Source: Psychromarinibacter sediminicola
GTDB taxonomy: Bacteria; Pseudomonadota; Alphaproteobacteria; Rhodobacterales; Rhodobacteraceae
Assembly (NCBI RefSeq): GCF_029168335.1
Contig: NZ_JARGYC010000030.1
Coordinates: 1-54,768 of the forward strand
DNA length: 54,768 bases
Direction of reading: 5' to 3'
Shown here piece by piece: positions 1 to 54,768 of this stretch. The notes beneath the pieces were generated by a model, which worked only from the letters and a program-made list of their open reading frames with translations, was not told where the DNA came from and did no database searches. The translations under genes were made by a program, and so were the position numbers. Numbering within the stretch: position 1 is the first letter of the stretch; each line of letters starts with the position of its first letter.

Positions 1-213
1 CGCGAGGCCGGCTGCTGGTTTCTGTACCTGCCGCCGTATTCGCCCGATCTGAACCCCATCGAACAGGCCTTCTCCAAGCTCAAGGCGCATCTTCGTAAGG
101 CCGGAGCAAGGACATTTGCCGAGTTGTTCAACACACTCCGCAGGATATGCGACCTGTTCTCTCCGGTTGAATGCAGAAACTATTTCCAGGCTGCCGGATA
201 TGCGCCAGGTTAA
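1..213 (+). CDS. IS630-family transposase, C-terminal end (cut by window edge)
   Basis: The reading frame is open from base 1 to the TAA at 211-213 and encodes about 70 residues. It contains [18 protein letters not shown], the hallmark of the last block of IS630-type DDE transposases, in which the E of NPIE is the third catalytic acid. The start and the first two catalytic Asp residues lie outside the window, so I cannot say whether the element is intact. It sits just upstream of polysaccharide genes, a common place for insertion sequences. Family call is firm; activity is unknown. Confidence 0.85.
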
Positions 214-324
214 CCCCGAAAGACTCTAGTTTGAACGTACGCCAGCCGGGCAAGAGATTCCCCGTCGACCTGCCCATGAGCATGGAATAAGTTCGGCCTG
301 CCGGACCGGTACTGGGAGATGCGG

Positions 325-1290
325 ATGAAGTACTATATCGCGGGCCATCGAGGCATGGTCGGGGGCGCGATCATGCGCCGGCTACAGGCGCGGCAAGCGC
401 GCGGCGAGGCGATGGAGATTGTCACCCGCACCCACGCCGAGCTGGACTTGACCGATCAGGCGGCCGTGCGCGGCTTTTTCGCCGAGGAGCGCCCCGACGT
501 GGTGATACTGGCCGCCGCGCGTGTAGGTGGCATCCAGGCCAACAACAGCTACCCGGCGGATTTTGTCTACGACAATATGATGATCGCATGCAACGTGATC
601 CACCAGGCCTTCTCCGCGGGTGTCACGCGGCTGCTGCAGCTCGGATCCTCCTGCATCTATCCCCGCCTCGCCGATCAGCCGATGCGCGAAGACGCTTTAC
701 TTACCGGCCCGCTGGAGCCCACGAACGAACCCTATGCCATCGCGAAGATCGCCGGGATCAAGCTGTGCGAGAGCTACAACCGCCAGCACGGCACGGATTT
801 CCGCTCGGTGATGCCCACCAACCTCTACGGACCCGGGGACAATTTCCATCCCGAGAATTCCCATGTCCTGCCCGCCCTGATCCGCCGCTTCCACGAGGCG
901 GTTCAAGATGGCCGTGCGGAGGTGACGGTCTGGGGCACCGGACGCCCGCGGCGGGAGTTCCTGCACGTGGACGACATGGCAGAGGCCTCGCTGTTCGTGC
1001 TGGAACTCGATAAGGCCACATACGACGCTAACACCGACCCGATGATCAGCCACATTAATGTGGGCTCGGGCAGCGATGTGTCCATCCTGAAATTGGCGCA
1101 GATGGTGGCAAAGGCGACCGGCTTCACGGGCCGTATTACCACGGATCCCTCAAAACCCGACGGCACGCCGCGCAAGCTGATGGATGTCTCCCGCTTGGCG
1201 CGGATGGGATGGACCGCCCGGATCGGACTGGAAGAGGGCATCGCGGAGACCTATGACTGGTTCCACCGAGCCGAGACACTGCGCGCATAA
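325..1290 (+). CDS. fcl: GDP-L-fucose synthase
   Basis: Makes GDP-L-fucose from GDP-4-keto-6-deoxymannose by epimerisation and NADPH-dependent reduction, a precursor step for fucose-containing exopolysaccharide. The N-terminal Rossmann loop reads GHRGMVG (residues 8-14). The SDR catalytic set is visible as SSCIYP (Ser near 109) and YAIAK (Tyr137, Lys141). At 321 residues it is the usual family length. An ATG at 319 is also possible, but GGGAG at 314-318 abuts it and is correctly spaced (6 nt) for the ATG at 325. The usual partner, GDP-mannose 4,6-dehydratase, is not present; the transposase end sits where it might have been. Base composition is less GC-rich than the rest of the window. Confidence 0.93.
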
Positions 1291-1390
1291 GGCGACAGCG
1301 CGGGAGAAGGTCCTTGAATTCAAACCGGTTTTCCTTTTCTGCGGCTCCAGACCGAGTTTCTTGGCGTTGCGATACCTGAAGGACTGATCC

Positions 1391-2131
1391 ATGCGCATTT
1401 CGGTTGTCACGGCTGTCTTTAATCGGCGCGGCACGATCGGCCAGACCATTGATAGCGTCAAGGCGCAGACATACCGCGACAGAGAACACATCATCCAGGA
1501 CGGCGGCTCGACCGATGGTACGGCCGATGTCGTTGCAGAAAGGAATGCGCCCGGTCTTGTTTGGCTCTCTGAGCCGGACGGTGGAATATACGATGCGATC
1601 AACCGCGGGATCCAGCGCGCGAGCGGCGACGTCATCGGCCTGATGCACTCGGACGACTTCTTTGCGCATAACGAAGTTCTCGATCACGTCGCCGAAGCCT
1701 TCGCCGAACCAGATGTCGATGGTGTTTACGGGGATTTGGACTACGTTTCTGCCGCGGAGCCCAGTCGCATCATCCGGCGCTGGCGCTCGGGGCCGTATGA
1801 TCCTACTCGTCTGACCAAGGGATGGATGCCGCCGCACCCGACACTCTATCTGAAGCGGGAAGTTTTCGAGACCTACGGGCTCTACGATACGTCATATCGC
1901 ATTGCGGCGGATTACGATGCGATGCTGCGATATCTCGCCAAAGGAGAAATCAAGCTCGCCTATATCCCCGAGGTCATCGTCAAGATGCGGGTGGGTGGCG
2001 AGAGCAACCGGTCGATCCCGAAGATCCTCCGTAAGAGTCGCGAGGATCTCCGTGCCCTTCGTAGCAACGGCGTAGGTGGCATTGGAACGCTTGCCCTAAA
2101 GAACTTTTCGAAGGTGAAGCAGTTCTTTTGA
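1391..2131 (+). CDS. Family 2 glycosyltransferase (WcaA-like)
   Basis: A 246-residue GT-A enzyme that should transfer a sugar from a nucleotide-sugar donor in the cytoplasm during repeat-unit assembly. It opens with the typical ISVVTAVFNRRGTI strand, followed by IIQDGGSTDGT (nucleotide-binding region) and a metal-binding acidic motif MHSDDFF near residue 95. A later ADYDAMLRYL stretch matches the acceptor side of WcaA-type enzymes. No membrane segment is seen. AAGGA at 1379-1383 is spaced 7 nt from the ATG. It lies 100 nt behind fcl on the same strand, so fucose or another sugar of the same polymer is a reasonable donor, but the specificity is inferred. Confidence 0.85.
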   Translation: MRISVVTAVFNRRGTIGQTIDSVKAQTYRDREHIIQDGGSTDGTADVVAERNAPGLVWLSEPDGGIYDAINRGIQRASGDVIGLMHSDDFFAHNEVLDHVAEAFAEPDVDGVYGDLDYVSAAEPSRIIRRWRSGPYDPTRLTKGWMPPHPTLYLKREVFETYGLYDTSYRIAADYDAMLRYLAKGEIKLAYIPEVIVKMRVGGESNRSIPKILRKSREDLRALRSNGVGGIGTLALKNFSKVKQFF

Positions 2132-2199
2132 TTGCTACAGGTCAGCGCAAAAGACCGCCTAACAAAGTCTCCAGTCACCTACTCCCGGAATGTGACCTG

Positions 2200-3105
2200 C
2201 TATAGCCACACATTGTGCTCAGCATGCTCCAGGTAGCGGCCCAAAACATTCACGCATTTCCAGCCACCCGCTCGCATGATCGCGGCCGTGTCGTGCCCGG
2301 CGCACAGGAGGTCCTGAGCGGCACCCACGCGCAGGGAATGGCCACTGAAGGCGTTCACGAGGCTCGCGTCGAGGCCGGCACTTCGGGCGGCCGACTTGAT
2401 GACCGCCTTCACGGTCGTCGTGCTGAGCGTTCGATTGATGGGTTTCAGCTGGTAGATCGGACAGAACAGCGGCTCGATAGCAATGCCCCGCCAGCCCAGC
2501 CACGCGTCCACGAGGTCGCATGTCCGCCGGGACGTGAAGGCGATCCGTCCCTCGCCGAATGGATCGGCCTTGCCTCGCCGGATGAGCACCTTGAGGGTGC
2601 CGTCGGCACGCCACGTCAGATCGGATTGTCGTAGAGCAACGAGTTCCGACCGCCGCGCCAGGATGTCGTAGCCGATCGACAGCAAGGCGCGATTTCGCAG
2701 CCCCCACGGGGTTTCGGGCTGTACCTCCAGAAATCGATCGAGATACTCACGGGTCAGGCCCTTTGCCTGGACCGGTCGGGTATGCTTTGCTCGGCGAACG
2801 CGGCGGAGGGTCAGGTTGATGTCTTCGTCCTGGGTCGGATCTGGAAGTCGGAGCAAACGGTGGGCTTTTCGAATGGCATAGAGACGGCGCCGGACGGAGG
2901 CGGGGGCCAGTTCCGGCGCCTGCGCCTCAAGAAAGGCGCAGACGGTTCGGACCTCTGCCGGAAAGGGGGGCAGGCCGCGCTCGGAACACCAGGCCACGAA
3001 AATCTCGACGTCCGAGTAGTAGGAGCGCATGGTGGCGGGCGCATAGGCGCCCTCGAGGCGCTGGAATTCGGAACGCCAGTTCATTTGTCGGTTAACACCA
3101 TCCAT
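2200..3105 (-). CDS. Tyrosine recombinase / integrase
   Basis: About 301 residues with an N-terminal SAM-like core-binding domain (roughly 1-105) and a C-terminal catalytic domain. Catalytic residues are recognisable: Arg in ARRSELVALR, HSLR (His and Arg of box II), the Trp of GGWK in the His/Trp position, and the nucleophile Tyr in LGRYLEH near the C-terminus. It therefore appears complete and potentially active. ATG codons at 3105 and 3084 and a TTG at 3111 are all in frame, none with a strong ribosome site; 3105 is chosen for length. It is transcribed divergently from the HTH gene at 3144 across a perfect inverted repeat. It lacks the extra patch of integron integrases, so an island or phage-type recombinase is more likely. 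Confidence 0.9.
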   Translation of the reverse strand: MDGVNRQMNWRSEFQRLEGAYAPATMRSYYSDVEIFVAWCSERGLPPFPAEVRTVCAFLEAQAPELAPASVRRRLYAIRKAHRLLRLPDPTQDEDINLTLRRVRRAKHTRPVQAKGLTREYLDRFLEVQPETPWGLRNRALLSIGYDILARRSELVALRQSDLTWRADGTLKVLIRRGKADPFGEGRIAFTSRRTCDLVDAWLGWRGIAIEPLFCPIYQLKPINRTLSTTTVKAVIKSAARSAGLDASLVNAFSGHSLRVGAAQDLLCAGHDTAAIMRAGGWKCVNVLGRYLEHAEHNVWL

Positions 3106-3112
3106 AGCCAAT

Positions 3113-3135
3113 ATATGAGCTATTTCAGCTCATAT
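3113..3135. promoter_or_regulatory. Perfect 9-bp inverted repeat, candidate operator
   Basis: ATATGAGCT (3113-3121) and AGCTCATAT (3127-3135) are perfect reverse complements separated by ATTTC. The 23-bp element fills the gap between the divergent integrase and HTH genes, so a dimer bound here could control both. The HTH protein encoded 9 bp away is the obvious candidate binder (inference). Confidence 0.6.
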
Positions 3136-3143
3136 GGCAAGCC

Positions 3144-3398
3144 TTGAGCCTCACGGGCCAGCAACTTCGGGCGGCGCGGGGGGCTCTGACATGGTCTCTC
3201 GAAACGTTGGCCGCTGCATCTGGTGTCTCAGTAGCCACGCTGAAACGGTACGAAGCTGTGGATGGTCAGCCTAATTCGCGAAAGGATCATCTTCGACGTC
3301 TGAGGGAAGTATTCGAGGCTGCTGGCATCGAGTTCATTGGCACGCCGGAGGACCGCCCCGGTATTCGCATCGGGCCGCCGCCCTTGGGGCCGGAGTGA
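3144..3398 (+). CDS. Small XRE-type helix-turn-helix regulator
   Basis: An 84-residue protein that starts at TTG. Residues 6-45 form a Cro/XRE-like HTH: LRAARGALTWSLETLAAASG, then VSVATLKRYEAV as the recognition part. The remainder (VFEAAGIEFI) is the short tail common in single-domain XRE regulators encoded by mobile elements. It is divergent from the integrase across a perfect palindrome and overlaps the next gene by GTGA (3395-3398), so it is probably translated together with the VanZ-like gene. Role inferred: control of the integrase and of its own operon. Confidence 0.8.
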   Translation: MSLTGQQLRAARGALTWSLETLAAASGVSVATLKRYEAVDGQPNSRKDHLRRLREVFEAAGIEFIGTPEDRPGIRIGPPPLGPE

Positions 3399-3784
3399 GA
3401 GCACCGGCAATTATTCCCGTCAGTCTTCGCGTGAAGCGGAAACGTCGGCAGCTGGCCTTGGCACTGACAGCGCTCGTGTCGGTTGCCTTGCTCGTCCTGA
3501 CGTTGACGCCGATCGAAGGACCCCCCGGTCATCCTCATGCCGATAAGCTCTATCATTTTCTGGGCTTTGCCGTTCTGGCGCTGCCTTGTGCCGCACTGTT
3601 CCGGCGCGCCTTGCTCTGGGTCGTACTTGTGGCGGTGGCACAGGCCGGGCTGATCGAGCTCGTTCAGCCCCATATCGGGCGCGACGCCGAGTGGTTCGAT
3701 TTCTGGGCCGATCTGGCCGGGATCGCGGTCGGCGCCGGCCTCGGGCTCTGGCTTCCTCGGCAATTGCCGGCCTCCAACGCTTAG
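3395..3784 (+). CDS. VanZ-like small membrane protein
   Basis: 129 residues, starting with GTG that overlaps the HTH stop codon. Three to four hydrophobic segments are visible: LALALTALVSVALLVLTLTP, LYHFLGFAVLALPCAALF, LLWVVLVAVAQAGLIELVQP and the final AGIAVGAGLGLWLP. The pattern DKLYHFLGFAVLA, then ELVQP and DFWADLAGIAVG, is typical of VanZ-like (PF04892) proteins, whose biochemical role is unknown outside teicoplanin resistance. The resistance meaning should not be transferred here. Coupling to an HTH gene suggests regulated expression. Confidence 0.72.
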   Translation: MRAPAIIPVSLRVKRKRRQLALALTALVSVALLVLTLTPIEGPPGHPHADKLYHFLGFAVLALPCAALFRRALLWVVLVAVAQAGLIELVQPHIGRDAEWFDFWADLAGIAVGAGLGLWLPRQLPASNA

Positions 3785-3902
3785 GTGAGCTTGCGGCAGC
3801 GCGCTCTCCTCGAGCCGAGAGTGGCCTGCCTCCACAAGTCGTCGTCGACGAGAGCATGACCCGACCGCGACCGCCCCATTCGCGCGGTCGTAAAAAGCTC
3901 CC

Positions 3903-3931
3903 TTGACTCCGGCTACATGTAGCGTTATACA
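3903..3931 (+). promoter_or_regulatory. Sigma70-type promoter with palindromic spacer
   Basis: TTGACT (3903-3908), a 17-bp spacer and TATACA (3926-3931) form a near-consensus housekeeping promoter, rare in clarity for this genome. The spacer holds the 12-bp palindrome GCTACATGTAGC (3912-3923), and TGTA/TACA half sites flank the -10. That layout suggests repression by a dimeric regulator. The promoter drives the two unknown genes at 3992 and 4545. Confidence 0.6.
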
Positions 3932-3991
3932 TCCACCATCACCACAACCAAATCTTGGAGAGCGACGTGAAACCAAGAAGGGAGTGGTGTT

Positions 3992-4540
3992 ATGTCACCC
4001 AAAGATCATGGACCCAAGGCCGAACTGCTCGCGCTGATTCCACGCGTGCAGCCTTTGCCCGGAGAAGACGGCGCGCAGCTTGAGGCGCTCAGGAAGGCCA
4101 TCATGGCGCAGCTTGAGCCGACATTGCCGCTGCAAGTCGCCTTGGTCGAGCGGATTGTCGAGTGTCACTGGGATCATTTCCGGAGCCTGACGCTCACGCG
4201 GGACCTGGAGATCGCAAACCGTCGCAAGGCGGTCCTTGGGTTGCTGTCGAGCAATGGTACCACGGTCGTTCCCGAACAGGAGCACCTAGGGCTTGCCGAA
4301 GCGGCTGTCTCCGAAAACAGCGCAGCACGTAAAAGCGCCATGATAACACTCGAAGTGAAATACCGCATCTCCGAAAGCGACATACGCGCCCAAGCTTACC
4401 TCGATCATATGACCGCCATGGAGGCGATGGAACGCAGGCCGATGCGGAATGACCAACGTCTACGCGACCTGATGAAATACTATTGGGACCTCAAGCAAGC
4501 AGATACGCTCGACCAGGTGCCCGATGCCGAGGTCATGTAG
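3992..4540 (+). CDS. Uncharacterised protein, first gene of a coupled pair
   Basis: 182 residues that I do not recognise. The protein is soluble and mostly helical by eye, has no signal peptide or membrane segment, and contains one Cys (IVECHWDHF near residue 62) and a helical region VSENSAARKSAMITLEVKY. The C-terminal part (QRLRDLMKYYWDLKQ) looks amphipathic. GGGAG lies about 8 nt before the ATG. A strong sigma70-like promoter precedes it and the next gene starts 4 nt after its stop, so the two are surely co-transcribed. The pair lies in the integrase-bearing, lower-GC segment, consistent with cargo of a mobile island. Confidence 0.75.
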   Translation: MSPKDHGPKAELLALIPRVQPLPGEDGAQLEALRKAIMAQLEPTLPLQVALVERIVECHWDHFRSLTLTRDLEIANRRKAVLGLLSSNGTTVVPEQEHLGLAEAAVSENSAARKSAMITLEVKYRISESDIRAQAYLDHMTAMEAMERRPMRNDQRLRDLMKYYWDLKQADTLDQVPDAEVM

Positions 4541-4544
4541 GATC

Positions 4545-5195
4545 ATGACGACTGACCGCCAGCGCGCCGCCAATCGCGCCAATGCCCGCAAGAGCACGGG
4601 GCCGAAGTCGGCCCGCGGAAAACGCGCGGCCGGGCAGAACGCCGTGAAGCACGGGCTGACCCGTCCACCCCCGCTTAACGAGGTCCTGAGATGGGTCCGG
4701 ATTTACCTTGAGGATGCCACAGTGACCATGGCGGATCTGGGCGAGGACCCGCTGTCACGCGCCGTGCTTGATCTGACGCAGGCGGAAGCCCAGCTGGAGC
4801 GCGCCTATGACGCCGAGCGCCGCTCGACCGCCGAGCTTGCCAGATATGCCCGGACCGACAAGGAGCGCGATCCGCGCCGGCTTGCCGCTGACGGGGTCGA
4901 TCTGGACGACCCCGCCGTGCTGACCTTTCTGCTGGGTCGTCCGCTGGAGCTTGAGGCTGGCATGTCGCACAAGGAGAAGGAGAAGGCGAAAAAGGTGCAT
5001 GAGATGGACCAGGAGACGTTTCGCATTCTCCTGGCCCGGAGCCGGGGGCACCTGAAAAAGCGTGCGGACGAGCTGGAGCGGCTGCAGCGCTATATCCGGG
5101 CGGCCGAGCGGCGGAAACGAGAGGCGTTCAATGTGTGGTTTGCGGCGCGGGCCGAGGCGGCCGATCAGAATTTACAAAACGAAGCCAATTTCTAG
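4545..5195 (+). CDS. Uncharacterised protein with ANARKSTGPKS...NAVKHGL N-terminal motif
   Basis: 216 residues. The basic N-terminus reads NRANARKSTGPKSARGKR followed by NAVKHGLT. This short motif recurs at the N-terminus of many unannotated bacterial proteins, often in mobile or repetitive contexts, and has no established function that I know of. The rest is rich in Lys, Glu and Arg and predicted helical, with likely coiled coils near residues 75-100 and 145-205 (for example KKRADELERLQRYIRAAERR). An ATG at 4524 inside the previous gene is in frame, but the ATG at 4545 gives the motif at the usual place and a 4-nt gap. A nucleic-acid-binding role is only a guess from the basic N-terminus. 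Confidence 0.72.
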   Translation: MTTDRQRAANRANARKSTGPKSARGKRAAGQNAVKHGLTRPPPLNEVLRWVRIYLEDATVTMADLGEDPLSRAVLDLTQAEAQLERAYDAERRSTAELARYARTDKERDPRRLAADGVDLDDPAVLTFLLGRPLELEAGMSHKEKEKAKKVHEMDQETFRILLARSRGHLKKRADELERLQRYIRAAERRKREAFNVWFAARAEAADQNLQNEANF

Positions 5196-5520
5196 TCAGG
5201 GTTGTATTTCGGCGAAGTGTCAGGGGGCAAGTGATTGGTGTCAAAGCAAAAAGGCGGCTCGCATGACCTCGATGCAAGGCCGCCCCGGCGACTCCAATTC
5301 CCGATAACGCCAGGCATCGGTTTCGGACAAGCGGATCACCTCCGAAAGAGGTCATTCCGAATGAGCGTTGCGCGCCAACCGGTTCGAGCGCTCCCGCGAA
5401 CGGGTACCGGTTTTCAGCCGAGAAGTTGGATGACGCGAGCGCGCTGCTCTCCGGACGAGAAGTCCTTTCCCCACGACAGACCCGCCTCACGCCACGCGCG
5501 CCTGCCAGACGACCGACGCA
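5196..5520. other. Intergenic region between convergent genes
   Basis: 325 bases between the unknown gene and the 3' end of the Wzc-like gene. Apart from the minus-strand terminator at 5244-5284, I see no credible ORF, RNA gene or repeat. Confidence 0.6.
5244..5284 (-). terminator. Rho-independent terminator of the Wzc-like gene
   Basis: Read on the minus strand, GGCGGC (5284-5279) pairs with GCCGCC (5258-5253) around a partly paired loop, followed by TTTTTGCTTTGA. A stem plus T-tract about 240 nt past the stop codon suits termination of the leftward polysaccharide transcript. Confidence 0.6.
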
Positions 5521-7674
5521 TCAGCGGACGTCGTAGTAGTCCTTCCCATAACTGCCATAGGCGCCATACTTGCCGCCATAGCCATATTTCTTCATCCCCT
5601 TCGGATCGATCTGGGACAGGACCGTTCCGGTGACCCGCAGCCCGACCGAACCGAACTCGCGCAGCCCGGCCTTGACCTGCGCCGCGGCGGTCTCGTCCCA
5701 TTTGACGGTATAGAGGATCGCGTCGGCCTCGCCGCCCATGATGCGGGCGTCCGGCACGACGAGCGATGGCGGCGCGTCGATGATCACGTAGTCATATGCG
5801 GCGCGCGCGGATTCCAGGAAGTCGTGGAACCGCTGGGACGAAAACAGGTCGCCGGCATTGATCGAGGACTTCTCGCCCAGCAGCACATCGGCCCCGAGGC
5901 GGCTATCGTGCAGCACCGCCTCCGCGAGCGTCAGCGTGCCGGAGACCACCTGGACCAGGGTGCCGGGCGGCTTGCCCCGGAAGTATTGGTAAAGCGTGCG
6001 GCGCCGGATGTCGCCTTCGACGAGCAGCACGTTCTTGCCCAGGCCCGCGAGATTGTGCGCAAGCGCGATGGCCAGCGTCGTCTTGCCCTCTCCGGGGATC
6101 GAGGACGTCGACAGGATCACCTTCGGCGGGCGGTCGACATTCGACATCAGCAGCGAGGTGCGCAGGTTGCGGATCGCCTCTGCCGCCGCGGATGTCGGGT
6201 TCTTGTCCAGATAGTCGATCAGGGCCGCGCGCCGGCGGATCGGAATCCGCGGCACCTGTCCCACGACCGTGTGGGCGGTGGCCTGTTCGAGGTCCTCGGC
6301 GGTCCGGAAGCCCTTGTTCAGGAACTGGCGCAGCAGGATGACAGCGGCCCCCAGCATCAGCCCCAGAACCAGGGCCAGGGCCAGGATCATCGAGGTCCGC
6401 GGCGCCACCTGTTTACCCGGCAGGGCAGAGGCCAGCATGCGGCTGTCGGCCTGTTGCAGACCGATCTGGATCGAGGTCTCCTTCAGCCGTGTCAGGAAGG
6501 TCTCGTAAAGTACCCTGGTCGCGTCGGCATCGCGCATGAGCTGGGAGAGCTCCTGGCGTTGCCCTTCGCGCTCCTCGATCTGCGCCAGCAAATCGTCATG
6601 ACGCGGCTCGAGCGATGTCAGCTGTTGCTCCGCCGCGTCGGCCCGCTCCCGCGCGTCTTCGATCAGCGTGTCGAGGCGGGCGCGGAACGCCGCAGGCTCC
6701 CCGGCCACGGCGGCGTCCAGCGCCCCCTGCAGCGTCGCGTCGCCGGCGAGCGCCGCAGCCGCTTCGAATTCGCCGGTCTCACGGAACTCTTCGAGTTGAG
6801 CCGCCCGCGCGGAGGCGGCCTCCGCCGTCTCGCGAAGCTCCGTCATGCGCTCTTCCAGATCGCGCTCCTGTAGCTTGAGCGCCTGCAACCCGGCCTGTGT
6901 CTCGAAAGCGCCGCTCGACTGAAGATCGAGGATCGCATCCTCTTGTTCCTTCAGTTCGTGCTCCAGCTCGCTGACCCGCTCGGACAGCCAGTCCACCGCG
7001 TATTCGGTGGCCGCGAACTTGGTCTCGATCTGGTCGTCGAGATAGATCTGGGCCAGCCGGTTGACCATGTTCGCGGACTTCTCGGGATCGCCGGTCGTCG
7101 CGCGGAGGCTGAAGATGTAGCTTTCTCGTTCGTTGCTCGCCGTGATCGCGGCCGAAACGTTTTCGACCGTCTTGTCGAATATCTGCCTGTCCGTCGGCGG
7201 GGCCTCTTCTGCGGCGTCCATGCCGAGCCAGGACTTGGCCAGTGAGATCACGGTCGACGGGGAAAACGCGGACGGTTCGGTCAGCGAAGGGTTGAACTCC
7301 GGGTCTTCCAGCAAATCCAGGTCCCGGACCAGTTCTTCGATCAGGGGCCGCGCCACCATGATCGACAATTCGGTGTTCAGCGCCGGCGCATCGGTCGAAA
7401 CGCCCGAGACGACGCTCTCGACGTCCACGACCTGCTGGTCGCGGGCCTCGAGCACCAGGCGCGACGTCGCCGAGTACTGCGGCTCGGCGACGCCGAACGC
7501 ATAATAGCCGCCCGCCGCCACGGCCAGAATCGCGAAAAGGGCAATGACCCACTTGCCGCGCCACAGCGCGCCGAACAGTTCGAGCAGGTCGATTTCGTCG
7601 TCCGCTGCCGGAACCGGGGCTTCTTCGCGCGCATGCGGGAACCGAACAACCGGGCTACTGGTGATTTCTGTCAA
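5521..7674 (-). CDS. Polysaccharide chain-length regulator / BY-type tyrosine kinase (Wzc family)
   Basis: About 717 residues, inner membrane. A Wzz-type N-terminus (EIDLLELFGALWRGKW) leads into a first membrane segment near residues 43-60, a long periplasmic coiled-coil region (about 190-400) and a second membrane segment near 425 (LALALVLGLMLGAAVILL). The cytoplasmic kinase follows with Walker A SSIPGEGKTT (near 522), Walker A' LLVEGDIRR and Walker B YVIIDAPP. The last ~22 residues hold seven tyrosines, the expected autophosphorylation cluster. It controls polymerisation and export of the exopolysaccharide made by the neighbouring sugar genes. In-frame starts exist at 7815, 7713 (ATG without a ribosome site) and 7674 (TTG after AAGCAGG). 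I prefer 7674; the start is uncertain because of a short overlapping leader frame. Confidence 0.9.
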   Translation of the reverse strand: MTEITSSPVVRFPHAREEAPVPAADDEIDLLELFGALWRGKWVIALFAILAVAAGGYYAFGVAEPQYSATSRLVLEARDQQVVDVESVVSGVSTDAPALNTELSIMVARPLIEELVRDLDLLEDPEFNPSLTEPSAFSPSTVISLAKSWLGMDAAEEAPPTDRQIFDKTVENVSAAITASNERESYIFSLRATTGDPEKSANMVNRLAQIYLDDQIETKFAATEYAVDWLSERVSELEHELKEQEDAILDLQSSGAFETQAGLQALKLQERDLEERMTELRETAEAASARAAQLEEFRETGEFEAAAALAGDATLQGALDAAVAGEPAAFRARLDTLIEDARERADAAEQQLTSLEPRHDDLLAQIEEREGQRQELSQLMRDADATRVLYETFLTRLKETSIQIGLQQADSRMLASALPGKQVAPRTSMILALALVLGLMLGAAVILLRQFLNKGFRTAEDLEQATAHTVVGQVPRIPIRRRAALIDYLDKNPTSAAAEAIRNLRTSLLMSNVDRPPKVILSTSSIPGEGKTTLAIALAHNLAGLGKNVLLVEGDIRRRTLYQYFRGKPPGTLVQVVSGTLTLAEAVLHDSRLGADVLLGEKSSINAGDLFSSQRFHDFLESARAAYDYVIIDAPPSLVVPDARIMGGEADAILYTVKWDETAAAQVKAGLREFGSVGLRVTGTVLSQIDPKGMKKYGYGGKYGAYGSYGKDYYDVR

Positions 7675-7693
7675 GACCTGCTTCCGCTGACAT
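7655..7693 (-). other. Possible 12-codon leader ORF overlapping the Wzc start
   Basis: The best ribosome site here, GGAGG (plus-strand CCTCC at 7701-7705), is spaced 7 nt from an ATG at 7693 that is out of frame with the kinase. That frame encodes MSAEAGLDRNHQ and stops at 7655-7657, spanning the TTG start at 7674. It could act by translational coupling or attenuation, or be a sequencing frameshift that hides the true kinase start. Confidence 0.35.
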
Positions 7694-8097
7694 TGTCTTT
7701 CCTCCGGCGACATTCGCACAAAGGCTGCACGCCGGCAAGCGCCACTCGGCGATCGACGGTCCTGAATTTCCCTTGCGGAACACAACCACAGGGCGCGGGC
7801 GCCATCATGTCGCACGTCGTCGACACGGCGCTGGACACCGCATTATTCCCGATGATCCGCCAAGGCGAGTTGGCTCGTCCTTCCGACGCGGGATGCGACG
7901 GCCCGGGACGCGATGCAGGGGAGGGTTGAGTGGTGGGCTCCCCAACATCCAAACGGACACTTGCCCGCTTGTGCCGCGCGCCGGACCCACGGCATGGAAC
8001 ACATAAAAAAACATTGAGAAATTTTCGGACCAGCACGGAACATTTCCGGACCTGCACGTGTTCCCCGTGATCAGCATATCGTGATCCGGGAGGTACC
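7694..8097. other. Divergent promoter region between Wzc-like gene and giant secreted protein
   Basis: About 400 bases with no credible gene. The A-rich stretch ACATAAAAAAACATTGAG at 8000-8017 is the most AT-rich part. A 21-bp-spaced direct repeat and a GGAACA/TGTTCC inverted repeat follow at 8026-8064 (separate entry). The part next to the kinase shows no sigma70 consensus that I can recognise. Confidence 0.5.
8026..8064. promoter_or_regulatory. Direct repeat CGGACCWGCACG x2 and GGAACA/TGTTCC inverted repeat
   Basis: CGGACCAGCACG (8026-8037) recurs as CGGACCTGCACG (8047-8058), exactly 21 bp apart, so both face the same side of the helix. Overlapping it, GGAACA (8037-8042) and TGTTCC (8059-8064) form an inverted repeat that reads GGAAC-N17-TGTT on both strands, one base from the EcfG promoter consensus. 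It lies 34 bp before the giant gene's ATG. Either an activator site or a symmetric stress promoter is possible. Confidence 0.4.
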
Positions 8098-11000
8098 ATG
8101 CAGGCCACGCGCAGGCTCGAGCCACCGCACGTCGCCAGCCAACCCACGCAAGCAACGGACCCGACGGCGCATTCCCGCCGACACATATTCCGCCGATCGC
8201 TTGCAGTCTGCCTCGCATTGATGGCCGGCCCGGCGCTGGCCCAGCAGCCCCCCATCCTAGAGGACGGCGACCTCGCCGTCACCGGCTTTCCCGGAACGAC
8301 CGCTCCGCCCAACGCCGCGTCCCTGCCGGCGGGCGAGACCCAAACAGACGAAACCTTCATCGACACAGCCGGCGCCTCGCTTCGCGTCTTCGACGTCTCG
8401 GACCCGGCCGGCGCGCCGCAGGCCCAGGTGATGAACGCGCCCATCCGCTACGAGGCCGCGGCGCGCGATATCGGACAGGTCTTCGGCGTCGCCATCGACG
8501 ATGCCGACCCCGCCAATATCTACGTCTCGGCCAGCGCGGCGCATGGCCTGAACATCGTCGCCCCCGACCGCGACGGCGACGGGCGGCCCGAACGCCTGCG
8601 CAGCGGCACTGCCCGGGCACAGTGGATGCAGGGGCAATGGGGCGACCGCCTCGGCGGCGGTCCCGGCTCGGTCTACCGGATCGACGGGCGGACCGGAAAC
8701 GTCTCGCTCTTCGCACAGATCGCGCCGGGCGGCCGCGCCAATAGCGGCCCGGGCCTCGGCAACATCGCCTTCGACCCGGTCCACGGCCAGTTCTACGTCT
8801 CCGACCGCGACACCGGCTTCATCCACCGGCTCGACAGGAACGGGCGCGTGCTGGGTCGGTTCGATCACGGCCAGGACGCCCGGCCGCGGCTGGGCCTCGC
8901 GCCCGTGGCGCATGACCCGTCCGACCGGATGGACATCACCTCGTCCGCCTTCGACGCCACCGACCCCGCCACCTGGGGCCGGGCGGCCGAGGGCCGTCGA
9001 GTCTGGGGCCTGACCTATCACGGCGGCCGGCTCTACTACGCCTCCGACTTCGGGCCGCAGGTCTGGTCGGTCGCCATCGCCGATGACGGCCGCTTCTCGA
9101 CCGACATCCAGTGGGAACTGGACGTGTCGCCCGATCCCACGGACCACCCGATCTCAGACATCGACTTCGACGAGGCGGGGCGCATGTACCTGACCCAGCG
9201 CGGCGGCGTGACGCCCAGCTACGACTATGCCCAGCATCACGATGCCGGACAGGTCCGCGTTCTGCGCTTTTCCCGCGAAAGCCCGGACGATCCGGCCACG
9301 CCCAGCCGCTGGCAGCGGCAGCCCGAGGAATACGCCATCGGCTTCCCCGGAAACTTCCGGAACACGGCGGGCGGCATCGCCATCGGCTACGGCTACGAGG
9401 AGCAGGCCGACGGCAGCTACACCTACGGCCCCTGCGACCGCACGCTCTGGACGTCCGGCGACGCGCTCCGCGACAGCACGCAGTACCGCGCCAACCTCTC
9501 CGCCGGCGGGCCGCTGGCCGTTCACGGGCTGCAGGGCAACGAGATCGCGCTGGTCCGCCCGGCGAACGAACCGCCGTGGCAGAGCCGCTATGTGGACTAT
9601 GACGGCCAGGCGGGCGATCCCGACAAGCGCGGCCATGTGGGCGACGTCGCCGTCGTTCAGGAATGCGGCACGCCCGACCTGCGCATCGAGAAGCGCTACG
9701 ATCCGCAGCGCTGCGACGAAGCGGGCCGCTGCACCTTCATCGTGCGCATCGTCAACGCGGGCGAGTTCCGCTATTCCGGCCGCATCCGCTTCCGCGACAC
9801 CGCCGAAGGCCATGCGCGGCTGCAGGACCCGCCGCGGAACGAGAACGGCTGGACCTGCGAGGAACCGCAACCCGGTCTTGCCGAATGCGATGGCGGCCGG
9901 CGCGAGTTGGACCCCGGCGAAGGGATCGAACTGGAACTGGTCTGGCGCCTGCCGCAGACTTGGTCGCGCCCCGTGCTGGCCAACTGCGCCGAACTGGACT
10001 GGGCCGGCATCGAACAGGACGACGTCCAGTACAACGACCGTATCTGCACCTACGTCCCGCGCTGCGAGGACGGCGACCGGTACTGCAGCCCCGACCTGGA
10101 GCTGGAGAAATTCCCGCTCGCCTGGAACTGCGACTGGCACGACAACTGCCCCTATGTTGTCCGCGTGACCAATGTCGGCGCGCGCGACTACACCGGCCCC
10201 GTCGTGTTCAGCGACACCGCCCGCACGCCGGGCACCACGCTGAGCCGCTGGCGGCCCGACCCGCCGTGGCGCTGCAGCCCCGCCGGGGCGTCGCGGTTCG
10301 ACTGCCGCCATCCCTCGACCACCCTTGCTCCGGGCGAGAATGTCGAGGTGGTGCTCTGGATGGAGGGCCCGCCTCTCGATGAGGGCTACCGCCAGGTACG
10401 CAATTGCAGCACGATCGACTGGCAGACGCGCGAGCCCGACAATTACCGGGGCAACGACTATGCCTGCGCCGACATCCCGCGCTATCCGCCGGGGCACGAC
10501 CAGTCGCACCCCGAATTGCAGATCGGCAAGACGGCGCTGCCCAATTGCGCGCGGCTGCCGGCCGGCGACTGGGCCTGTACCTATGTCGTCGAGGTGCAGA
10601 ATGTCGGCGGCGCGCCCTACAACTTCGGCTTCCGGCTGCGCGACATCCCCTCTGGCCCCGGCGCCGCCCGCCTCGTGCGCTATGGCGGCGATCCGGGCTG
10701 GAATTGCACCACGGGCAGTCCGCGGCCGCAGACCTGCACGCATCCGGCGGAACCCGGCGGCCTGCAACCGGGCGAGTCGCTGAAGCTCGAACTCGTATGG
10801 CGCATGCCGGCCACGGCCGAAAGCGGCACCCTGGAGAACTGTGCCCGGATGCAGCACGACCGTGACGATGACGGCACGGCCGAGACGCTGCAAGCGTGCG
10901 ACACCGCGGTCATCTGCACCCCGGGCGCGCCGAATTGCCCCGAGGACATCACGGTGACCAAGGTGGCGGCCCCCGGCAACTGCGCGCCGGGCGAGCTTTG

Positions 11001-13008
11001 CTCGTTCCGCGCGCTGATCCAGAACATCGGGACGAATGCGCGCCCCGCCGGGCTGCCGTTCACCGACACCCTGGATCTGACGCCGCAGGTCATGCGGACG
11101 GTCAGCCCGGCGGGCACCATCTCCTGTAGCCCCGGTGGCAGCAGCGGCACCCTCAATTGCCAGACGACAACCCGCATCCCGCCGGGCGATCATCTGGAGA
11201 TCGACGTCGGCCCGGTCCTCGCCGAGGACACGCCGGAGGATACGGTACAGAACTGCCTGGAGGTGAACCCGGTCAACCCGGACGCGGTCGCGTCGAACAA
11301 CCGCGACTGTGCCACGGCCTTTATCGCAGCGGCCGACCTGTGGCCGCGCAGCCCGTCGACGACCTGCGAGCGCGGCCACGAGTGCCACGTCTACGCCGAG
11401 ATCCGCAACGACGGGGCCCGCGGCTTCAACGGCACCGTCGGCCTCCGCGGCAGTTTCTCTCCATCGCTTCCGGTGAGCCGCATCGACGGCAGCGCCAGCG
11501 GGCTGGCCTGCTCGGCCACCGGCAGCGGCTGGGAGTGCCGTGGCAGCGGTGTCTCGATCGGGGCGGGCGATGCGGCCCATGTCAGCATAGTCCTGCAGAT
11601 CCCGCCGGATTTCGGCCCCGACCGCGTGCCACACAACCAGGAGCTGTTCTGGCCCGTGGCCGCAGACCAGGACCGCACGCCGTCCAACGACCGCAGCAGC
11701 TCGACGATCCGCATCGAGGGCCGCACAGCGGTCAGCCCGTCGACCCGCGACGAGGAGGATGACGGCCAGGACGACGACGGTCGCGACCGCACCGACGACG
11801 GCGACGACGGCACCGGCGACGACGGGCCGCCGCCCGGCCGGCCCGATCTCGCCGTGAGCAAGCGCGCCAATGCCGAGGCCTGCGAGGCCGGGCAGGCCTG
11901 CGGCTTCGGCATCCGCGTCAGCAATGCCGGCAATGCCCCGTGGTCCGGTCCGATCGAGCTGTCCGACACGATCTCGCCGGCGGCGCGGCTGAGCTATGCC
12001 GGCCCCGGCGGCGTGTCCTGTTCCGGCTCGGGCAGCAACTACCGCTGCACCGTGCCCGGCGGCACGCTGGCGCCCGGCGAGACGGTCAGCTTCACGATGA
12101 GCTTCGTGCCCGGCTCGGGCGGCGAGATCCGCAACTGCGTCGGCGTGGTCGGGCAGGATATGCCCGACGGCGACCGGGTGCTGGCCGTGCAGCGCGAGCT
12201 GAACGCGCGCGGCTTCCGGGCGGGTCCGGAGGACGGGCTCTTCGGGCCGCAGACCCAGCGCGGCATCCGCGCCTATCAGCGCGCCAACGGCCTGCGGGTG
12301 ACCGGTCAGGTCGACGCCGCGCTGCTGTCGAGCCTGTTCGGCGGCGCCGACGCGAACCCGGCCAACGACCGCGCCTGCGCCACGGTTCCGGTCGAGGGCC
12401 TGCCGGCCTGTACCGGCGGCCGCGTCCGCACCGGCGGGGGCGACTGCGTCTGTCCCAGCGACCGGCCGCGCTGGACCGGGCAGGAATGCCTGCCGCCGCG
12501 CGAGACCGGCGACGGCGGTGACGGCGGGGGCGACGGCCAGACCGGCCCGCTCTGCACCGGCGGCACCGTGCCGCGGGGCAGCGAATGCGTCTGCCCGGAC
12601 AGCGCACCGGTCTGGAACGGCCAGCGCTGCGTTCAGCAGGACGACGGCGGAACCGGGCTGAACTGCACCGGCGGCCGGGTGCCGCGCGGCGGCGAATGCG
12701 CCTGCCCGGACAACCGCCCGTTCTGGACCGGCGAGCGCTGCGCCGTCGAGCCCCAGGGCGACGGCGGCGGCATCGACCCCGGCGACGTCATCGACGAGAT
12801 CCCGGAGCTTCTGGGTGACGGTAACGGTGACGGTGACGATGGCGGCGGCGGCGAGCAGGGCCAGCAGCCCTGTCCCCCGGGCCAGGTTCGCGGCGTCGAG
12901 GGGTTCTGCCGTGAGGAGAACCAGGGCGTTTCCGACCCGCCGCTCGACAATCTCGACGGCATCGACCAGTTGAACGAACTGGGCGATCCCCTCCCGGGAC
13001 TCAACTGA
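8098..13008 (+). CDS. Giant secreted Cys-rich repeat protein with nested peptidoglycan-binding domain
   Basis: 1636 residues, exported. An extended N-terminus carries a signal peptide ending in GPALAQ (near 45-50). Residues ~50-520 resemble a YVTN/NHL-type propeller (for example GVAIDDADPANIYVS and GNIAFDPVHGQFYVSDRD). Six DUF11-like repeats then start near residues 525, 664, 805, 949, 1079 and 1249. Each has a V/I-x-N-x-G core and most end in an NC...C pattern. A 60-residue PG_binding_1 domain (VLAVQRELNARGF...) sits at ~1358-1420 inside repeat six, whose final NPANDRAC resumes afterwards. A very acidic Asp-rich linker lies near 1215-1245. Three copies of CTGG-x6-CxCP-x5-WxGxxC follow (~1436, 1484, 1521). 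GGGAGG is 4 nt before the ATG. Probably a wall- or matrix-associated adhesin-like protein; function unknown. Confidence 0.85.
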   Translation: MQATRRLEPPHVASQPTQATDPTAHSRRHIFRRSLAVCLALMAGPALAQQPPILEDGDLAVTGFPGTTAPPNAASLPAGETQTDETFIDTAGASLRVFDVSDPAGAPQAQVMNAPIRYEAAARDIGQVFGVAIDDADPANIYVSASAAHGLNIVAPDRDGDGRPERLRSGTARAQWMQGQWGDRLGGGPGSVYRIDGRTGNVSLFAQIAPGGRANSGPGLGNIAFDPVHGQFYVSDRDTGFIHRLDRNGRVLGRFDHGQDARPRLGLAPVAHDPSDRMDITSSAFDATDPATWGRAAEGRRVWGLTYHGGRLYYASDFGPQVWSVAIADDGRFSTDIQWELDVSPDPTDHPISDIDFDEAGRMYLTQRGGVTPSYDYAQHHDAGQVRVLRFSRESPDDPATPSRWQRQPEEYAIGFPGNFRNTAGGIAIGYGYEEQADGSYTYGPCDRTLWTSGDALRDSTQYRANLSAGGPLAVHGLQGNEIALVRPANEPPWQSRYVDYDGQAGDPDKRGHVGDVAVVQECGTPDLRIEKRYDPQRCDEAGRCTFIVRIVNAGEFRYSGRIRFRDTAEGHARLQDPPRNENGWTCEEPQPGLAECDGGRRELDPGEGIELELVWRLPQTWSRPVLANCAELDWAGIEQDDVQYNDRICTYVPRCEDGDRYCSPDLELEKFPLAWNCDWHDNCPYVVRVTNVGARDYTGPVVFSDTARTPGTTLSRWRPDPPWRCSPAGASRFDCRHPSTTLAPGENVEVVLWMEGPPLDEGYRQVRNCSTIDWQTREPDNYRGNDYACADIPRYPPGHDQSHPELQIGKTALPNCARLPAGDWACTYVVEVQNVGGAPYNFGFRLRDIPSGPGAARLVRYGGDPGWNCTTGSPRPQTCTHPAEPGGLQPGESLKLELVWRMPATAESGTLENCARMQHDRDDDGTAETLQACDTAVICTPGAPNCPEDITVTKVAAPGNCAPGELCSFRALIQNIGTNARPAGLPFTDTLDLTPQVMRTVSPAGTISCSPGGSSGTLNCQTTTRIPPGDHLEIDVGPVLAEDTPEDTVQNCLEVNPVNPDAVASNNRDCATAFIAAADLWPRSPSTTCERGHECHVYAEIRNDGARGFNGTVGLRGSFSPSLPVSRIDGSASGLACSATGSGWECRGSGVSIGAGDAAHVSIVLQIPPDFGPDRVPHNQELFWPVAADQDRTPSNDRSSSTIRIEGRTAVSPSTRDEEDDGQDDDGRDRTDDGDDGTGDDGPPPGRPDLAVSKRANAEACEAGQACGFGIRVSNAGNAPWSGPIELSDTISPAARLSYAGPGGVSCSGSGSNYRCTVPGGTLAPGETVSFTMSFVPGSGGEIRNCVGVVGQDMPDGDRVLAVQRELNARGFRAGPEDGLFGPQTQRGIRAYQRANGLRVTGQVDAALLSSLFGGADANPANDRACATVPVEGLPACTGGRVRTGGGDCVCPSDRPRWTGQECLPPRETGDGGDGGGDGQTGPLCTGGTVPRGSECVCPDSAPVWNGQRCVQQDDGGTGLNCTGGRVPRGGECACPDNRPFWTGERCAVEPQGDGGGIDPGDVIDEIPELLGDGNGDGDDGGGGEQGQQPCPPGQVRGVEGFCREENQGVSDPPLDNLDGIDQLNELGDPLPGLN

Positions 13009-13034
13009 CCCGAGAGCCCAGCTCGGAGATCATA

Positions 13035-13068
13035 CCGCCCCGGCCGGCACAAGCCTCGGCCGGGGCGG
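13035..13068 (+). terminator. Strong hairpin after the giant gene
   Basis: CCGCCCCGGCCG (13035-13046) and CGGCCGGGGCGG (13057-13068) form a perfect 12-bp stem with a 10-nt loop, 26 nt past the stop codon. No T-run follows, so it may stabilise the mRNA end or terminate weakly rather than being a classic intrinsic terminator. Confidence 0.55.
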
Positions 13069-13185
13069 CGCCGTGACCGGCGCTCCATGGAAGATCGGAG
13101 GATGTGCGGCGCAAGCCCGTGGCCCATTCTCCGGCCGCCTCGCGCCTCCGCGCCGCTTCCAGTGCCATCCGTATCACCGGCCGAT

Positions 13186-13211
13186 GGATCGCAACCCGCC
13201 CTTGCGGCGTT
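13186..13211 (+). promoter_or_regulatory. Near-consensus EcfG-type promoter for PRC-barrel gene
   Basis: GGATC (13186-13190), a 17-bp spacer and CGTT (13208-13211) differ from GGAAC-N16/17-CGTT by one base. The PRC-barrel start lies 33 nt downstream. The other stress genes here have exact copies, which supports this weaker match. Confidence 0.4.
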
Positions 13212-13244
13212 GGTCCTATGACGGAACAGCCCAGGGAGGCTCCG

Positions 13245-14012
13245 ATGCTACTATCCTACAACGATCTTCGCAGCTACGCGATCCGGGCCGTGGACGAGCG
13301 GACCGGCAACGTGAACGACGTCTTCTTCGACGACCACACCTGGCGGGTGCGCTACCTGGTGGCGCATACCGGCTTTCTCCTGACCGGACGCGAGAGCCTG
13401 ATCGGCACCGCCCGGCTCGGCGAGCCCGACGCCACCCGCATGGAAGTCCCCGTCGACCTGACCGAGGAAGAGCTGAAATCGGCGGACAGGCCGGAGGCCG
13501 ACGCCCCCGTCAGCCAGCAGCCCGGCCGCACCATGGCGGATTGGGAAGCGGGCGTCTGGCCGCCGTTCCTGGTGGGCACCGGGATGGCCTATACCCCCGG
13601 TCTCGCCCACGAACAGCTGGGCCTGGCCGTCGCGGCGAAAGAGGCCGATGCCGGCGCGGAGGAGGGCCGCCAGGGCGACCCGCACCTGCGCAGCATGTCC
13701 GAGGTGTCCGGTTATACCGTGGCCGCGACGGATGGCGAGATCGGCTCGGTCAGCGATTTCCTGATCGACCCCGCGGACTGGCGGCTGCGGCATCTGGTGA
13801 TCGACACCGGCACCTGGCTGCCCGGCCGCCGCGTCGTGGTGACGACCGACTGGATCGAGGGTGTAAGCTGGCCGGACCGGCACATTCACGTCGATGTCGA
13901 CAAGGAGCATATCGAGAACGCGCCGCCGCTGGACACGCTCGAAGATCTGCGCCTCAGCCCGGCGCAGAACGCGATGGAGCAATACGGCGCCATCGGCTAC
14001 TGGCCGATATGA
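13245..14012 (+). CDS. PRC-barrel domain protein
   Basis: 255 residues with two PRC-barrel-like domains: one near 3-55 (the region around VDERTGNVNDVFFDD), one near 150-205 (TDGEIGSVSDFLIDP, DTGTWLPGRRVVV). The two are joined by a hydrophilic linker. PRC-barrels are small beta-barrels found in RimM and in the photosynthetic reaction centre H subunit. Stand-alone two-domain forms occur widely in alphaproteobacteria, often in stress regulons, with unknown biochemistry. AGGGAGG sits 5 nt before the chosen ATG, which decides it over several in-frame upstream starts. Cytoplasmic; no signal peptide. Located at the left edge of the EcfG block. Confidence 0.85.
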   Translation: MLLSYNDLRSYAIRAVDERTGNVNDVFFDDHTWRVRYLVAHTGFLLTGRESLIGTARLGEPDATRMEVPVDLTEEELKSADRPEADAPVSQQPGRTMADWEAGVWPPFLVGTGMAYTPGLAHEQLGLAVAAKEADAGAEEGRQGDPHLRSMSEVSGYTVAATDGEIGSVSDFLIDPADWRLRHLVIDTGTWLPGRRVVVTTDWIEGVSWPDRHIHVDVDKEHIENAPPLDTLEDLRLSPAQNAMEQYGAIGYWPI

Positions 14013-14025
14013 GGCGCCGAGACAT

Positions 14026-14051
14026 CGAAGCGCCGCCGCGGCGGCGCTTCG
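14026..14051. terminator. 26-bp perfect palindrome between convergent genes
   Basis: CGAAGCGCCGCCG and its exact reverse complement are joined without a loop at 14038/14039. It lies 14 nt after the PRC-barrel stop and about 100 nt after the stop of the convergent DUF892 gene. It may serve as a two-way terminator, though no T-run follows on either side. Confidence 0.45.
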
Positions 14052-14153
14052 GTGAACCGATCCCGCAGGCTGGCCGCGGGCTGGCCGCGAGCGGCATTCA
14101 GACGGCGCGCGACCTCGCCCCCATGGGGCTTCACGCGCCGCCGCTCCCAGCCT

Positions 14154-14639
14154 TCAGGCCGCCGCCTTGGCGTTGACCGTATCCTTCGCGATCTGGGTCA
14201 GCCGGGCATCGGCGCGCTTGTCCTCTTCCAGGATCGCGACCAGCGTCTCCAGGTCCGACAGGCCCAGCTGCTTCGCCCAGTCCGCCAGCGACCCGTAGAC
14301 CGCCATTTCGTAATGCAGGATCCGCTGCGTCGAGGCGATCAGCGCCGCGTCGCGCACCGACGGATCGTCGATCTGCGCCGCCCAGTCGCGCGCCTCGCCC
14401 AGGATGCGCTGCATCGAGCCGTCGGTATGCCGCTCGGTCGCGCCATGCGCTTCCAGCAGGCCCGAGACGCGCTCGCCGTGCAGCCGCGCTTCCGGCATGT
14501 CGTCGGACAGGAACGCGCGCAGGGCGGGGTCAGAGGCGCGGTCGGCCAGCTCGGGCAGTGCGCCGGCGACCTGGCCCTCGAAGGAAGACGCCTCCTGCAA
14601 TTCGCTGAGATATAGGGCCGTGAGGTCCTTGATCTGCAT
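14154..14639 (-). CDS. DUF892 / YciF-like ferritin-like stress protein
   Basis: 161 residues. The opening DLTALYLSELQEASSFEGQ and the helices that follow (RLHGERVSGLLEAHG, RILHYEMAVYGSLADWAKQLG, LVAILEEDKRADARLTQIAK) match the YciF/YciE (DUF892) family, four-helix bundles with ferritin-like fold. In enterobacteria these are induced by general and osmotic stress; the reaction is not established. The start is an ATG preceded by AAAGGAACGAGAG. An exact EcfG promoter on the minus strand (14741-14717) lies about 80 nt upstream, so induction with the general stress response is well supported by sequence. Confidence 0.87.
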   Translation of the reverse strand: MQIKDLTALYLSELQEASSFEGQVAGALPELADRASDPALRAFLSDDMPEARLHGERVSGLLEAHGATERHTDGSMQRILGEARDWAAQIDDPSVRDAALIASTQRILHYEMAVYGSLADWAKQLGLSDLETLVAILEEDKRADARLTQIAKDTVNAKAAA

Positions 14640-14716
14640 CTCTCGTTCCTTTCCTCGGGTGTTCGCTGCGTCGCCGGTCGGGCGCGCATCGCTGTCCGCG
14701 CCCCCGGCTCGGGACC

Positions 14717-14741
14717 AACGGTCGCGGCGCGCAGATGTTCC
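14717..14741 (-). promoter_or_regulatory. EcfG-type promoter (DUF892 gene)
   Basis: On the minus strand GGAAC (14741-14737), a 16-bp spacer and CGTT (14720-14717) match the alphaproteobacterial general-stress promoter exactly. It directs the DUF892 gene, which starts at 14639. Confidence 0.75.
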
Positions 14742-14778
14742 GGACCGGCCGTCGGTGTCGACGGCGGCGTAACAGGCG

Positions 14779-14804
14779 GGAACGCTTGGCCGCCGGGACT
14801 CGTT
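14779..14804 (+). promoter_or_regulatory. EcfG-type promoter (ATP-grasp/CocE operon)
   Basis: GGAAC (14779-14783), a 17-bp spacer and CGTT (14801-14804) match the general-stress consensus exactly, 56 nt before the ATP-grasp start. It is back-to-back with the promoter at 14717-14741. Confidence 0.75.
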
Positions 14805-14860
14805 TGCTCCGTAACAGGCCGCTCCTTCGGATCGGCCGGAACGACCCGAGGAGAGACAGA

Positions 14861-16201
14861 ATGGCGAAACAGCACGATCCCGACCCGTCCGGCAAAAAGC
14901 TCGTCTGCGTGGTGGGGACGGACGAGTTCCACCAGCGGATGATCTCCCGCGTGCCGGAGGCGAAGGACTGGCAGGTGGAACAGGTGCTGCACCGCACCGA
15001 GGTTCAGCCCCACCGCGGAACGTTCACCTTCGATGGTCTTTACGACCGGGCCCGCGAGATCATCGACGGGTTCGACCGGCCCCCCGACGCCATCGTCGGC
15101 CATCTCGATTTCCCCGTCACCGCGCTCGTCAGCCTGCTGTGCCGCGACTACGGCCTGCCCGGCGCCTCGCCCGAGGCCGTCGCGCGGTGCGAGCACAAGT
15201 TCTGGATGCGCAAGTGCCAGCGCGAGGTGCTGCCCGACGACACGCCCGAGGTCCGCGCCGTGAACCCCTTCGCGCCCGGGACCGGGGACGCGCCGCCCTT
15301 GCCCTATCCGTTCTGGCTGAAACCGGTGAAGGGGCATTCCTCGATGCTGGGCTTCCGCGTGCGCGAGCCCTCGGAATACGGCCGCGCGCTGCATGCCTGC
15401 CGGCAGGCGATCCACCGCTACGGCGAGCCGTTCAACGAGTTCCTGAACCACCTCAACGACACCGCCGTCCCGCCCGAGGCGAACGGCAACCACGCCGTCG
15501 CCGAGGAACTGATCGCGGCCGACCAGATGTTCACCATCGAGGGCTTCGTGAAGGACGGCGAGGTGATCGCCTACGGCGTGATCGAGACCCGCCGCACCGG
15601 CCGGCACATGTCCAGCCTGTCGAGCTATCACTACCCCGCCGAGCTGCCCGAGGAGGTGGTCGAGGCGGCCCGCGCGCAGACCGCGAAGGTGCTGGACAAG
15701 ATCGGCTTCGATGACGGGCCGTTCAACGTCGAGTTCTTCCGCGACCCCGACAGCGGCGCGCTGAACCTCCTGGAGATCAACGCGCGGATGTCCAAGTCGC
15801 ATTCGCCGCTGTTCCAGATGGTCGACGGCTGCACGCATCACCGGCAGGTCATCCAGCTGGCGCTCGGCGAAGAGCCGAAGATGCCGGCCCGCGAAGGCAA
15901 GAGCCGCATGGCCGCGAAATACATGGTCCGCACGCACGAGGCGAACGGCATCGTCCGCCGGGTGCCGCAGCAGGACGACATCGACAAGCTGCGCGACCTG
16001 CTGCCCGACATGATGGCGCAGGTGCTGGTCGAGGAGGGCCAGAGCCTGGCCGACCTGTCGGACCAGGACAGCTATTCCTTCGAGCTGATGGACATCTTCC
16101 TCGGCGGCGACGACGCCGAGTTCATCCAGGACGCCCACGACCGCTGCCGCGACTCGCTGATCTTCCTGATCCAGCCGATGCCGCGGGACCGCGTACGCTA
16201 G
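14861..16201 (+). CDS. ATP-grasp ligase, substrate unknown
   Basis: 446 residues with the ATP-grasp fold of carboxylate-amine ligases. An N-terminal pre-grasp domain (~10-100, including VGHLDFPVTAL) precedes PFWLKPVKGHSSML (ATP-clamping Lys region near 155), the central EELIAADQMFTIEGFV strand, and the Mg-binding C-terminal stretch NVEFF...LNLLEINARMSKSH near 290-320 (Glu and Asn of LEIN). Such enzymes join a carboxylate to an amine or thiol using ATP. The specific substrate cannot be read from sequence. GAGGAGA precedes the ATG. The gene lies 28 nt ahead of a CocE-type hydrolase and behind an exact EcfG promoter, suggesting a stress-induced make/break pair for one amide compound. Confidence 0.88.
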   Translation: MAKQHDPDPSGKKLVCVVGTDEFHQRMISRVPEAKDWQVEQVLHRTEVQPHRGTFTFDGLYDRAREIIDGFDRPPDAIVGHLDFPVTALVSLLCRDYGLPGASPEAVARCEHKFWMRKCQREVLPDDTPEVRAVNPFAPGTGDAPPLPYPFWLKPVKGHSSMLGFRVREPSEYGRALHACRQAIHRYGEPFNEFLNHLNDTAVPPEANGNHAVAEELIAADQMFTIEGFVKDGEVIAYGVIETRRTGRHMSSLSSYHYPAELPEEVVEAARAQTAKVLDKIGFDDGPFNVEFFRDPDSGALNLLEINARMSKSHSPLFQMVDGCTHHRQVIQLALGEEPKMPAREGKSRMAAKYMVRTHEANGIVRRVPQQDDIDKLRDLLPDMMAQVLVEEGQSLADLSDQDSYSFELMDIFLGGDDAEFIQDAHDRCRDSLIFLIQPMPRDRVR

Positions 16202-16229
16202 AGACATTCCCCGAGCCCATGGAGGCGCG

Positions 16230-18263
16230 ATGAAGACCGTGACCGAATTCCCGCACGAGATCGTCGAAGAGGAGAACGTGTTCATCCCGGTGACCGACGG
16301 GCTGCACCTGTCGGCCCGCATCTGGCGGCCCAAGGGGTCGGAGGAGGCGCCGGTGCCGGCGGTCCTGGAATACATTCCCTACCGCAAGCGCTTCGGCACC
16401 GCCGTCCGCGACGAACGCACCCATCCCTACCTGGCCGGCCACGGCTATGCCTGCATCCGCCTCGACATCCGCGGCAGCGGCGAGAGCGACGGCGTGCTGA
16501 CCGACGAATACCTGCAAAGCGAGCTGGACGACGGCGTCGCCGCGCTGCACTGGATCGCCGATCAGCCCTGGTGCGACGGCAATATCGGCATGATGGGCAT
16601 CTCCTGGGGCGGCTTCAACGGGTTGCAGATCGCCGCGATGCAGCCCGAGCCGCTGAAGGCCGTGGTGACGATGTCCTCGACCGACGATCGCTATTCCGAC
16701 GACATTCACCACATGGGCGGCTGCCTGCTGGGCGACAACCTGAGCTGGTCGTCGGTCATGTTCTCCTACAACACGATGCCGCCCGATCCCGCGTTGGTCG
16801 GTGACCGCTGGCGCGACATGTGGCTGGAGCGGCTGGACGGCTCCGGTCTCTGGCTGAAGACCTGGCTGCAGCACCAGCGGCGCGACGCCTACTGGCGCCA
16901 CGGGTCGGTGCGCGAGGACTACTCGGCGATCAAGGTGCCGGTCTACGCGATCAGCGGCTGGGCCGACGGCTATACCAACTCGGTCTTCCGGCTGATGGAG
17001 AACCTGGACGTGCCGCGCAAGGGGCTGGTCGGGCCCTGGGGCCACATCTACCCGCATTTCGGCCGCCCCGGTCCCGCCATCGACTTCCTGTCCGAGCTTC
17101 TGCGCTGGTGGGACCGCTGGCTGAAGGGCATCGACACCGGGATCGAGGACGACCCGATGATCTGCGCCTGGATGCAGGACAGCGCGCCGCCGAACCCGGA
17201 ATACGACTATCGCCCCGGCCGCTGGGTGGGCGAGGACGACTGGCCCGCGCCCCGCGTGACGCCCCAGCGCTTCGTGATCGCCGAGGGCCGGACCCTGCGG
17301 CCCGAAGGCGAACGCCCCTCGCACAAGGAGGGGCAGGTGGAGCTCGACGTGCAGTCGCCGGTCACGCTGGGCCTGCATTCGGGCAAGTGGTGTTCCTACG
17401 CCAACGGCCCGGACCTGGCGGACGACCAGCGCTCCGACGACGGCGGCGCGCTGGTGTTCCAGACCGAGCCGCTGGAGGAGGACATCGAGCTTCTGGGCCG
17501 GCCGGAGGTGGAGTTGGAACTCGCCAGCGACCGTCCCGTGGCGATGGTCGCGGTCCGGCTTTCGGACATGCGCCCCGACCACCAGGTGACGCGGATCACC
17601 TACGGGATGCAGAACCTCACCCATCACGAGAGCCGCGAAGACCCCGAGGAACTGGAGCCCGGCCGCTTCTACCGGGTCCGCGTGCCGCTCTGCTACATCG
17701 CGCAGCGGGTGCCGAAGGGGCATCGCGTGCGCCTGTCGGTCTCCACCGTCTACTGGCCGCTCGCCTGGACCCCGCCGGAGCCGGTGCGCCTGACCATCCG
17801 CACCGAGAAGAGCACCCTGACCCTGCCGTGCCGCGCGGCGGTGGCCGAAGAGACCATCCCCGATTTCGGCACGCCGGTGCAGTCGCCGGGCCCCGCGCTG
17901 ACCACGGTGCAGCCGCCCGAGCACGAATGGCTGATCCGCCAGGATCTCGGCCGCCGCTGGACCGAGCTCTACGTCACCGACGACCGCGGCGTGATGCGGC
18001 TCGACGATATCGGCCTGACCGTGGGCGCGCATGCCGTCGAAAGCTACGGCGCGCGGCCGGGCGATTTCACCTCCGCCACCGGCGAGACCGAGTGGATCCG
18101 CACCCTGGAACGCGACGACTGGCGGATCGAGACGCGCACCCGCACGCGGCTGACCTCGGACCGCGAGAACTTCTACCTGACCGCCGAACTCGACGCCTGG
18201 GAGGGCGACGCGCGCGTCCGGTCGCTGAGCTGGAACGAGACGATCCCGCGCGACATGCTCTGA
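16230..18263 (+). CDS. CocE/NonD family hydrolase (X-Pro dipeptidyl-peptidase-like)
   Basis: 677 residues. The alpha/beta-hydrolase core shows the nucleophile elbow GISWGGF (Ser near 128), the acid in SGWADGY (near 244) and the His in GPWGHIYPH (near 273). A C-terminal jelly-roll domain of the X-Pro/CocE type follows (~330-560: DQRSDDGGALVFQTEPL, HRVRLSVSTVYWPL). Members hydrolyse amide or ester bonds (Xaa-Pro peptides, cocaine esters, acylases). No signal peptide, so cytoplasmic. It is probably co-transcribed with the ATP-grasp ligase 28 nt upstream, which points to a shared amide substrate; that is inference. Length and catalytic residues are intact. Confidence 0.9.
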   Translation: MKTVTEFPHEIVEEENVFIPVTDGLHLSARIWRPKGSEEAPVPAVLEYIPYRKRFGTAVRDERTHPYLAGHGYACIRLDIRGSGESDGVLTDEYLQSELDDGVAALHWIADQPWCDGNIGMMGISWGGFNGLQIAAMQPEPLKAVVTMSSTDDRYSDDIHHMGGCLLGDNLSWSSVMFSYNTMPPDPALVGDRWRDMWLERLDGSGLWLKTWLQHQRRDAYWRHGSVREDYSAIKVPVYAISGWADGYTNSVFRLMENLDVPRKGLVGPWGHIYPHFGRPGPAIDFLSELLRWWDRWLKGIDTGIEDDPMICAWMQDSAPPNPEYDYRPGRWVGEDDWPAPRVTPQRFVIAEGRTLRPEGERPSHKEGQVELDVQSPVTLGLHSGKWCSYANGPDLADDQRSDDGGALVFQTEPLEEDIELLGRPEVELELASDRPVAMVAVRLSDMRPDHQVTRITYGMQNLTHHESREDPEELEPGRFYRVRVPLCYIAQRVPKGHRVRLSVSTVYWPLAWTPPEPVRLTIRTEKSTLTLPCRAAVAEETIPDFGTPVQSPGPALTTVQPPEHEWLIRQDLGRRWTELYVTDDRGVMRLDDIGLTVGAHAVESYGARPGDFTSATGETEWIRTLERDDWRIETRTRTRLTSDRENFYLTAELDAWEGDARVRSLSWNETIPRDML

Positions 18264-18291
18264 CCCCCGCACGCGGACGTGTGGACGTGAG

Positions 18292-18317
18292 GGAACGGGG
18301 CGCCGGGGCCGCGCGTT
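18292..18317 (+). promoter_or_regulatory. EcfG-type promoter (small 88-aa gene)
   Basis: GGAAC (18292-18296), a 17-bp spacer and CGTT (18314-18317) match exactly, 30 nt before the TTG start at 18348. A second exact match (GGAAC 18325-18329, N16, CGTT 18346-18349) overlaps that start codon and is probably not productive for this gene. Confidence 0.7.
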
Positions 18318-18347
18318 GACCCGGGGAACGACGGAAAGGACGCTCCG

Positions 18348-18614
18348 TTGACCCGGACATCCGACATCGACCGGCTCCGGAGCCCCGACGGCCACTGGAT
18401 CGGGCCGGAGAAGCTTCAGGAAATCCTCGCCGAAGGCGGCTATTCCGCCGGGCAGCGCGAGCAGTTCCTGAAGGCCGTGCTGACCGAGCTGACCCGCCGG
18501 GACGCGGAGAGGCCGGGCGGCGACCGCGCGGCGCTGCTGGAAGAGGTCCGCACCATCCTGTCGAACGAGCAGGGCAAGACCGACCAGACCCCGATCTCCG
18601 ACGACACGCTCTAG
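18348..18614 (+). CDS. Small uncharacterised stress-linked protein
   Basis: 88 residues, TTG start with GGAAAGGA about 8 nt before it. No named domain recognised. The first part (DGHWIGPEKLQEILAEGGYS) and a helical middle (REQFLKAVLTELTRR) suggest a compact cytoplasmic protein; no Cys, signal or membrane segment. An exact EcfG promoter lies 30 nt upstream, making it a likely general-stress gene. Codon use is typical of the surrounding genome, supporting a real gene despite the size. Confidence 0.65.
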   Translation: MTRTSDIDRLRSPDGHWIGPEKLQEILAEGGYSAGQREQFLKAVLTELTRRDAERPGGDRAALLEEVRTILSNEQGKTDQTPISDDTL

Positions 18615-18821
18615 GCGCGTCGAGCCGCAGCCGGGGACTCCAGCACCACCGATTTCCAAAAAAAAGGCGTCTCGCCACCACGGCTCCATGCTCGTGGCCG
18701 TGCGGCCAAGGATGCGTGCTGACGCGAATGATGCGCCGCGGCGGTCACAGTGGGGGTAGGGGACAACTCGAACGCCGCCGCGACGCGACGGGCGCCGCCT
18801 TGCCGGCGGCACCCTGTCTCC

Positions 18822-18855
18822 GGCCCGCCCCGCGAGGCGGGCCTATTTTCTCTCT
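18822..18855 (+). terminator. Intrinsic terminator
   Basis: GGCCCGCC (18822-18829) and GGCGGGCC (18836-18843) form an 8-bp stem with a 6-nt loop followed by TATTTTCTCTCT. It lies 208 nt past the stop of the 88-aa gene, leaving an unexplained transcribed stretch that could be a long 3' UTR or a small RNA. Confidence 0.65.
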
Positions 18856-18901
18856 ACCGGCCGCGCCGGGCGCAGCCGGCCCGAACCGGCCACCGGCGGC
18901 G

Positions 18902-19309
18902 TCAGGCGGAGATATCCTCCAGCGCCACGCCGGCGGCCGAAGGGTCGCCGTTGCTGGACAGATCGCCCAGCGACACGATGCCGACGAGCCGCTTGTCGCG
19001 GTCGACCACGGGCATCCGGCGCACCTGGTTGTCGCCCATGTTGCGGGCGACCTCGGCCACCTCCTGGTCGTCGAAGCAATACAGCACGTCGCCGGTCATC
19101 ACCTCGGCCACCGCGCTGTCGCCGCCCTTGCCGGCGGCCAGCCCGTTCACGACGATGTCGCGGTCGGTGACGGTGCCGGTGAGCGTGTCGCCTTCGCCGA
19201 CCGGCAGGAACCCGGTCTCCATGCGCCGCATGATCTCGGCCACCTCGCCCAGGGTCTTCTGCGGGGTGACGGTCAGGGCGTGCTTGCTCATGACGTCCTT
19301 GACTTGCAT
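18902..19309 (-). CDS. CBS-domain protein
   Basis: 135 residues forming one Bateman module: a first CBS motif near 5-60 (VKDVMSKHALTVTP, then GTVTDRDIVVNGLA) and a second near 70-125 (VAEVMTGDVLYCFDD, then RRMPVVDRDKRLVGIVSLGDL). CBS pairs bind adenosyl nucleotides such as AMP, ATP or SAM and act as energy or redox sensors. Stand-alone versions in alphaproteobacteria are frequently stress-induced. AGGAGG is 5 nt before the ATG. The upstream region, shared with the divergent sigma factor gene, carries a near-consensus EcfG promoter on this strand. Confidence 0.9.
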   Translation of the reverse strand: MQVKDVMSKHALTVTPQKTLGEVAEIMRRMETGFLPVGEGDTLTGTVTDRDIVVNGLAAGKGGDSAVAEVMTGDVLYCFDDQEVAEVARNMGDNQVRRMPVVDRDKRLVGIVSLGDLSSNGDPSAAGVALEDISA

Positions 19310-19372
19310 CCTTTCCTCCTTTGTCCGTTCGGCGGGCGGCGCAGGGGCCGTCCGCGTCGATCTCCCCCGGGG

Positions 19373-19397
19373 AACAGCCCGGCGCCCGGAATGTTCC
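19373..19397 (-). promoter_or_regulatory. Near-consensus EcfG-type promoter (CBS gene)
   Basis: On the minus strand GGAAC (19397-19393), a 16-bp spacer and TGTT (19376-19373). Only the first base of the -10, the least conserved one, differs. A second GGAAC lies 10 bp further upstream (19407-19403). Confidence 0.45.
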
Positions 19398-19424
19398 TGT
19401 ATGTTCCTGCGCGGCGGCCACACA

Positions 19425-19450
19425 GGAACATGCGGGGCGCAGACCGCGTT
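19425..19450 (+). promoter_or_regulatory. EcfG-type promoter (sigma factor gene)
   Basis: GGAAC (19425-19429), a 17-bp spacer and CGTT (19447-19450) match exactly, 33 nt before the sigma factor start. Autoregulation through the sigma factor's own promoter class is expected for EcfG systems. Confidence 0.75.
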
Positions 19451-19483
19451 TCGGTCATGCCACCGGGAGGAACGGATCCCCGC

Positions 19484-20020
19484 ATGACCGTGCGAGACGA
19501 CATCGTCGACCTCATACCCGCCTTGCGCGCCTATGCCTGGGCGCTGACGCGGCGCCACGAGGATGTCGACGACCTGGTGCAGGACACGCTTCTGAAGGCC
19601 ATCGCCAAGATCGACAGCTATCAGCCGGGCACCAACCTGCGGGCCTGGCTGATCACGATCATGCGCAACACCTTCCGCAACGACATCGCCCGGTCCAAGC
19701 GGTCGCGGACCGGCGAGGAGGATTGCGTCTCGACGACGCTGACGACGCCCGCGACGCAGGAATGGACCGTGCGCGGGGGCGAGATGATGCAGGCCGTGGC
19801 GCGGCTGCCGCTGCATTACCGCGAGATGCTCATCACGGTGGTGATGCTGGGCGAGAGCTACGAGTCCGCGGCCGAGATATTCGGGGTGCGGATCGGCACG
19901 GTGAAAAGCCGGGTGAACCGCGCCCGCGCGATGGTCGCCGAGGATCTGCAGGCGCGCGCGCCGAACGACCCGCTGGGCGCGGCGGCGGAGGACGGCGCCT
20001 CGGCCGCCGGGACCGGCTGA
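19484..20020 (+). CDS. EcfG-family RNA polymerase sigma factor
   Basis: 178 residues. Region 2 reads IPALRAYAWALTRRHEDVDDLVQDTLLKA with TNLRAWLITIMRNTF, and region 4 reads ARLPLHYREMLITVVMLGESYESAAEIFG with VGTVKSRVNRAR-like spacing (GVRIGTVKSRVNRAR). This layout without C-terminal extensions is that of ECF15/EcfG factors, which direct the general stress response and recognise GGAAC-N16/17-CGTT. The ATG at 19484 is chosen because an in-frame ATG at 19457 would coincide with the predicted transcription start. GGGAGG is 13 nt upstream, a little far. The gene sits among the genes that carry its promoter. No phyR response regulator or HWE kinase lies in the window. Confidence 0.88.
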   Translation: MTVRDDIVDLIPALRAYAWALTRRHEDVDDLVQDTLLKAIAKIDSYQPGTNLRAWLITIMRNTFRNDIARSKRSRTGEEDCVSTTLTTPATQEWTVRGGEMMQAVARLPLHYREMLITVVMLGESYESAAEIFGVRIGTVKSRVNRARAMVAEDLQARAPNDPLGAAAEDGASAAGTG

Positions 20021-20023
20021 GCG

Positions 20024-20182
20024 TCAGCCGGTCTCGTCGCGCTGCCGCAGGAGATCCTGCAGCCGCCGGGCGAGGTCGGTCAGCCCCTCGGGCGTCGCCT
20101 CGGCCCGGATGCCGTCGAGCCACAGGCGAAGGTCGTCGTCCAGCGGGCTATCCTGCGGGTCTTGTCTGAGGCTGTCTCTCAT
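20024..20182 (-). CDS. NepR-like small anti-sigma factor candidate
   Basis: 52 residues from the ATG at 20182 (a GTG at 20239 would add 19 residues made from a 12-bp repeat). The segment LRLWLDGIRAEATPEGLTDL plus ARRL lines up without gaps with the NepR core (LRxxYDxVxxEPxPxxFxDLLRxL): L, R, D, E, P, D, L, R and L coincide. NepR sequesters EcfG until PhyR-P binds it. Here the gene is convergent with the sigma gene, 3 nt apart, instead of in the usual nepR-ecfG operon, and the Tyr and first Pro of the core are replaced. Function inferred; it may be a diverged paralogue. Confidence 0.5.
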   Translation of the reverse strand: MRDSLRQDPQDSPLDDDLRLWLDGIRAEATPEGLTDLARRLQDLLRQRDETG

Positions 20183-20201
20183 CTCGGCGTCCAACACGAC
20201 G

Positions 20202-20237
20202 GATACTGCGGAAGATACTGCGGAAGATACTGCGGAC
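20202..20237. repeat. Three tandem copies of a 12-bp unit
   Basis: GATACTGCGGAA occurs at 20202-20213 and 20214-20225, and once more with a final C at 20226-20237. It lies just upstream of the NepR-like ATG, or inside its N-terminus if the GTG at 20239 is used, adding SSAV units. Such a repeat can change length by slippage. Confidence 0.7.
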
Positions 20238-20407
20238 ACGGCCGGCCGGATCGCCCGCGCCGATCTCCGCGACCTGTCCGAAGCCTAGTCCCGGGGGCCC
20301 GGCCGACCAGAGGCCGGCGCCCTCAGGGGCACCGGCGGGGACAATCGTGTTGTGTCATTGCATCGGCGGCCTGGGCGGCGCCGGTGTCGGGCCCCCGGGC
20401 GCCGGCG

Positions 20408-21013
20408 TCACTCGATGACGGCACAGGCGATGCGGTCGCCCGCGGCGCCGGAGGGCTGGCTCTCGTAGTCGTCCGGCCCCCCATGGAGCACCAGCGCGCG
20501 GCCCGAGACGTTGTCCGCCGCGTCGCCGAAGAAGGCATAGGGGGTGAAGACCTGCGCCTTCAGGGTGCCGTCGGCGGCCACGTACTGGTTCGGCATGTCG
20601 CCGGAATGCGGCCCGCCGGGGACGAGAAAGCCGTGCTCGGTATCGGAGACCGAGAAATGGCCGCCGGCCGAGCGGAACCCGTCCTCGGGATCGCATTCGC
20701 CGGTCTCGTGGATGTGAAAGCCGTGCCAGGTCTCGGGCGGCAGGTCGTGCAGGTCCAGCTCGATCAGCAGGCCCACCGGCGTGCCGGTGAGCGTGGCGGT
20801 GCCGATCTCGGCGCCGTCGGCCGCGACGAACGCGATCTCGTGGCCGTCGACCTGCGGCGTGTCCTGCGCGGCGGCGGCCGAGATCAGGCCGGCCCCCAGC
20901 CCGGTTGCGAGCATCAGCCCGCCCAGAAGCGGCCAGGGGCGCGCGGCGGGGCGGGCCATGGCGACGGCGCGGGAGGCCTCGGGGCGGGGCGGCGTGGTGT
21001 CGGTGTGGGTCAT
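20408..21013 (-). CDS. sodC: Superoxide dismutase [Cu-Zn], exported
   Basis: 201 residues. An N-terminal segment WPLLGGLMLATGLGAGLI followed by SAAAAQ is a signal peptide or anchor. Copper and zinc ligands are visible in GFHIHETGEC (two His), GGHF (bridging His), the later zinc-loop His residues and VLHGGPDDY. The disulfide Cys of GEC and of RIACAVIE are present. It removes superoxide in the periplasm. The start has AAAGGA about 6 nt upstream. It lies 74 nt after the BON gene on the same strand with no promoter that I recognise between them, so it probably shares the BON gene's EcfG-like promoter. Confidence 0.92.
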   Translation of the reverse strand: MTHTDTTPPRPEASRAVAMARPAARPWPLLGGLMLATGLGAGLISAAAAQDTPQVDGHEIAFVAADGAEIGTATLTGTPVGLLIELDLHDLPPETWHGFHIHETGECDPEDGFRSAGGHFSVSDTEHGFLVPGGPHSGDMPNQYVAADGTLKAQVFTPYAFFGDAADNVSGRALVLHGGPDDYESQPSGAAGDRIACAVIE

Positions 21014-21087
21014 GCGAAGTCCTTTTCGGGGTATGGGTTTGGCTTACGGGAAAGGGCGGGGCGACCCGGGGCCGCCCCGGTCGGCGG

Positions 21088-21723
21088 TCAGGGCCGTCCC
21101 GTCGGCTCGGCCGGTTGGACGCGCAGGTTGTTCTGCACGTGGACGACGCCGGAGACGTCGTCGGCGCAGTCCTCGGCCCGGCGCTTGGCGGCGCGCGAGT
21201 CGACCGTGCCGTCCAGCGTGATCTCGCGGTCCTTGACGGTGACGGCGATTTCGGTGGCGTCGACCAGGCGGTCGTCGGTCAGCCGGTCGTTCACGTCCTC
21301 CTCGATCCGCGCGTCCGAGCGGACATAGCCCTTGGGCCCGCGGCCGCGATGGTCGGCCTCGCGCCGGGCCTCGGCGGCCTCGTCGCCGAACCACGAGGCG
21401 ATCTCGTCGCCGGCCCGGTCCAGCATGTCCCGCTCCTCGCGGTCGCGCGGCATCCAGTCGCCGCCGCCCCAGGGGCGCATCCGGTCGCGGCGCCAGTCGG
21501 CGCCCGGCGGCATATAGGGGCCATAGCCGGCCTCGGGATAGGGCGGCGGCAGGAACGGCCAGCCATAGCCCGCGCCGAACACGCCGCCGCGGCCATAGCC
21601 GAACGGTCCCCACCAATCGAAATCCTCCTCGCGCCGCTCGCGGTCGCGGTGCCGCGGGTGCTGGCGCCGCTCGAGTTCGGCGCGCGCCTCGCGTTCCGTC
21701 ATTTGGTCAAAGCGTCTGGCCAT
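21088..21723 (-). CDS. BON-domain protein with WFGDEAAEARR linker
   Basis: 211 residues. A charged N-terminus and a Gly/Pro/Tyr-rich stretch (~35-75) lead to SWFGDEAAEARREADHRGRG, a short motif that recurs in alphaproteobacterial BON proteins, and then one BON domain (~135-205: RIEEDVNDRLTDDRLVDAT, then ITLDGTVDSRAAKRRAED). BON domains bind phospholipid or other ligands and occur in osmotically induced proteins such as OsmY. No signal peptide seen, so the location is uncertain. GGAGG is 6 nt before the ATG. A GGAAC-N17-TGTT element upstream suggests stress control. Confidence 0.87.
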   Translation of the reverse strand: MARRFDQMTEREARAELERRQHPRHRDRERREEDFDWWGPFGYGRGGVFGAGYGWPFLPPPYPEAGYGPYMPPGADWRRDRMRPWGGGDWMPRDREERDMLDRAGDEIASWFGDEAAEARREADHRGRGPKGYVRSDARIEEDVNDRLTDDRLVDATEIAVTVKDREITLDGTVDSRAAKRRAEDCADDVSGVVHVQNNLRVQPAEPTGRP

Positions 21724-21784
21724 GTCGGTCCTCCAATCCGGCCGGCCTCCGCCCATCGCGGGGCCGGCGCATTCGAAGACGGAG

Positions 21785-21810
21785 AACAGGCGCGTCCGGC
21801 GTTTTGTTCC
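21785..21810 (-). promoter_or_regulatory. Near-consensus EcfG-type promoter (BON-sodC)
   Basis: On the minus strand GGAAC (21810-21806), a 17-bp spacer and TGTT (21788-21785), about 60 nt before the BON start. One mismatch, at the weakly conserved first base of the -10. Confidence 0.45.
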
Positions 21811-22145
21811 CGCCGCCGGGGCCACGGACCCTGGCCGCAGGAGGTCCGATGCGCGTCAGCCCGCAAGGGCTTCCTCGCCGCGTGGCCGGGCATGAGCGGT
21901 AGGCGGTGGCCGGGCAGACCGCGCCCAGACCCCGCCCCGGGCGCTCGTGAAAGGGGGGGACCACGGCGCGGCGCAGCCGTGGTATCATCGCGCCGGATTC
22001 GGGCCCCAGTCTCGGATGCCAGTCTCGGGCGCCTGTCCGGGCCGTCCGAGCAAAGCAGTTACCGCTATCAATATAGATATCAACACCTTAGACCCCCGTC
22101 CAACCTCGGACACTCCGCACCGCCCCCATCCGAAAGGACCCCGCC
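21811..22145. other. Intergenic region upstream of Asp-box repeat gene
   Basis: 335 bases without a credible gene. A short direct repeat CCAGTCTCGG occurs twice near 22005-22027. The AT-richest part, ATCAATATAGATATCAACACC at about 22068-22088, may hold the rightward promoter, though I cannot place -35/-10 boxes with confidence. Confidence 0.4.
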
Positions 22146-23309
22146 ATGCCGCAGCCGTCCCCCGTCATCGTCCTCCTCGGCACCAGCAAGGGCGCCTTCC
22201 TCGTCTCCGGCAAGGCCGACCGCTCCGGCTGGTCCGTCTCCGGCCCGCATTGCGAGGGCTGGCCCATCAACCACGTCATCGGCGACCCCGAGACCGGCAC
22301 CCTCTGGGCCGGCGGCGGCGGCGAGTTCACCGGGGCCGGGGTCTGGCGCTCCGACGACGGCGGCGAGAACTGGACCAAGACCCGCCTGACCCGCGGCATG
22401 ATGGACGACTGGGCCGCCGGCGATCCCGACTTCGCCCAAATGATCGGCTGGACCGACGCGTCCTTGCCCTTCGCCGATGCGTTCCAGCAGGTCTGGAGCC
22501 TGAACCATGCCCACGGCACGCTCTACGCCGGCACCAAGCCCGCCCGGCTCCTGGCCAGCCGCGACGGCGGGGAGACGTTCGAGCATCTCGACGGGCTGGC
22601 CAACCATCCTTCGGCCGACAGCTGGAACCCCGGCGCCGCCGGGCTGACGCTCCACACCATCGTGCCGCATCCCGCGAACCCGCAGGCGATGTGGGTCGGC
22701 ATCTCCGCCGCCGGGGTCTTCGCCACCGAGGACGGCGGCGCCACCTGGGAGCGCCGCAACCGCCTGTCCAACGCCGAAGCCTGCGAGGGCCATTCCCACC
22801 CCGCCGCGCCGGCCGACGGCGAGACGGGCCATTGCGTCCACAACATGATGCGCGCGCCGGGCGCGGCCGATGTGCTCTACCAGCAGAACCACCACGGGGT
22901 CTGGCGCTCCGCCGATGGCGGGCGGTCCTGGGACGAGATCACCGCCGGCCTGCCGTCCACCTTCGGCTTCCCGATCCGGGTACATCCACGCGACCCCCAG
23001 ACGGTCTGGACCGTGCCGCTGAACGGCGACATGGCGGGCCGCTTCCCGCCGGACGCGGCCTGCGCCGTGTACCGCTCGCGCGACGGCGGCGAGAGCTGGG
23101 AGGCCTGCCGCGAGGGGCTGCCGCAGGAGGGCTGCTTTTTCACCGTGCTGCGGCAGGCGATGGCCGGCGACGGCCGCGACCCGGCGGGGGTGTATTTCGG
23201 CACCAATTCCGGCTCGGTCTTCGCCAGCTTCGACGAGGGCGACAGCTGGGACGAGATCGCTCGCCACCTGCCCACGATCCTGTCGGTGGAGGTGATGGAC
23301 CGGGCCTGA
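22146..23309 (+). CDS. Asp-box (BNR) repeat beta-propeller protein
   Basis: 387 residues without a signal peptide. Five Asp-box hairpins of the S-x-D-G-G-x-x-W type are visible (WRSDDGGENW, LASRDGGETF, FATEDGGATW, WRSADGGRSW, YRSRDGGESW), with a sixth weaker copy ASFDEGDSW near the C-terminus, as expected for a six- to seven-bladed propeller of the sialidase/sortilin superfamily. The catalytic Arg triad and Tyr of true sialidases are not recognisable, so it is better described as an exo-alpha-sialidase-like or WD40/YVTN/BNR repeat protein of unknown substrate. It stands alone, convergent with polA. Confidence 0.85.
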   Translation: MPQPSPVIVLLGTSKGAFLVSGKADRSGWSVSGPHCEGWPINHVIGDPETGTLWAGGGGEFTGAGVWRSDDGGENWTKTRLTRGMMDDWAAGDPDFAQMIGWTDASLPFADAFQQVWSLNHAHGTLYAGTKPARLLASRDGGETFEHLDGLANHPSADSWNPGAAGLTLHTIVPHPANPQAMWVGISAAGVFATEDGGATWERRNRLSNAEACEGHSHPAAPADGETGHCVHNMMRAPGAADVLYQQNHHGVWRSADGGRSWDEITAGLPSTFGFPIRVHPRDPQTVWTVPLNGDMAGRFPPDAACAVYRSRDGGESWEACREGLPQEGCFFTVLRQAMAGDGRDPAGVYFGTNSGSVFASFDEGDSWDEIARHLPTILSVEVMDRA

Positions 23310-23385
23310 CCCGCACCGGGCGTCTCCCGGCCCATGCCTGCCGCGACGGCCGCGACGGGGCGAGGCCGGCCGGCCGCGCCGCGCG

Positions 23386-26184
23386 TCAGTGCGCCTCGGC
23401 CCAGTTCGCGCCCCGGCCCGCATCCACCACCAGCGGCACGCTCAGCTTGACCGCCGGCATCGCGGCGCCCTCCATGACCTCGCGCACGCGGTCGATGACG
23501 CGGTCCTCGGCGCCCGCGTCGACCTCGAAGATCAGCTCGTCATGGACCTGCAGCAGCATTCGCGCCGGCAGCCCCTCGATCGCCGCGTCCATCCGGATCA
23601 TCGCGCGGCGGATGATGTCGGCCGCCGTGCCCTGGATCGGCGCGTTGATCGCGGCGCGGCGGGCGAAGCCGGCATGCGGCCCGCGGGCGTTGATCTCGGG
23701 CGTGTTGATCCGCCGGCCGAACAGGGTGGAGACATGGCCGTGTTCCTTGGCGAACTTCACCGTGTCGTCCATGTAGGCCTTGATGCCCGGGAAGCGCTCG
23801 AAATAGCGGTCGATGAAGCCCTGCGCGTCGCTGCGCGGGATGCGCAGGTTCCGCGACAGGCCGAAGCCCGAGATACCGTAGATCACCCCGAAATTGATCG
23901 CCTTGGCCTGCCGCCGGATTTCCGGCGTCATCTCGTCCAGCGGTACGTTGAACATCTCGGACGCGGTGGCGGCATGAATGTCGAGCCCGTCGGCGAAGGC
24001 CTCCTTCAGGGCGCCGATATCGGCGATATGGGCGAGGATGCGCAGCTCGATCTGCGAGTAGTCCAGCGACAGCAGCACCTTGCCCGCGTCGGCGACGAAG
24101 GCCTCGCGGATGCGGCGGCCTTCCTCGGTGCGCACCGGGATGTTCTGCAGGTTCGGGTCGTTCGAGGCCAGCCGGCCGGTGCTCGCCCCGGCGATGGAAT
24201 AGCAGGTGTGGACCCGCCCCGTGTCGGCGTTGATGTGGGTCTGCAGCGCGTCGGTATAGGTCGATTTCAGCTTCTGCACCTGGCGCCAGTCCAGCACCCG
24301 CGCCGGCAGGTCGTGGGTCGTGGCCAGATCCTCCAGCACGTCCGCCGGGGTGGAATACTTGCCCGTCTTGCCCTTCTTGCCGCCGTCCAGACCCATCCGC
24401 TCGAACAGGATCTCGCCCACCTGGGAGGGCGAGCCGACGTTGAACTTCTCGCCCGCGAGCTCGTGGATCTCGTCTTCGAGCTGCGCCATCTTCTGCGCGA
24501 AGGCCCCGGACATGCGGGACAGCGTGTCGCGGTCGACCTTGATGCCGGCCATCTCCATGCGTTTCAGGACCGGCACCATCGGGCGTTCCAGCGTCTCGTA
24601 GACCGTCGTGACACGCTCGCGGTGAAGCTGCGGCTTGAACTGCTGCCACAGGCGCAGGGTGATGTCGGCGTCCTCGGCGGCGTATTTCACGGCCTCGCCG
24701 ATCTCGACCTTGTCGAAGGTGATCTGGCTCTTGCCGCTGCCGATCAGCTCCTTGATCGGGATCGGCTGGTGTCCGAGATAGCGTTCGGACAGCGTGTCCA
24801 TACCGTGGCCGTGGATGCCGGCATGCATGGCGTAGGACATCAGCATGGTGTCGTCGATCGGCGCGATCTCCACCCCGAGGCGGGCGAAGATCTTGGCGTC
24901 GTATTTCATGTTCTGGCCGATCTTCAGGACCGCGTCGTCCTCCAGCACCGGCTTCAGCATCGTCAGCGCGGTGTCGAGGTCGATCTGCCCCTCGGCGCGC
25001 TTGCCGTCGTCGAACAGGTCGCCGTTGCCCGCATGATGCGCCAGCGGGATATAGCAGGCCTGCCCCGGCTCCACCGACAGCGAGATGCCCACGAGCGCGG
25101 CGGTCATCTCGTTGAGGCCGGTCGTCTCGGTGTCGATGGCGACATAGCCGCGGTCGTTGATCCGGTCGATCCAGCCCTGCAGCGCGGCGGCATCCTTCAC
25201 CCATTCGTAGTCGTCGGGCACGAAGGGCAGTTGCTCCTGCTCCTCCTCCGGCATGTCCTCCGAACGCGCCTCCTCGATCGCCGGGGCCTCGACGCCCAGC
25301 GCCTCGGCCACGCGGCGGGTCACGGTTCGGAACTCCATCTCTTGCAGGAAGGACAACAGCTTGTCCGGATCGGGCGCGACCACCTCCAGGTCGTCCAGCG
25401 TCACCTCGACCGGCGTGTCGCAGTCGAGCGTGACGAGCTGCTTCGACAGCTCGATCTGATCGCGGTGCTCGATCAGGGTCTGGCGGCGCTTGGGCTGCTT
25501 GATCTCCTCGGCGCGGTTCAGCAGCTCTTCCAGTGTGCCGTATTCGTTGATCAGCAGCGCGGCGGTCTTGATCCCGATCCCCGGCGCGCCGGGGATGTTG
25601 TCGACGGAATCGCCGGCCAGGGCCTGCACGTCGACCACCCTGTCGGGGCCGACGCCGAACTTGGCCTCGACCTCCTCCACCCCGATCCGGTTGTTCTTCA
25701 TCGCGTCGAACATCTCGACCCCGCCGCCGACGAGTTGCATCAGGTCCTTGTCGGACGAGATGATCGTGACCCGCCCGCCGGCATCGCGGGCCTGGCAGGC
25801 CAGCGCGGCGATGATGTCGTCGGCCTCGTAGCCCTCCTGCTCCAGGCAGGCGATGGAGAAGGCGCGGGTGGCGTCGCGGGTCAGCGGGATCTGCGGGCGC
25901 AGGTCCTCGGGCATCTCGTCGCGGTTCGCCTTGTAGGCGTCGTACATGTCGTTCCGGAACGTGTGGCTGCCCTTGTCGAAGACCACCGCCACATGGGTCG
26001 GCGCGTCGGGGCCCTTGTTCTCCTCCACCATCTTCCAGATCATGTTGACGAAGCCCGAGACCGCCCCGATCGGCATGCCGTCGGAGCGGCGCGTGAGCGG
26101 CGGCAGGGCGTGGAACGCGCGGAAGATGAAGGCCGAGCCGTCGATCAGGTGCAGGTGGCATCCCTTGCCGAAAGTGGTGCTCAT
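23386..26184 (-). CDS. polA: DNA polymerase I
   Basis: 932 residues with all three domains. The 5'-3' exonuclease spans ~1-290 (LIDGSAFIFRAFHALPPL, GDSVDNIPGAPGIG). The 3'-5' proofreading domain starts near 325 with the acidic motif AIDTETTGLNE, so it looks active. The polymerase domain occupies ~560-932: motif A LSLDYSQIELRILAH, motif B RRQAKAINFGVIYGISG, motif C LLQVHDELIFEV, ending in AEAH. It fills gaps and replaces primers during replication and repair. The ATG at 26184 gives the canonical N-terminus; an upstream in-frame extension has no similarity. Single gene, convergent with the Asp-box protein. Confidence 0.97.
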   Translation of the reverse strand: MSTTFGKGCHLHLIDGSAFIFRAFHALPPLTRRSDGMPIGAVSGFVNMIWKMVEENKGPDAPTHVAVVFDKGSHTFRNDMYDAYKANRDEMPEDLRPQIPLTRDATRAFSIACLEQEGYEADDIIAALACQARDAGGRVTIISSDKDLMQLVGGGVEMFDAMKNNRIGVEEVEAKFGVGPDRVVDVQALAGDSVDNIPGAPGIGIKTAALLINEYGTLEELLNRAEEIKQPKRRQTLIEHRDQIELSKQLVTLDCDTPVEVTLDDLEVVAPDPDKLLSFLQEMEFRTVTRRVAEALGVEAPAIEEARSEDMPEEEQEQLPFVPDDYEWVKDAAALQGWIDRINDRGYVAIDTETTGLNEMTAALVGISLSVEPGQACYIPLAHHAGNGDLFDDGKRAEGQIDLDTALTMLKPVLEDDAVLKIGQNMKYDAKIFARLGVEIAPIDDTMLMSYAMHAGIHGHGMDTLSERYLGHQPIPIKELIGSGKSQITFDKVEIGEAVKYAAEDADITLRLWQQFKPQLHRERVTTVYETLERPMVPVLKRMEMAGIKVDRDTLSRMSGAFAQKMAQLEDEIHELAGEKFNVGSPSQVGEILFERMGLDGGKKGKTGKYSTPADVLEDLATTHDLPARVLDWRQVQKLKSTYTDALQTHINADTGRVHTCYSIAGASTGRLASNDPNLQNIPVRTEEGRRIREAFVADAGKVLLSLDYSQIELRILAHIADIGALKEAFADGLDIHAATASEMFNVPLDEMTPEIRRQAKAINFGVIYGISGFGLSRNLRIPRSDAQGFIDRYFERFPGIKAYMDDTVKFAKEHGHVSTLFGRRINTPEINARGPHAGFARRAAINAPIQGTAADIIRRAMIRMDAAIEGLPARMLLQVHDELIFEVDAGAEDRVIDRVREVMEGAAMPAVKLSVPLVVDAGRGANWAEAH

Positions 26185-26508
26185 GGGTCCGTCCGCGCGT
26201 GAATGTGTGTCGACCGTGCTTTTGACATGAACGCCGCGCTGCCGCCAGTCGTTGCCGCGAATTGTCCGGCTGCCGGGCTGGGGCGGGGGCCGGGCGGGTC
26301 GGCCCGTCACTGTGCCGATGCGCGCCGCAGTCCGGTCCCGCCACCCGTCATCGGTGCCGATTGGGAAACGATTCACCGTATTTCGCCCCGACTCTCCCGC
26401 CTTTGCCCCGCATTCCGAAAGGAAGCGGTGCAACCGTCGGTGGCTTTCGTTAGGGTCGCGCCGGGGGCGTTTCGGGGGAGGGCGTTCGGGACCGCAGGAG
26501 GCGTGGCC
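26185..26508. other. Divergent promoter region polA / SGNH hydrolase
   Basis: 324 bases, GC-rich, with no credible gene. TTTTGACATG at 26220-26229 resembles a -35 hexamer, but I find no matching -10 at 16-18 bp. Nothing else recognised. Confidence 0.4.
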
Positions 26509-27261
26509 GTGGTATCAGTGCGCATGTTCAAGAGTCGAAACCTGACCGTGGCCCTGGCCGCGCTGACCCTGGTGGCGGGGCTTGCGGGCGGCGCCCGGGC
26601 GAAGTCGTCCCGGATTCTGGCCCTCGGCGACTCGCTGATGGCGATGAACGGCATCACCGGCCACTCGATCGCCGATTACCTGCGCAGGTCGCTCGGCGCC
26701 CAGGTGGTGAACCGCTCTGTCCCCGCGGCGCATATGGTCTACCGCCTGCCGATCACCGGCAGCCTCGGCATGTCGATCCCGGCGCAGTTCCGCAAGAGCG
26801 ACCGCGGCTGGGACTGGGTCGTGATGACCGGGGGCGGCAACGACCTGTGGCTCGGCTGCCAATGCGCGGTCTGCGACCGGCGGATCGACAAGATGATCTC
26901 GGCCGACGGCACCCGCGGCGAGATTCCGCAGCTGTTCCATCGCGTCCAGCAGACCGGCGCGCAGGTCGTCTATGTCGGCTATCTGCGCAGCCCCGGCATC
27001 CGCACGCCCATCGAGCACTGCAAGGACGAGGGCGACGAGCTGGAGGCCCGGATCGCGCGGCTGGCGGCCCGCGTGCCGGGGGTGCATTACGTCTCGCTCC
27101 ACGACCTCGTGCCGCCGGGCGACACCAGCTATTTCGCGATCGACGGCATTCACCCCTCGGTCAAGGCCAGCCGCGAGATCGCGGCGCGGGTCGTGGCGCT
27201 GATGACGAAGCACGGCGCCCGTCCGGCCCCGGGGCTCGTGACGCGCGACGTGGCGCAGTAA
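26509..27261 (+). CDS. Exported SGNH/GDSL hydrolase
   Basis: About 250 residues. A signal peptide (LTVALAALTLVAGLAGGARA) precedes the SGNH blocks: ILALGDSLMAMNG (block I, nucleophile Ser), GGGNDLW (block III, oxyanion Asn) and AIDGIHPSVKASREIA (block V, Asp and His). The Gly of block II is less clear. These enzymes are periplasmic esterases or lipases. Four Cys (LGCQCAVCDRR plus EHCKD) are unusual and may form disulfides. The GTG at 26509 has GGAGG 7 nt upstream; the ATG at 26524 lacks a ribosome site and would shorten only the signal n-region. Confidence 0.85.
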   Translation: MVSVRMFKSRNLTVALAALTLVAGLAGGARAKSSRILALGDSLMAMNGITGHSIADYLRRSLGAQVVNRSVPAAHMVYRLPITGSLGMSIPAQFRKSDRGWDWVVMTGGGNDLWLGCQCAVCDRRIDKMISADGTRGEIPQLFHRVQQTGAQVVYVGYLRSPGIRTPIEHCKDEGDELEARIARLAARVPGVHYVSLHDLVPPGDTSYFAIDGIHPSVKASREIAARVVALMTKHGARPAPGLVTRDVAQ

Positions 27262-27269
27262 CGGTCGGC

Positions 27270-27932
27270 CTATTCCGGCCGCGGCGCCAGGCGGGCGGCA
27301 ATGGCCGGAAGCTCGGACCAGTCGTCGAAATGGGCGTCGTGGTACAGCTCTTCCACCGGCGTCTTGCGGAAGCCCCTGGTATAAAGCGCCATCGGCACCT
27401 TGGCCGCCTGCGCCGTCGCCGCGTCGACCTCGCTGTCGCCGACATAGAGAACCCGGCGCACGGGCAGCTGGTCGATGATGTGCCGCACCGGTGCCGGGTC
27501 GGGCTTGCGCGGGTAGGGGCCGTCGCCATAGGCGAAGGCGTCGAAATAGCGCTCCAGCCCGAGATGCCTGAGCACGCCGTGCGTCGGCCCCTCCGGCTTG
27601 TTGGTGCACAGGCCCAGCCGGTAGCCTTCGGCCTTCAGCGCCTCCAGCGCGTCGACGGCGCCGGGAAAGACGACCGTGTGCTCCACCGCCGTCTCGTAGC
27701 GGGCGTGGAACCGGTCGTACATCCGCTTGTGGCGCGCGGGGCTGTCCTCCAGCCCCGACGCCTCGATGCAATGGGTGATCAGCTTGCCCAGCCCGTTGCC
27801 CACGAAGCCCTGGATCGTCTCGGGCGACAGCGGCGCCAGCCCCTCCGCCTCCAGCATCTCGGTGGCGCAGGCATGGATGTCCAGCGTCGCGTCGATCAGC
27901 GTGCCGTCGAGGTCGAAAACGACCCCGCTCAT
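27270..27932 (-). CDS. HAD-superfamily phosphatase (phosphoglycolate phosphatase-like)
   Basis: 220 residues. HAD motif I FDLDGTLID (Asp nucleophile), motif II CTNKPEG (Thr), motif III KPDPAP (Lys) and motif IV YVGDSEVDAATAQ are all in place, with a helical cap between ~20 and 85 as in Gph. Phosphoglycolate phosphatase clears 2-phosphoglycolate formed by repair or by Rubisco; other small phospho-substrates are possible. The start ATGA overlaps the stop of the upstream redoxin gene, and GGAAGG lies 4 nt before the ATG, so the two are translationally coupled. Confidence 0.85.
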   Translation of the reverse strand: MSGVVFDLDGTLIDATLDIHACATEMLEAEGLAPLSPETIQGFVGNGLGKLITHCIEASGLEDSPARHKRMYDRFHARYETAVEHTVVFPGAVDALEALKAEGYRLGLCTNKPEGPTHGVLRHLGLERYFDAFAYGDGPYPRKPDPAPVRHIIDQLPVRRVLYVGDSEVDAATAQAAKVPMALYTRGFRKTPVEELYHDAHFDDWSELPAIAARLAPRPE

Positions 27933-28483
27933 GCGGCCTTCCACTTGATGCCGCAGCCCATCGACGGCACCTGCTCGGCCGGACCCTCGCCGGTCCTGGC
28001 GATCTGCCGCATCGCGTCCAGCAGGTCGGTGGTCGTGTCCGGCCCCGCCGGGTTCTTGCCGGCGTCGTCCAGCCGGCCGCGGTATTGCAGCTTCAGATCG
28101 GCGTTGTAGCCGAAGAAATCCGGCGTGCAGACCGCGCCGTAGGCCTTCGCCACCTCCTGGCTCTCGTCGTAGAGATAGGGGAAGGGAAAGCCGTGTTCCT
28201 CGGCGACGGCCTTCATGTTCTCGAAGCTGTCGTCGGGATGGGTTGTCACGTCGTTCGACGAGATCGCGGCCACGCCGATATGCATGTTCTGGAGATCCTG
28301 CGCGACGACGATGAACCGCTCCAGGATCGCCTTCACGTAGGGGCAGTGGTTGCAGATGAACACGATCAGCGTGCCCTTCTCGCCGGCCACGTCGGCCAGC
28401 GAATAGGTCTTGCCGTCGGTCGCGGGCAGGGTGAAATCGGGGGCGGGGGTGCCGAAATCGCAGACGGGGGGACGTTCAGCCAT
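27929..28483 (-). CDS. Thioredoxin-like / AhpC-TSA family protein
   Basis: 184 residues. The redoxin fold begins APDFTLPATDGKTYSL, and the active-site region reads FICNHCPYVKAI, a conserved single-Cys NHCPYV motif of a bacterial redoxin subgroup whose substrate is unsettled. Two further Cys occur (GAVCTPDFFG and SMGCGIKW). No signal peptide, so cytoplasmic. GGAGG is 5 nt before the ATG. It overlaps the HAD phosphatase by ATGA. Confidence 0.87.
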   Translation of the reverse strand: MAERPPVCDFGTPAPDFTLPATDGKTYSLADVAGEKGTLIVFICNHCPYVKAILERFIVVAQDLQNMHIGVAAISSNDVTTHPDDSFENMKAVAEEHGFPFPYLYDESQEVAKAYGAVCTPDFFGYNADLKLQYRGRLDDAGKNPAGPDTTTDLLDAMRQIARTGEGPAEQVPSMGCGIKWKAA

Positions 28484-28793
28484 GGGTTCCTCCTTTATCC
28501 TTCGCGGCGGAGTATAGCGCCGGGGACGGAACGTGCCATGGGGTGGGAGTGACGCAGGGCGGAGAGAACGGAGCCGCGCGAGGGTCGACGCGCGCGGGGG
28601 CGCACCGGCAATTGAGCTTCTCGTTTTATGGCTGCCAGGTTCGGACGACCTCCGAACTCTGCGATAACGTCCACCACAGCGCCGCCGCTCGGGTGCGCGT
28701 CGGCGCTTGCGCGGCGGCTTCGCCTTGTTCCGCGCTGGGGCCACGTACGGAAGCCCCGCGCGAACGTCCGGTCGCCGCTCGGAACTCCCTCCC
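28484..28793. other. Intergenic region with short inverted repeat
   Basis: 310 bases between the redoxin start and the CHAP gene's stop. Holds GTTCGGA-CGACC-TCCGAAC at 28639-28657 and an AT-richer patch CTTCTCGTTTTATGG near 28618-28632 that could be part of the leftward promoter. No credible ORF. Confidence 0.4.
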
Positions 28794-29342
28794 TCAGATC
28801 GGCGTGCGCGGGTCCGAGATGAAGCCGTCGATCCGGTAGACGCTGCCATAGGCGCCGGGGTTGGTCATCACCCGCACTTCCGACCAATCGTTGGCGGCCG
28901 AGACATCCTTGACCGGCATCGACAGCGACACCTGGTTGCGGTGCCAGTTGGCATGGTGGATGCGGATCTCGCGGTCGGACACCACCTCGGAGACCACCGC
29001 GATATGCCCCATCGGCAGCTTGCCCGTGCCGCTGAACGCCATGACTGCCCCGACCAGCGGCGTCTTGCCGCGGTGGTACAGCCCCTTCGCCTGCGGCCAC
29101 CAGGTGTCGGCATTGCCGCGAATCTCGATCCCGCTGGCATTGCGCGCGAAGGGCACGCACCACACCCGCGCGCCAGTCGCCCGCAGATCCGTCGCCGTGC
29201 TGATCGCGCGGCTGACAAGCTCGGGGTTCAGTGCGCCGGACGGTTCCTCCGGGGCGCGCGCGCAGGCGGCGCCGAGCATGAGAACGGCACACAGGCCCAT
29301 CAGGCGCAGCGGCGACGGCTGCAGGAAGGTGGCGATGGTCAT
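28794..29342 (-). CDS. CHAP-domain lipoprotein/secreted amidase
   Basis: 182 residues. The N-terminus LMGLCAVLMLGAACARA is a secretion signal, possibly lipoprotein type (Cys at the GAAC position). The CHAP fold shows the nucleophile Cys in RVWCVPFARN and the His in GHIAVVSEV, with HHANWH following, the layout of cysteine amidohydrolases that cut peptidoglycan peptides. The start is chosen at 29342, where AGGGA is 4 nt upstream; ATGs at 29357 and beyond are also in frame. It stands alone, 87 nt before rpe on the same strand order. Confidence 0.8.
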   Translation of the reverse strand: MTIATFLQPSPLRLMGLCAVLMLGAACARAPEEPSGALNPELVSRAISTATDLRATGARVWCVPFARNASGIEIRGNADTWWPQAKGLYHRGKTPLVGAVMAFSGTGKLPMGHIAVVSEVVSDREIRIHHANWHRNQVSLSMPVKDVSAANDWSEVRVMTNPGAYGSVYRIDGFISDPRTPI

Positions 29343-29429
29343 TCTGTCCCTCGGCATTCTCGTGACGGCCGCGGCCCTTTCGCGGGCCTTGTGGACAAGT
29401 TTCGGCAAATCGCCGGAAAAATCAAGGCC

Positions 29430-30128
29430 TCAGGCGGCCTGGCCCGTGGCCAACTCCGCCGCCTGGCGGATCGCGCGGATATTCTCGCCGTAGACACCGG
29501 CCTTTGCGACCGACCCGCCTTTGAACACGGCCGAGCCCGCCACCAGCGCGTCGGCCCCCGCACGCGCCACCAGCGGCGCCGTCTCGGGCGTCACCCCGCC
29601 GTCGACCTCGATATGCACCGGCCGGTCGCCGATCATCGTCCGCAGGGCGCGGATCTTCCCCGTCATGTCGAGGAAGGACTGCCCGCCGAAGCCCGGATTC
29701 ACCGTCATCACGCAGACCAGATCCACGAGGTCTAGCACATGCGCCACCGCCTCGGCCGGCGTGCCGGGGTTCAGCGCGACGCCCGCCCTGGCACCCGTCG
29801 CGCGGATCGCCTGCAATGTGCGGTGGATATGCGGGCCGGCCTCGACATGCGCCGTGATGATGTCGGCGCCCGCTTCGGCGAAGGCGTCGATATAGGGGTC
29901 GACCGGCGCGATCATCAGGTGGACGTCCATGACCGTACTCACATGCGGCCGGAACGCCTTTACCGCCGGCGGACCGAAGGTGAGATTGGGCACGAAATGC
30001 CCGTCCATCACGTCCACATGGACCCAGTCGGCGCCCTGCTCCTCGATGGCGCGAATCTCGCGGCCGAAATCGGCGAAATCGGCGGAGAGGATCGAGGGGG
30101 CGATCTTGATTCTGCGGTCGAAGCTCAT
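29430..30128 (-). CDS. rpe: Ribulose-phosphate 3-epimerase
   Basis: 232 residues, a TIM barrel that interconverts ribulose-5-P and xylulose-5-P in the pentose phosphate and Calvin cycles. Signature regions: IAPSILSADFADF (Ser, catalytic Asp region), WVHVDVMDGHFVPNLTFG (metal His and Asp), HLMI, MTVNPGFGGQSF, and HIEVDGGV (second catalytic Asp), with the phosphate-binding VAGSAVFKG. Complete and of normal length. The upstream side holds a palindrome array. Confidence 0.96.
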   Translation of the reverse strand: MSFDRRIKIAPSILSADFADFGREIRAIEEQGADWVHVDVMDGHFVPNLTFGPPAVKAFRPHVSTVMDVHLMIAPVDPYIDAFAEAGADIITAHVEAGPHIHRTLQAIRATGARAGVALNPGTPAEAVAHVLDLVDLVCVMTVNPGFGGQSFLDMTGKIRALRTMIGDRPVHIEVDGGVTPETAPLVARAGADALVAGSAVFKGGSVAKAGVYGENIRAIRQAAELATGQAA

Positions 30129-30201
30129 GCGCGGGGTCTCCGGAGGCTGGCGTGCGCGCCGCTCCTACAGCGGAACCGGCCCGGGCGTCCAGAGCCGTGG
30201 G

Positions 30202-30298
30202 GGAAAGCGGCTTCGAAGCCGCTTTCCTGCGCCGCCCCCGGACCGCGCGGCCAAGGGCCTTGCAAGGCCCTTGCCCCAAGGCGCTTGCAAGCGCCTTG
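30202..30298. repeat. Array A: three perfect palindromes
   Basis: Three loop-free perfect palindromes: 30202-30227 (26 bp, half GGAAAGCGGCTTC), 30252-30273 (22 bp, half CAAGGGCCTTG) and 30277-30298 (22 bp, half CAAGGCGCTTG). The last two are spaced by CCC only. The array lies between the rpe start and the nitroreductase gene, 51 nt before the latter's ATG. Related arrays occur at 33547 and 37290. Confidence 0.85.
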
Positions 30299-30348
30299 CC
30301 GTGCGCCGGTCGGGCACGGCAGGATGCCGCCCGACAGGGAGGACCGCC

Positions 30349-31233
30349 ATGACAGACCCCGACACCACGGATTCCGAAACCATTGCCTTCGCCGATGTGG
30401 TGCGCCAGCGCCGCTCCACCCGCAAGTTCGAGCCGGGCCGCGCCGTCGGCCGCGATGTGCTGACGCGCATCGTCGATTGCGGCCGCTGGGCCCCTTCGGG
30501 CGCCAACACCCAGTGCTGGGACTTCATCGTCGTCGACGACCCCGACCGGCGCGAGGCCGTGCGCCAGGTGTTCCTCGACCAGGCGCATCGGCTGGTGGAT
30601 CACGCCAAGGGATTCCCGGCCGTGTCGAAGAACTACCTCGCCAACACCGTGGCCATCGTGCTGGTGCTGGGCGACCCGCGCTGGAAGGTCTGCTTTCCGC
30701 AGCCGACCAGCCCGGACTGGGAGGCGGAATACGACGACAACAACGAGGCGATCTTCCTGTGCTCGCTCGGCGCCGCGATCCAGAACATCCAGCTGGCGGT
30801 GACGGCAGAGGGCCTGACCTCGGCCTGGCTCTCGGGCGGCGGCGAGGAGACCACGAACCGCGAACTGGCCGCGATCCTGGGCTATCCCGAGTGGATGCGT
30901 GCCTATGGCACGATCCCCATCGGCTACCCGGTCGCCACGCAGGACCGCCGGTATCGCCGGCCGATCGAGCAGGTCTGCCACTGGAACGGCTACGAGCCGC
31001 AGCACTACCGCCGCCATGCGCAGGTGGATTTCTACGAGAGCACCCTGCGCCCCTTCGCGATGTACCGCGACATCGAGGATCTGCGCGACTGGGACGACTA
31101 TGCGCAGAAGCTGGGCGACTGGGGGCCGGCCTTCACCACCGGCACGGCGAATCCCGACGGCCGGCTGGAGCCGGAGGCGGATTTCACCCGGCCGCGCACC
31201 GCCGGACGGGCGACAAAGGCGCGCAACCGCTGA
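30349..31233 (+). CDS. Nitroreductase-family protein
   Basis: 294 residues. The FMN-binding opening VVRQRRSTRKFEPG, APSGANTQCWDFIVVDD and the later LGAAIQNIQLAVTAEGL and IPIGYPV mark an FMN nitroreductase domain (~10-205). The remaining ~90 residues (WNGYEPQHYRRHAQVDFYE onwards) form a C-terminal extension not found in minimal family members. Such enzymes reduce nitro, quinone or other conjugated substrates with NAD(P)H; the physiological one is unknown. GGGAGG precedes the ATG by 7 nt. Confidence 0.87.
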   Translation: MTDPDTTDSETIAFADVVRQRRSTRKFEPGRAVGRDVLTRIVDCGRWAPSGANTQCWDFIVVDDPDRREAVRQVFLDQAHRLVDHAKGFPAVSKNYLANTVAIVLVLGDPRWKVCFPQPTSPDWEAEYDDNNEAIFLCSLGAAIQNIQLAVTAEGLTSAWLSGGGEETTNRELAAILGYPEWMRAYGTIPIGYPVATQDRRYRRPIEQVCHWNGYEPQHYRRHAQVDFYESTLRPFAMYRDIEDLRDWDDYAQKLGDWGPAFTTGTANPDGRLEPEADFTRPRTAGRATKARNR

Positions 31234-31354
31234 TCCGGGACGGCGGCGCCCCGAGCGGCCGCGGCGTGTTGCGACGGCACGGGGCCCTGCCAAGCCTCGA
31301 CAAGCGGCCCGAAAACCGGTCACCTGTCGCGAGACCCACGACCGGAGACGCCCC

Positions 31355-32725
31355 ATGCCCGACGCGCCGCTGACGCTCGACGCCCTGACCCTCGCCGCCG
31401 AGGCCGGAGAGATCGACACCGTCATCGTCGCGCAGGTCGACATGCAGGGTCGGCTGATGGGCAAGCGGTTCCACGTCGCGGACTTCCTCGACCATGCCCG
31501 CGATCACACCCATTCCTGCAACTACCTGCTGACCGTCGACATGGAGATGGAGCCGGTGCCGGGCTACAAATCCGCCTCCTGGGCGCAGGGCTACGGCGAC
31601 TACATTATGAAGCCTGACCTCGCGACCCTGCGCCGCATCCCCTGGGCCGCGGGCACGGCGCTGGTCCTGTGCGACCTGCTCGACCATGCGGGCGAGGCCG
31701 AGGTGCCGGTCTCGCCCCGCGCGATCCTCAAGCGGCAGCTCGCGCGGCTGGCCGATATGGGGCTCTCGGCGATGATGGCCTCCGAACTGGAATTCTACCT
31801 GTTCCGCCAGTCCTTCGAGGAAGCCCACGCCTCGGGCTACCGCAGCCTCGACCCGGTCAGCCCCTATAACGAGGACTATCACCTCTTCACAACCGTGCGC
31901 GACGAGCCGGTGATGCGCCCCCTGCGCAATGGCCTCTACGGCGCCGGCATCCCGGTGGAGAACTCCAAGGGCGAGGCCTGGGCCGGGCAGGAGGAGATCA
32001 ACGTGCGCTACGCCGACGCGCTGACCGCGGCGGACAACCACGTGCTGACCAAGCAGGCCGCCAAGGAGATCGCGCTTCAGGCCGGCCACGCCGTCACCTT
32101 CATGGCGAAATACGCCGATGCGCCCGCCGGATCCTCCTGCCACGTGCACCAGTCGCTCTGGACGCCCGAGGGCAACCCAGCCTTCCTGGACGCGGAGGCC
32201 CCGCATGGCATGTCCGCGCTGATGCAGCGCTATGTCGCCGGGCTGCTGGCGCATCTGCCCGAGATCACCCTGTTCCTCGCGCCCAACATCAATTCCTACA
32301 AGCGCTTCGTCGCCGGCACCTTCGCGCCCACCCGCGCGGTCTGGTCCCGCGACAACCGCACCGCCGGCTTCCGGCTGGTGGGCGAGGGCACGAAGGGTAT
32401 CCGCATCGAGAACCGGATCGGCGGGGCGGACCTGAACCCCTATCTCGCCTTTGCCGCCCAGATCGCCGCCGGCATGGCCGGCATCGAGAAGGGGCTCGAC
32501 CTGGAGCCCGAATTCACCGGCGATGCCTATGCCGCCGAGGCCGCCCGCGCCATCCCGGCCACGCTGCGCGACGCGGCGGGGCGGGCGAACGGCTCGAAGA
32601 TGCTGCGCGCCTCCTTCGGCGACGACGTGGTCGACCACTACGTCCACGCCGCCGAATGGGAGCAGTCCGAATACGACCGCCGCGTCACCGACTGGGAGGT
32701 GGCGCGCGGGTTCGAACGGTCTTGA
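31355..32725 (+). CDS. Glutamine-synthetase-family ligase (gamma-glutamyl polyamine/amine type)
   Basis: 456 residues. The beta-grasp N-domain (~1-115) includes VDMQGRLMGKRF. The catalytic domain carries the metal-binding Glu residues in ASELEFYLF and GQEEINVRYADAL, the HVHQSLW motif (His in the nucleotide site), NSYKRF and RDNRTAGFR. It lacks the regulatory Tyr-adenylylation loop of GlnA-I and groups by eye with PuuA/GlnT-like gamma-glutamyl ligases, which attach glutamate to polyamines or other amines. No classic Puu pathway partners are adjacent. Nitroreductase precedes and a HAD phosphatase follows on the same strand. Confidence 0.88.
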   Translation: MPDAPLTLDALTLAAEAGEIDTVIVAQVDMQGRLMGKRFHVADFLDHARDHTHSCNYLLTVDMEMEPVPGYKSASWAQGYGDYIMKPDLATLRRIPWAAGTALVLCDLLDHAGEAEVPVSPRAILKRQLARLADMGLSAMMASELEFYLFRQSFEEAHASGYRSLDPVSPYNEDYHLFTTVRDEPVMRPLRNGLYGAGIPVENSKGEAWAGQEEINVRYADALTAADNHVLTKQAAKEIALQAGHAVTFMAKYADAPAGSSCHVHQSLWTPEGNPAFLDAEAPHGMSALMQRYVAGLLAHLPEITLFLAPNINSYKRFVAGTFAPTRAVWSRDNRTAGFRLVGEGTKGIRIENRIGGADLNPYLAFAAQIAAGMAGIEKGLDLEPEFTGDAYAAEAARAIPATLRDAAGRANGSKMLRASFGDDVVDHYVHAAEWEQSEYDRRVTDWEVARGFERS

Positions 32726-32756
32726 CCGCTGCCGGCCGCGCCCCAGACTGACAATC

Positions 32757-33518
32757 ATGGCCAGGGGCATCCTCCTCGACATCGCCGGCCTGCTGCATGA
32801 CGGCGGCACGCCGATTCCCGGCGCGGCCGAGGCCGTGGCGCGGCTGCGCGCGGCCGGTCTGCCGGTGCGGTTCCTGACCAACACCACCAGCAAGCCGAAA
32901 CGCGCGGTGCTGGAGCAGATCGCGGCGTTGGGGATCGACGTGGAGCCTGAGGACGTGTTCACCCCGGCGCAGGCGGCCCGCGACCGGCTGATCGCCGAGG
33001 GCCGCGCGCCGCACCTGCTGATCCATCCCGACCTCGCCGAGGATTTCGAGGGCTGGCCGGAAGACGGCCCGAAGACGGTCGTCGTCGGCGATGCCGGGCG
33101 GTATTTCACCTACGAGGCGCTCAACGCTGCCTTCCGCGTGCTGGCCGAGGGGGCGCCGTTCCTTGCGCTGGCGGCCAACCGGGTGTTCCGCGACGGCGAC
33201 GGGGCGCTGTCGATGGACGCCGGCGCCTTCGTCAAGGCGCTGGAATATGCCTCGGGCACCGAGGCGGTGGTTCTGGGCAAGCCGGCGCCCGCGTTTTTCG
33301 CGGCGGCGGCCGAGAGCATGGGCTGTGCGCTGGACGACACCGCGATGATCGGCGACGACGCCGAGGCGGACGTGGCCGGCGCCCTCCGCGCCGGGGTCGG
33401 GACGGCGGTTCTGGTGCGCACGGGCAAGTTCGCGGAGGGGGACGAGACCGCTCACGAGCCCGCGCCCAGCCAGGTGGCAGACGATCTCGCGGCTGCGGTC
33501 GACTGGCTTCTGGAGTGA
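32757..33518 (+). CDS. LHPP-like HAD phosphatase
   Basis: 253 residues. The first HAD motif is LLDIAGLLHDGG, in which DIAG replaces the usual DxDG, as in the LHPP / TIGR01458 group (phospholysine-phosphohistidine-inorganic pyrophosphate phosphatase). Motif II is FLTNTTSKPK, and the later VLGKPAPAFF (Lys) and MIGDDAEADVAGALRAG (Asp pair) complete the site. The cap is of the C2 type (~85-185). The start is the ATG at 32757, 31 nt after the previous gene. The exact substrate is not deducible. Confidence 0.83.
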   Translation: MARGILLDIAGLLHDGGTPIPGAAEAVARLRAAGLPVRFLTNTTSKPKRAVLEQIAALGIDVEPEDVFTPAQAARDRLIAEGRAPHLLIHPDLAEDFEGWPEDGPKTVVVGDAGRYFTYEALNAAFRVLAEGAPFLALAANRVFRDGDGALSMDAGAFVKALEYASGTEAVVLGKPAPAFFAAAAESMGCALDDTAMIGDDAEADVAGALRAGVGTAVLVRTGKFAEGDETAHEPAPSQVADDLAAAVDWLLE

Positions 33519-33867
33519 TGACCGGACCGCGCCCGCCGGCGCGGAACACGATCTTCTAGAAGATCGTGCCGCGCGGAATTTTCTAGAAAATTCCGTAATG
33601 TCAAAATCTTCTAGAAGATTTTGCCCCCGGGAGGCCGGTGAAGCGAAAGCAGCCCGCGCGGGCCGCCGATCCCGCGACGGGCACCGCGGGAGGGATGTTC
33701 CAGCCGACACGGCTTGACGCGCCTCCGGCCCCGCCGGACAGTGCCCGCCGGGGAGGAGAGCATGCACGCATTGTCCAGGCGCGACGGGTCTTGGCCAAGA
33801 ACACCGGGCGGGTGCGTGCCGGGCTCGGCCGATGCCGGCCCCACGGGCCCCGTCCGCCCGGCTGCTC
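33519..33867. other. Intergenic region with palindrome array
   Basis: 349 bases. The left third holds array B (33547-33623). The rest is GC-rich and shows no ORF with convincing codon use and no promoter I would defend. Confidence 0.5.
33547..33623. repeat. Array B: three perfect 22-bp palindromes
   Basis: 33547-33568 (half CACGATCTTCT), 33574-33595 (half CGGAATTTTCT) and 33602-33623 (half CAAAATCTTCT) are each loop-free and perfect, start with C and end with G, and centre on TCTAGA. Start-to-start distances are 27 and 28 bp. The outer halves differ while the centres are shared, and two of the three arms recur in array C. Confidence 0.9.
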
Positions 33868-35247
33868 ATGCAGGCTGATGTCGCCATCATCGGCTGCGGC
33901 CCGACCGGCGCGCTTCTGGGCAACCTGCTGGGCGCGCGCGGCCTGAGCGTCGCGATCTTCGAGAAACAGCCCGCTATCTACGACCTCCCCCGTGCCGTCC
34001 ATTTCGACGGCGAGACGATGCGTGTGTTCCAGTCCGCCGGGCTGGCCGAAGCGGTGCTGCCGGAAACCCGCGTGAACCCGGGGATGCTGTTCAAGGATCC
34101 CGCGGGCCGGACGCTCATCGACTGGTCCCGCGACATGTCCATCGGCCCGATGGGCTGGCCCGAAAGCTACCGCTTCCACCAGCCGGGGCTAGAGCGGGTG
34201 CTGCGGGCGGGGCTGGCCCGCTACCCGAATGTCAGGCTCCACGAGTCGACCGCCGTCACCGCGCACCGGCAGGACGATACGGGCGTGACGCTGACCACCG
34301 ACAAGGGCACCTACGGCGCTGCCCATGTCGTCGCCTGCGACGGCACCGGCTCGCCCACGCGCGAGGCGCTGGGGATCGGCCTGCACGACCTGGGCTTTCA
34401 CGAGCGCTGGCTGGTGGTCGATCTCCGTCTCACCCGCGACCGCCCCGACCTGGGCGACCACTCGATCCAGTTCTGCGACCCCGAGCGCCCGGCCACCTAC
34501 GTCCGCTGCGTCGGCCCGCGCCGCCGCTGGGAGATGCGGATCGACTCGGGCGACCCCGATCACTTCGCGCCGGACGAAATCTGGCGCCGCCTGTCCCGCT
34601 GGATCACGCCCGCCGACGCCGACCTGGAACGCGCCGCCGTCTACACCTTCCGTTCGCGCCTCGCCGCGCGCTGGCGCGAGGGCCGCGTCTTTCTCGCCGG
34701 CGACGCCGCCCACCAGACGCCGCCCTTCATGGGGCAGGGGATGTGCGCCGGCATCCGCGACGCGGCCAACCTCGCCTGGAAGCTGGCGGCGGTGCACCAC
34801 GGCGTCGACCCCGCGATCCTCGACACCTACGAGTCCGAGCGTGCGCCCAACGCCCGCGCCTTCATCCAGCTTGCCGCCGATATGGGCCAGCTCATCAACC
34901 AGACGGTCCAGGGCCACCTGCCGCAGGGCCGGATGCGTTCGATCTGGCCCGACCTCGGCCCCGGCCTCGGCCCCCGCGACGGCATCGGCGGCGCATTGGC
35001 ACCGCAGGTCGGCCGCGCCGACGACGCCGCGCCCACCGGCTTCCACCTCCTCACCCGCGCGCCCTTCGACGCCGACCTGCCCGCCGCCCAGGGCGCCGAG
35101 GACTGGCTCGCGGAACGCGACCTCTTCGGTGTGATCCTGCGCCCCGACGGCTACGCGCTCGACCACGCGGCGACGCCGGAGGGTCTGCACGAGGCGCTGG
35201 CGCGGCATGCCGACCTGCTGGATGCCGTGCCGCCGCGCAGGCTCTGA
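33868..35247 (+). CDS. FAD-dependent monooxygenase (MhpA-like)
   Basis: 459 residues of the class A flavoprotein hydroxylase family. Dinucleotide fold VAIIGCGPTGALLGNLLGAR at the N-terminus, the DG motif VACDGTGSPTR near 155, and the GD motif VFLAGDAAHQTPPFMGQGMC near 275 all look intact. The best-known relative is 3-(3-hydroxyphenyl)propionate hydroxylase, which hydroxylates aromatic acids with NADH and O2. No ring-cleavage dioxygenase or other pathway gene is adjacent, so the substrate is open. Two in-frame ATGs precede; the one at 33868 places the Rossmann strand at residue 3, the family norm. Confidence 0.88.
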   Translation: MQADVAIIGCGPTGALLGNLLGARGLSVAIFEKQPAIYDLPRAVHFDGETMRVFQSAGLAEAVLPETRVNPGMLFKDPAGRTLIDWSRDMSIGPMGWPESYRFHQPGLERVLRAGLARYPNVRLHESTAVTAHRQDDTGVTLTTDKGTYGAAHVVACDGTGSPTREALGIGLHDLGFHERWLVVDLRLTRDRPDLGDHSIQFCDPERPATYVRCVGPRRRWEMRIDSGDPDHFAPDEIWRRLSRWITPADADLERAAVYTFRSRLAARWREGRVFLAGDAAHQTPPFMGQGMCAGIRDAANLAWKLAAVHHGVDPAILDTYESERAPNARAFIQLAADMGQLINQTVQGHLPQGRMRSIWPDLGPGLGPRDGIGGALAPQVGRADDAAPTGFHLLTRAPFDADLPAAQGAEDWLAERDLFGVILRPDGYALDHAATPEGLHEALARHADLLDAVPPRRL

Positions 35248-35284
35248 TCTGTTCTCGCCCGTCCGACTGGATTACAGAACGTCC

Positions 35285-36163
35285 ATGACAGGACGACCGG
35301 ACATCATCGTGGCGATCGACGGCGGCGGCTCGGGCTGCCGCGTGGCGCTTTGCACGGCCGACGGAACCCGCATCGCACAGGCCGAGGGTGCCGCCGCCAA
35401 CGTCGCCTCGGATTTCGATGCCGCGGTCGGCCATCTCGCCGCAACGCTGGAGACGGCCCGCGCGCAGGCCGGCCTCGCTCCGGCCGACCTGCGCCGCGCG
35501 CCGGCCTGGGCCGGTCTCGCCGGTGCCATCGAGCCCGCGATATGCGCCCGGGTCGCCGCCGCCTTGCCGCTCGACGATGTGCATGTCAGCGACGACCGCC
35601 CCACGACCATGGCCGGGGCTCTGGGCGGGGCCGACGGCTGCCTCGCCGCCGCCGGCACCGGCTCGTTCTTCGGCCGCCAGGTAGACGGCCGCCACCGCTT
35701 CGTCGGCGGCTGGGGGCTGCAGCTCGGCGATCAGGCCTCCGGCGCCTGGCTCGGCCGCAAGCTGCTGTCGGCCGTGGTCGACTGGCAGGACGGCCTCCGC
35801 CCGCAGACGCCGCTGCTCGAAGAGACCTTCGCCGGTTTCCGCACCCCGGCGGAGGTGGCCTATTTCTCCCTGCGCGCCACGCCCACCGACTATGCCGCCT
35901 TCGCCCCGCGCATTGTCGCCGCGGCGGGGCAGGGCGATGCGCTGGGCCGCAGCCTGATGCAGGAAGGCGCCGACTGGATCGCCCGGTGCCTCCACGCTCT
36001 CGGCGCGGAAGCGGGAGAGACGGTCTGCCTCACCGGCGGCATGGGCCCGCATTATGCGGGCTATCTGCCCGCCGACCTCACCGCCGCGCTGATCCCGCCG
36101 CGGGGCACGCCGCTCGATGGCGCGATCCTGCTGGCCGCCGACCGCGCCCGGCGCGCCGCGTGA
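35285..36163 (+). CDS. BadF/BadG-type N-acetylglucosamine kinase
   Basis: 292 residues of the ASKHA fold. Phosphate-1 motif IVAIDGGGSGCRVALC at the N-terminus, the adenosine region AAAGTGSFFGRQ and GGWGLQLGDQASGAWLGRK, and VCLTGGMG near 255. Members phosphorylate GlcNAc or related amino sugars with ATP. It overlaps nagA by GTGA (36160-36163), which makes the kinase/deacetylase assignment strong: GlcNAc to GlcNAc-6-P, then deacetylation. The ATG at 35285 is chosen; an upstream in-frame start would run into the previous gene. Confidence 0.88.
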   Translation: MTGRPDIIVAIDGGGSGCRVALCTADGTRIAQAEGAAANVASDFDAAVGHLAATLETARAQAGLAPADLRRAPAWAGLAGAIEPAICARVAAALPLDDVHVSDDRPTTMAGALGGADGCLAAAGTGSFFGRQVDGRHRFVGGWGLQLGDQASGAWLGRKLLSAVVDWQDGLRPQTPLLEETFAGFRTPAEVAYFSLRATPTDYAAFAPRIVAAAGQGDALGRSLMQEGADWIARCLHALGAEAGETVCLTGGMGPHYAGYLPADLTAALIPPRGTPLDGAILLAADRARRAA

Positions 36164-37329
36164 GCCGCCACGTCCATATCGCCCGCGCCGTGTTCGACGG
36201 CACGCGGCTGCACGAAGGCCACGCGCTGCTGGTGGAGGACGGCCGGGTCGCCGGCCTTACCGCGGAGCCGCCCGCGGGCATGCCCGTCACCGACCACGGC
36301 GACGCGATCCTCGCCCCCGGCTTCGTCGACCTGCAGGTCAATGGCGGCGGCGGCGTGATGCTGGACTGCAGCGCGACGCCTGGCACGCTCGCCCGCATCG
36401 CCGAGGCGCACGCCCGGCGCGGCACCACGGCGCTCTTGCCCACGCTGATCACCGATACCCCGGACGCGACCCGCGCCGTGATCGACGCCGTCGCGCAGGC
36501 CATCGCCGCGGGCACCCCCGGCATCGCCGGCTTGCATCTCGAAGGCCCGCACCTGTCGACCGCGAAGAAGGGCGCCCACCGTGCCGACCTCGTCCGTCCG
36601 ATGACCGACACCGACCTCGCGCGCCTGCGCGAGGCTGCCGCGCGCCTGCCCGCGCTGATGGTCACCGTCGCGCCGGAGGCCGTCCCGCCCGACCGGATCG
36701 CCGCGCTGGTCGAGGCCGGCATTATAGTCTCCCTCGGCCACAGCAACGCGCCCTACGACAGCTGCATCGCGGCCGCCGCGGCGGGCGCCCGCTGTGTCAC
36801 GCATCTGTTCAACGCGATGAGCCCGCTCGACTCCCGCGCCCCCGGCCTCGTCGGCGCTGCGCTCGACTGCGGCACGCTGGCGGCGGGTGTCATCGCCGAC
36901 GGCATCCACATCCACCCCGCGACGCTCGGCGCGGCGCTCCGCGCCAAGCGGGGGCCGGCCCGCCTGTTCCTCGTCACCGACGCGATGGCCGTCGCCGGCA
37001 CCGACCGCGATTGCTTCGCGCTGAACGGACGCCGAATCGCGCGCCGCGACGGGCAGCTGATGCTCGAGGACGGCACGCTCGCTGGCGCCGATCTCGACAT
37101 GCCCCGCGCCCTCGCGCAGGTCGCGGCGCTGGGCGTCGGTCCCGAACAGGCGCTCGCCATGGCCACGTCGATCCCGGCCGCGGTGATCGCGCAGGGCGAC
37201 CGCCTCGGCCACCTCGCCCCGGGGCGCGCGGCCGACTTCGTCGCCCTGACCCCGGACTGGCAGCTCGGCTCCGTCTGGCGCGGAGCCGACAAAATCTTCC
37301 AGAAGATTTTGCCCCGCCGAGATTTCTAG
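36160..37329 (+). CDS. nagA: N-acetylglucosamine-6-phosphate deacetylase
   Basis: 389 residues, GTG start overlapping the kinase stop. Amidohydrolase signatures: APGFVDLQVNGGGGVML, the metal Glu in HLEGPHLS, substrate/metal His in SLGHSNAPYD and CVTHLFNAMSPLD, GVIADGIHIHP, and the catalytic Asp in LVTDAMAVAGT. It converts GlcNAc-6-P to GlcN-6-P and acetate. The last ~14 residues (from about KIFQKI) are encoded by array C, whose second palindrome contains the stop codon, so the natural C-terminus has probably been extended or replaced by the repeat. The core enzyme is complete. Confidence 0.93.
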   Translation: MSRHVHIARAVFDGTRLHEGHALLVEDGRVAGLTAEPPAGMPVTDHGDAILAPGFVDLQVNGGGGVMLDCSATPGTLARIAEAHARRGTTALLPTLITDTPDATRAVIDAVAQAIAAGTPGIAGLHLEGPHLSTAKKGAHRADLVRPMTDTDLARLREAAARLPALMVTVAPEAVPPDRIAALVEAGIIVSLGHSNAPYDSCIAAAAAGARCVTHLFNAMSPLDSRAPGLVGAALDCGTLAAGVIADGIHIHPATLGAALRAKRGPARLFLVTDAMAVAGTDRDCFALNGRRIARRDGQLMLEDGTLAGADLDMPRALAQVAALGVGPEQALAMATSIPAAVIAQGDRLGHLAPGRAADFVALTPDWQLGSVWRGADKIFQKILPRRDF

Positions 37330-37365
37330 AAATCTCGGCCCCGCACGATCTTCTGGAAGATCGTG
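37290..37365. repeat. Array C: three 22-bp palindromes on an exact 27-bp period
   Basis: 37290-37311 (arms CAAAATCTTC, centre CA), 37317-37338 (half CCGAGATTTCT, perfect) and 37344-37365 (arms CACGATCTTC, centre TG). Starts are exactly 27 bp apart and both spacers read CCCCG. The first and third arms are those of array B in the opposite order. The array overlaps the 3' end of nagA. Confidence 0.9.
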
Positions 37366-37432
37366 CCCCCTCTCGACCCGCCGCCCGCCGCCGCGCTATG
37401 CTCGGCCGCAAAACCACGAACGGCAGGTCGCG

Positions 37433-38698
37433 ATGCAGTTTCCCCCGACTCACTCCCGCCGCGCCGCGCTGGCGCTCTTCGCCGCCGGCGGCCTCGCCGC
37501 CTGTTCCGGCGGCCCCGGCCGGTTCGCCACAGGCCCCGCCGACGAGGCGCCCGGCACCGATTACCGGCCCGTGCCCAACCCGGGCTTCGACGCCTGGGTC
37601 GCGTCGTTCCGCAATCGCGCCCAGGGCGCCGGCATCTCCGAGGCGACGCTGGGCCGCGCCCTGCGCGATGTGGGCTTTCTGCCCGACGTGATCGAGCGCG
37701 ACCGCAACCAGGCCGAGGTGCAGCGCTCGCTGCAGGACTACCTCGCGCTGGCGGTGGACGACGACCGCGTGTCGAACGGCCGCGCGGCGCTGCGCCGCCA
37801 CGACGCCACGCTCTCGGCCATCGAGGCGCGCTATGGCGTCGAGAAGGAGGTGGTCACGGCCATCTGGGGCGTGGAAAGCCGCTATGGCAAGCGCCGCGGC
37901 GATATCCCCGTGGTCTCCGCGCTGGCGACGCTCGCTTATGACGGCCGCCGCGGCGGGTTCTTCGAGAAGCAGCTGATCGCCGCCCTGCGCATCCTGCAGA
38001 ACGGCGATATCACCGTCGACCGGATGACCGGCAGCTGGGCCGGCGCCATGGGGCATACGCAGTTCATCCCCACCTCCTACCAGGCCTATGCCGTGGATTT
38101 CACCGGCGACGGGCGCCGCGATATCTGGTCAGAGGATCCGACCGACGCGCTGGCCTCCACCGCCGCCTACCTGCAGAATTCCGGTTGGCGCCGCGGCCAG
38201 CTCTGGGGGGTGGAGGTGACGGTGCCGGCCGGCTTCGACGCCGGGCAGGCCGGGCGCGGGCGCAACCGTTCGGTGGCCGACTGGCAGGCGCAGGGCGTGC
38301 GGCCGGCCGCCGGCGGGGCGCTGCCCGATCACGGGCCGGCGGCGATTCTGCTGCCCGCGGGACCGAGCGGCCCGGGCTTCCTGACCTTCCGCAACTTCGG
38401 CGTCATCGCGCGCTACAACAACGCCGACAAATACGTGATCGCCGTCGGCCACCTCGCCGACCGCATCGCCGGCGCCGGCCCCCTGCGCGGCACCTTTCCG
38501 CCGGATGCGCAGGGGCTGACGCTGGCCGACCGCAAGGAACTGCAGCGCCGCCTGACCGCCGCCGGCTTCGACACGGACGGCACCGACGGCGTGGTCGGCC
38601 CCGACACCATCGCCGCCATCGAGGCATACGAGCGGGCGAACGGCCTGCCGGTGACCGGCACGGCGACGCGGGCGCTTTTGCAGCGGCTGCGGGGGTAG
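37433..38698 (+). CDS. Lytic murein transglycosylase, MltB type, with PG-binding domain
   Basis: 421 residues. Signal with lipobox LAAC near residue 23, so probably outer-membrane anchored. The SLT_2 catalytic domain (~50-320) has the Glu in WGVESRYGKRRG, followed by GSWAGAMGHTQFIPTSY and DFTGDGRRDIW as in MltB. A C-terminal PG_binding_1 domain (~355-420) reads LQRRLTAAGFDTDGTDGVVG. It cleaves glycan strands to 1,6-anhydroMurNAc ends. Its place directly after nagK-nagA suggests a link to wall turnover, though array C and 100 nt separate them. Confidence 0.92.
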   Translation: MQFPPTHSRRAALALFAAGGLAACSGGPGRFATGPADEAPGTDYRPVPNPGFDAWVASFRNRAQGAGISEATLGRALRDVGFLPDVIERDRNQAEVQRSLQDYLALAVDDDRVSNGRAALRRHDATLSAIEARYGVEKEVVTAIWGVESRYGKRRGDIPVVSALATLAYDGRRGGFFEKQLIAALRILQNGDITVDRMTGSWAGAMGHTQFIPTSYQAYAVDFTGDGRRDIWSEDPTDALASTAAYLQNSGWRRGQLWGVEVTVPAGFDAGQAGRGRNRSVADWQAQGVRPAAGGALPDHGPAAILLPAGPSGPGFLTFRNFGVIARYNNADKYVIAVGHLADRIAGAGPLRGTFPPDAQGLTLADRKELQRRLTAAGFDTDGTDGVVGPDTIAAIEAYERANGLPVTGTATRALLQRLRG

Positions 38699-38861
38699 GG
38701 CGCCCGGTTCGCGCGGGCGTTGGCGCGCTGGAATGGAAGGGGCGGTTTCCCGTCCGGCACGACGTTCCGCGCCTACCGAATGGCAGGCTGCGGGTCCGGT
38801 GCGTCCTGTGCCGACGTGCCCTGTGCTACCGGACCCTCGCGGGCCGCGGCCGCCCGCGGGT

Positions 38862-39608
38862 TCAGGCGGCCTGAAGGTCGGCGACGGCCAGCATGCGGTC
38901 GCGCTCTGCGCCGTACAGCACCGCGCGGGCACGACCGGCGCCGCGGGGCACCACGGCGATGCGGCAGGCGGCTCCCACCTCCAGCGGCGCCATGAACCGG
39001 CAGGTCAGGCGCGACAGCGTGCCGTCCAGCACGGGCTCGGCCAGGGGCTGGATCAGCGCGAGCAGCAGCATTCCGGGCACGATGGGCGCGGCAAAGCCGA
39101 GGGCCGCGGCCGCCTCCGGATCCCGGTGAATCGGGTTTTCGTCGCCGGAAAGCGCAAGGTAGCGATCCGTCTGCGACCGGGACACGGTGACGGGGGCGGT
39201 TTCGGCGGCCTCGGCCAGCATCGCGGCGCGGAAGGGCGCAGCGGCCGCGCCGGCGACCTGCGCCACGTCGTAGAGCCGCAGCGCCGTGGTCAGCGTCACA
39301 GCGACGCTCCCGGCCTCCAGGACAAAGGTATATTCGGTGCCGCTGGCGCCATCGGTGGCGCGCGCCGTGGCGCGCAGGGGGCTGTCCGGCGGCAGCGGGC
39401 CGGAGCGGTCGATCCGCTGGTAGTCATGCACCAGAACCTGCCCGTGTGCCGCCTCCGGCACCGGCAGCGCGGCCTTCACGGCCGGGTCGGAGAACAGCAT
39501 TGCCGGGGCGGTCCAGGGCTGATCCCGCGGGGCCGCGCCGGTGATCTCTGCGATCAGTGCCGAAAGCGCCTGGGTGGCGGCGGCGGGAAGGGACAGGGAA
39601 AGCGTCAT
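38862..39608 (-). CDS. MaoC-like (R)-specific hydratase/dehydratase
   Basis: 248 residues forming a hot-dog fold. The first half (~1-125) looks like a divergent N-terminal hot-dog, and the second half carries the hydratase motif LSGDENPIHRDPEAAAALGFAAPIVPGM-type core (here DENPIHRD with catalytic Asp and His, then IVPGMLLLALI). Such enzymes interconvert 3-hydroxyacyl and 2-enoyl thioesters. It lies 98 nt after the ketosynthase on the same strand, so dehydration of an ACP-bound 3-hydroxyacyl chain is likely. The ATG at 39608 is chosen; its ribosome site is weak. Confidence 0.82.
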   Translation of the reverse strand: MTLSLSLPAAATQALSALIAEITGAAPRDQPWTAPAMLFSDPAVKAALPVPEAAHGQVLVHDYQRIDRSGPLPPDSPLRATARATDGASGTEYTFVLEAGSVAVTLTTALRLYDVAQVAGAAAAPFRAAMLAEAAETAPVTVSRSQTDRYLALSGDENPIHRDPEAAAALGFAAPIVPGMLLLALIQPLAEPVLDGTLSRLTCRFMAPLEVGAACRIAVVPRGAGRARAVLYGAERDRMLAVADLQAA

Positions 39609-39706
39609 CTGCGGTGCGCCCGTCCGGGTCTGCGCGATGCCGTCCGTCGCGCGACGACACGCAATGGCCCGAGGCGCGCGCGTGGCCCGTGACCGCCCGT
39701 CATCCG

Positions 39707-40939
39707 CTAGAGCCGCGCGGCGCTGCCGAGGATCAGCGAGGCGTTGATGCCGCCGAAGGCGAAGGAGTTGCACATCGCCGCGGGCGCGTCGAAGGCCCTT
39801 GCCGCGCCATGCACCGGTTCGAACCCGATGGCCGGGTCGAGTTCGCCGAAATTGCCCGAGGGCGGGGCGAGGCGGTTGCGCAGGGCCTGCAGCGTGATGA
39901 TCGTCTCCAGCGCGCCGGCGGCGCCGAGCGCGTGGCCGTGGATCGGCTTGGTCGAAGACACCGCGACCTCGTCGAAACGGTTGCCGAAGACGCGGCGCAT
40001 CGCCTGCGTCTCGGACAGGTCGTTGGCGACCGTGGCGGTGCCGTGAGCGTTGACATAGCCCACCTCGTCCGCCCGCAGCCCGGCATCGGCCATCGCGCGG
40101 GTCATCGCGCCGGCGGCACCGTCGGGGTCGGGGCGCAGCAGGTCGCCCGCGTCCGTCGTGGTACCGTAGCCCACGATCTCGGCCAGCGGTTCGGCGCCGC
40201 GGGCCTCGGCGGCCTCCAGCGTCTCCAGGATCAGGATGCCGGCGCCTTCGCCCAGCATCATGCCGTTGCGGTCGCGCGAGAACGGACGGCAGGCGTCGGG
40301 CGACAGGACGCGCAGCATCTCCCAGGCGCGGAACACGCCGGCGACGACGCAGGCCTCCGACCCGCCGGTGATGCAGCGCTCCATCGCGCCGGCGCGGATC
40401 AGCTGATAGGCGAGCCCGATCGACTGGCTCGCCGAGGAACAGGCGGTGGAGATGCAGTAGGCCGGCCCGCGCGCGCCCCAGGTCATCGAGATCCAGGACG
40501 CGGCGGCGTTCGTCATGATCTTGGGGATCGCCATCGCGTCGAGGCGCTGGGGCGACCCGCCGTAATGCTGGGTGAAGAATTTCAGGTAATTGGCGTCGAG
40601 CGTCTCGGCCCCGCCGAAGCCGGAGCCGACGATCACGCCGCAGTCCTCGCCGAAGTCCGCCTCGGTCAGGCCGGCCTGGGTGATGGCCTCGTCCGCGGCG
40701 ATCAGAGCGAAGCCGGCGACGCGGTCTTGCATCCGGGGCTTCAGCCGGTCGGCATAGGGGGCGAGCATCGCCGCGTCGATCGACGCGGCGATCTTCACCT
40801 TCTGGTCGGGAATCGTATCGAAGTCGATCTCGCGGGCAGCCGACACGCCGTCGCGCGCCGACGACCAGAGGGCATCGACGCCGGCGCCGCAGGGCGAGAA
40901 CGCCCCGGCGCCCGTAATGACGATCCGGGGCGGCGTCAT
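39707..40939 (-). CDS. Beta-ketoacyl-ACP synthase (FabF/NodE-like)
   Basis: 410 residues, thiolase fold. Catalytic Cys in CISTACSSASQSIG, His residues in NAHGTAT and KPIHGHALGAAGALE, and the C-terminal NSFAFGGINASLIL are complete, so a condensing enzyme rather than a chain-length factor. It elongates an acyl chain on ACP. The start ATGA overlaps the stop of the small ACP gene (40936-40939). The dedicated ACP and the MaoC protein indicate a specialised lipid or polyketide-like product, not the housekeeping fatty acid system, where fabF pairs with acpP and fabG. Confidence 0.9.
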   Translation of the reverse strand: MTPPRIVITGAGAFSPCGAGVDALWSSARDGVSAAREIDFDTIPDQKVKIAASIDAAMLAPYADRLKPRMQDRVAGFALIAADEAITQAGLTEADFGEDCGVIVGSGFGGAETLDANYLKFFTQHYGGSPQRLDAMAIPKIMTNAAASWISMTWGARGPAYCISTACSSASQSIGLAYQLIRAGAMERCITGGSEACVVAGVFRAWEMLRVLSPDACRPFSRDRNGMMLGEGAGILILETLEAAEARGAEPLAEIVGYGTTTDAGDLLRPDPDGAAGAMTRAMADAGLRADEVGYVNAHGTATVANDLSETQAMRRVFGNRFDEVAVSSTKPIHGHALGAAGALETIITLQALRNRLAPPSGNFGELDPAIGFEPVHGAARAFDAPAAMCNSFAFGGINASLILGSAARL

Positions 40940-41211
40940 GCTTCGGATTGTTCGAGTATCTTGCGCGACGCGACGGAGAGAAGGTCCTGAACGGTCTTCA
41001 GATCGGCCATCTCGTTATCGACCGAGATGTAGATTCCGTATTTCTCCTCGATCGCCATCAGGATCATGATGAAATCGGCCGATGCGATATCCAGTTCGGC
41101 CAATTGCGCATCGCGCGACAGCGCGTCGCGTTCGATCATGCCTTCCTCGGCGACGAGGTCCAGGAGCTCTTCTTCGAGCTTCTCGTTGTCTGTGGCGTTG
41201 TCGTTGCGCAT
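40936..41211 (-). CDS. Specialised acyl carrier protein
   Basis: 91 residues. The carrier helix reads LAELDIASADFIMILMAIEE, followed by KYGIYISVDNEMADLKTVQDL. The phosphopantetheine Ser is in the right place, but the usual DSL is ASA, an atypical motif seen only in specialised ACPs. Very acidic overall, as expected. Overlaps the ketosynthase by ATGA. It should be checked whether a dedicated phosphopantetheinyl transferase recognises it. Confidence 0.83.
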   Translation of the reverse strand: MRNDNATDNEKLEEELLDLVAEEGMIERDALSRDAQLAELDIASADFIMILMAIEEKYGIYISVDNEMADLKTVQDLLSVASRKILEQSEA

Positions 41212-41275
41212 CTGCGCTCCCTGCGCGATAAGGCCCGGCGTCATTACTCAAGCAAAGCAGTCCGGATTGCAACAC

Positions 41276-42049
41276 ATGACCGCGCTTTCTCGAACACCGG
41301 CGGCAATCCGGGCACGGTCGGTTGCTTTCTATCTGCTGTGCGTGGCCTCGACCCTGCCGTTCCTGCCGCTGCTGGTGCTGATCTTCGCGCCCGTGCGGGT
41401 CGGATGGCCGGTGCTGCGGGCCTATTTTTCGGTGCAGATATGGCTGTTGCGGGTGGTCTGCGGCCAGCGGGTCCGGGTCACGGGGGAGGAAAACCTGCCC
41501 GACGGGCCTTGCCTGATGGCCGCGCGGCACGAGTCGGCCTGGGAGACGCTGTACCTGCCGTGGCGCTTCGGCAATCCGGCGGTGATGCTGAAGCGCGAAC
41601 TGCTGGACATCCCGCTGGTCGGCAATATCGCGCGCAAGCTGAAATACATCCCGATCGACCGGTCGGGAGACCTCGAGACGGCGCGCGCCTCGTTCGACGC
41701 GGCGAATGCCGAGGTGGCGGAGGGGCGGCGGATCCTGATCTTTCCCGCCGGCACGCGCGATCCGGCGGGGCGCGACGCGATGCAGTCGGGGGTGGCGGTG
41801 CTGTATCGCCAGCTCGGACTGCCCTGCGTGCCGGTGACCCACAACTCGGGCGACATCTGGCCGCACAGGTCCTGGCTGCGCCGTCCCGGCGAGGTGGAGA
41901 TTCGCATTCTGCCGCCGATTCCGCCGGGCGAGAAGACGCGCGTGTTCCTGGAGCATCTGGGCGCGGCGCTGGGGGCGGCGAACCGCCCGGGCGCGGCCGG
42001 TGCGGGCGCGCCCGTGGCGACGCGGGGCCCGGTGACGCCGCGCGCCTGA
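41276..42049 (+). CDS. 1-acyl-glycerol-3-phosphate acyltransferase (PlsC family)
   Basis: 257 residues with an N-terminal membrane region (VAFYLLCVASTLPFLPLLVL). The acyltransferase block I is HESAWET, an H-x4-E variant of H-x4-D known from alphaproteobacterial PlsC. Block III is FPAGTRDP, with Ala where Glu is usual, and YIPIDRSGD is block II. It transfers an acyl group to lysophosphatidate or a related acceptor at the inner membrane. It is divergent from the ACP/ketosynthase/MaoC operon with 64 nt between, so it may use chains made there (inference). Pro/Ala-rich C-terminal tail is likely disordered. Confidence 0.9.
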   Translation: MTALSRTPAAIRARSVAFYLLCVASTLPFLPLLVLIFAPVRVGWPVLRAYFSVQIWLLRVVCGQRVRVTGEENLPDGPCLMAARHESAWETLYLPWRFGNPAVMLKRELLDIPLVGNIARKLKYIPIDRSGDLETARASFDAANAEVAEGRRILIFPAGTRDPAGRDAMQSGVAVLYRQLGLPCVPVTHNSGDIWPHRSWLRRPGEVEIRILPPIPPGEKTRVFLEHLGAALGAANRPGAAGAGAPVATRGPVTPRA

Positions 42050-42070
42050 CGGGCGCGGCGCCGGTCAGCG

Positions 42071-42919
42071 TCAGGCGTCCGCCTTCACCTGCTGGCGCTG
42101 GCGGCCGAGGCCGGCGATTTCCAGCTCCATCACGTCGCCCTCCTTGAGGTAGACCGGCTCGGGCTTCATGCCCAGCCCGACGCCCGGCGGGGTGCCGGTG
42201 GAGATCACGTCGCCCGGATGCAGGGTGAACAGCTGCGACAGGTGGCTGACGATCTGCGCGACGGTGAAGATCATGGTCTTCGTGTTTCCGGTCTGCATCC
42301 GCTTGCCGTTCACGTCGAGCCACATGTCGAGGTTCTGCACGTCCTCGACCTCGTCGCGCGTCACCAGCCACGGGCCGGTGGGGCCGAAGGTGTCGCAGCT
42401 CTTGCCCTTGGTCCATTGGCCGGAGATCTTCGCCTGGAAATGCCGCTCGGACACGTCGTTGAGCGTGCAGTAGCCGGCGACGTGGTTCAGCGCCTCGGCC
42501 GCTGAGACGTATTTCGCCCTGGTGCCGATGATCACGCCCAGTTCCACCTCCCAGTCGGTGGAGGTGGAGCCCCGCGGCATCACCACGTCGTCGTTCGGGC
42601 CGGTGATGGCGGAGTTGGCCTTCATGAACAGGATCGGGTGCTCGGGCGGCTCGGCGCCGGTCTCGGCGGCGTGGTCGGAGTAGTTCAGGCCGATGCACAT
42701 GAACTTGCCGATGCCGCCGACGCAGGGGCCGAGGCGGGGTTTGGTCTGCACGACCGACAGGGTCTTGACGTCGATCCCGCGCAGCCGGTCGAGACCGCGG
42801 TCGGACAAGACGTCGCCGGCGATGTCTGGGACATGCGGGCTGAGGTCGCGGATATGCCCGTCGGCGTCGATCAGGCCGGGCTTTTCCTCGCCCGGGGCGC
42901 CGTAGCGGCAGAGTTTCAT
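42071..42919 (-). CDS. FAH-family hydrolase (2,4-diketo-3-deoxy-aldonate hydrolase-like)
   Basis: 282 residues. Core motifs MCIGLNYSDHAAETG, STDWEVELGVIIG (metal Glu pair), TLNDVSERHFQ (metal Asp) and the GDVISTGTPPGVG loop match fumarylacetoacetate hydrolase proteins. In non-phosphorylative L-fucose/L-rhamnose pathways such an enzyme splits 2,4-diketo-3-deoxy-L-fuconate or -rhamnonate to pyruvate and lactate. Transcribed leftward after an IlvD/Edd dehydratase and an SDR, the exact trio needed for that route. GAGGAGA lies upstream of the ATG. Confidence 0.87.
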   Translation of the reverse strand: MKLCRYGAPGEEKPGLIDADGHIRDLSPHVPDIAGDVLSDRGLDRLRGIDVKTLSVVQTKPRLGPCVGGIGKFMCIGLNYSDHAAETGAEPPEHPILFMKANSAITGPNDDVVMPRGSTSTDWEVELGVIIGTRAKYVSAAEALNHVAGYCTLNDVSERHFQAKISGQWTKGKSCDTFGPTGPWLVTRDEVEDVQNLDMWLDVNGKRMQTGNTKTMIFTVAQIVSHLSQLFTLHPGDVISTGTPPGVGLGMKPEPVYLKEGDVMELEIAGLGRQRQQVKADA

Positions 42920-42954
42920 GATGTCGTCTCCTCGTTTCGTTGCGCGGCGGGCCG

Positions 42955-42975
42955 CGAATTTTCGTCGAAAATTCG
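42955..42975. repeat. Single 21-bp palindrome
   Basis: CGAATTTTCG and CGAAAATTCG around one T. Similar in size and composition to the array B middle element, but solitary, between the FAH and dehydratase genes. Confidence 0.75.
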
Positions 42976-42987
42976 GCGCCGCCGCGG

Positions 42988-43018
42988 CTGTCGGGTCAGT
43001 GGTTGTCGGGTCAGTGGT
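42988..43018. repeat. Tandem 15-bp duplication at the dehydratase stop codon
   Basis: GTCGGGTCAGTGGTT occurs twice in a row, the second copy carrying the dehydratase stop (TCA on this strand at 43011-43013). A recent slippage product; the duplicated stop leaves the protein end unchanged. Confidence 0.7.
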
Positions 43019-44807
43019 TGTCGCGGGGCGTGTATTTCTTGCCGATCTCGCGGTAGGCGTCCGCGCCCTGCAGGGTCATGCCCTCGGCGAAGGGGCGAAC
43101 CTTCTCGCGGAAGATCTCCTGCCAGGGCGACTGGCTGTCCGGCGCGAAGGGCATCTGACCCAGCGCCCGGCGGCGGGCGTCGAGGTCGGCGTCGCTCACC
43201 TGCATGTCGGCGGTGCATTTCTTCAGGTCGATCCGCACCCGGTCTCCCGTCTGCACCAGCGCCAGGCCGCCGCCGTCGGCCGCCTCGGGCGAGGCGTTCA
43301 GGATCGACGGCGACCCGGACGTGCCCGACTGCCGCCCGTCGCCGACGCAGGGCAGGGCGTGGATGCCCTTTTTCAGCAGGTAGTTGGGCGGGCGCATGTT
43401 TACCACCTCGGCCCCGCCGGGGTAGCCGATGGGCCCGGCGCCGCGCATGATCAGGATGCAGTGCTCGTCGATGTCGAGCGCGGGGTCGTCGATCCGGGCG
43501 TGATAATCCTCGATCGAATCGAAGACGATGGCGCGGCCCTCGAAGGCCATGGGATCGTCGGGGTTCTCCAGGTAGCGCTGGCGGAACTCGTCCTTGATCA
43601 CGGACGTCTTCATGATCGCGCTGTCGAACAGGTTGCCCTTGAGATTCAAAAAGCCCGCGTCCTTCAGCATCGGGTCCGAGACCGGTTTGATCACGTCGGG
43701 ATTCTCCGACCGCTTGTCGCCGCAGTTCTCCACCATCGTTTGGCCGTTCGCGGTCAGCGCCTCGGGATGCGGCAAGAGACCGGCGGCCAGCAGTTCGCCG
43801 ATCACCGCCGGAACGCCGCCGGCGCGGTGATAGTCCTCGCCCAGGTACTCGCCCGCCGGCTGCAGGTTCACCAGCAGCGGCACCTCGTAGCCCAGCCGCT
43901 GCCAGTCGTCGTTGTCGAGCGGCACGCCCAGGTGGCGGGCGATGCCGTTCAGGTGGATCGGTGCGTTGGTCGACCCGCCGATGGCGGAGTTGACGACGAT
44001 GGCGTTCTCGAAGGCCTCGCGTGTCATGATCTGCGCGGGCGTCAGGTCCTCATGCACCATCTCCACGATGCGGCGGCCGGTGTGATAGGCCATCTGCCCG
44101 CGCTCGCGGTAGGGCGCGGGGATCGCGGCGGAGCCCGGCAGCTGCATGCCGAGCGCTTCGGCCAGCGAGTTCATCGTCGTGGCCGTCCCCATCGTGTTGC
44201 AGTAGCCGGTGGACGGGGCCGACGAGGCGACGAGCTCCATGAACTCGTCGTCGTCGATCTCGCCGGCCGCGTGCATCTCGCGCGCCTTCCAGACGATGGT
44301 GCCCGAGCCGGTGCGCTCGCCCCGGAACCAGCCGTTCAGCATCGGGCCGACCGACAGCGCGATGGCGGGGATGCCGACGGTGGCGCAGGCCATCAGGAGC
44401 GCCGGCGTGGTCTTGTCGCAGCCGATGTTCAGCACGACACCGTCGAGCGGGTAGCCGAAGAGCGACTCCACCAGGCTCAGATAGGCGAGGTTGCGGTCGA
44501 GCATCGCCGTGGGGCGCTTGCCCGTCTCCTGGATCGGGTGGACGGGGATTTCCATGGTCACGCCGCCGGCCGCCGTGACCCCGTCGCGGACGCGCTTGGA
44601 CAGTTCGACATGGTGGCGGTTGCAGGGGGAAAGGTCGCTGCCGGTCTGGGCGATGGCGATGATCGGCTTGTCGCCCTGCAGTTCCTCGCGCGTGAGGCCG
44701 TAGTTCAGGTAGCGCTCGAGATAGAGCGCGGTCATCTCGCGGTCCTCGGGGTTGTCGAACCACTGGCGGGAGCGGAGCTTCGGCTTGTCGGACGGTTTGT
44801 CGGTCAT
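43011..44807 (-). CDS. IlvD/Edd-family sugar-acid dehydratase
   Basis: 598 residues. Fe-S cluster Cys in [10 protein letters not shown], in [15 protein letters not shown] and in [16 protein letters not shown], plus [16 protein letters not shown], define the dihydroxyacid/6-phosphogluconate dehydratase family. The subgroup of this size without an ilv context acts on aldonates (arabonate, xylonate, fuconate type). It would form a 2-keto-3-deoxy acid, the substrate for the SDR and then the FAH hydrolase beside it. The start at 44807 is 16 nt after the SDR stop. True branched-chain IlvD is less likely because of neighbours. Confidence 0.88.
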
Positions 44808-44823
44808 GGCATTCTCCGGGTGT

Positions 44824-45561
44824 TCAGATCGACCAGCCGCCGTCGATGGCATAGGCTTGGCCGGTGACGAAGGCGGCGTCGTCCGAGGCGAGATAGACGA
44901 CCAGCGCGGCGATTTCCTGCGGCTGGGCCAGCCGGCCCATCGGCTGGCGGGCGACGAAGGCCTGCATCGCCGCCTCGTAGTCGCCGGTGGCGCGCAGGCG
45001 CTCGTGCAGCGAGGGGCTTTCGACGGTGCCGGGGCAGACCGCGTTGCAGCGGATGCCCTGGGTGACGTAGTCGGCGGCGACCGATTTGGTGAGCCCGATG
45101 ACGGCGGCCTTCGACGCGCCGTAGACGCAGCGGTTCGGCACGCCCTTCAGCGACGAGGCCAGCGAGGACATGTTGACGATGGCGCCGCCGCCGCGCTCCA
45201 GCATGCCGGGCAGGGCGGCGCGGATGGTGCGGAACATCGCCTTGGTGTTGAGGTCGAAGGCGAAGTCCCAGTCCTCCTCCGTCGCCTCCAGCACCGAGCC
45301 GTTATGGACGAACCCGGCGCAGTTGAACAGGATGTCGGGCTGCGCCTTCGCGACGCCGTCGGCGATGGATCCGGCGCTCAGCGCGTCGAGCACCAGCGTC
45401 TCGATCCGCGGGTGGTCGAGCGTGGCCAGCGCGTCGGCGTTGACGTCGCTGGCGAAGACCTGCGCGCCCTCGTCGGCCATCGCCAGCGCGGCGGCCCGGC
45501 CGATGCCCTGCGCGGCCGCCGTCACCAGCGCGCGCTTGCCCTCAAGCCGTTGTTTCGTCAT
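44824..45561 (-). CDS. SDR dehydrogenase (2-keto-3-deoxy-aldonate dehydrogenase-like)
   Basis: 245 residues, classical SDR. Cofactor motif [13 protein letters not shown] (TAAxxxGIG), NCAG as the NNAG strand, catalytic Ser in VNMSSLAS, Tyr/Lys in [10 protein letters not shown], and the end [15 protein letters not shown]. The Asp after the second strand (VFASDVN) favours NAD+. Homologues oxidise 2-keto-3-deoxy-L-fuconate or -rhamnonate at C4. First gene of the leftward arm, with GGAGG 5 nt before the ATG; a TTTCGG/CCGAAA palindrome lies 25-40 nt upstream of the ATG. Confidence 0.88.
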
Positions 45562-45585
45562 GGTTTCCTCCCCGATCGGCCGCTG

Positions 45586-45600
45586 TTTCGGTAGCCGAAA
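45586..45600. promoter_or_regulatory. Candidate operator TTTCGG-N3-CCGAAA
   Basis: A perfect 6-bp inverted repeat with a 3-bp spacer in the 125-bp gap between the divergent SDR and DenD-like genes. A sugar-acid-responsive regulator, not present in the window, could bind here and control both arms. Confidence 0.4.
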
Positions 45601-45686
45601 TCCGCGCTTTGATCTCAGGCCTATTCCAAAGCCCTGCAAAAAGCTAGGGTCGCCGGCGGCGGAACGCAAACAGCAGGGAGAGGCAG

Positions 45687-46670
45687 ATGCGGCGGATACT
45701 GATCATCGGTGGCGGCGGCATGGTGGGGCAGAAACTGGCGCACCGGCTGTCGGCGCACGGGCTGGACGGGGACCGCAATATCGAGGTGACGCTGTTCGAC
45801 ATGGCGTTCCCCGAAGGCGGCGCCCCGGCGGCGGAACGGATCACCGGGCAGCTCGGCACGCCGGCCGACATCGATTCGCTGGTGGCCGCGCGCTACGACG
45901 TGATCTTTCACCTCGCCGCGGTGGTCTCGGGCGATGCCGAGGCGAACTATCAGAAGGGGTGGGAGATCAACGGGGCCTCGGTGCTGCACTTCACCCGCGC
46001 GGTGCAGGCCGAGCACGCGGCGTCGGACGGCGCCTGGGTGCCGCGGATCGTCTTCACCTCGTCGATCGCGGTGTTCGGCCCGCCGTTCCCCGAGAAGATT
46101 CCCGACGACCAGCCGCTGACCCCGCAGACCTCCTACGGCGCGCAGAAGGCCTGCGCCGAGTTCATGCTGAACGACCTGGGCCGCAAGGGCGCCGCCGAGG
46201 TCGTGGTGATCCGCCTGCCGACCATCGTGGTGCGGCCGGGCAAGCCGAACCTCGCCGCGTCGTCGTTCTTCTCCGGCATCATCCGCGAGCCGCTGAACGG
46301 GCAGGAGGCGGTGCTGCCGGTGGAGGACGACGTGCGCCACTGGCATGCCTCGCCCCGCGCGGCGACGGGGTTTCTGGTGCATGCCGCAGGGCTGGACATG
46401 GCGCTTCTGGGCGACAACCGGGTGCTCACGATGCCGGGCGTCAGCTGCACCGTGGCCGAGCAGATCGAGGCGCTGCGCCGCGCCGCCGGCGACCGGGCCG
46501 TGGCGCTGATCCGGCGCGCGCCGGACGAGACGATCCGGCGCATCGTGGGCGGCTGGCCGCGCGACTTCGCGCCCAAGCGCGCGCTGGCGCTGGGGTTCAC
46601 GGCGGACCGCGACTTCGACGAGATCGTGCGCATCTACATCGAGGACGAACTGCCCGACAGCCCGCCGTGA
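45687..46670 (+). CDS. denD: D-erythronate dehydrogenase-like NAD-dependent epimerase/dehydrogenase
   Basis: 327 residues, extended SDR. Rossmann loop IIGGGGMVGQKLA, HLAAVVSGDAEANYQKGWEIN, catalytic VFTSSIAVFG and SYGAQKACAEFML (Tyr/Lys), then the strongly conserved RLPTIVVRPGKPN, FFSGIIREPLNGQEAVLPV and DVRHWHASPRAA. These segments match DenD, which oxidises D-erythronate at C2. The usual OtnK/OtnC/OtnI partners are absent here, so it may act on a longer aldonate of this locus. AGGGAGAGGC precedes the ATG. First gene of the rightward arm. Confidence 0.78.
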   Translation: MRRILIIGGGGMVGQKLAHRLSAHGLDGDRNIEVTLFDMAFPEGGAPAAERITGQLGTPADIDSLVAARYDVIFHLAAVVSGDAEANYQKGWEINGASVLHFTRAVQAEHAASDGAWVPRIVFTSSIAVFGPPFPEKIPDDQPLTPQTSYGAQKACAEFMLNDLGRKGAAEVVVIRLPTIVVRPGKPNLAASSFFSGIIREPLNGQEAVLPVEDDVRHWHASPRAATGFLVHAAGLDMALLGDNRVLTMPGVSCTVAEQIEALRRAAGDRAVALIRRAPDETIRRIVGGWPRDFAPKRALALGFTADRDFDEIVRIYIEDELPDSPP

Positions 46671-46797
46671 GCCGGCGGAAATGGCGGGAAGCGAAAACGA
46701 TTTAGCTTGCCTGTTGTCGAGCCGTTTCCCGGTTGCTAGGGTCTTGGGACGTCTTGCGTGTGAGCGCAAACGTACATGTGATTTAGGGAGGATAAGC

Positions 46798-47829
46798 ATG
46801 AACTCGATCAAGACGACCATGTTGTCGGTCGCCGCGGCCGCTCTGGCCACCGCGTCGCTGACGACGATCGCGCAGGCCCAGGAGGTCACCCTGCGGATCC
46901 AGACGCATTATGCGCCGGAAACGGTCTCGGGCCAGCTGGCCGCGGATTTCGTGGACGATATCGAAACCATGTCGGGCGGCGATATCGCCATCGAGATGTT
47001 CTATTCCTCGTCGGTGGTCGCCACCGTCGAGACGTTCGACGCCGCCGCCACCGGCATCCTGGACTGCGACATGACCGGCGGCGCCTATCAGACCGGCAAG
47101 AACCCGGCGTTCCAGTTCGTGGGCGACATCATGGGCGGCTACGACACGCCCTATCAGCAGCTGAGCTGGCTGTATCACGGCGGCGGCTACGACGCGGCAC
47201 AGGAGCTTTACAACCAGCACGACATGCAGCTGATCGGCTGGTGGATCTACGGCCAGGAATCGCTGTCCTCCTCGACGCCGATCGAGGGGCCCGAGGACCT
47301 GGTCGACTGGAAGTTCCGCTCGCCCCCGGGCCTGGAGACCGAGATCTTCGCCGAGCTGGGCGCCTCGCCCATCGTGATGGACTTCACCGAGATCTTCACC
47401 GCGCTGGAGACCGGGATCATCGAGGGCGCCGACGCCTCGGGCCTGGCCAACAACGTGGGCCTCGGTCTGTACGACATCGTGAACCACGCGACCTTCCCCG
47501 GCTTCCACTCGATGCCGTCGGACCACCTGGCCTGCAACAAGGCCGTCTGGGACGGGCTGAGCGACGCGCATAAGCGGATCATCGACACCGCCATGCAGAA
47601 GCTGGCGCTGCAGACCGCGCTGACCTTCGAGAAGGCGAATGCCGAGGCCGCGGCGAACCTGCGCGAGCAGGGCGTGACGCTGCACGACTGGTCGGCCGAG
47701 GACCGCGCCGCGTTCCGCGAGGCCGCGCAGTCGGCCTGGGAAGGCTGGGCCGAGAAGACGCCCGAGGCCCGCGCGCTGGTCGACAGCCACCGCGAGTACC
47801 TCACCCAGCTGGGTCTGATCGCAGAGTGA
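46798..47829 (+). CDS. dctP: TRAP transporter substrate-binding protein (DctP family)
   Basis: 343 residues, periplasmic. Signal peptide MLSVAAAALATASLTTIAQAQ. DctP signatures follow: the opening strand VTLRIQTHYAPETVSG, WKFRSPPGLETEIFAELGASPIVMDFTEIFTALETGIIEGAD (quoted in parts: KFRSPPG with its carboxylate-binding Arg near 178, and EIFTALETGIIEGAD). It binds an organic or sugar acid and delivers it to DctQM. GGGAGG is upstream of the ATG. TTGCG/CGCAA half sites (46754-46769) lie about 30 nt before the start and could be an operator. A terminator-like hairpin follows the gene. Confidence 0.93.
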   Translation: MNSIKTTMLSVAAAALATASLTTIAQAQEVTLRIQTHYAPETVSGQLAADFVDDIETMSGGDIAIEMFYSSSVVATVETFDAAATGILDCDMTGGAYQTGKNPAFQFVGDIMGGYDTPYQQLSWLYHGGGYDAAQELYNQHDMQLIGWWIYGQESLSSSTPIEGPEDLVDWKFRSPPGLETEIFAELGASPIVMDFTEIFTALETGIIEGADASGLANNVGLGLYDIVNHATFPGFHSMPSDHLACNKAVWDGLSDAHKRIIDTAMQKLALQTALTFEKANAEAAANLREQGVTLHDWSAEDRAAFREAAQSAWEGWAEKTPEARALVDSHREYLTQLGLIAE

Positions 47830-47864
47830 TCCGGGCGGTTTCCGGACCGGAGTGACAAGAGTGC

Positions 47865-47894
47865 GGCGAGCCCCGATCGGGGCTCGCCCGTTTT
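47865..47894 (+). terminator. Intra-operon terminator/attenuator between dctP and dctQ
   Basis: A perfect 24-bp palindrome (half GGCGAGCCCCGA, 47865-47888) followed by CGTTTTCGCTTT. Partial termination here would make the binding protein in excess over the membrane subunits, a usual need in TRAP systems. Confidence 0.7.
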
Positions 47895-47939
47895 CGCTTT
47901 GGCCCCGGGGCGACGGGGCCGCGATGGGAGGTGTGCGAG

Positions 47940-48758
47940 ATGACTGGCGAAAGCGTCTGGCTGGGACCGCTGCGGCGGCCGGTTCAGATCCTGATGTTCC
48001 TGTTCGTCGCGGCGGCCGTGCTGCTCTTTGCCTGGCTCGCCGTGAACCGGGTTCTCGACGCCGACGCGATCGGCATGTCGGAGATGCTGCGGCCCGAGGG
48101 GCGGCCCCTGGCCGTCGCGATGCTGGGCCTTCTGTTCGGGGCGCTTCTGTTCACCGCGCTGTTTTTGTCCGACACGATCGGCGCCATCGAACCGCGGCCG
48201 GACGGCTTCTTCGACCTGGTGTCGCTGGTGCTGTCGCGGCTGGCGATGGTGGGAATCGTGCTGGTCGTGATGGTGATGTTCTACGAGGTCGTCTCGCGCT
48301 ACGTGTTCGAGAAGCCGACGCTCTGGGCGAACGAGCTGTCGCTGTGGATCGCGGCCTTCCTGTTCCTGCTGGCGGGGCTCTATGCCATGCAGCAGCGCAG
48401 CCATATCCGCATCTACATCATCTATGACGTGATGCCGCGCTGGGCGCAGAAACTGTCCGACTGCGTGTCGGTCCTGCTGATCTGGGCCTTCACCGTGTCG
48501 CTGGTCTGGGGCGGCTACAACGAGGCCTATGCCAAGCTGTTCCGGTGGGAGACCTTCGGCACCGCCTGGGACCCGCCGATCCCGGCGACGGTGAAACCCG
48601 GCATCCTGATCATCATCGGGCTGGTCGCGATCCAGGCGCTGTCGAACCTGATCGCCGACTGGAACAAGGCGCCCGAGCATCACTCGCCGGCCGACGAGAT
48701 CGACGAGACCGAGATCGAAACCATCAAGGCCACGCTGAAGGGATCCGACAATGGTTGA
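47940..48758 (+). CDS. dctQ: TRAP transporter small membrane subunit (DctQ family), extended
   Basis: 272 residues; the family is usually ~160-200. The extra N-terminus carries two hydrophobic segments (LMFLFVAAAVLLFAWLAV and LAVAMLGLLFGALLFTALFL) before the four-helix DctQ core (~95-245), which includes RYVFEKPTLWANELSLW, RSHIRIYIIYD and GILIIIGLVAIQALSNL. GGGAGG is 8 nt before the ATG. It overlaps dctM by 8 nt. Confidence 0.88.
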   Translation: MTGESVWLGPLRRPVQILMFLFVAAAVLLFAWLAVNRVLDADAIGMSEMLRPEGRPLAVAMLGLLFGALLFTALFLSDTIGAIEPRPDGFFDLVSLVLSRLAMVGIVLVVMVMFYEVVSRYVFEKPTLWANELSLWIAAFLFLLAGLYAMQQRSHIRIYIIYDVMPRWAQKLSDCVSVLLIWAFTVSLVWGGYNEAYAKLFRWETFGTAWDPPIPATVKPGILIIIGLVAIQALSNLIADWNKAPEHHSPADEIDETEIETIKATLKGSDNG

Positions 48759-50346
48759 TATCGGCACCCTGTCGCTGTTGCTGCTGCTGGGCATGTTCGT
48801 GCTTTTGGCCATCGGCATGCCGCTGGGCTTCGCCTCGGCCTTCCTGGCACTGGCCACGCTGGTGATGAAGTTCGGGCCGGACCTGCTGTTCTCCGACTTC
48901 GGGCGCGGGCCGCTGGCCGTGCTGGGGCAGGCCGTCTACCGGCAGATGACGAATTACGTCCTGATATCGGTGCCATTGTTCATATTCATGGCCGCGCTGT
49001 TGGAGCGATCCGGCATCGCGCGCGACATGTATTCGTCGCTGAACGTCTGGCTCAGCCGGACGCGCGGCGGCATCGCCATCGTCACCTCGGTGATGGCCGT
49101 GATCATGGCGGCGATGTCGGGGATCATCGGCGGCGAGGTGGTGCTTCTGGGCCTGATCGCGCTGCCGCAGATGCTGCGGCTGGGCTACAACCAGAACCTC
49201 GCCATCGGGACGATCTGTGCCTCGGGCTCGCTGGGCACGATGATCCCGCCGTCGATCGTGCTGATCTTCTACGGCCTGGTGACCGAGACCTCGATCAAGG
49301 CGCTGTTCACCGCGTCCTTCCTGCCGGGCTTCATGCTGGCGTCGTTCTTCATCATCTACATCATCATCCGCTCACGGCTGCAGCCCGACCAGGCGCCGCT
49401 GCCGCCGGACGATCCCGACGACCCGCACGGCTCGGAAAAGGGGATGTTCTTTCTGGCGTTCCTGGCCTGCCTCGTGTTAATCGCCTCGGCGGTGCTGACG
49501 CTTCGGGCGCTGTTCTTCACGGTGACCGGGGCTAACACGATCCGCGAGGGGGTGGACCCGATCCCGCTGGGCATGGTGGCGGACCTGCCGTGGCTGATCG
49601 GCGCGGCGGCGCTGTCGGCGGGGCTGATCCTTCTGGTCTTCGGGCGCGAGCGGACGATGACCGGCTGGCAGATGGGCAAGGGGCTGGTGGCGCCGATCAT
49701 CGTGATCGGGGTCGTTCTGGGCTCGATCTATGGCGGCATCACCGGGATCACCGAGGCCGCGGGCATGGGCGTGATCGCGGTGTTCCTGATCGGGCTGGCG
49801 CGGCGCGAGATGACCTTCGCCATCGTCTGGGACAGCCTGATGCGCACGCTGAAATCCACGGGCACGATCATCTGGGTGACCATCGGCGCCGCGGCGCTGG
49901 CGGCGGCCTACACGCTGTCGGGCGGGCCGACCTATGTGGCCAACCTGATCGTCGGGACCGAGCTTCCGTCGATGGGCGTGATCCTGATCATGATGCTGAT
50001 CTTCCTGATCATGGGGATGTTCATGGACTGGGTCGGCATCGTGCTGCTGATCATGCCGGTGTTCCTGCCGATCGTGCTGCGCCTGCCGGTCGAGGAGCTG
50101 GGCGTGCTGGGGCAGCTGGAGCCCAACCACGTGGCGATCTGGTTCGGCGTGGTGTTCTGCATGAACATGCAGGTCAGCTTCCTGTCGCCACCCTTCGGAC
50201 CGGCCGCGTTCTACCTGAAGTCGGTGGCGCCGCCGCACATCTCGCTGACGGATATCTTCAAGGGATTCCTGCCGTTCATCGCCATCCAGATCCTGGCGCT
50301 GAGCGTGTTGCTGATCTGGCCGCCGATCGTGGCGATCCTGTTGTGA
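48751..50346 (+). CDS. dctM: TRAP transporter large membrane subunit (DctM family), extended
   Basis: 531 residues; typical members have ~425. Many hydrophobic segments, with the conserved AIGMPLGFASAFLALA, MSGIIGGEVVLLGLIALPQML, GTMIPPSIVLIFYGLV, GGITGITEAAGMGV and PPFGPAAFYLKSVAPP regions. The added length is a hydrophilic loop (near 210-225, Asp/Pro-rich) plus extra hydrophobic segments at ~230-330. Together with DctP/DctQ it imports the substrate using a sodium gradient. Start overlaps dctQ (ATGGTTGA). Confidence 0.92.
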   Translation: MVDIGTLSLLLLLGMFVLLAIGMPLGFASAFLALATLVMKFGPDLLFSDFGRGPLAVLGQAVYRQMTNYVLISVPLFIFMAALLERSGIARDMYSSLNVWLSRTRGGIAIVTSVMAVIMAAMSGIIGGEVVLLGLIALPQMLRLGYNQNLAIGTICASGSLGTMIPPSIVLIFYGLVTETSIKALFTASFLPGFMLASFFIIYIIIRSRLQPDQAPLPPDDPDDPHGSEKGMFFLAFLACLVLIASAVLTLRALFFTVTGANTIREGVDPIPLGMVADLPWLIGAAALSAGLILLVFGRERTMTGWQMGKGLVAPIIVIGVVLGSIYGGITGITEAAGMGVIAVFLIGLARREMTFAIVWDSLMRTLKSTGTIIWVTIGAAALAAAYTLSGGPTYVANLIVGTELPSMGVILIMMLIFLIMGMFMDWVGIVLLIMPVFLPIVLRLPVEELGVLGQLEPNHVAIWFGVVFCMNMQVSFLSPPFGPAAFYLKSVAPPHISLTDIFKGFLPFIAIQILALSVLLIWPPIVAILL

Positions 50347-50562
50347 GGGCGCAGGGATCGCCGCGCCTTCGGCGCGTCGATCCGCTGGGGGGACGCTGTC
50401 CCCGTCGTCCATCGGGCTCGAACCGATGGCGCTTCGATGGACGACCCCCCTGCAGTATTTGCGCCAAGCTGAAGCAGGGGGTGCCGGGCCGGGCCGGGGA
50501 CAGGTTGTGCGTCGGGCTGTCCGGGGGCGAGCACGTGCTGTCGCCCGCTGACGCCGCAGGCC
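50347..50562. other. Structured intergenic segment with Rhodobacteraceae-type motif
   Basis: GTCGTCCATCG (50404-50414) pairs with CGATGGACGAC (50435-50445). Next to it lies CCCCCCTGCAGTATTTGCGCC (quoted in parts: a C-run followed by GCAGTATTTGCG near 50446-50463) and CTGAAGC, resembling the end of the window. No gene seen. Confidence 0.45.
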
Positions 50563-50817
50563 GTGCCGGTGAGCGTCACGCAGGGCTTTCGCCGGACCTT
50601 CGATCTGCGCTATCAGGTGACCGGCCAGCCCTCGGGCCGGCCGCAAATCCCGCTCTTCTTCGCGCGGCCGGAGAGCGCGCAGCGCGACGGGCGGGTCTGG
50701 AAGACGATATGGGAGGACGCCCGCGCCCGGCTGGCGCGGAACCCCATGTCGAGATACACCGTTGGACATGTGACGCGCCCTGTCGCGCGTGACGGCGGGC
50801 CGGTGCCCGCCAGCTAA
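50563..50817 (+). CDS. Small unrecognised ORF or gene remnant
   Basis: 84 codons from GTG, with the GC-rich third positions of real genes, between dctM and the UxaA-type gene. Distinct pieces: TQGFRRTFDLRYQVTG, PQIPLFFARPESAQRD and WKTIWEDARARLARNP. No family recognised, no signal or membrane segment, no good ribosome site. The last ~25 codons include a hairpin (GGCGGGC 50794-50800 with GCCCGCC 50805-50811). It may be a decayed gene. Confidence 0.35.
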   Translation: MPVSVTQGFRRTFDLRYQVTGQPSGRPQIPLFFARPESAQRDGRVWKTIWEDARARLARNPMSRYTVGHVTRPVARDGGPVPAS

Positions 50818-50829
50818 GGAAGGCCCCTC

Positions 50830-52338
50830 ATGGATTTCGTCCGCCTCGATCCCTCCGACAACGTGGTCACCGCCACCCGCGCGCTGGAGGCCGGCGTGCA
50901 GGTGGAGGAGGCCACGACCACCGGCCTGATTCCCTCGGGCCACAAGATCGCCACCCGCGCCATCGCCAAGGGCGACCCGGTGCGCAAATACGCCCAGCTG
51001 ATCGGCATCGCGCACGAGGACATCGCCGCCGGCGACCACGTGCACACCCACAACCTCGACTTCGTGGGCACCGACGTGGAGTACGAGTTCGGCACCGACC
51101 AGCGCCCGGTGGAGATGGTGCCGGAGGACGCCCGCGACACCTTCATGGGCTATCGCCGCGAGAACGGCGCCGTGGGCACGCGCAACTACATCGCCATCGT
51201 CACCTCGGTGAACTGCTCGGCCACCGCCGCGCGGCGCATCGCCGACCATTTCACGCCCGACAGGCTGGCCGATTATCCCAATGTCGACGGCGTCTGCGCC
51301 TTCGTCCACGGCACTGGCTGCGGCATGGCCGGCGACGGCGAGGGGTTCGAGGCGCTGCAGCGCGTGATGTGGGGCTATGCAAGGCATCCGAACCACGCGG
51401 GCGTGCTGATGGTGGGGCTGGGCTGCGAGATCAACCAGATCGACTGGCTGCTGGAGGCCTACGGGCTGCAGCAGGGCCCGACCTTCCAGGTGATGAACAT
51501 CCAGGGCGTCGCCGGCCTGCGCAAGACCATCGAGACCGGCATCCGCAAGGTCGAGGAGATGCTGCCGGTGGCCAATGCCGCAAGGCGCGAGCCGTGCCCG
51601 GCCTCCGAGCTGAAGGTCGCACTGCAATGCGGCGGCTCGGACGCGTGGTCGGGGATCACCGCGAACCCGGCGCTGGGCCATGCCTGCGACCTGCTGGCGG
51701 CCCAGGGCGGCACCGGCGTGCTGGCCGAGACGCCCGAGATCTACGGGGCAGAGCACCTGCTGACCCGCCGCGCCGTGTCGCAGGATGTGGGCGAGAAGCT
51801 GGTGAACCTGATCCGCTGGTGGGAGGATTACACCGCCCGCAACAAGGGCACGATGGACAACAACCCCTCGCCCGGCAACAAGAAGGGCGGGCTGACCACC
51901 ATTCTCGAAAAGTCGCTGGGCGCCGCGGCGAAGGGCGGGACGACGCCCCTGACCGGCGTCTACAAGTATGCCGAGCCGGTGACGGCGAAGGGCTTCACCT
52001 TCATGGATTCGCCGGGCTACGACCCGGCCTCGGTGACGGGGCAGATCGCGGGCGGCTGCAACCTCGTCGTCTTCACCACCGGGCGCGGCTCGGCCTTCGG
52101 GTCGAAGCCGGCGCCGACGATCAAGGTGGCGACGAACACCGAGATGTACGGCCGGATGATCGAGGACATGGACATCAACGCCGGCGCCATGTTGACCGAG
52201 GGGCTGAGCCTGGAGGAGAAGGGGCGCGAGATCTACGACACGATCCTGCGCGTGGCCTCGGGCGAGGTGACGAAGTCCGAGGCGCAGGGCCTGGGCGACT
52301 ACGAGTTCGTGCCGTGGCAGATCGGCGCGGTGATGTGA
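50830..52338 (+). CDS. uxaA: Altronate/galactarate dehydratase family protein (UxaA type)
   Basis: 502 residues. An N-terminal SAF domain (~1-80, VRKYAQLIGIAHEDIAAGDHVHTHNL) is fused to the catalytic UxaA/GarD domain: YRRENGAVGTRNYIAIVTSVNCSA, FVHGTGCGMAGDG, GCEINQ, CGGSDAWSGITANPALG, TPEIYGAEHLL, NNPSPGNKKGGLTTILEKSLGA (short pieces). Conserved Cys in GCG, GCE and CGG could bind iron. It dehydrates an aldonate or aldarate to a 2-keto-3-deoxy acid; D-altronate would give KDG for the kinase downstream. AAGGA lies about 8 nt before the ATG. First gene of a fully overlapping four-gene operon. Confidence 0.85.
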   Translation: MDFVRLDPSDNVVTATRALEAGVQVEEATTTGLIPSGHKIATRAIAKGDPVRKYAQLIGIAHEDIAAGDHVHTHNLDFVGTDVEYEFGTDQRPVEMVPEDARDTFMGYRRENGAVGTRNYIAIVTSVNCSATAARRIADHFTPDRLADYPNVDGVCAFVHGTGCGMAGDGEGFEALQRVMWGYARHPNHAGVLMVGLGCEINQIDWLLEAYGLQQGPTFQVMNIQGVAGLRKTIETGIRKVEEMLPVANAARREPCPASELKVALQCGGSDAWSGITANPALGHACDLLAAQGGTGVLAETPEIYGAEHLLTRRAVSQDVGEKLVNLIRWWEDYTARNKGTMDNNPSPGNKKGGLTTILEKSLGAAAKGGTTPLTGVYKYAEPVTAKGFTFMDSPGYDPASVTGQIAGGCNLVVFTTGRGSAFGSKPAPTIKVATNTEMYGRMIEDMDINAGAMLTEGLSLEEKGREIYDTILRVASGEVTKSEAQGLGDYEFVPWQIGAVM

Positions 52339-52880
52339 GCCTGGCGCGCGTGACCGGGGCTGCCAGCTTTGCCGCCGAGGCCCATGCGGGACAGATGCGC
52401 AAGGGCGGCGGCCGGCCCTATATCAACCACCCGCTGGAGGTGGCCGCGGCGGTCGCCGAGGATGGCGCCGACGCGGATATCGTCTGCGCCGCGCTGCTGC
52501 ACGACGTGGTCGAGGACACGGACGTGGCGGCGCCGGAGATCGCCGCGCGGTTCGGCGACCGGGTCGCGGCGCTGGTGGACGAGCTGACCGACCGACCGGA
52601 ATGGGAGGCGCTGCCCACGCCCGACCGCAAGGCGCGGCAGGCCGAGGAATTCCGCAGCGCCTCGGCCGCGGCGCGACAGGTGAAGATCGCGGACCAGTGG
52701 TCGAACGTCGCCGAACTGGCCGCGGTGGAGACGGGGCACGACGCCGGCTGGCTGGCGGCCTACCTGCGCGCGGCACGGGCGACGGTCGCGGTCTGCCGGC
52801 CCGCGTCGCCGGGCCTGGCGGCGCGCTTCGACGGTGCGGCGGAGAAACTTGAACGAAAGATCGGGGGAATGGGACAATGA
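52335..52880 (+). CDS. HD-domain small alarmone hydrolase (Mesh1/SpoT-hydrolase-like)
   Basis: 181 residues. The pattern AAEAHAGQMRKGGGRPYINHPLE (in parts: AHAGQMRKG, YINHPLEVAAAV), CAALLHDVVEDTD and ARFGDRVAALVDELTD matches the (p)ppGpp hydrolase half of RelA/SpoT: the metal His in INHP, the HD pair in LLHDVVEDT, and a later VKIADQWSN with the fourth ligand Asp. No synthetase domain; the length equals Mesh1. GTG start overlaps uxaA's stop (GTGA), and its own end overlaps the next gene (ATGA), so it is firmly inside a catabolic operon. Hydrolysis of (p)ppGpp, or of another nucleotide such as NADPH as reported for Mesh1, is inferred. Confidence 0.8.
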   Translation: MSLARVTGAASFAAEAHAGQMRKGGGRPYINHPLEVAAAVAEDGADADIVCAALLHDVVEDTDVAAPEIAARFGDRVAALVDELTDRPEWEALPTPDRKARQAEEFRSASAAARQVKIADQWSNVAELAAVETGHDAGWLAAYLRAARATVAVCRPASPGLAARFDGAAEKLERKIGGMGQ

Positions 52881-53767
52881 GCAAACCGGAGATCGGATTC
52901 ATCGGGCTGGGCCTTATGGGCTCGGCCATGGTCGGGCGGCTGCAGGACAAGGGCTATGACCTGACCGTCATCGCCAACCGTTCGCGCGCGAACGTCGACA
53001 AGGCGGTGGCGCGCGGCGCGACGGAGGTGGACACGGCGCGCGCGCTGGCGGCGGCGTCGGACATCGTGATGCTCTGCGTCGGCACGTCGGACCAGGTGGA
53101 AAGCCGGATGCGCGGGCCGGACGGGGTGATCGCCGGGCTGCGGCCGGGGGCGGTGGTGATCGATTTCGGCACCTCGCTGCCCGCCTCCACCCGCGCGCTG
53201 GGCGAGGAGGTCGCCGCCGCCGGCGGCACCTACCTGGATGCGCCGCTGGGCCGCACGCCCTCGCACGCGGTGGAAGGCAAGCTGAACATCATGGGCGCCG
53301 GCGACCGCGACGCCTTCGACCAGGTGCGGCCGGTGCTGGACGACCTGGGCGAGAATGTCTTTCACCTGGGCGCGCTGGGCGCCGGCCACACGATCAAGCT
53401 GATCAACAACTTCTTCGCGATGACCACCGCCAACGCCATGGCCGAGGCCTTCGCGATGGCCGACGTGATGGGGGTGCCGCGCCAGGGACTCTACGACGTG
53501 ATGTCAGCCGGCCCGCTGCATTCGGGCATGATGGATTTCGTCAAGACCTATGCCATCGACGGCGACCCGAACGCACTGGCCTTCTTCGTGCAGAACGGGC
53601 TGAAGGACGTGGGCTACTACGCCCGGATGGCGCGCGAGGCGGGGGTCGAGAGCCTGATGGCCACCGGCGCGCTGGCGGCGCTGGAGGAGTCGGAGAAGAC
53701 CGGGCGGGGCGAGACGCTGGTGCCCGAGCAGGTCGATTTCTTCGCCGACCGGTTCGGGCGCGGCTGA
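52877..53767 (+). CDS. Beta-hydroxyacid dehydrogenase (GarR/LtnD-like)
   Basis: 296 residues. NAD(P) motif IGFIGLGLMGSAMVGRL, the substrate region DAPLGRTPSHAVEGKLNIMGAG, the catalytic Lys in GHTIKLINNFFAMT near 175, and a C-terminal all-helical domain define the 3-hydroxyisobutyrate dehydrogenase family (tartronate semialdehyde reductase, L-threonate dehydrogenase and relatives). In this operon a role on a sugar-acid fragment is likely; substrate not decidable. Overlaps neighbours on both sides (ATGA, TGATG). Confidence 0.87.
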   Translation: MSKPEIGFIGLGLMGSAMVGRLQDKGYDLTVIANRSRANVDKAVARGATEVDTARALAAASDIVMLCVGTSDQVESRMRGPDGVIAGLRPGAVVIDFGTSLPASTRALGEEVAAAGGTYLDAPLGRTPSHAVEGKLNIMGAGDRDAFDQVRPVLDDLGENVFHLGALGAGHTIKLINNFFAMTTANAMAEAFAMADVMGVPRQGLYDVMSAGPLHSGMMDFVKTYAIDGDPNALAFFVQNGLKDVGYYARMAREAGVESLMATGALAALEESEKTGRGETLVPEQVDFFADRFGRG

Positions 53768-54699
53768 TGCGCGTCGCCTGCATCGGAGAAGCGATGGTCG
53801 AACTGTCGCTGGAAGGGCCCGCGGCGGACCGGGCGCGGCTGGGCTATGCCGGCGATGTGCTGAACACCGCCGTCTACCTGAAGCGCGCGGCGCCGGAGCT
53901 ACAGGTCGATTTCGTCACCCGGCTGGGGCGCGACGGCTTTTCCGACCGGATGCGCGCCTTCATCGCGGGCGAGGGGGTCGGCACCGGCGCCATCGAGACC
54001 GACCCGGACCGCCGCCCCGGTCTCTATGCCATCGAGACGGATGCCGAGGGCGAGCGCTCCTTCACCTACTGGCGCGACAGTTCCGCCGCGCGGGCGATGT
54101 TCCAGACCGGGGACGGGCCGGATTTCTCGGCGCTGGAGGACTACGACGTGGTCTACCTGTCGGGGATCACGCTGGCGATCCTGCCGAAACCGGTGCGCTC
54201 GGCCTTCTGCGCGTGGCTGGAGCGGCGCCAGCGCGACGACGGCGGGATCGCGTTCGATTCCAACTACCGCCCGGCGCTCTGGCCGGACCAAGAGACGGCG
54301 CGCGGCGCGGCGGGGCGGATGTGGAAGGCCTGCACCATCGGGCTGCCGTCGCTCGACGACGAGATGGCGCTGTTCGGCGACGCGGACGAGGCGGCGGCGG
54401 TGGACCGGCTGGCGCGCTACGGCTTCACCGGCGCGCTGAAGCGGGGCGCGCGCGGACCGGTGTCGCTGGGCGCGCCGGACCCCGACGACCCCGCCTATCT
54501 GCAGATGCCCGTCGCGCCTGCGCCAGAGGACTTCCCGCCCGCGCGGCAGGTGGTCGACACCACGGCGGCGGGCGACAGCTTCAACGGCGGCTACCTCGGC
54601 GCGCTGCTGACGGGCAAATCCCAGGACGAGGCGCTGCGGGCCGGCCACGCCATGGCAAGCCGGGTGGTCGGCGCGAAGGGCGCGATCATCCCGCGCTAA
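53767..54699 (+). CDS. kdgK: 2-keto-3-deoxygluconate kinase
   Basis: 310 residues, PfkB/ribokinase fold. VACIGEAMVELS at the N-terminus, GYAGDVLNTAVYLKR (GG-type substrate loop), YAIETDAEGERSFTYWRDSSAAR (substrate lid), FDSNYRPALW, and the PfkB signature DTTAAGDSFNGGYLGALL with the catalytic Asp. It phosphorylates KDG to KDPG for cleavage by an aldolase (not in window). Start overlaps the dehydrogenase stop as TGATG. It fixes the likely product of the UxaA-type enzyme as KDG. Confidence 0.9.
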   Translation: MRVACIGEAMVELSLEGPAADRARLGYAGDVLNTAVYLKRAAPELQVDFVTRLGRDGFSDRMRAFIAGEGVGTGAIETDPDRRPGLYAIETDAEGERSFTYWRDSSAARAMFQTGDGPDFSALEDYDVVYLSGITLAILPKPVRSAFCAWLERRQRDDGGIAFDSNYRPALWPDQETARGAAGRMWKACTIGLPSLDDEMALFGDADEAAAVDRLARYGFTGALKRGARGPVSLGAPDPDDPAYLQMPVAPAPEDFPPARQVVDTTAAGDSFNGGYLGALLTGKSQDEALRAGHAMASRVVGAKGAIIPR

Positions 54700-54725
54700 A
54701 CCGGACCGGCTTTCCGGGCCTCCAC

Positions 54726-54768
54726 TGCTTCTTCTGGCTCGAAATACTCCGGGGGGTCTGGGGGGCTG
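54726..54768. repeat. Rhodobacteraceae-type intergenic motif, cut by window end
   Basis: CTTCTTCTGGCTCGAAATAC followed by TCCGGGGGGTCTGGGGGGCTG up to the edge. Read in reverse this is the C-run, GGAGTATTTCGAGCC, AGAAGAAG layout that I recall near gene ends in many Rhodobacteraceae. Function not established. A weaker variant lies near 50446-50475. Confidence 0.5.

Follow-up and report, generated by a model that had tools for sequence, protein, structure and literature searches.

Dispersed arrays of non-identical 22-bp palindromes near gene 3' ends in Psychromarinibacter sediminicola: a candidate REP-like element

Judged from its sequence, the palindrome array at 33547–33623 of the window (the whole stretch of P. 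sediminicola DNA analysed here, 54,768 nucleotides) is one of about 40 copies of an element of about 77 bp, or about 50 bp when it has two units, composed of tandem, non-identical palindromes. The genome holding the window (G000) comprises 5.03 Mb in 278 contigs. We tentatively favour the reading that the element is REP-like and acts at 3' ends, where its hairpins in tandem may protect the mRNA and/or help to terminate transcription, and that it was presumably spread by some further machinery; we hold this to be a plausible account, and the best of those considered.

The three perfect 22-bp palindromes with differing arms that were originally predicted at this site were confirmed by exact coordinates (Table 1), as were the TCTAGA centre, present in all three units of array 1, and the period of about 27 bp, which corresponds to centre-to-centre spacings of 27 and 28 bp. 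The prediction was incomplete, since a second triplet (array 2, 37290–37365), with centre spacings of 27 and 27 bp, also lies in the window. The window contains ten palindromes that are perfect over 22 bp or more, whereas 60 first-order Markov shuffles gave 0.12 on average and never more than 2; the ten include the three units of array 1, the middle unit of array 2 and three units of a second family (30202–30298). The supposed rarity of CTAG held for the tetranucleotide itself, with 16 occurrences in the window against 55 expected, but not for TCTAGA, which was not depleted (4 against 2.2 expected). All four TCTAGA sites of the window fall within arrays 1 and 2.

Table 1. Palindromic units and neighbouring genes of the two arrays in the window
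Feature	Position	Strand	Description
Array 1 unit 1, type A	33547..33568		CACGATC-TTCTAGAA-GATCGTG, perfect palindrome
Array 1 unit 2	33574..33595		CGGAATT-TTCTAGAA-AATTCCG, perfect palindrome, 27 bp from unit 1
Array 1 unit 3, type B	33602..33623		CAAAATC-TTCTAGAA-GATTTTG, perfect palindrome, 28 bp from unit 2
Array 2 unit 1	37290..37311		CAAAATC-TTCCAGAA-GATTTTG, 10/11 pairs, centre CA, inside amidohydrolase reading frame
Array 2 unit 2	37316..37339		24-bp palindrome GCCGAGATTTCTAGAAATCTCGGC; the upstream gene stops at its TAG
Array 2 unit 3	37344..37365		CACGATC-TTCTGGAA-GATCGTG, 10/11 pairs, centre TG
HAD-like hydrolase, upstream of array 1	32757..33518	+	Pfam PF13344/PF13242; own ORF caller
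FAD-binding domain protein, downstream of array 1, same strand	33868..35247	+	Pfam PF01494; start by own ORF caller
Amidohydrolase, upstream of array 2	36160..37329	+	Pfam PF01979; stop inside array 2
Lytic transglycosylase, downstream of array 2	37433..38698	+	Pfam PF13406

The gap between the stop codon of the HAD-like hydrolase gene and array 1 is 28 nt, and contains a GC-rich near-palindrome, CCGCGCCCGCCGGCGCGG, at 33527–33544, which forms its own hairpin in folds. At array 2, the reading frame of the amidohydrolase, which may be NagA-like, enters the array (37290–37329) and stops at the TAG of the middle unit (37327–37329), so that the array encodes the last residues of this protein.

To describe the family across G000, we used a pair pattern (TTCYRGAA-N19-TTCYRGAA), which gave 41 matches and none with the reversed control, and a stricter pattern of the 22-bp unit, which gave 76 matches. 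An array sample of 807,288 bases, consisting of the window and 40 stretches (30 around matches and 10 elsewhere), contained 38 arrays, none of which was in the 10 stretches chosen elsewhere. Three core-bearing units were found in 30 arrays, two in 7 and one in 1 (before extension of the arrays, three in 30, two in 5 and one in 3), with centres 27 or 28 bp, rarely 29 bp, apart. This number and spacing, together with an arrangement that is kept at five orthologous locus pairs, support the proposal of an ordered element. The extension yielded one core-deviant unit (L109) and, being lenient, also four GC-rich core-less units (L106, L110, L117 and L119) that were regarded as chance; none of these entered the later unit counts.

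Each unit consists of two 7-bp arms flanking TTC-YR-GAA. The constant part is thus TTC-YR-GAA and not TCTAGA as first proposed, since the centre is TA in just 65 of the 105 units of G000, the others having TG (20), CA (19) or AA (1), and CG in none. By these counts, pairing does not extend to the two bases at the centre. The constancy of TTC and GAA is in part a matter of construction, because the finder required the core. Perfect 10-bp arms, leaving out the centre, were present in 99 of 105 core-bearing units, and the pairing, 0.99 at position 10, was 0.37 one position further out, showing that the unit is sharply 22 bp in length. The commonest arm types were A (CACGATC, 27 of 104 units), B (CAAAATC, 20) and C (CAGGATT, 20).

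The two arms of a unit vary together. Among 82 distinct units from five genomes, the mutual information was 0.71–1.34 bits for partner positions 3–7, at most 0.29 bits for non-partners and 0.03 bits for the centre. When G000 units that differ from one another in the centre alone were omitted, 31 of the 42 distinct units remained; 98.1% of their cells were paired, and the covariation score was 0.615, as compared with 0.186 in shuffled sets (0 of 500 shuffles) and at most 0.183 in slid ones. Two of the five covariation measures applied to these 31 units, double-change pairs (188/500) and further pair types (128/500), were not above the shuffles. Arm sides that covary almost perfectly around a centre that does not are the signature of a hairpin.

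We then compared arrays at orthologous loci, which were assigned by their flanking proteins in a systematic check. The HAD-like hydrolase gene used as a query for orthologues returned distant homologues only. The check gave four pairs between the congeneric genomes G295 and G297, one pair between G000 and G297, and one G000 array (L122) facing both L168 and L180, which was omitted from the divergence counts as it sets three units against two. The five locus pairs among the three genomes carried seven double arm changes, all seven of which were still paired, and four single changes. The best case was L103 compared with L184, an ungapped array between orthologous genes with five compensated pairs. 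Of 154 arm sites 18 differed, as did 6 of 22 sites in the centres, 15 of 30 in the spacers and 46 of 100 in the flanks, such that the spacers had diverged about four times as much as the arms (50% compared with 12%, P = 8e-6). Perfect arms were present in just 26 of 42 congener units. The imperfect pairs in tandem arrays comprised seven G-T and five A-C on the mRNA strand, with no clear G-U preference, so that hairpins of single-stranded DNA may also come into question; a G-U bias, considered as proof of selection at the RNA level, was not seen.

One explanation for this covariation is mutational: intra-strand template switching could perfect imperfect palindromes, and the arms would covary without selection. 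Such switching is reported for quasipalindromes of E. coli (PMC7202029), and it would suit the high perfection of the G000 units (99/105) and the lack of a G-U excess. Under this mechanism, however, the arms should drift like the spacers, which is contrary to the divergence found at the five locus pairs, and the location, copy number, phasing and shared arm types of the arrays are left unexplained. We consider that template switching has very little probability as the source of the pairing.

The arrays occupy a particular position relative to genes, as called by a simple codon-based ORF caller of our own. Thirty-six G000 arrays had both neighbours called, and 15 lay between convergent, 21 between tandem and none between divergent genes, in comparison with 48, 221 and 107, respectively, of 376 array-free intergenic regions longer than 60 bp (Fisher 1.4e-5 for the depletion of divergent and 5e-5 for the enrichment of convergent pairs). 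Outside G000, placement between divergent genes was seen for one congener array and one array in another genus. The distance from stop codon to array had a median of 13 nt over 53 gene ends of G000 (at most 30 nt in 41 of them), and of 12 nt over 100 gene ends from five genomes. A few arrays overlap gene ends; a stop codon lay within the array in 6 of 74 arrays examined, and in 4 of these 6 it was the TAG of the core. The order of units in an array was independent of gene direction, and a constant A-B-C order with respect to the gene was rejected, as both orders occurred on both strands.

It had been suggested that the array looks like an ordered element rather than a terminator. If the arrays were ordinary intrinsic (Rho-independent) terminators, the 3'-end location, the enrichment between convergent genes and the hairpins would all be as expected. 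The GC-rich hairpin with a U-tract that is typical of such terminators was not found: none of 100 gene ends had TTTT within the 12 nt following the array. Moreover, the mean unit energy was -8.0 kcal/mol, and a terminator scan of 33300–33900 gave a single hit (0.4 expected) that was not based on a unit's own hairpin. Ordinary intrinsic terminators are thus very improbable, and in this respect the suggestion stands; it does so less well in another, because the arrays lie at gene 3' ends, and for this reason a role at transcript ends leads despite the missing U-tract.

Folding predictions were made for single arrays. The region 33520–33640 had z-scores of -5.1 as RNA and -6.8 as DNA, part of the RNA value stemming from the GC-rich hairpin upstream of array 1. 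In the minimum-energy RNA fold of array 1, unit 1 pairs with unit 3 around a hairpin of unit 2, whereas all three unit hairpins are predicted in the fold of single-stranded DNA. Over the array folds, 69 of 104 units formed their own hairpin.

The place of the arrays, the covarying stems and the unpaired tips would fit hairpins that act at transcript ends, on both strands where the genes are convergent. According to the 3'-end reading that we favour, an array would form the last part of the upstream gene's transcript, or of both transcripts if the genes are convergent, and each unit, on emerging, would fold into a stem of 9 bp tipped by C-YR-G. In series, these hairpins could block 3'-to-5' exonucleases and thereby set the mRNA 3' end, and they may slow RNA polymerase, favouring factor-dependent termination from both sides. 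The element itself would have been spread by further machinery, and the units retained would be kept by selection on their pairing.

The TTC/GAA core exceeds what a generic stem needs, and this counts against the 3'-end reading, although the finder asked for the core. A constant core with variable flanks, the two-fold symmetry, the regular phasing of 27–28 bp and the AT-rich island (39% G+C in a window of 69% G+C) would each be expected of an operator-like DNA array, in which a putative homodimeric DNA-binding (nucleoid-associated) protein sits on each TTC-YR-GAA core, at two or three adjacent sites, and serves as a roadblock or anchor at gene ends. A protein that reads the core gives no reason for arms that are varied and strictly complementary, nor for the lack of arrays between divergent genes in G000, and we regard an operator-like array as improbable.

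The distribution of the family is patchy. The pair pattern matched 41, 13 and 9 times in G000, G295 and G297, respectively, and gave no match in the two other genomes of the genus, G296 and G152. Matches were found in 19 of 295 genomes of the family, some of which were not arrays. At eight such loci that were inspected, palindromic arms (9–11 of 11 pairs) were present in four, one each in G286, G241, G069 and G011, and absent from the other four (G277, G274, G212 and G113); the pair pattern was therefore rejected as a marker of the family. The strict unit pattern matched 8 of 380 genomes of an order-wide sample, among which only G000 and G065 had more than two matches, and 1 of 289 genomes of a class-wide sample, namely G000. 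Arm types A, B and C are common to G000 and two other genera (G207 and G286), and one array sequence is identical in G297 and Maritimibacter sp. ih11 (CP051232.1). Among named genomes, a triple core pattern found 59 stretches; seven had arms of the array-family kind, six of these coming from a single genome of an uncultured Rhodobacteraceae and the seventh from Maritimibacter sp. ih11, and one Campylobacter stretch had palindromic arms of another sort. In the other 51, several of which are short tandem repeats, each unit had 0–5 arm pairs out of 7. The palindromes are thus neither singles at chance frequency nor unique to this strain, being clustered in G000 and kept at orthologous loci. They occur in some congeners and other genera, but most sampled Rhodobacteraceae lack the pattern. 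Clustering in threes applies to G000 (30 of 38 arrays), but two units were found in 18 of 20 congener arrays and in 11 of 16 arrays of the two other genera. The congener arrays came from 12 of the 13 matches in G295 (C4:36734 being left out) and all 9 matches, at 8 loci, in G297, and those of the other genera from 5 regions covering the 18 matches of G286 and 6 contigs covering the 10 of G207.

A contig of an uncultured Campylobacter (L072:7690–7751) carries three similar palindromes with a 27-bp period and the TTCYRGAA core, on other arms; this triplet is probably convergent with the G000 family.

Only 3 of the 20 congener arrays had a counterpart at the same gene end in G000, and some gene ends have an array in the congeners and an empty orthologous end in G000. 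Considering this together with the congeners without the pattern, no single array looks indispensable. Such quick positional turnover speaks for mobility and disfavours any single array being essential; the small number of counterparts weighs slightly against the favoured explanation and for a selfish one.

Regarding known repeats, the original statement that no named family fits holds insofar as none with the exact sequence was found, but small extragenic palindromes of the REP/BIME type are an obvious known kind. A literature search over titles and the openings of abstracts returned no description of such arrays. Rfam gave no match at the gathering score for five carrier loci, and in 28000–40000 of the window its sole match was a miRNA model on array 2, with 28.2 bits against a gathering score of 110. 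As described in PMC3733652, REP elements and BIMEs (the GTAG superfamily, with RAYT transposases) are palindromes of 20–40 bp in many copies, most of which lie between genes that are convergent or in tandem, and which in the two species shown in diagrams are often less than 20 bp from the 3' end; their termini can supply a TAG stop codon, and hetero-dimers with different stems are known. As far as that description goes, our arrays resemble them as small, dispersed extragenic palindromes in many copies (41 paired units) between convergent or tandem genes and near 3' ends, and in the stop codon supplied by the repeat, through the core in array 2 and through the termini in REPs. The arrays differ from REP/BIME in having loop-free 22-bp units with spacers of 5–6 bp, usually three to an array in G000 and never identical. 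Of 148 array ends, only 7 carried the unpaired GTAG tag, which is nevertheless about 50-fold over background, and the RAYT domain (PF01797) was found in 0 of 12 genomes, while a control set was positive in 5 of 14. Membership in the REP/RAYT system was rejected on these two features, and the arrays are filed with small extragenic palindromes and not with REP proper.

The same source describes CGTC REPs as mostly alpha-proteobacterial repeats at 3' ends for which no dedicated transposase is known, with stems of 8–9 bp, loops of 4–5 nt, a CGTC tag, a CCA tail and mostly a head-head dimeric arrangement. Our arrays share with these the alpha-proteobacterial host, the 3'-end location and a transposase that was not found, but have loop-free units and CGTC at 0 of 148 ends. 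A weak AxGYRR pattern was noticed in the 6 bp outside the arrays, at both ends (for example, at L107, L113, L103, L171, L173, L181 and L184). Among the alpha-proteobacteria, palindromic intergenic repeats also include rhizobial RIME and other intergenic mosaic elements. These elements are not known to match the arrays in sequence or length.

These data bear on whether the arrays are a selfish palindromic miniature element with no host function, which moves by hairpin-recognising single-strand transposition and persists at 3' ends as the least harmful insertion sites. Pairing would then be maintained because the mobilising enzyme needs hairpins. The patchy presence among congeners and genera, the 17 of 20 congener arrays lacking a G000 counterpart, the empty orthologous gene ends, the indifference of unit order to gene direction and the arm types shared across genera are all in line with this, as are the GTAG tags, of which the 148 array ends had 7, from 5 independent loci, where 0.14 would be expected. 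Against it, 141 of the 148 ends have no GTAG, the Y1 transposase domain PF01797 is missing from all 12 genomes, six of which are carriers, and shared arrays keep their pairing while the spacers diverge, as unused copies would not. A purely selfish element is accordingly possible but rather unlikely. The arrays extend the known REP-like repeats by a family that combines fixed phasing, a non-identity rule and arm covariation at orthologous loci, in genomes that yielded no RAYT domain. The spread of RAYT-less palindromic repeats, and an RNA role as the reason why gene-end repeats are kept, thereby become testable, and the number of hairpins required at an mRNA 3' end could be read from the natural series of two and three units.

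Neighbouring units avoid identity. Within an array, 0 of 97 pairs had identical 7-bp left arms, compared with 13.7 expected and a minimum of 4 in 2000 shuffles, and the mean arm distance inside arrays was 2.99 as compared with 2.40 ± 0.11. Because they are not identical, the units should cross-pair less and be poor substrates for slippage deletion. Selection against deletion or against pairing between units may account for the non-identity, as may derivation from one original A-B-C set.

A second family of tandem palindromes, with the core pattern CAAGNNNCTTNNAAGNNNCTTG and TTCGAA or TTGCAA centres, is represented at 30202–30298 of the window. The pattern matched 27 times in G000 and 0 times in the four other genomes of the genus. 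The palindromes of this family are 22–26 bp long, with a period of about 22–26 bp or double that, and its 14 arrays of two to four units contained no identical pairs (3.8 expected, P = 0.0085). It thus resembles the first family in 22-bp units and in arrays of non-identical units, and differs in being GC-rich, in its core, in its absence from the congeners and in some divergent loci (3 of 17 fully flanked loci compared with 0 of 36, P = 0.03). A bolder reading is that hetero-palindrome arrays are a distinct class of element, in which non-identity is itself selected and two or three C-YR-G-tipped hairpins that do not pair with one another form a multi-step 3'-end device read by a putative RNA- or ssDNA-binding protein. 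One machinery would then have built both of two families unrelated in sequence, or they would have converged on it; we regard this as unlikely.

Two of the two-unit arrays contain hybrid units with mixed arm types, for example A on the left and C on the right (L118:14952–14973 and L117:15335–15356). These hybrids are possibly scars of inter-unit recombination through the common core.
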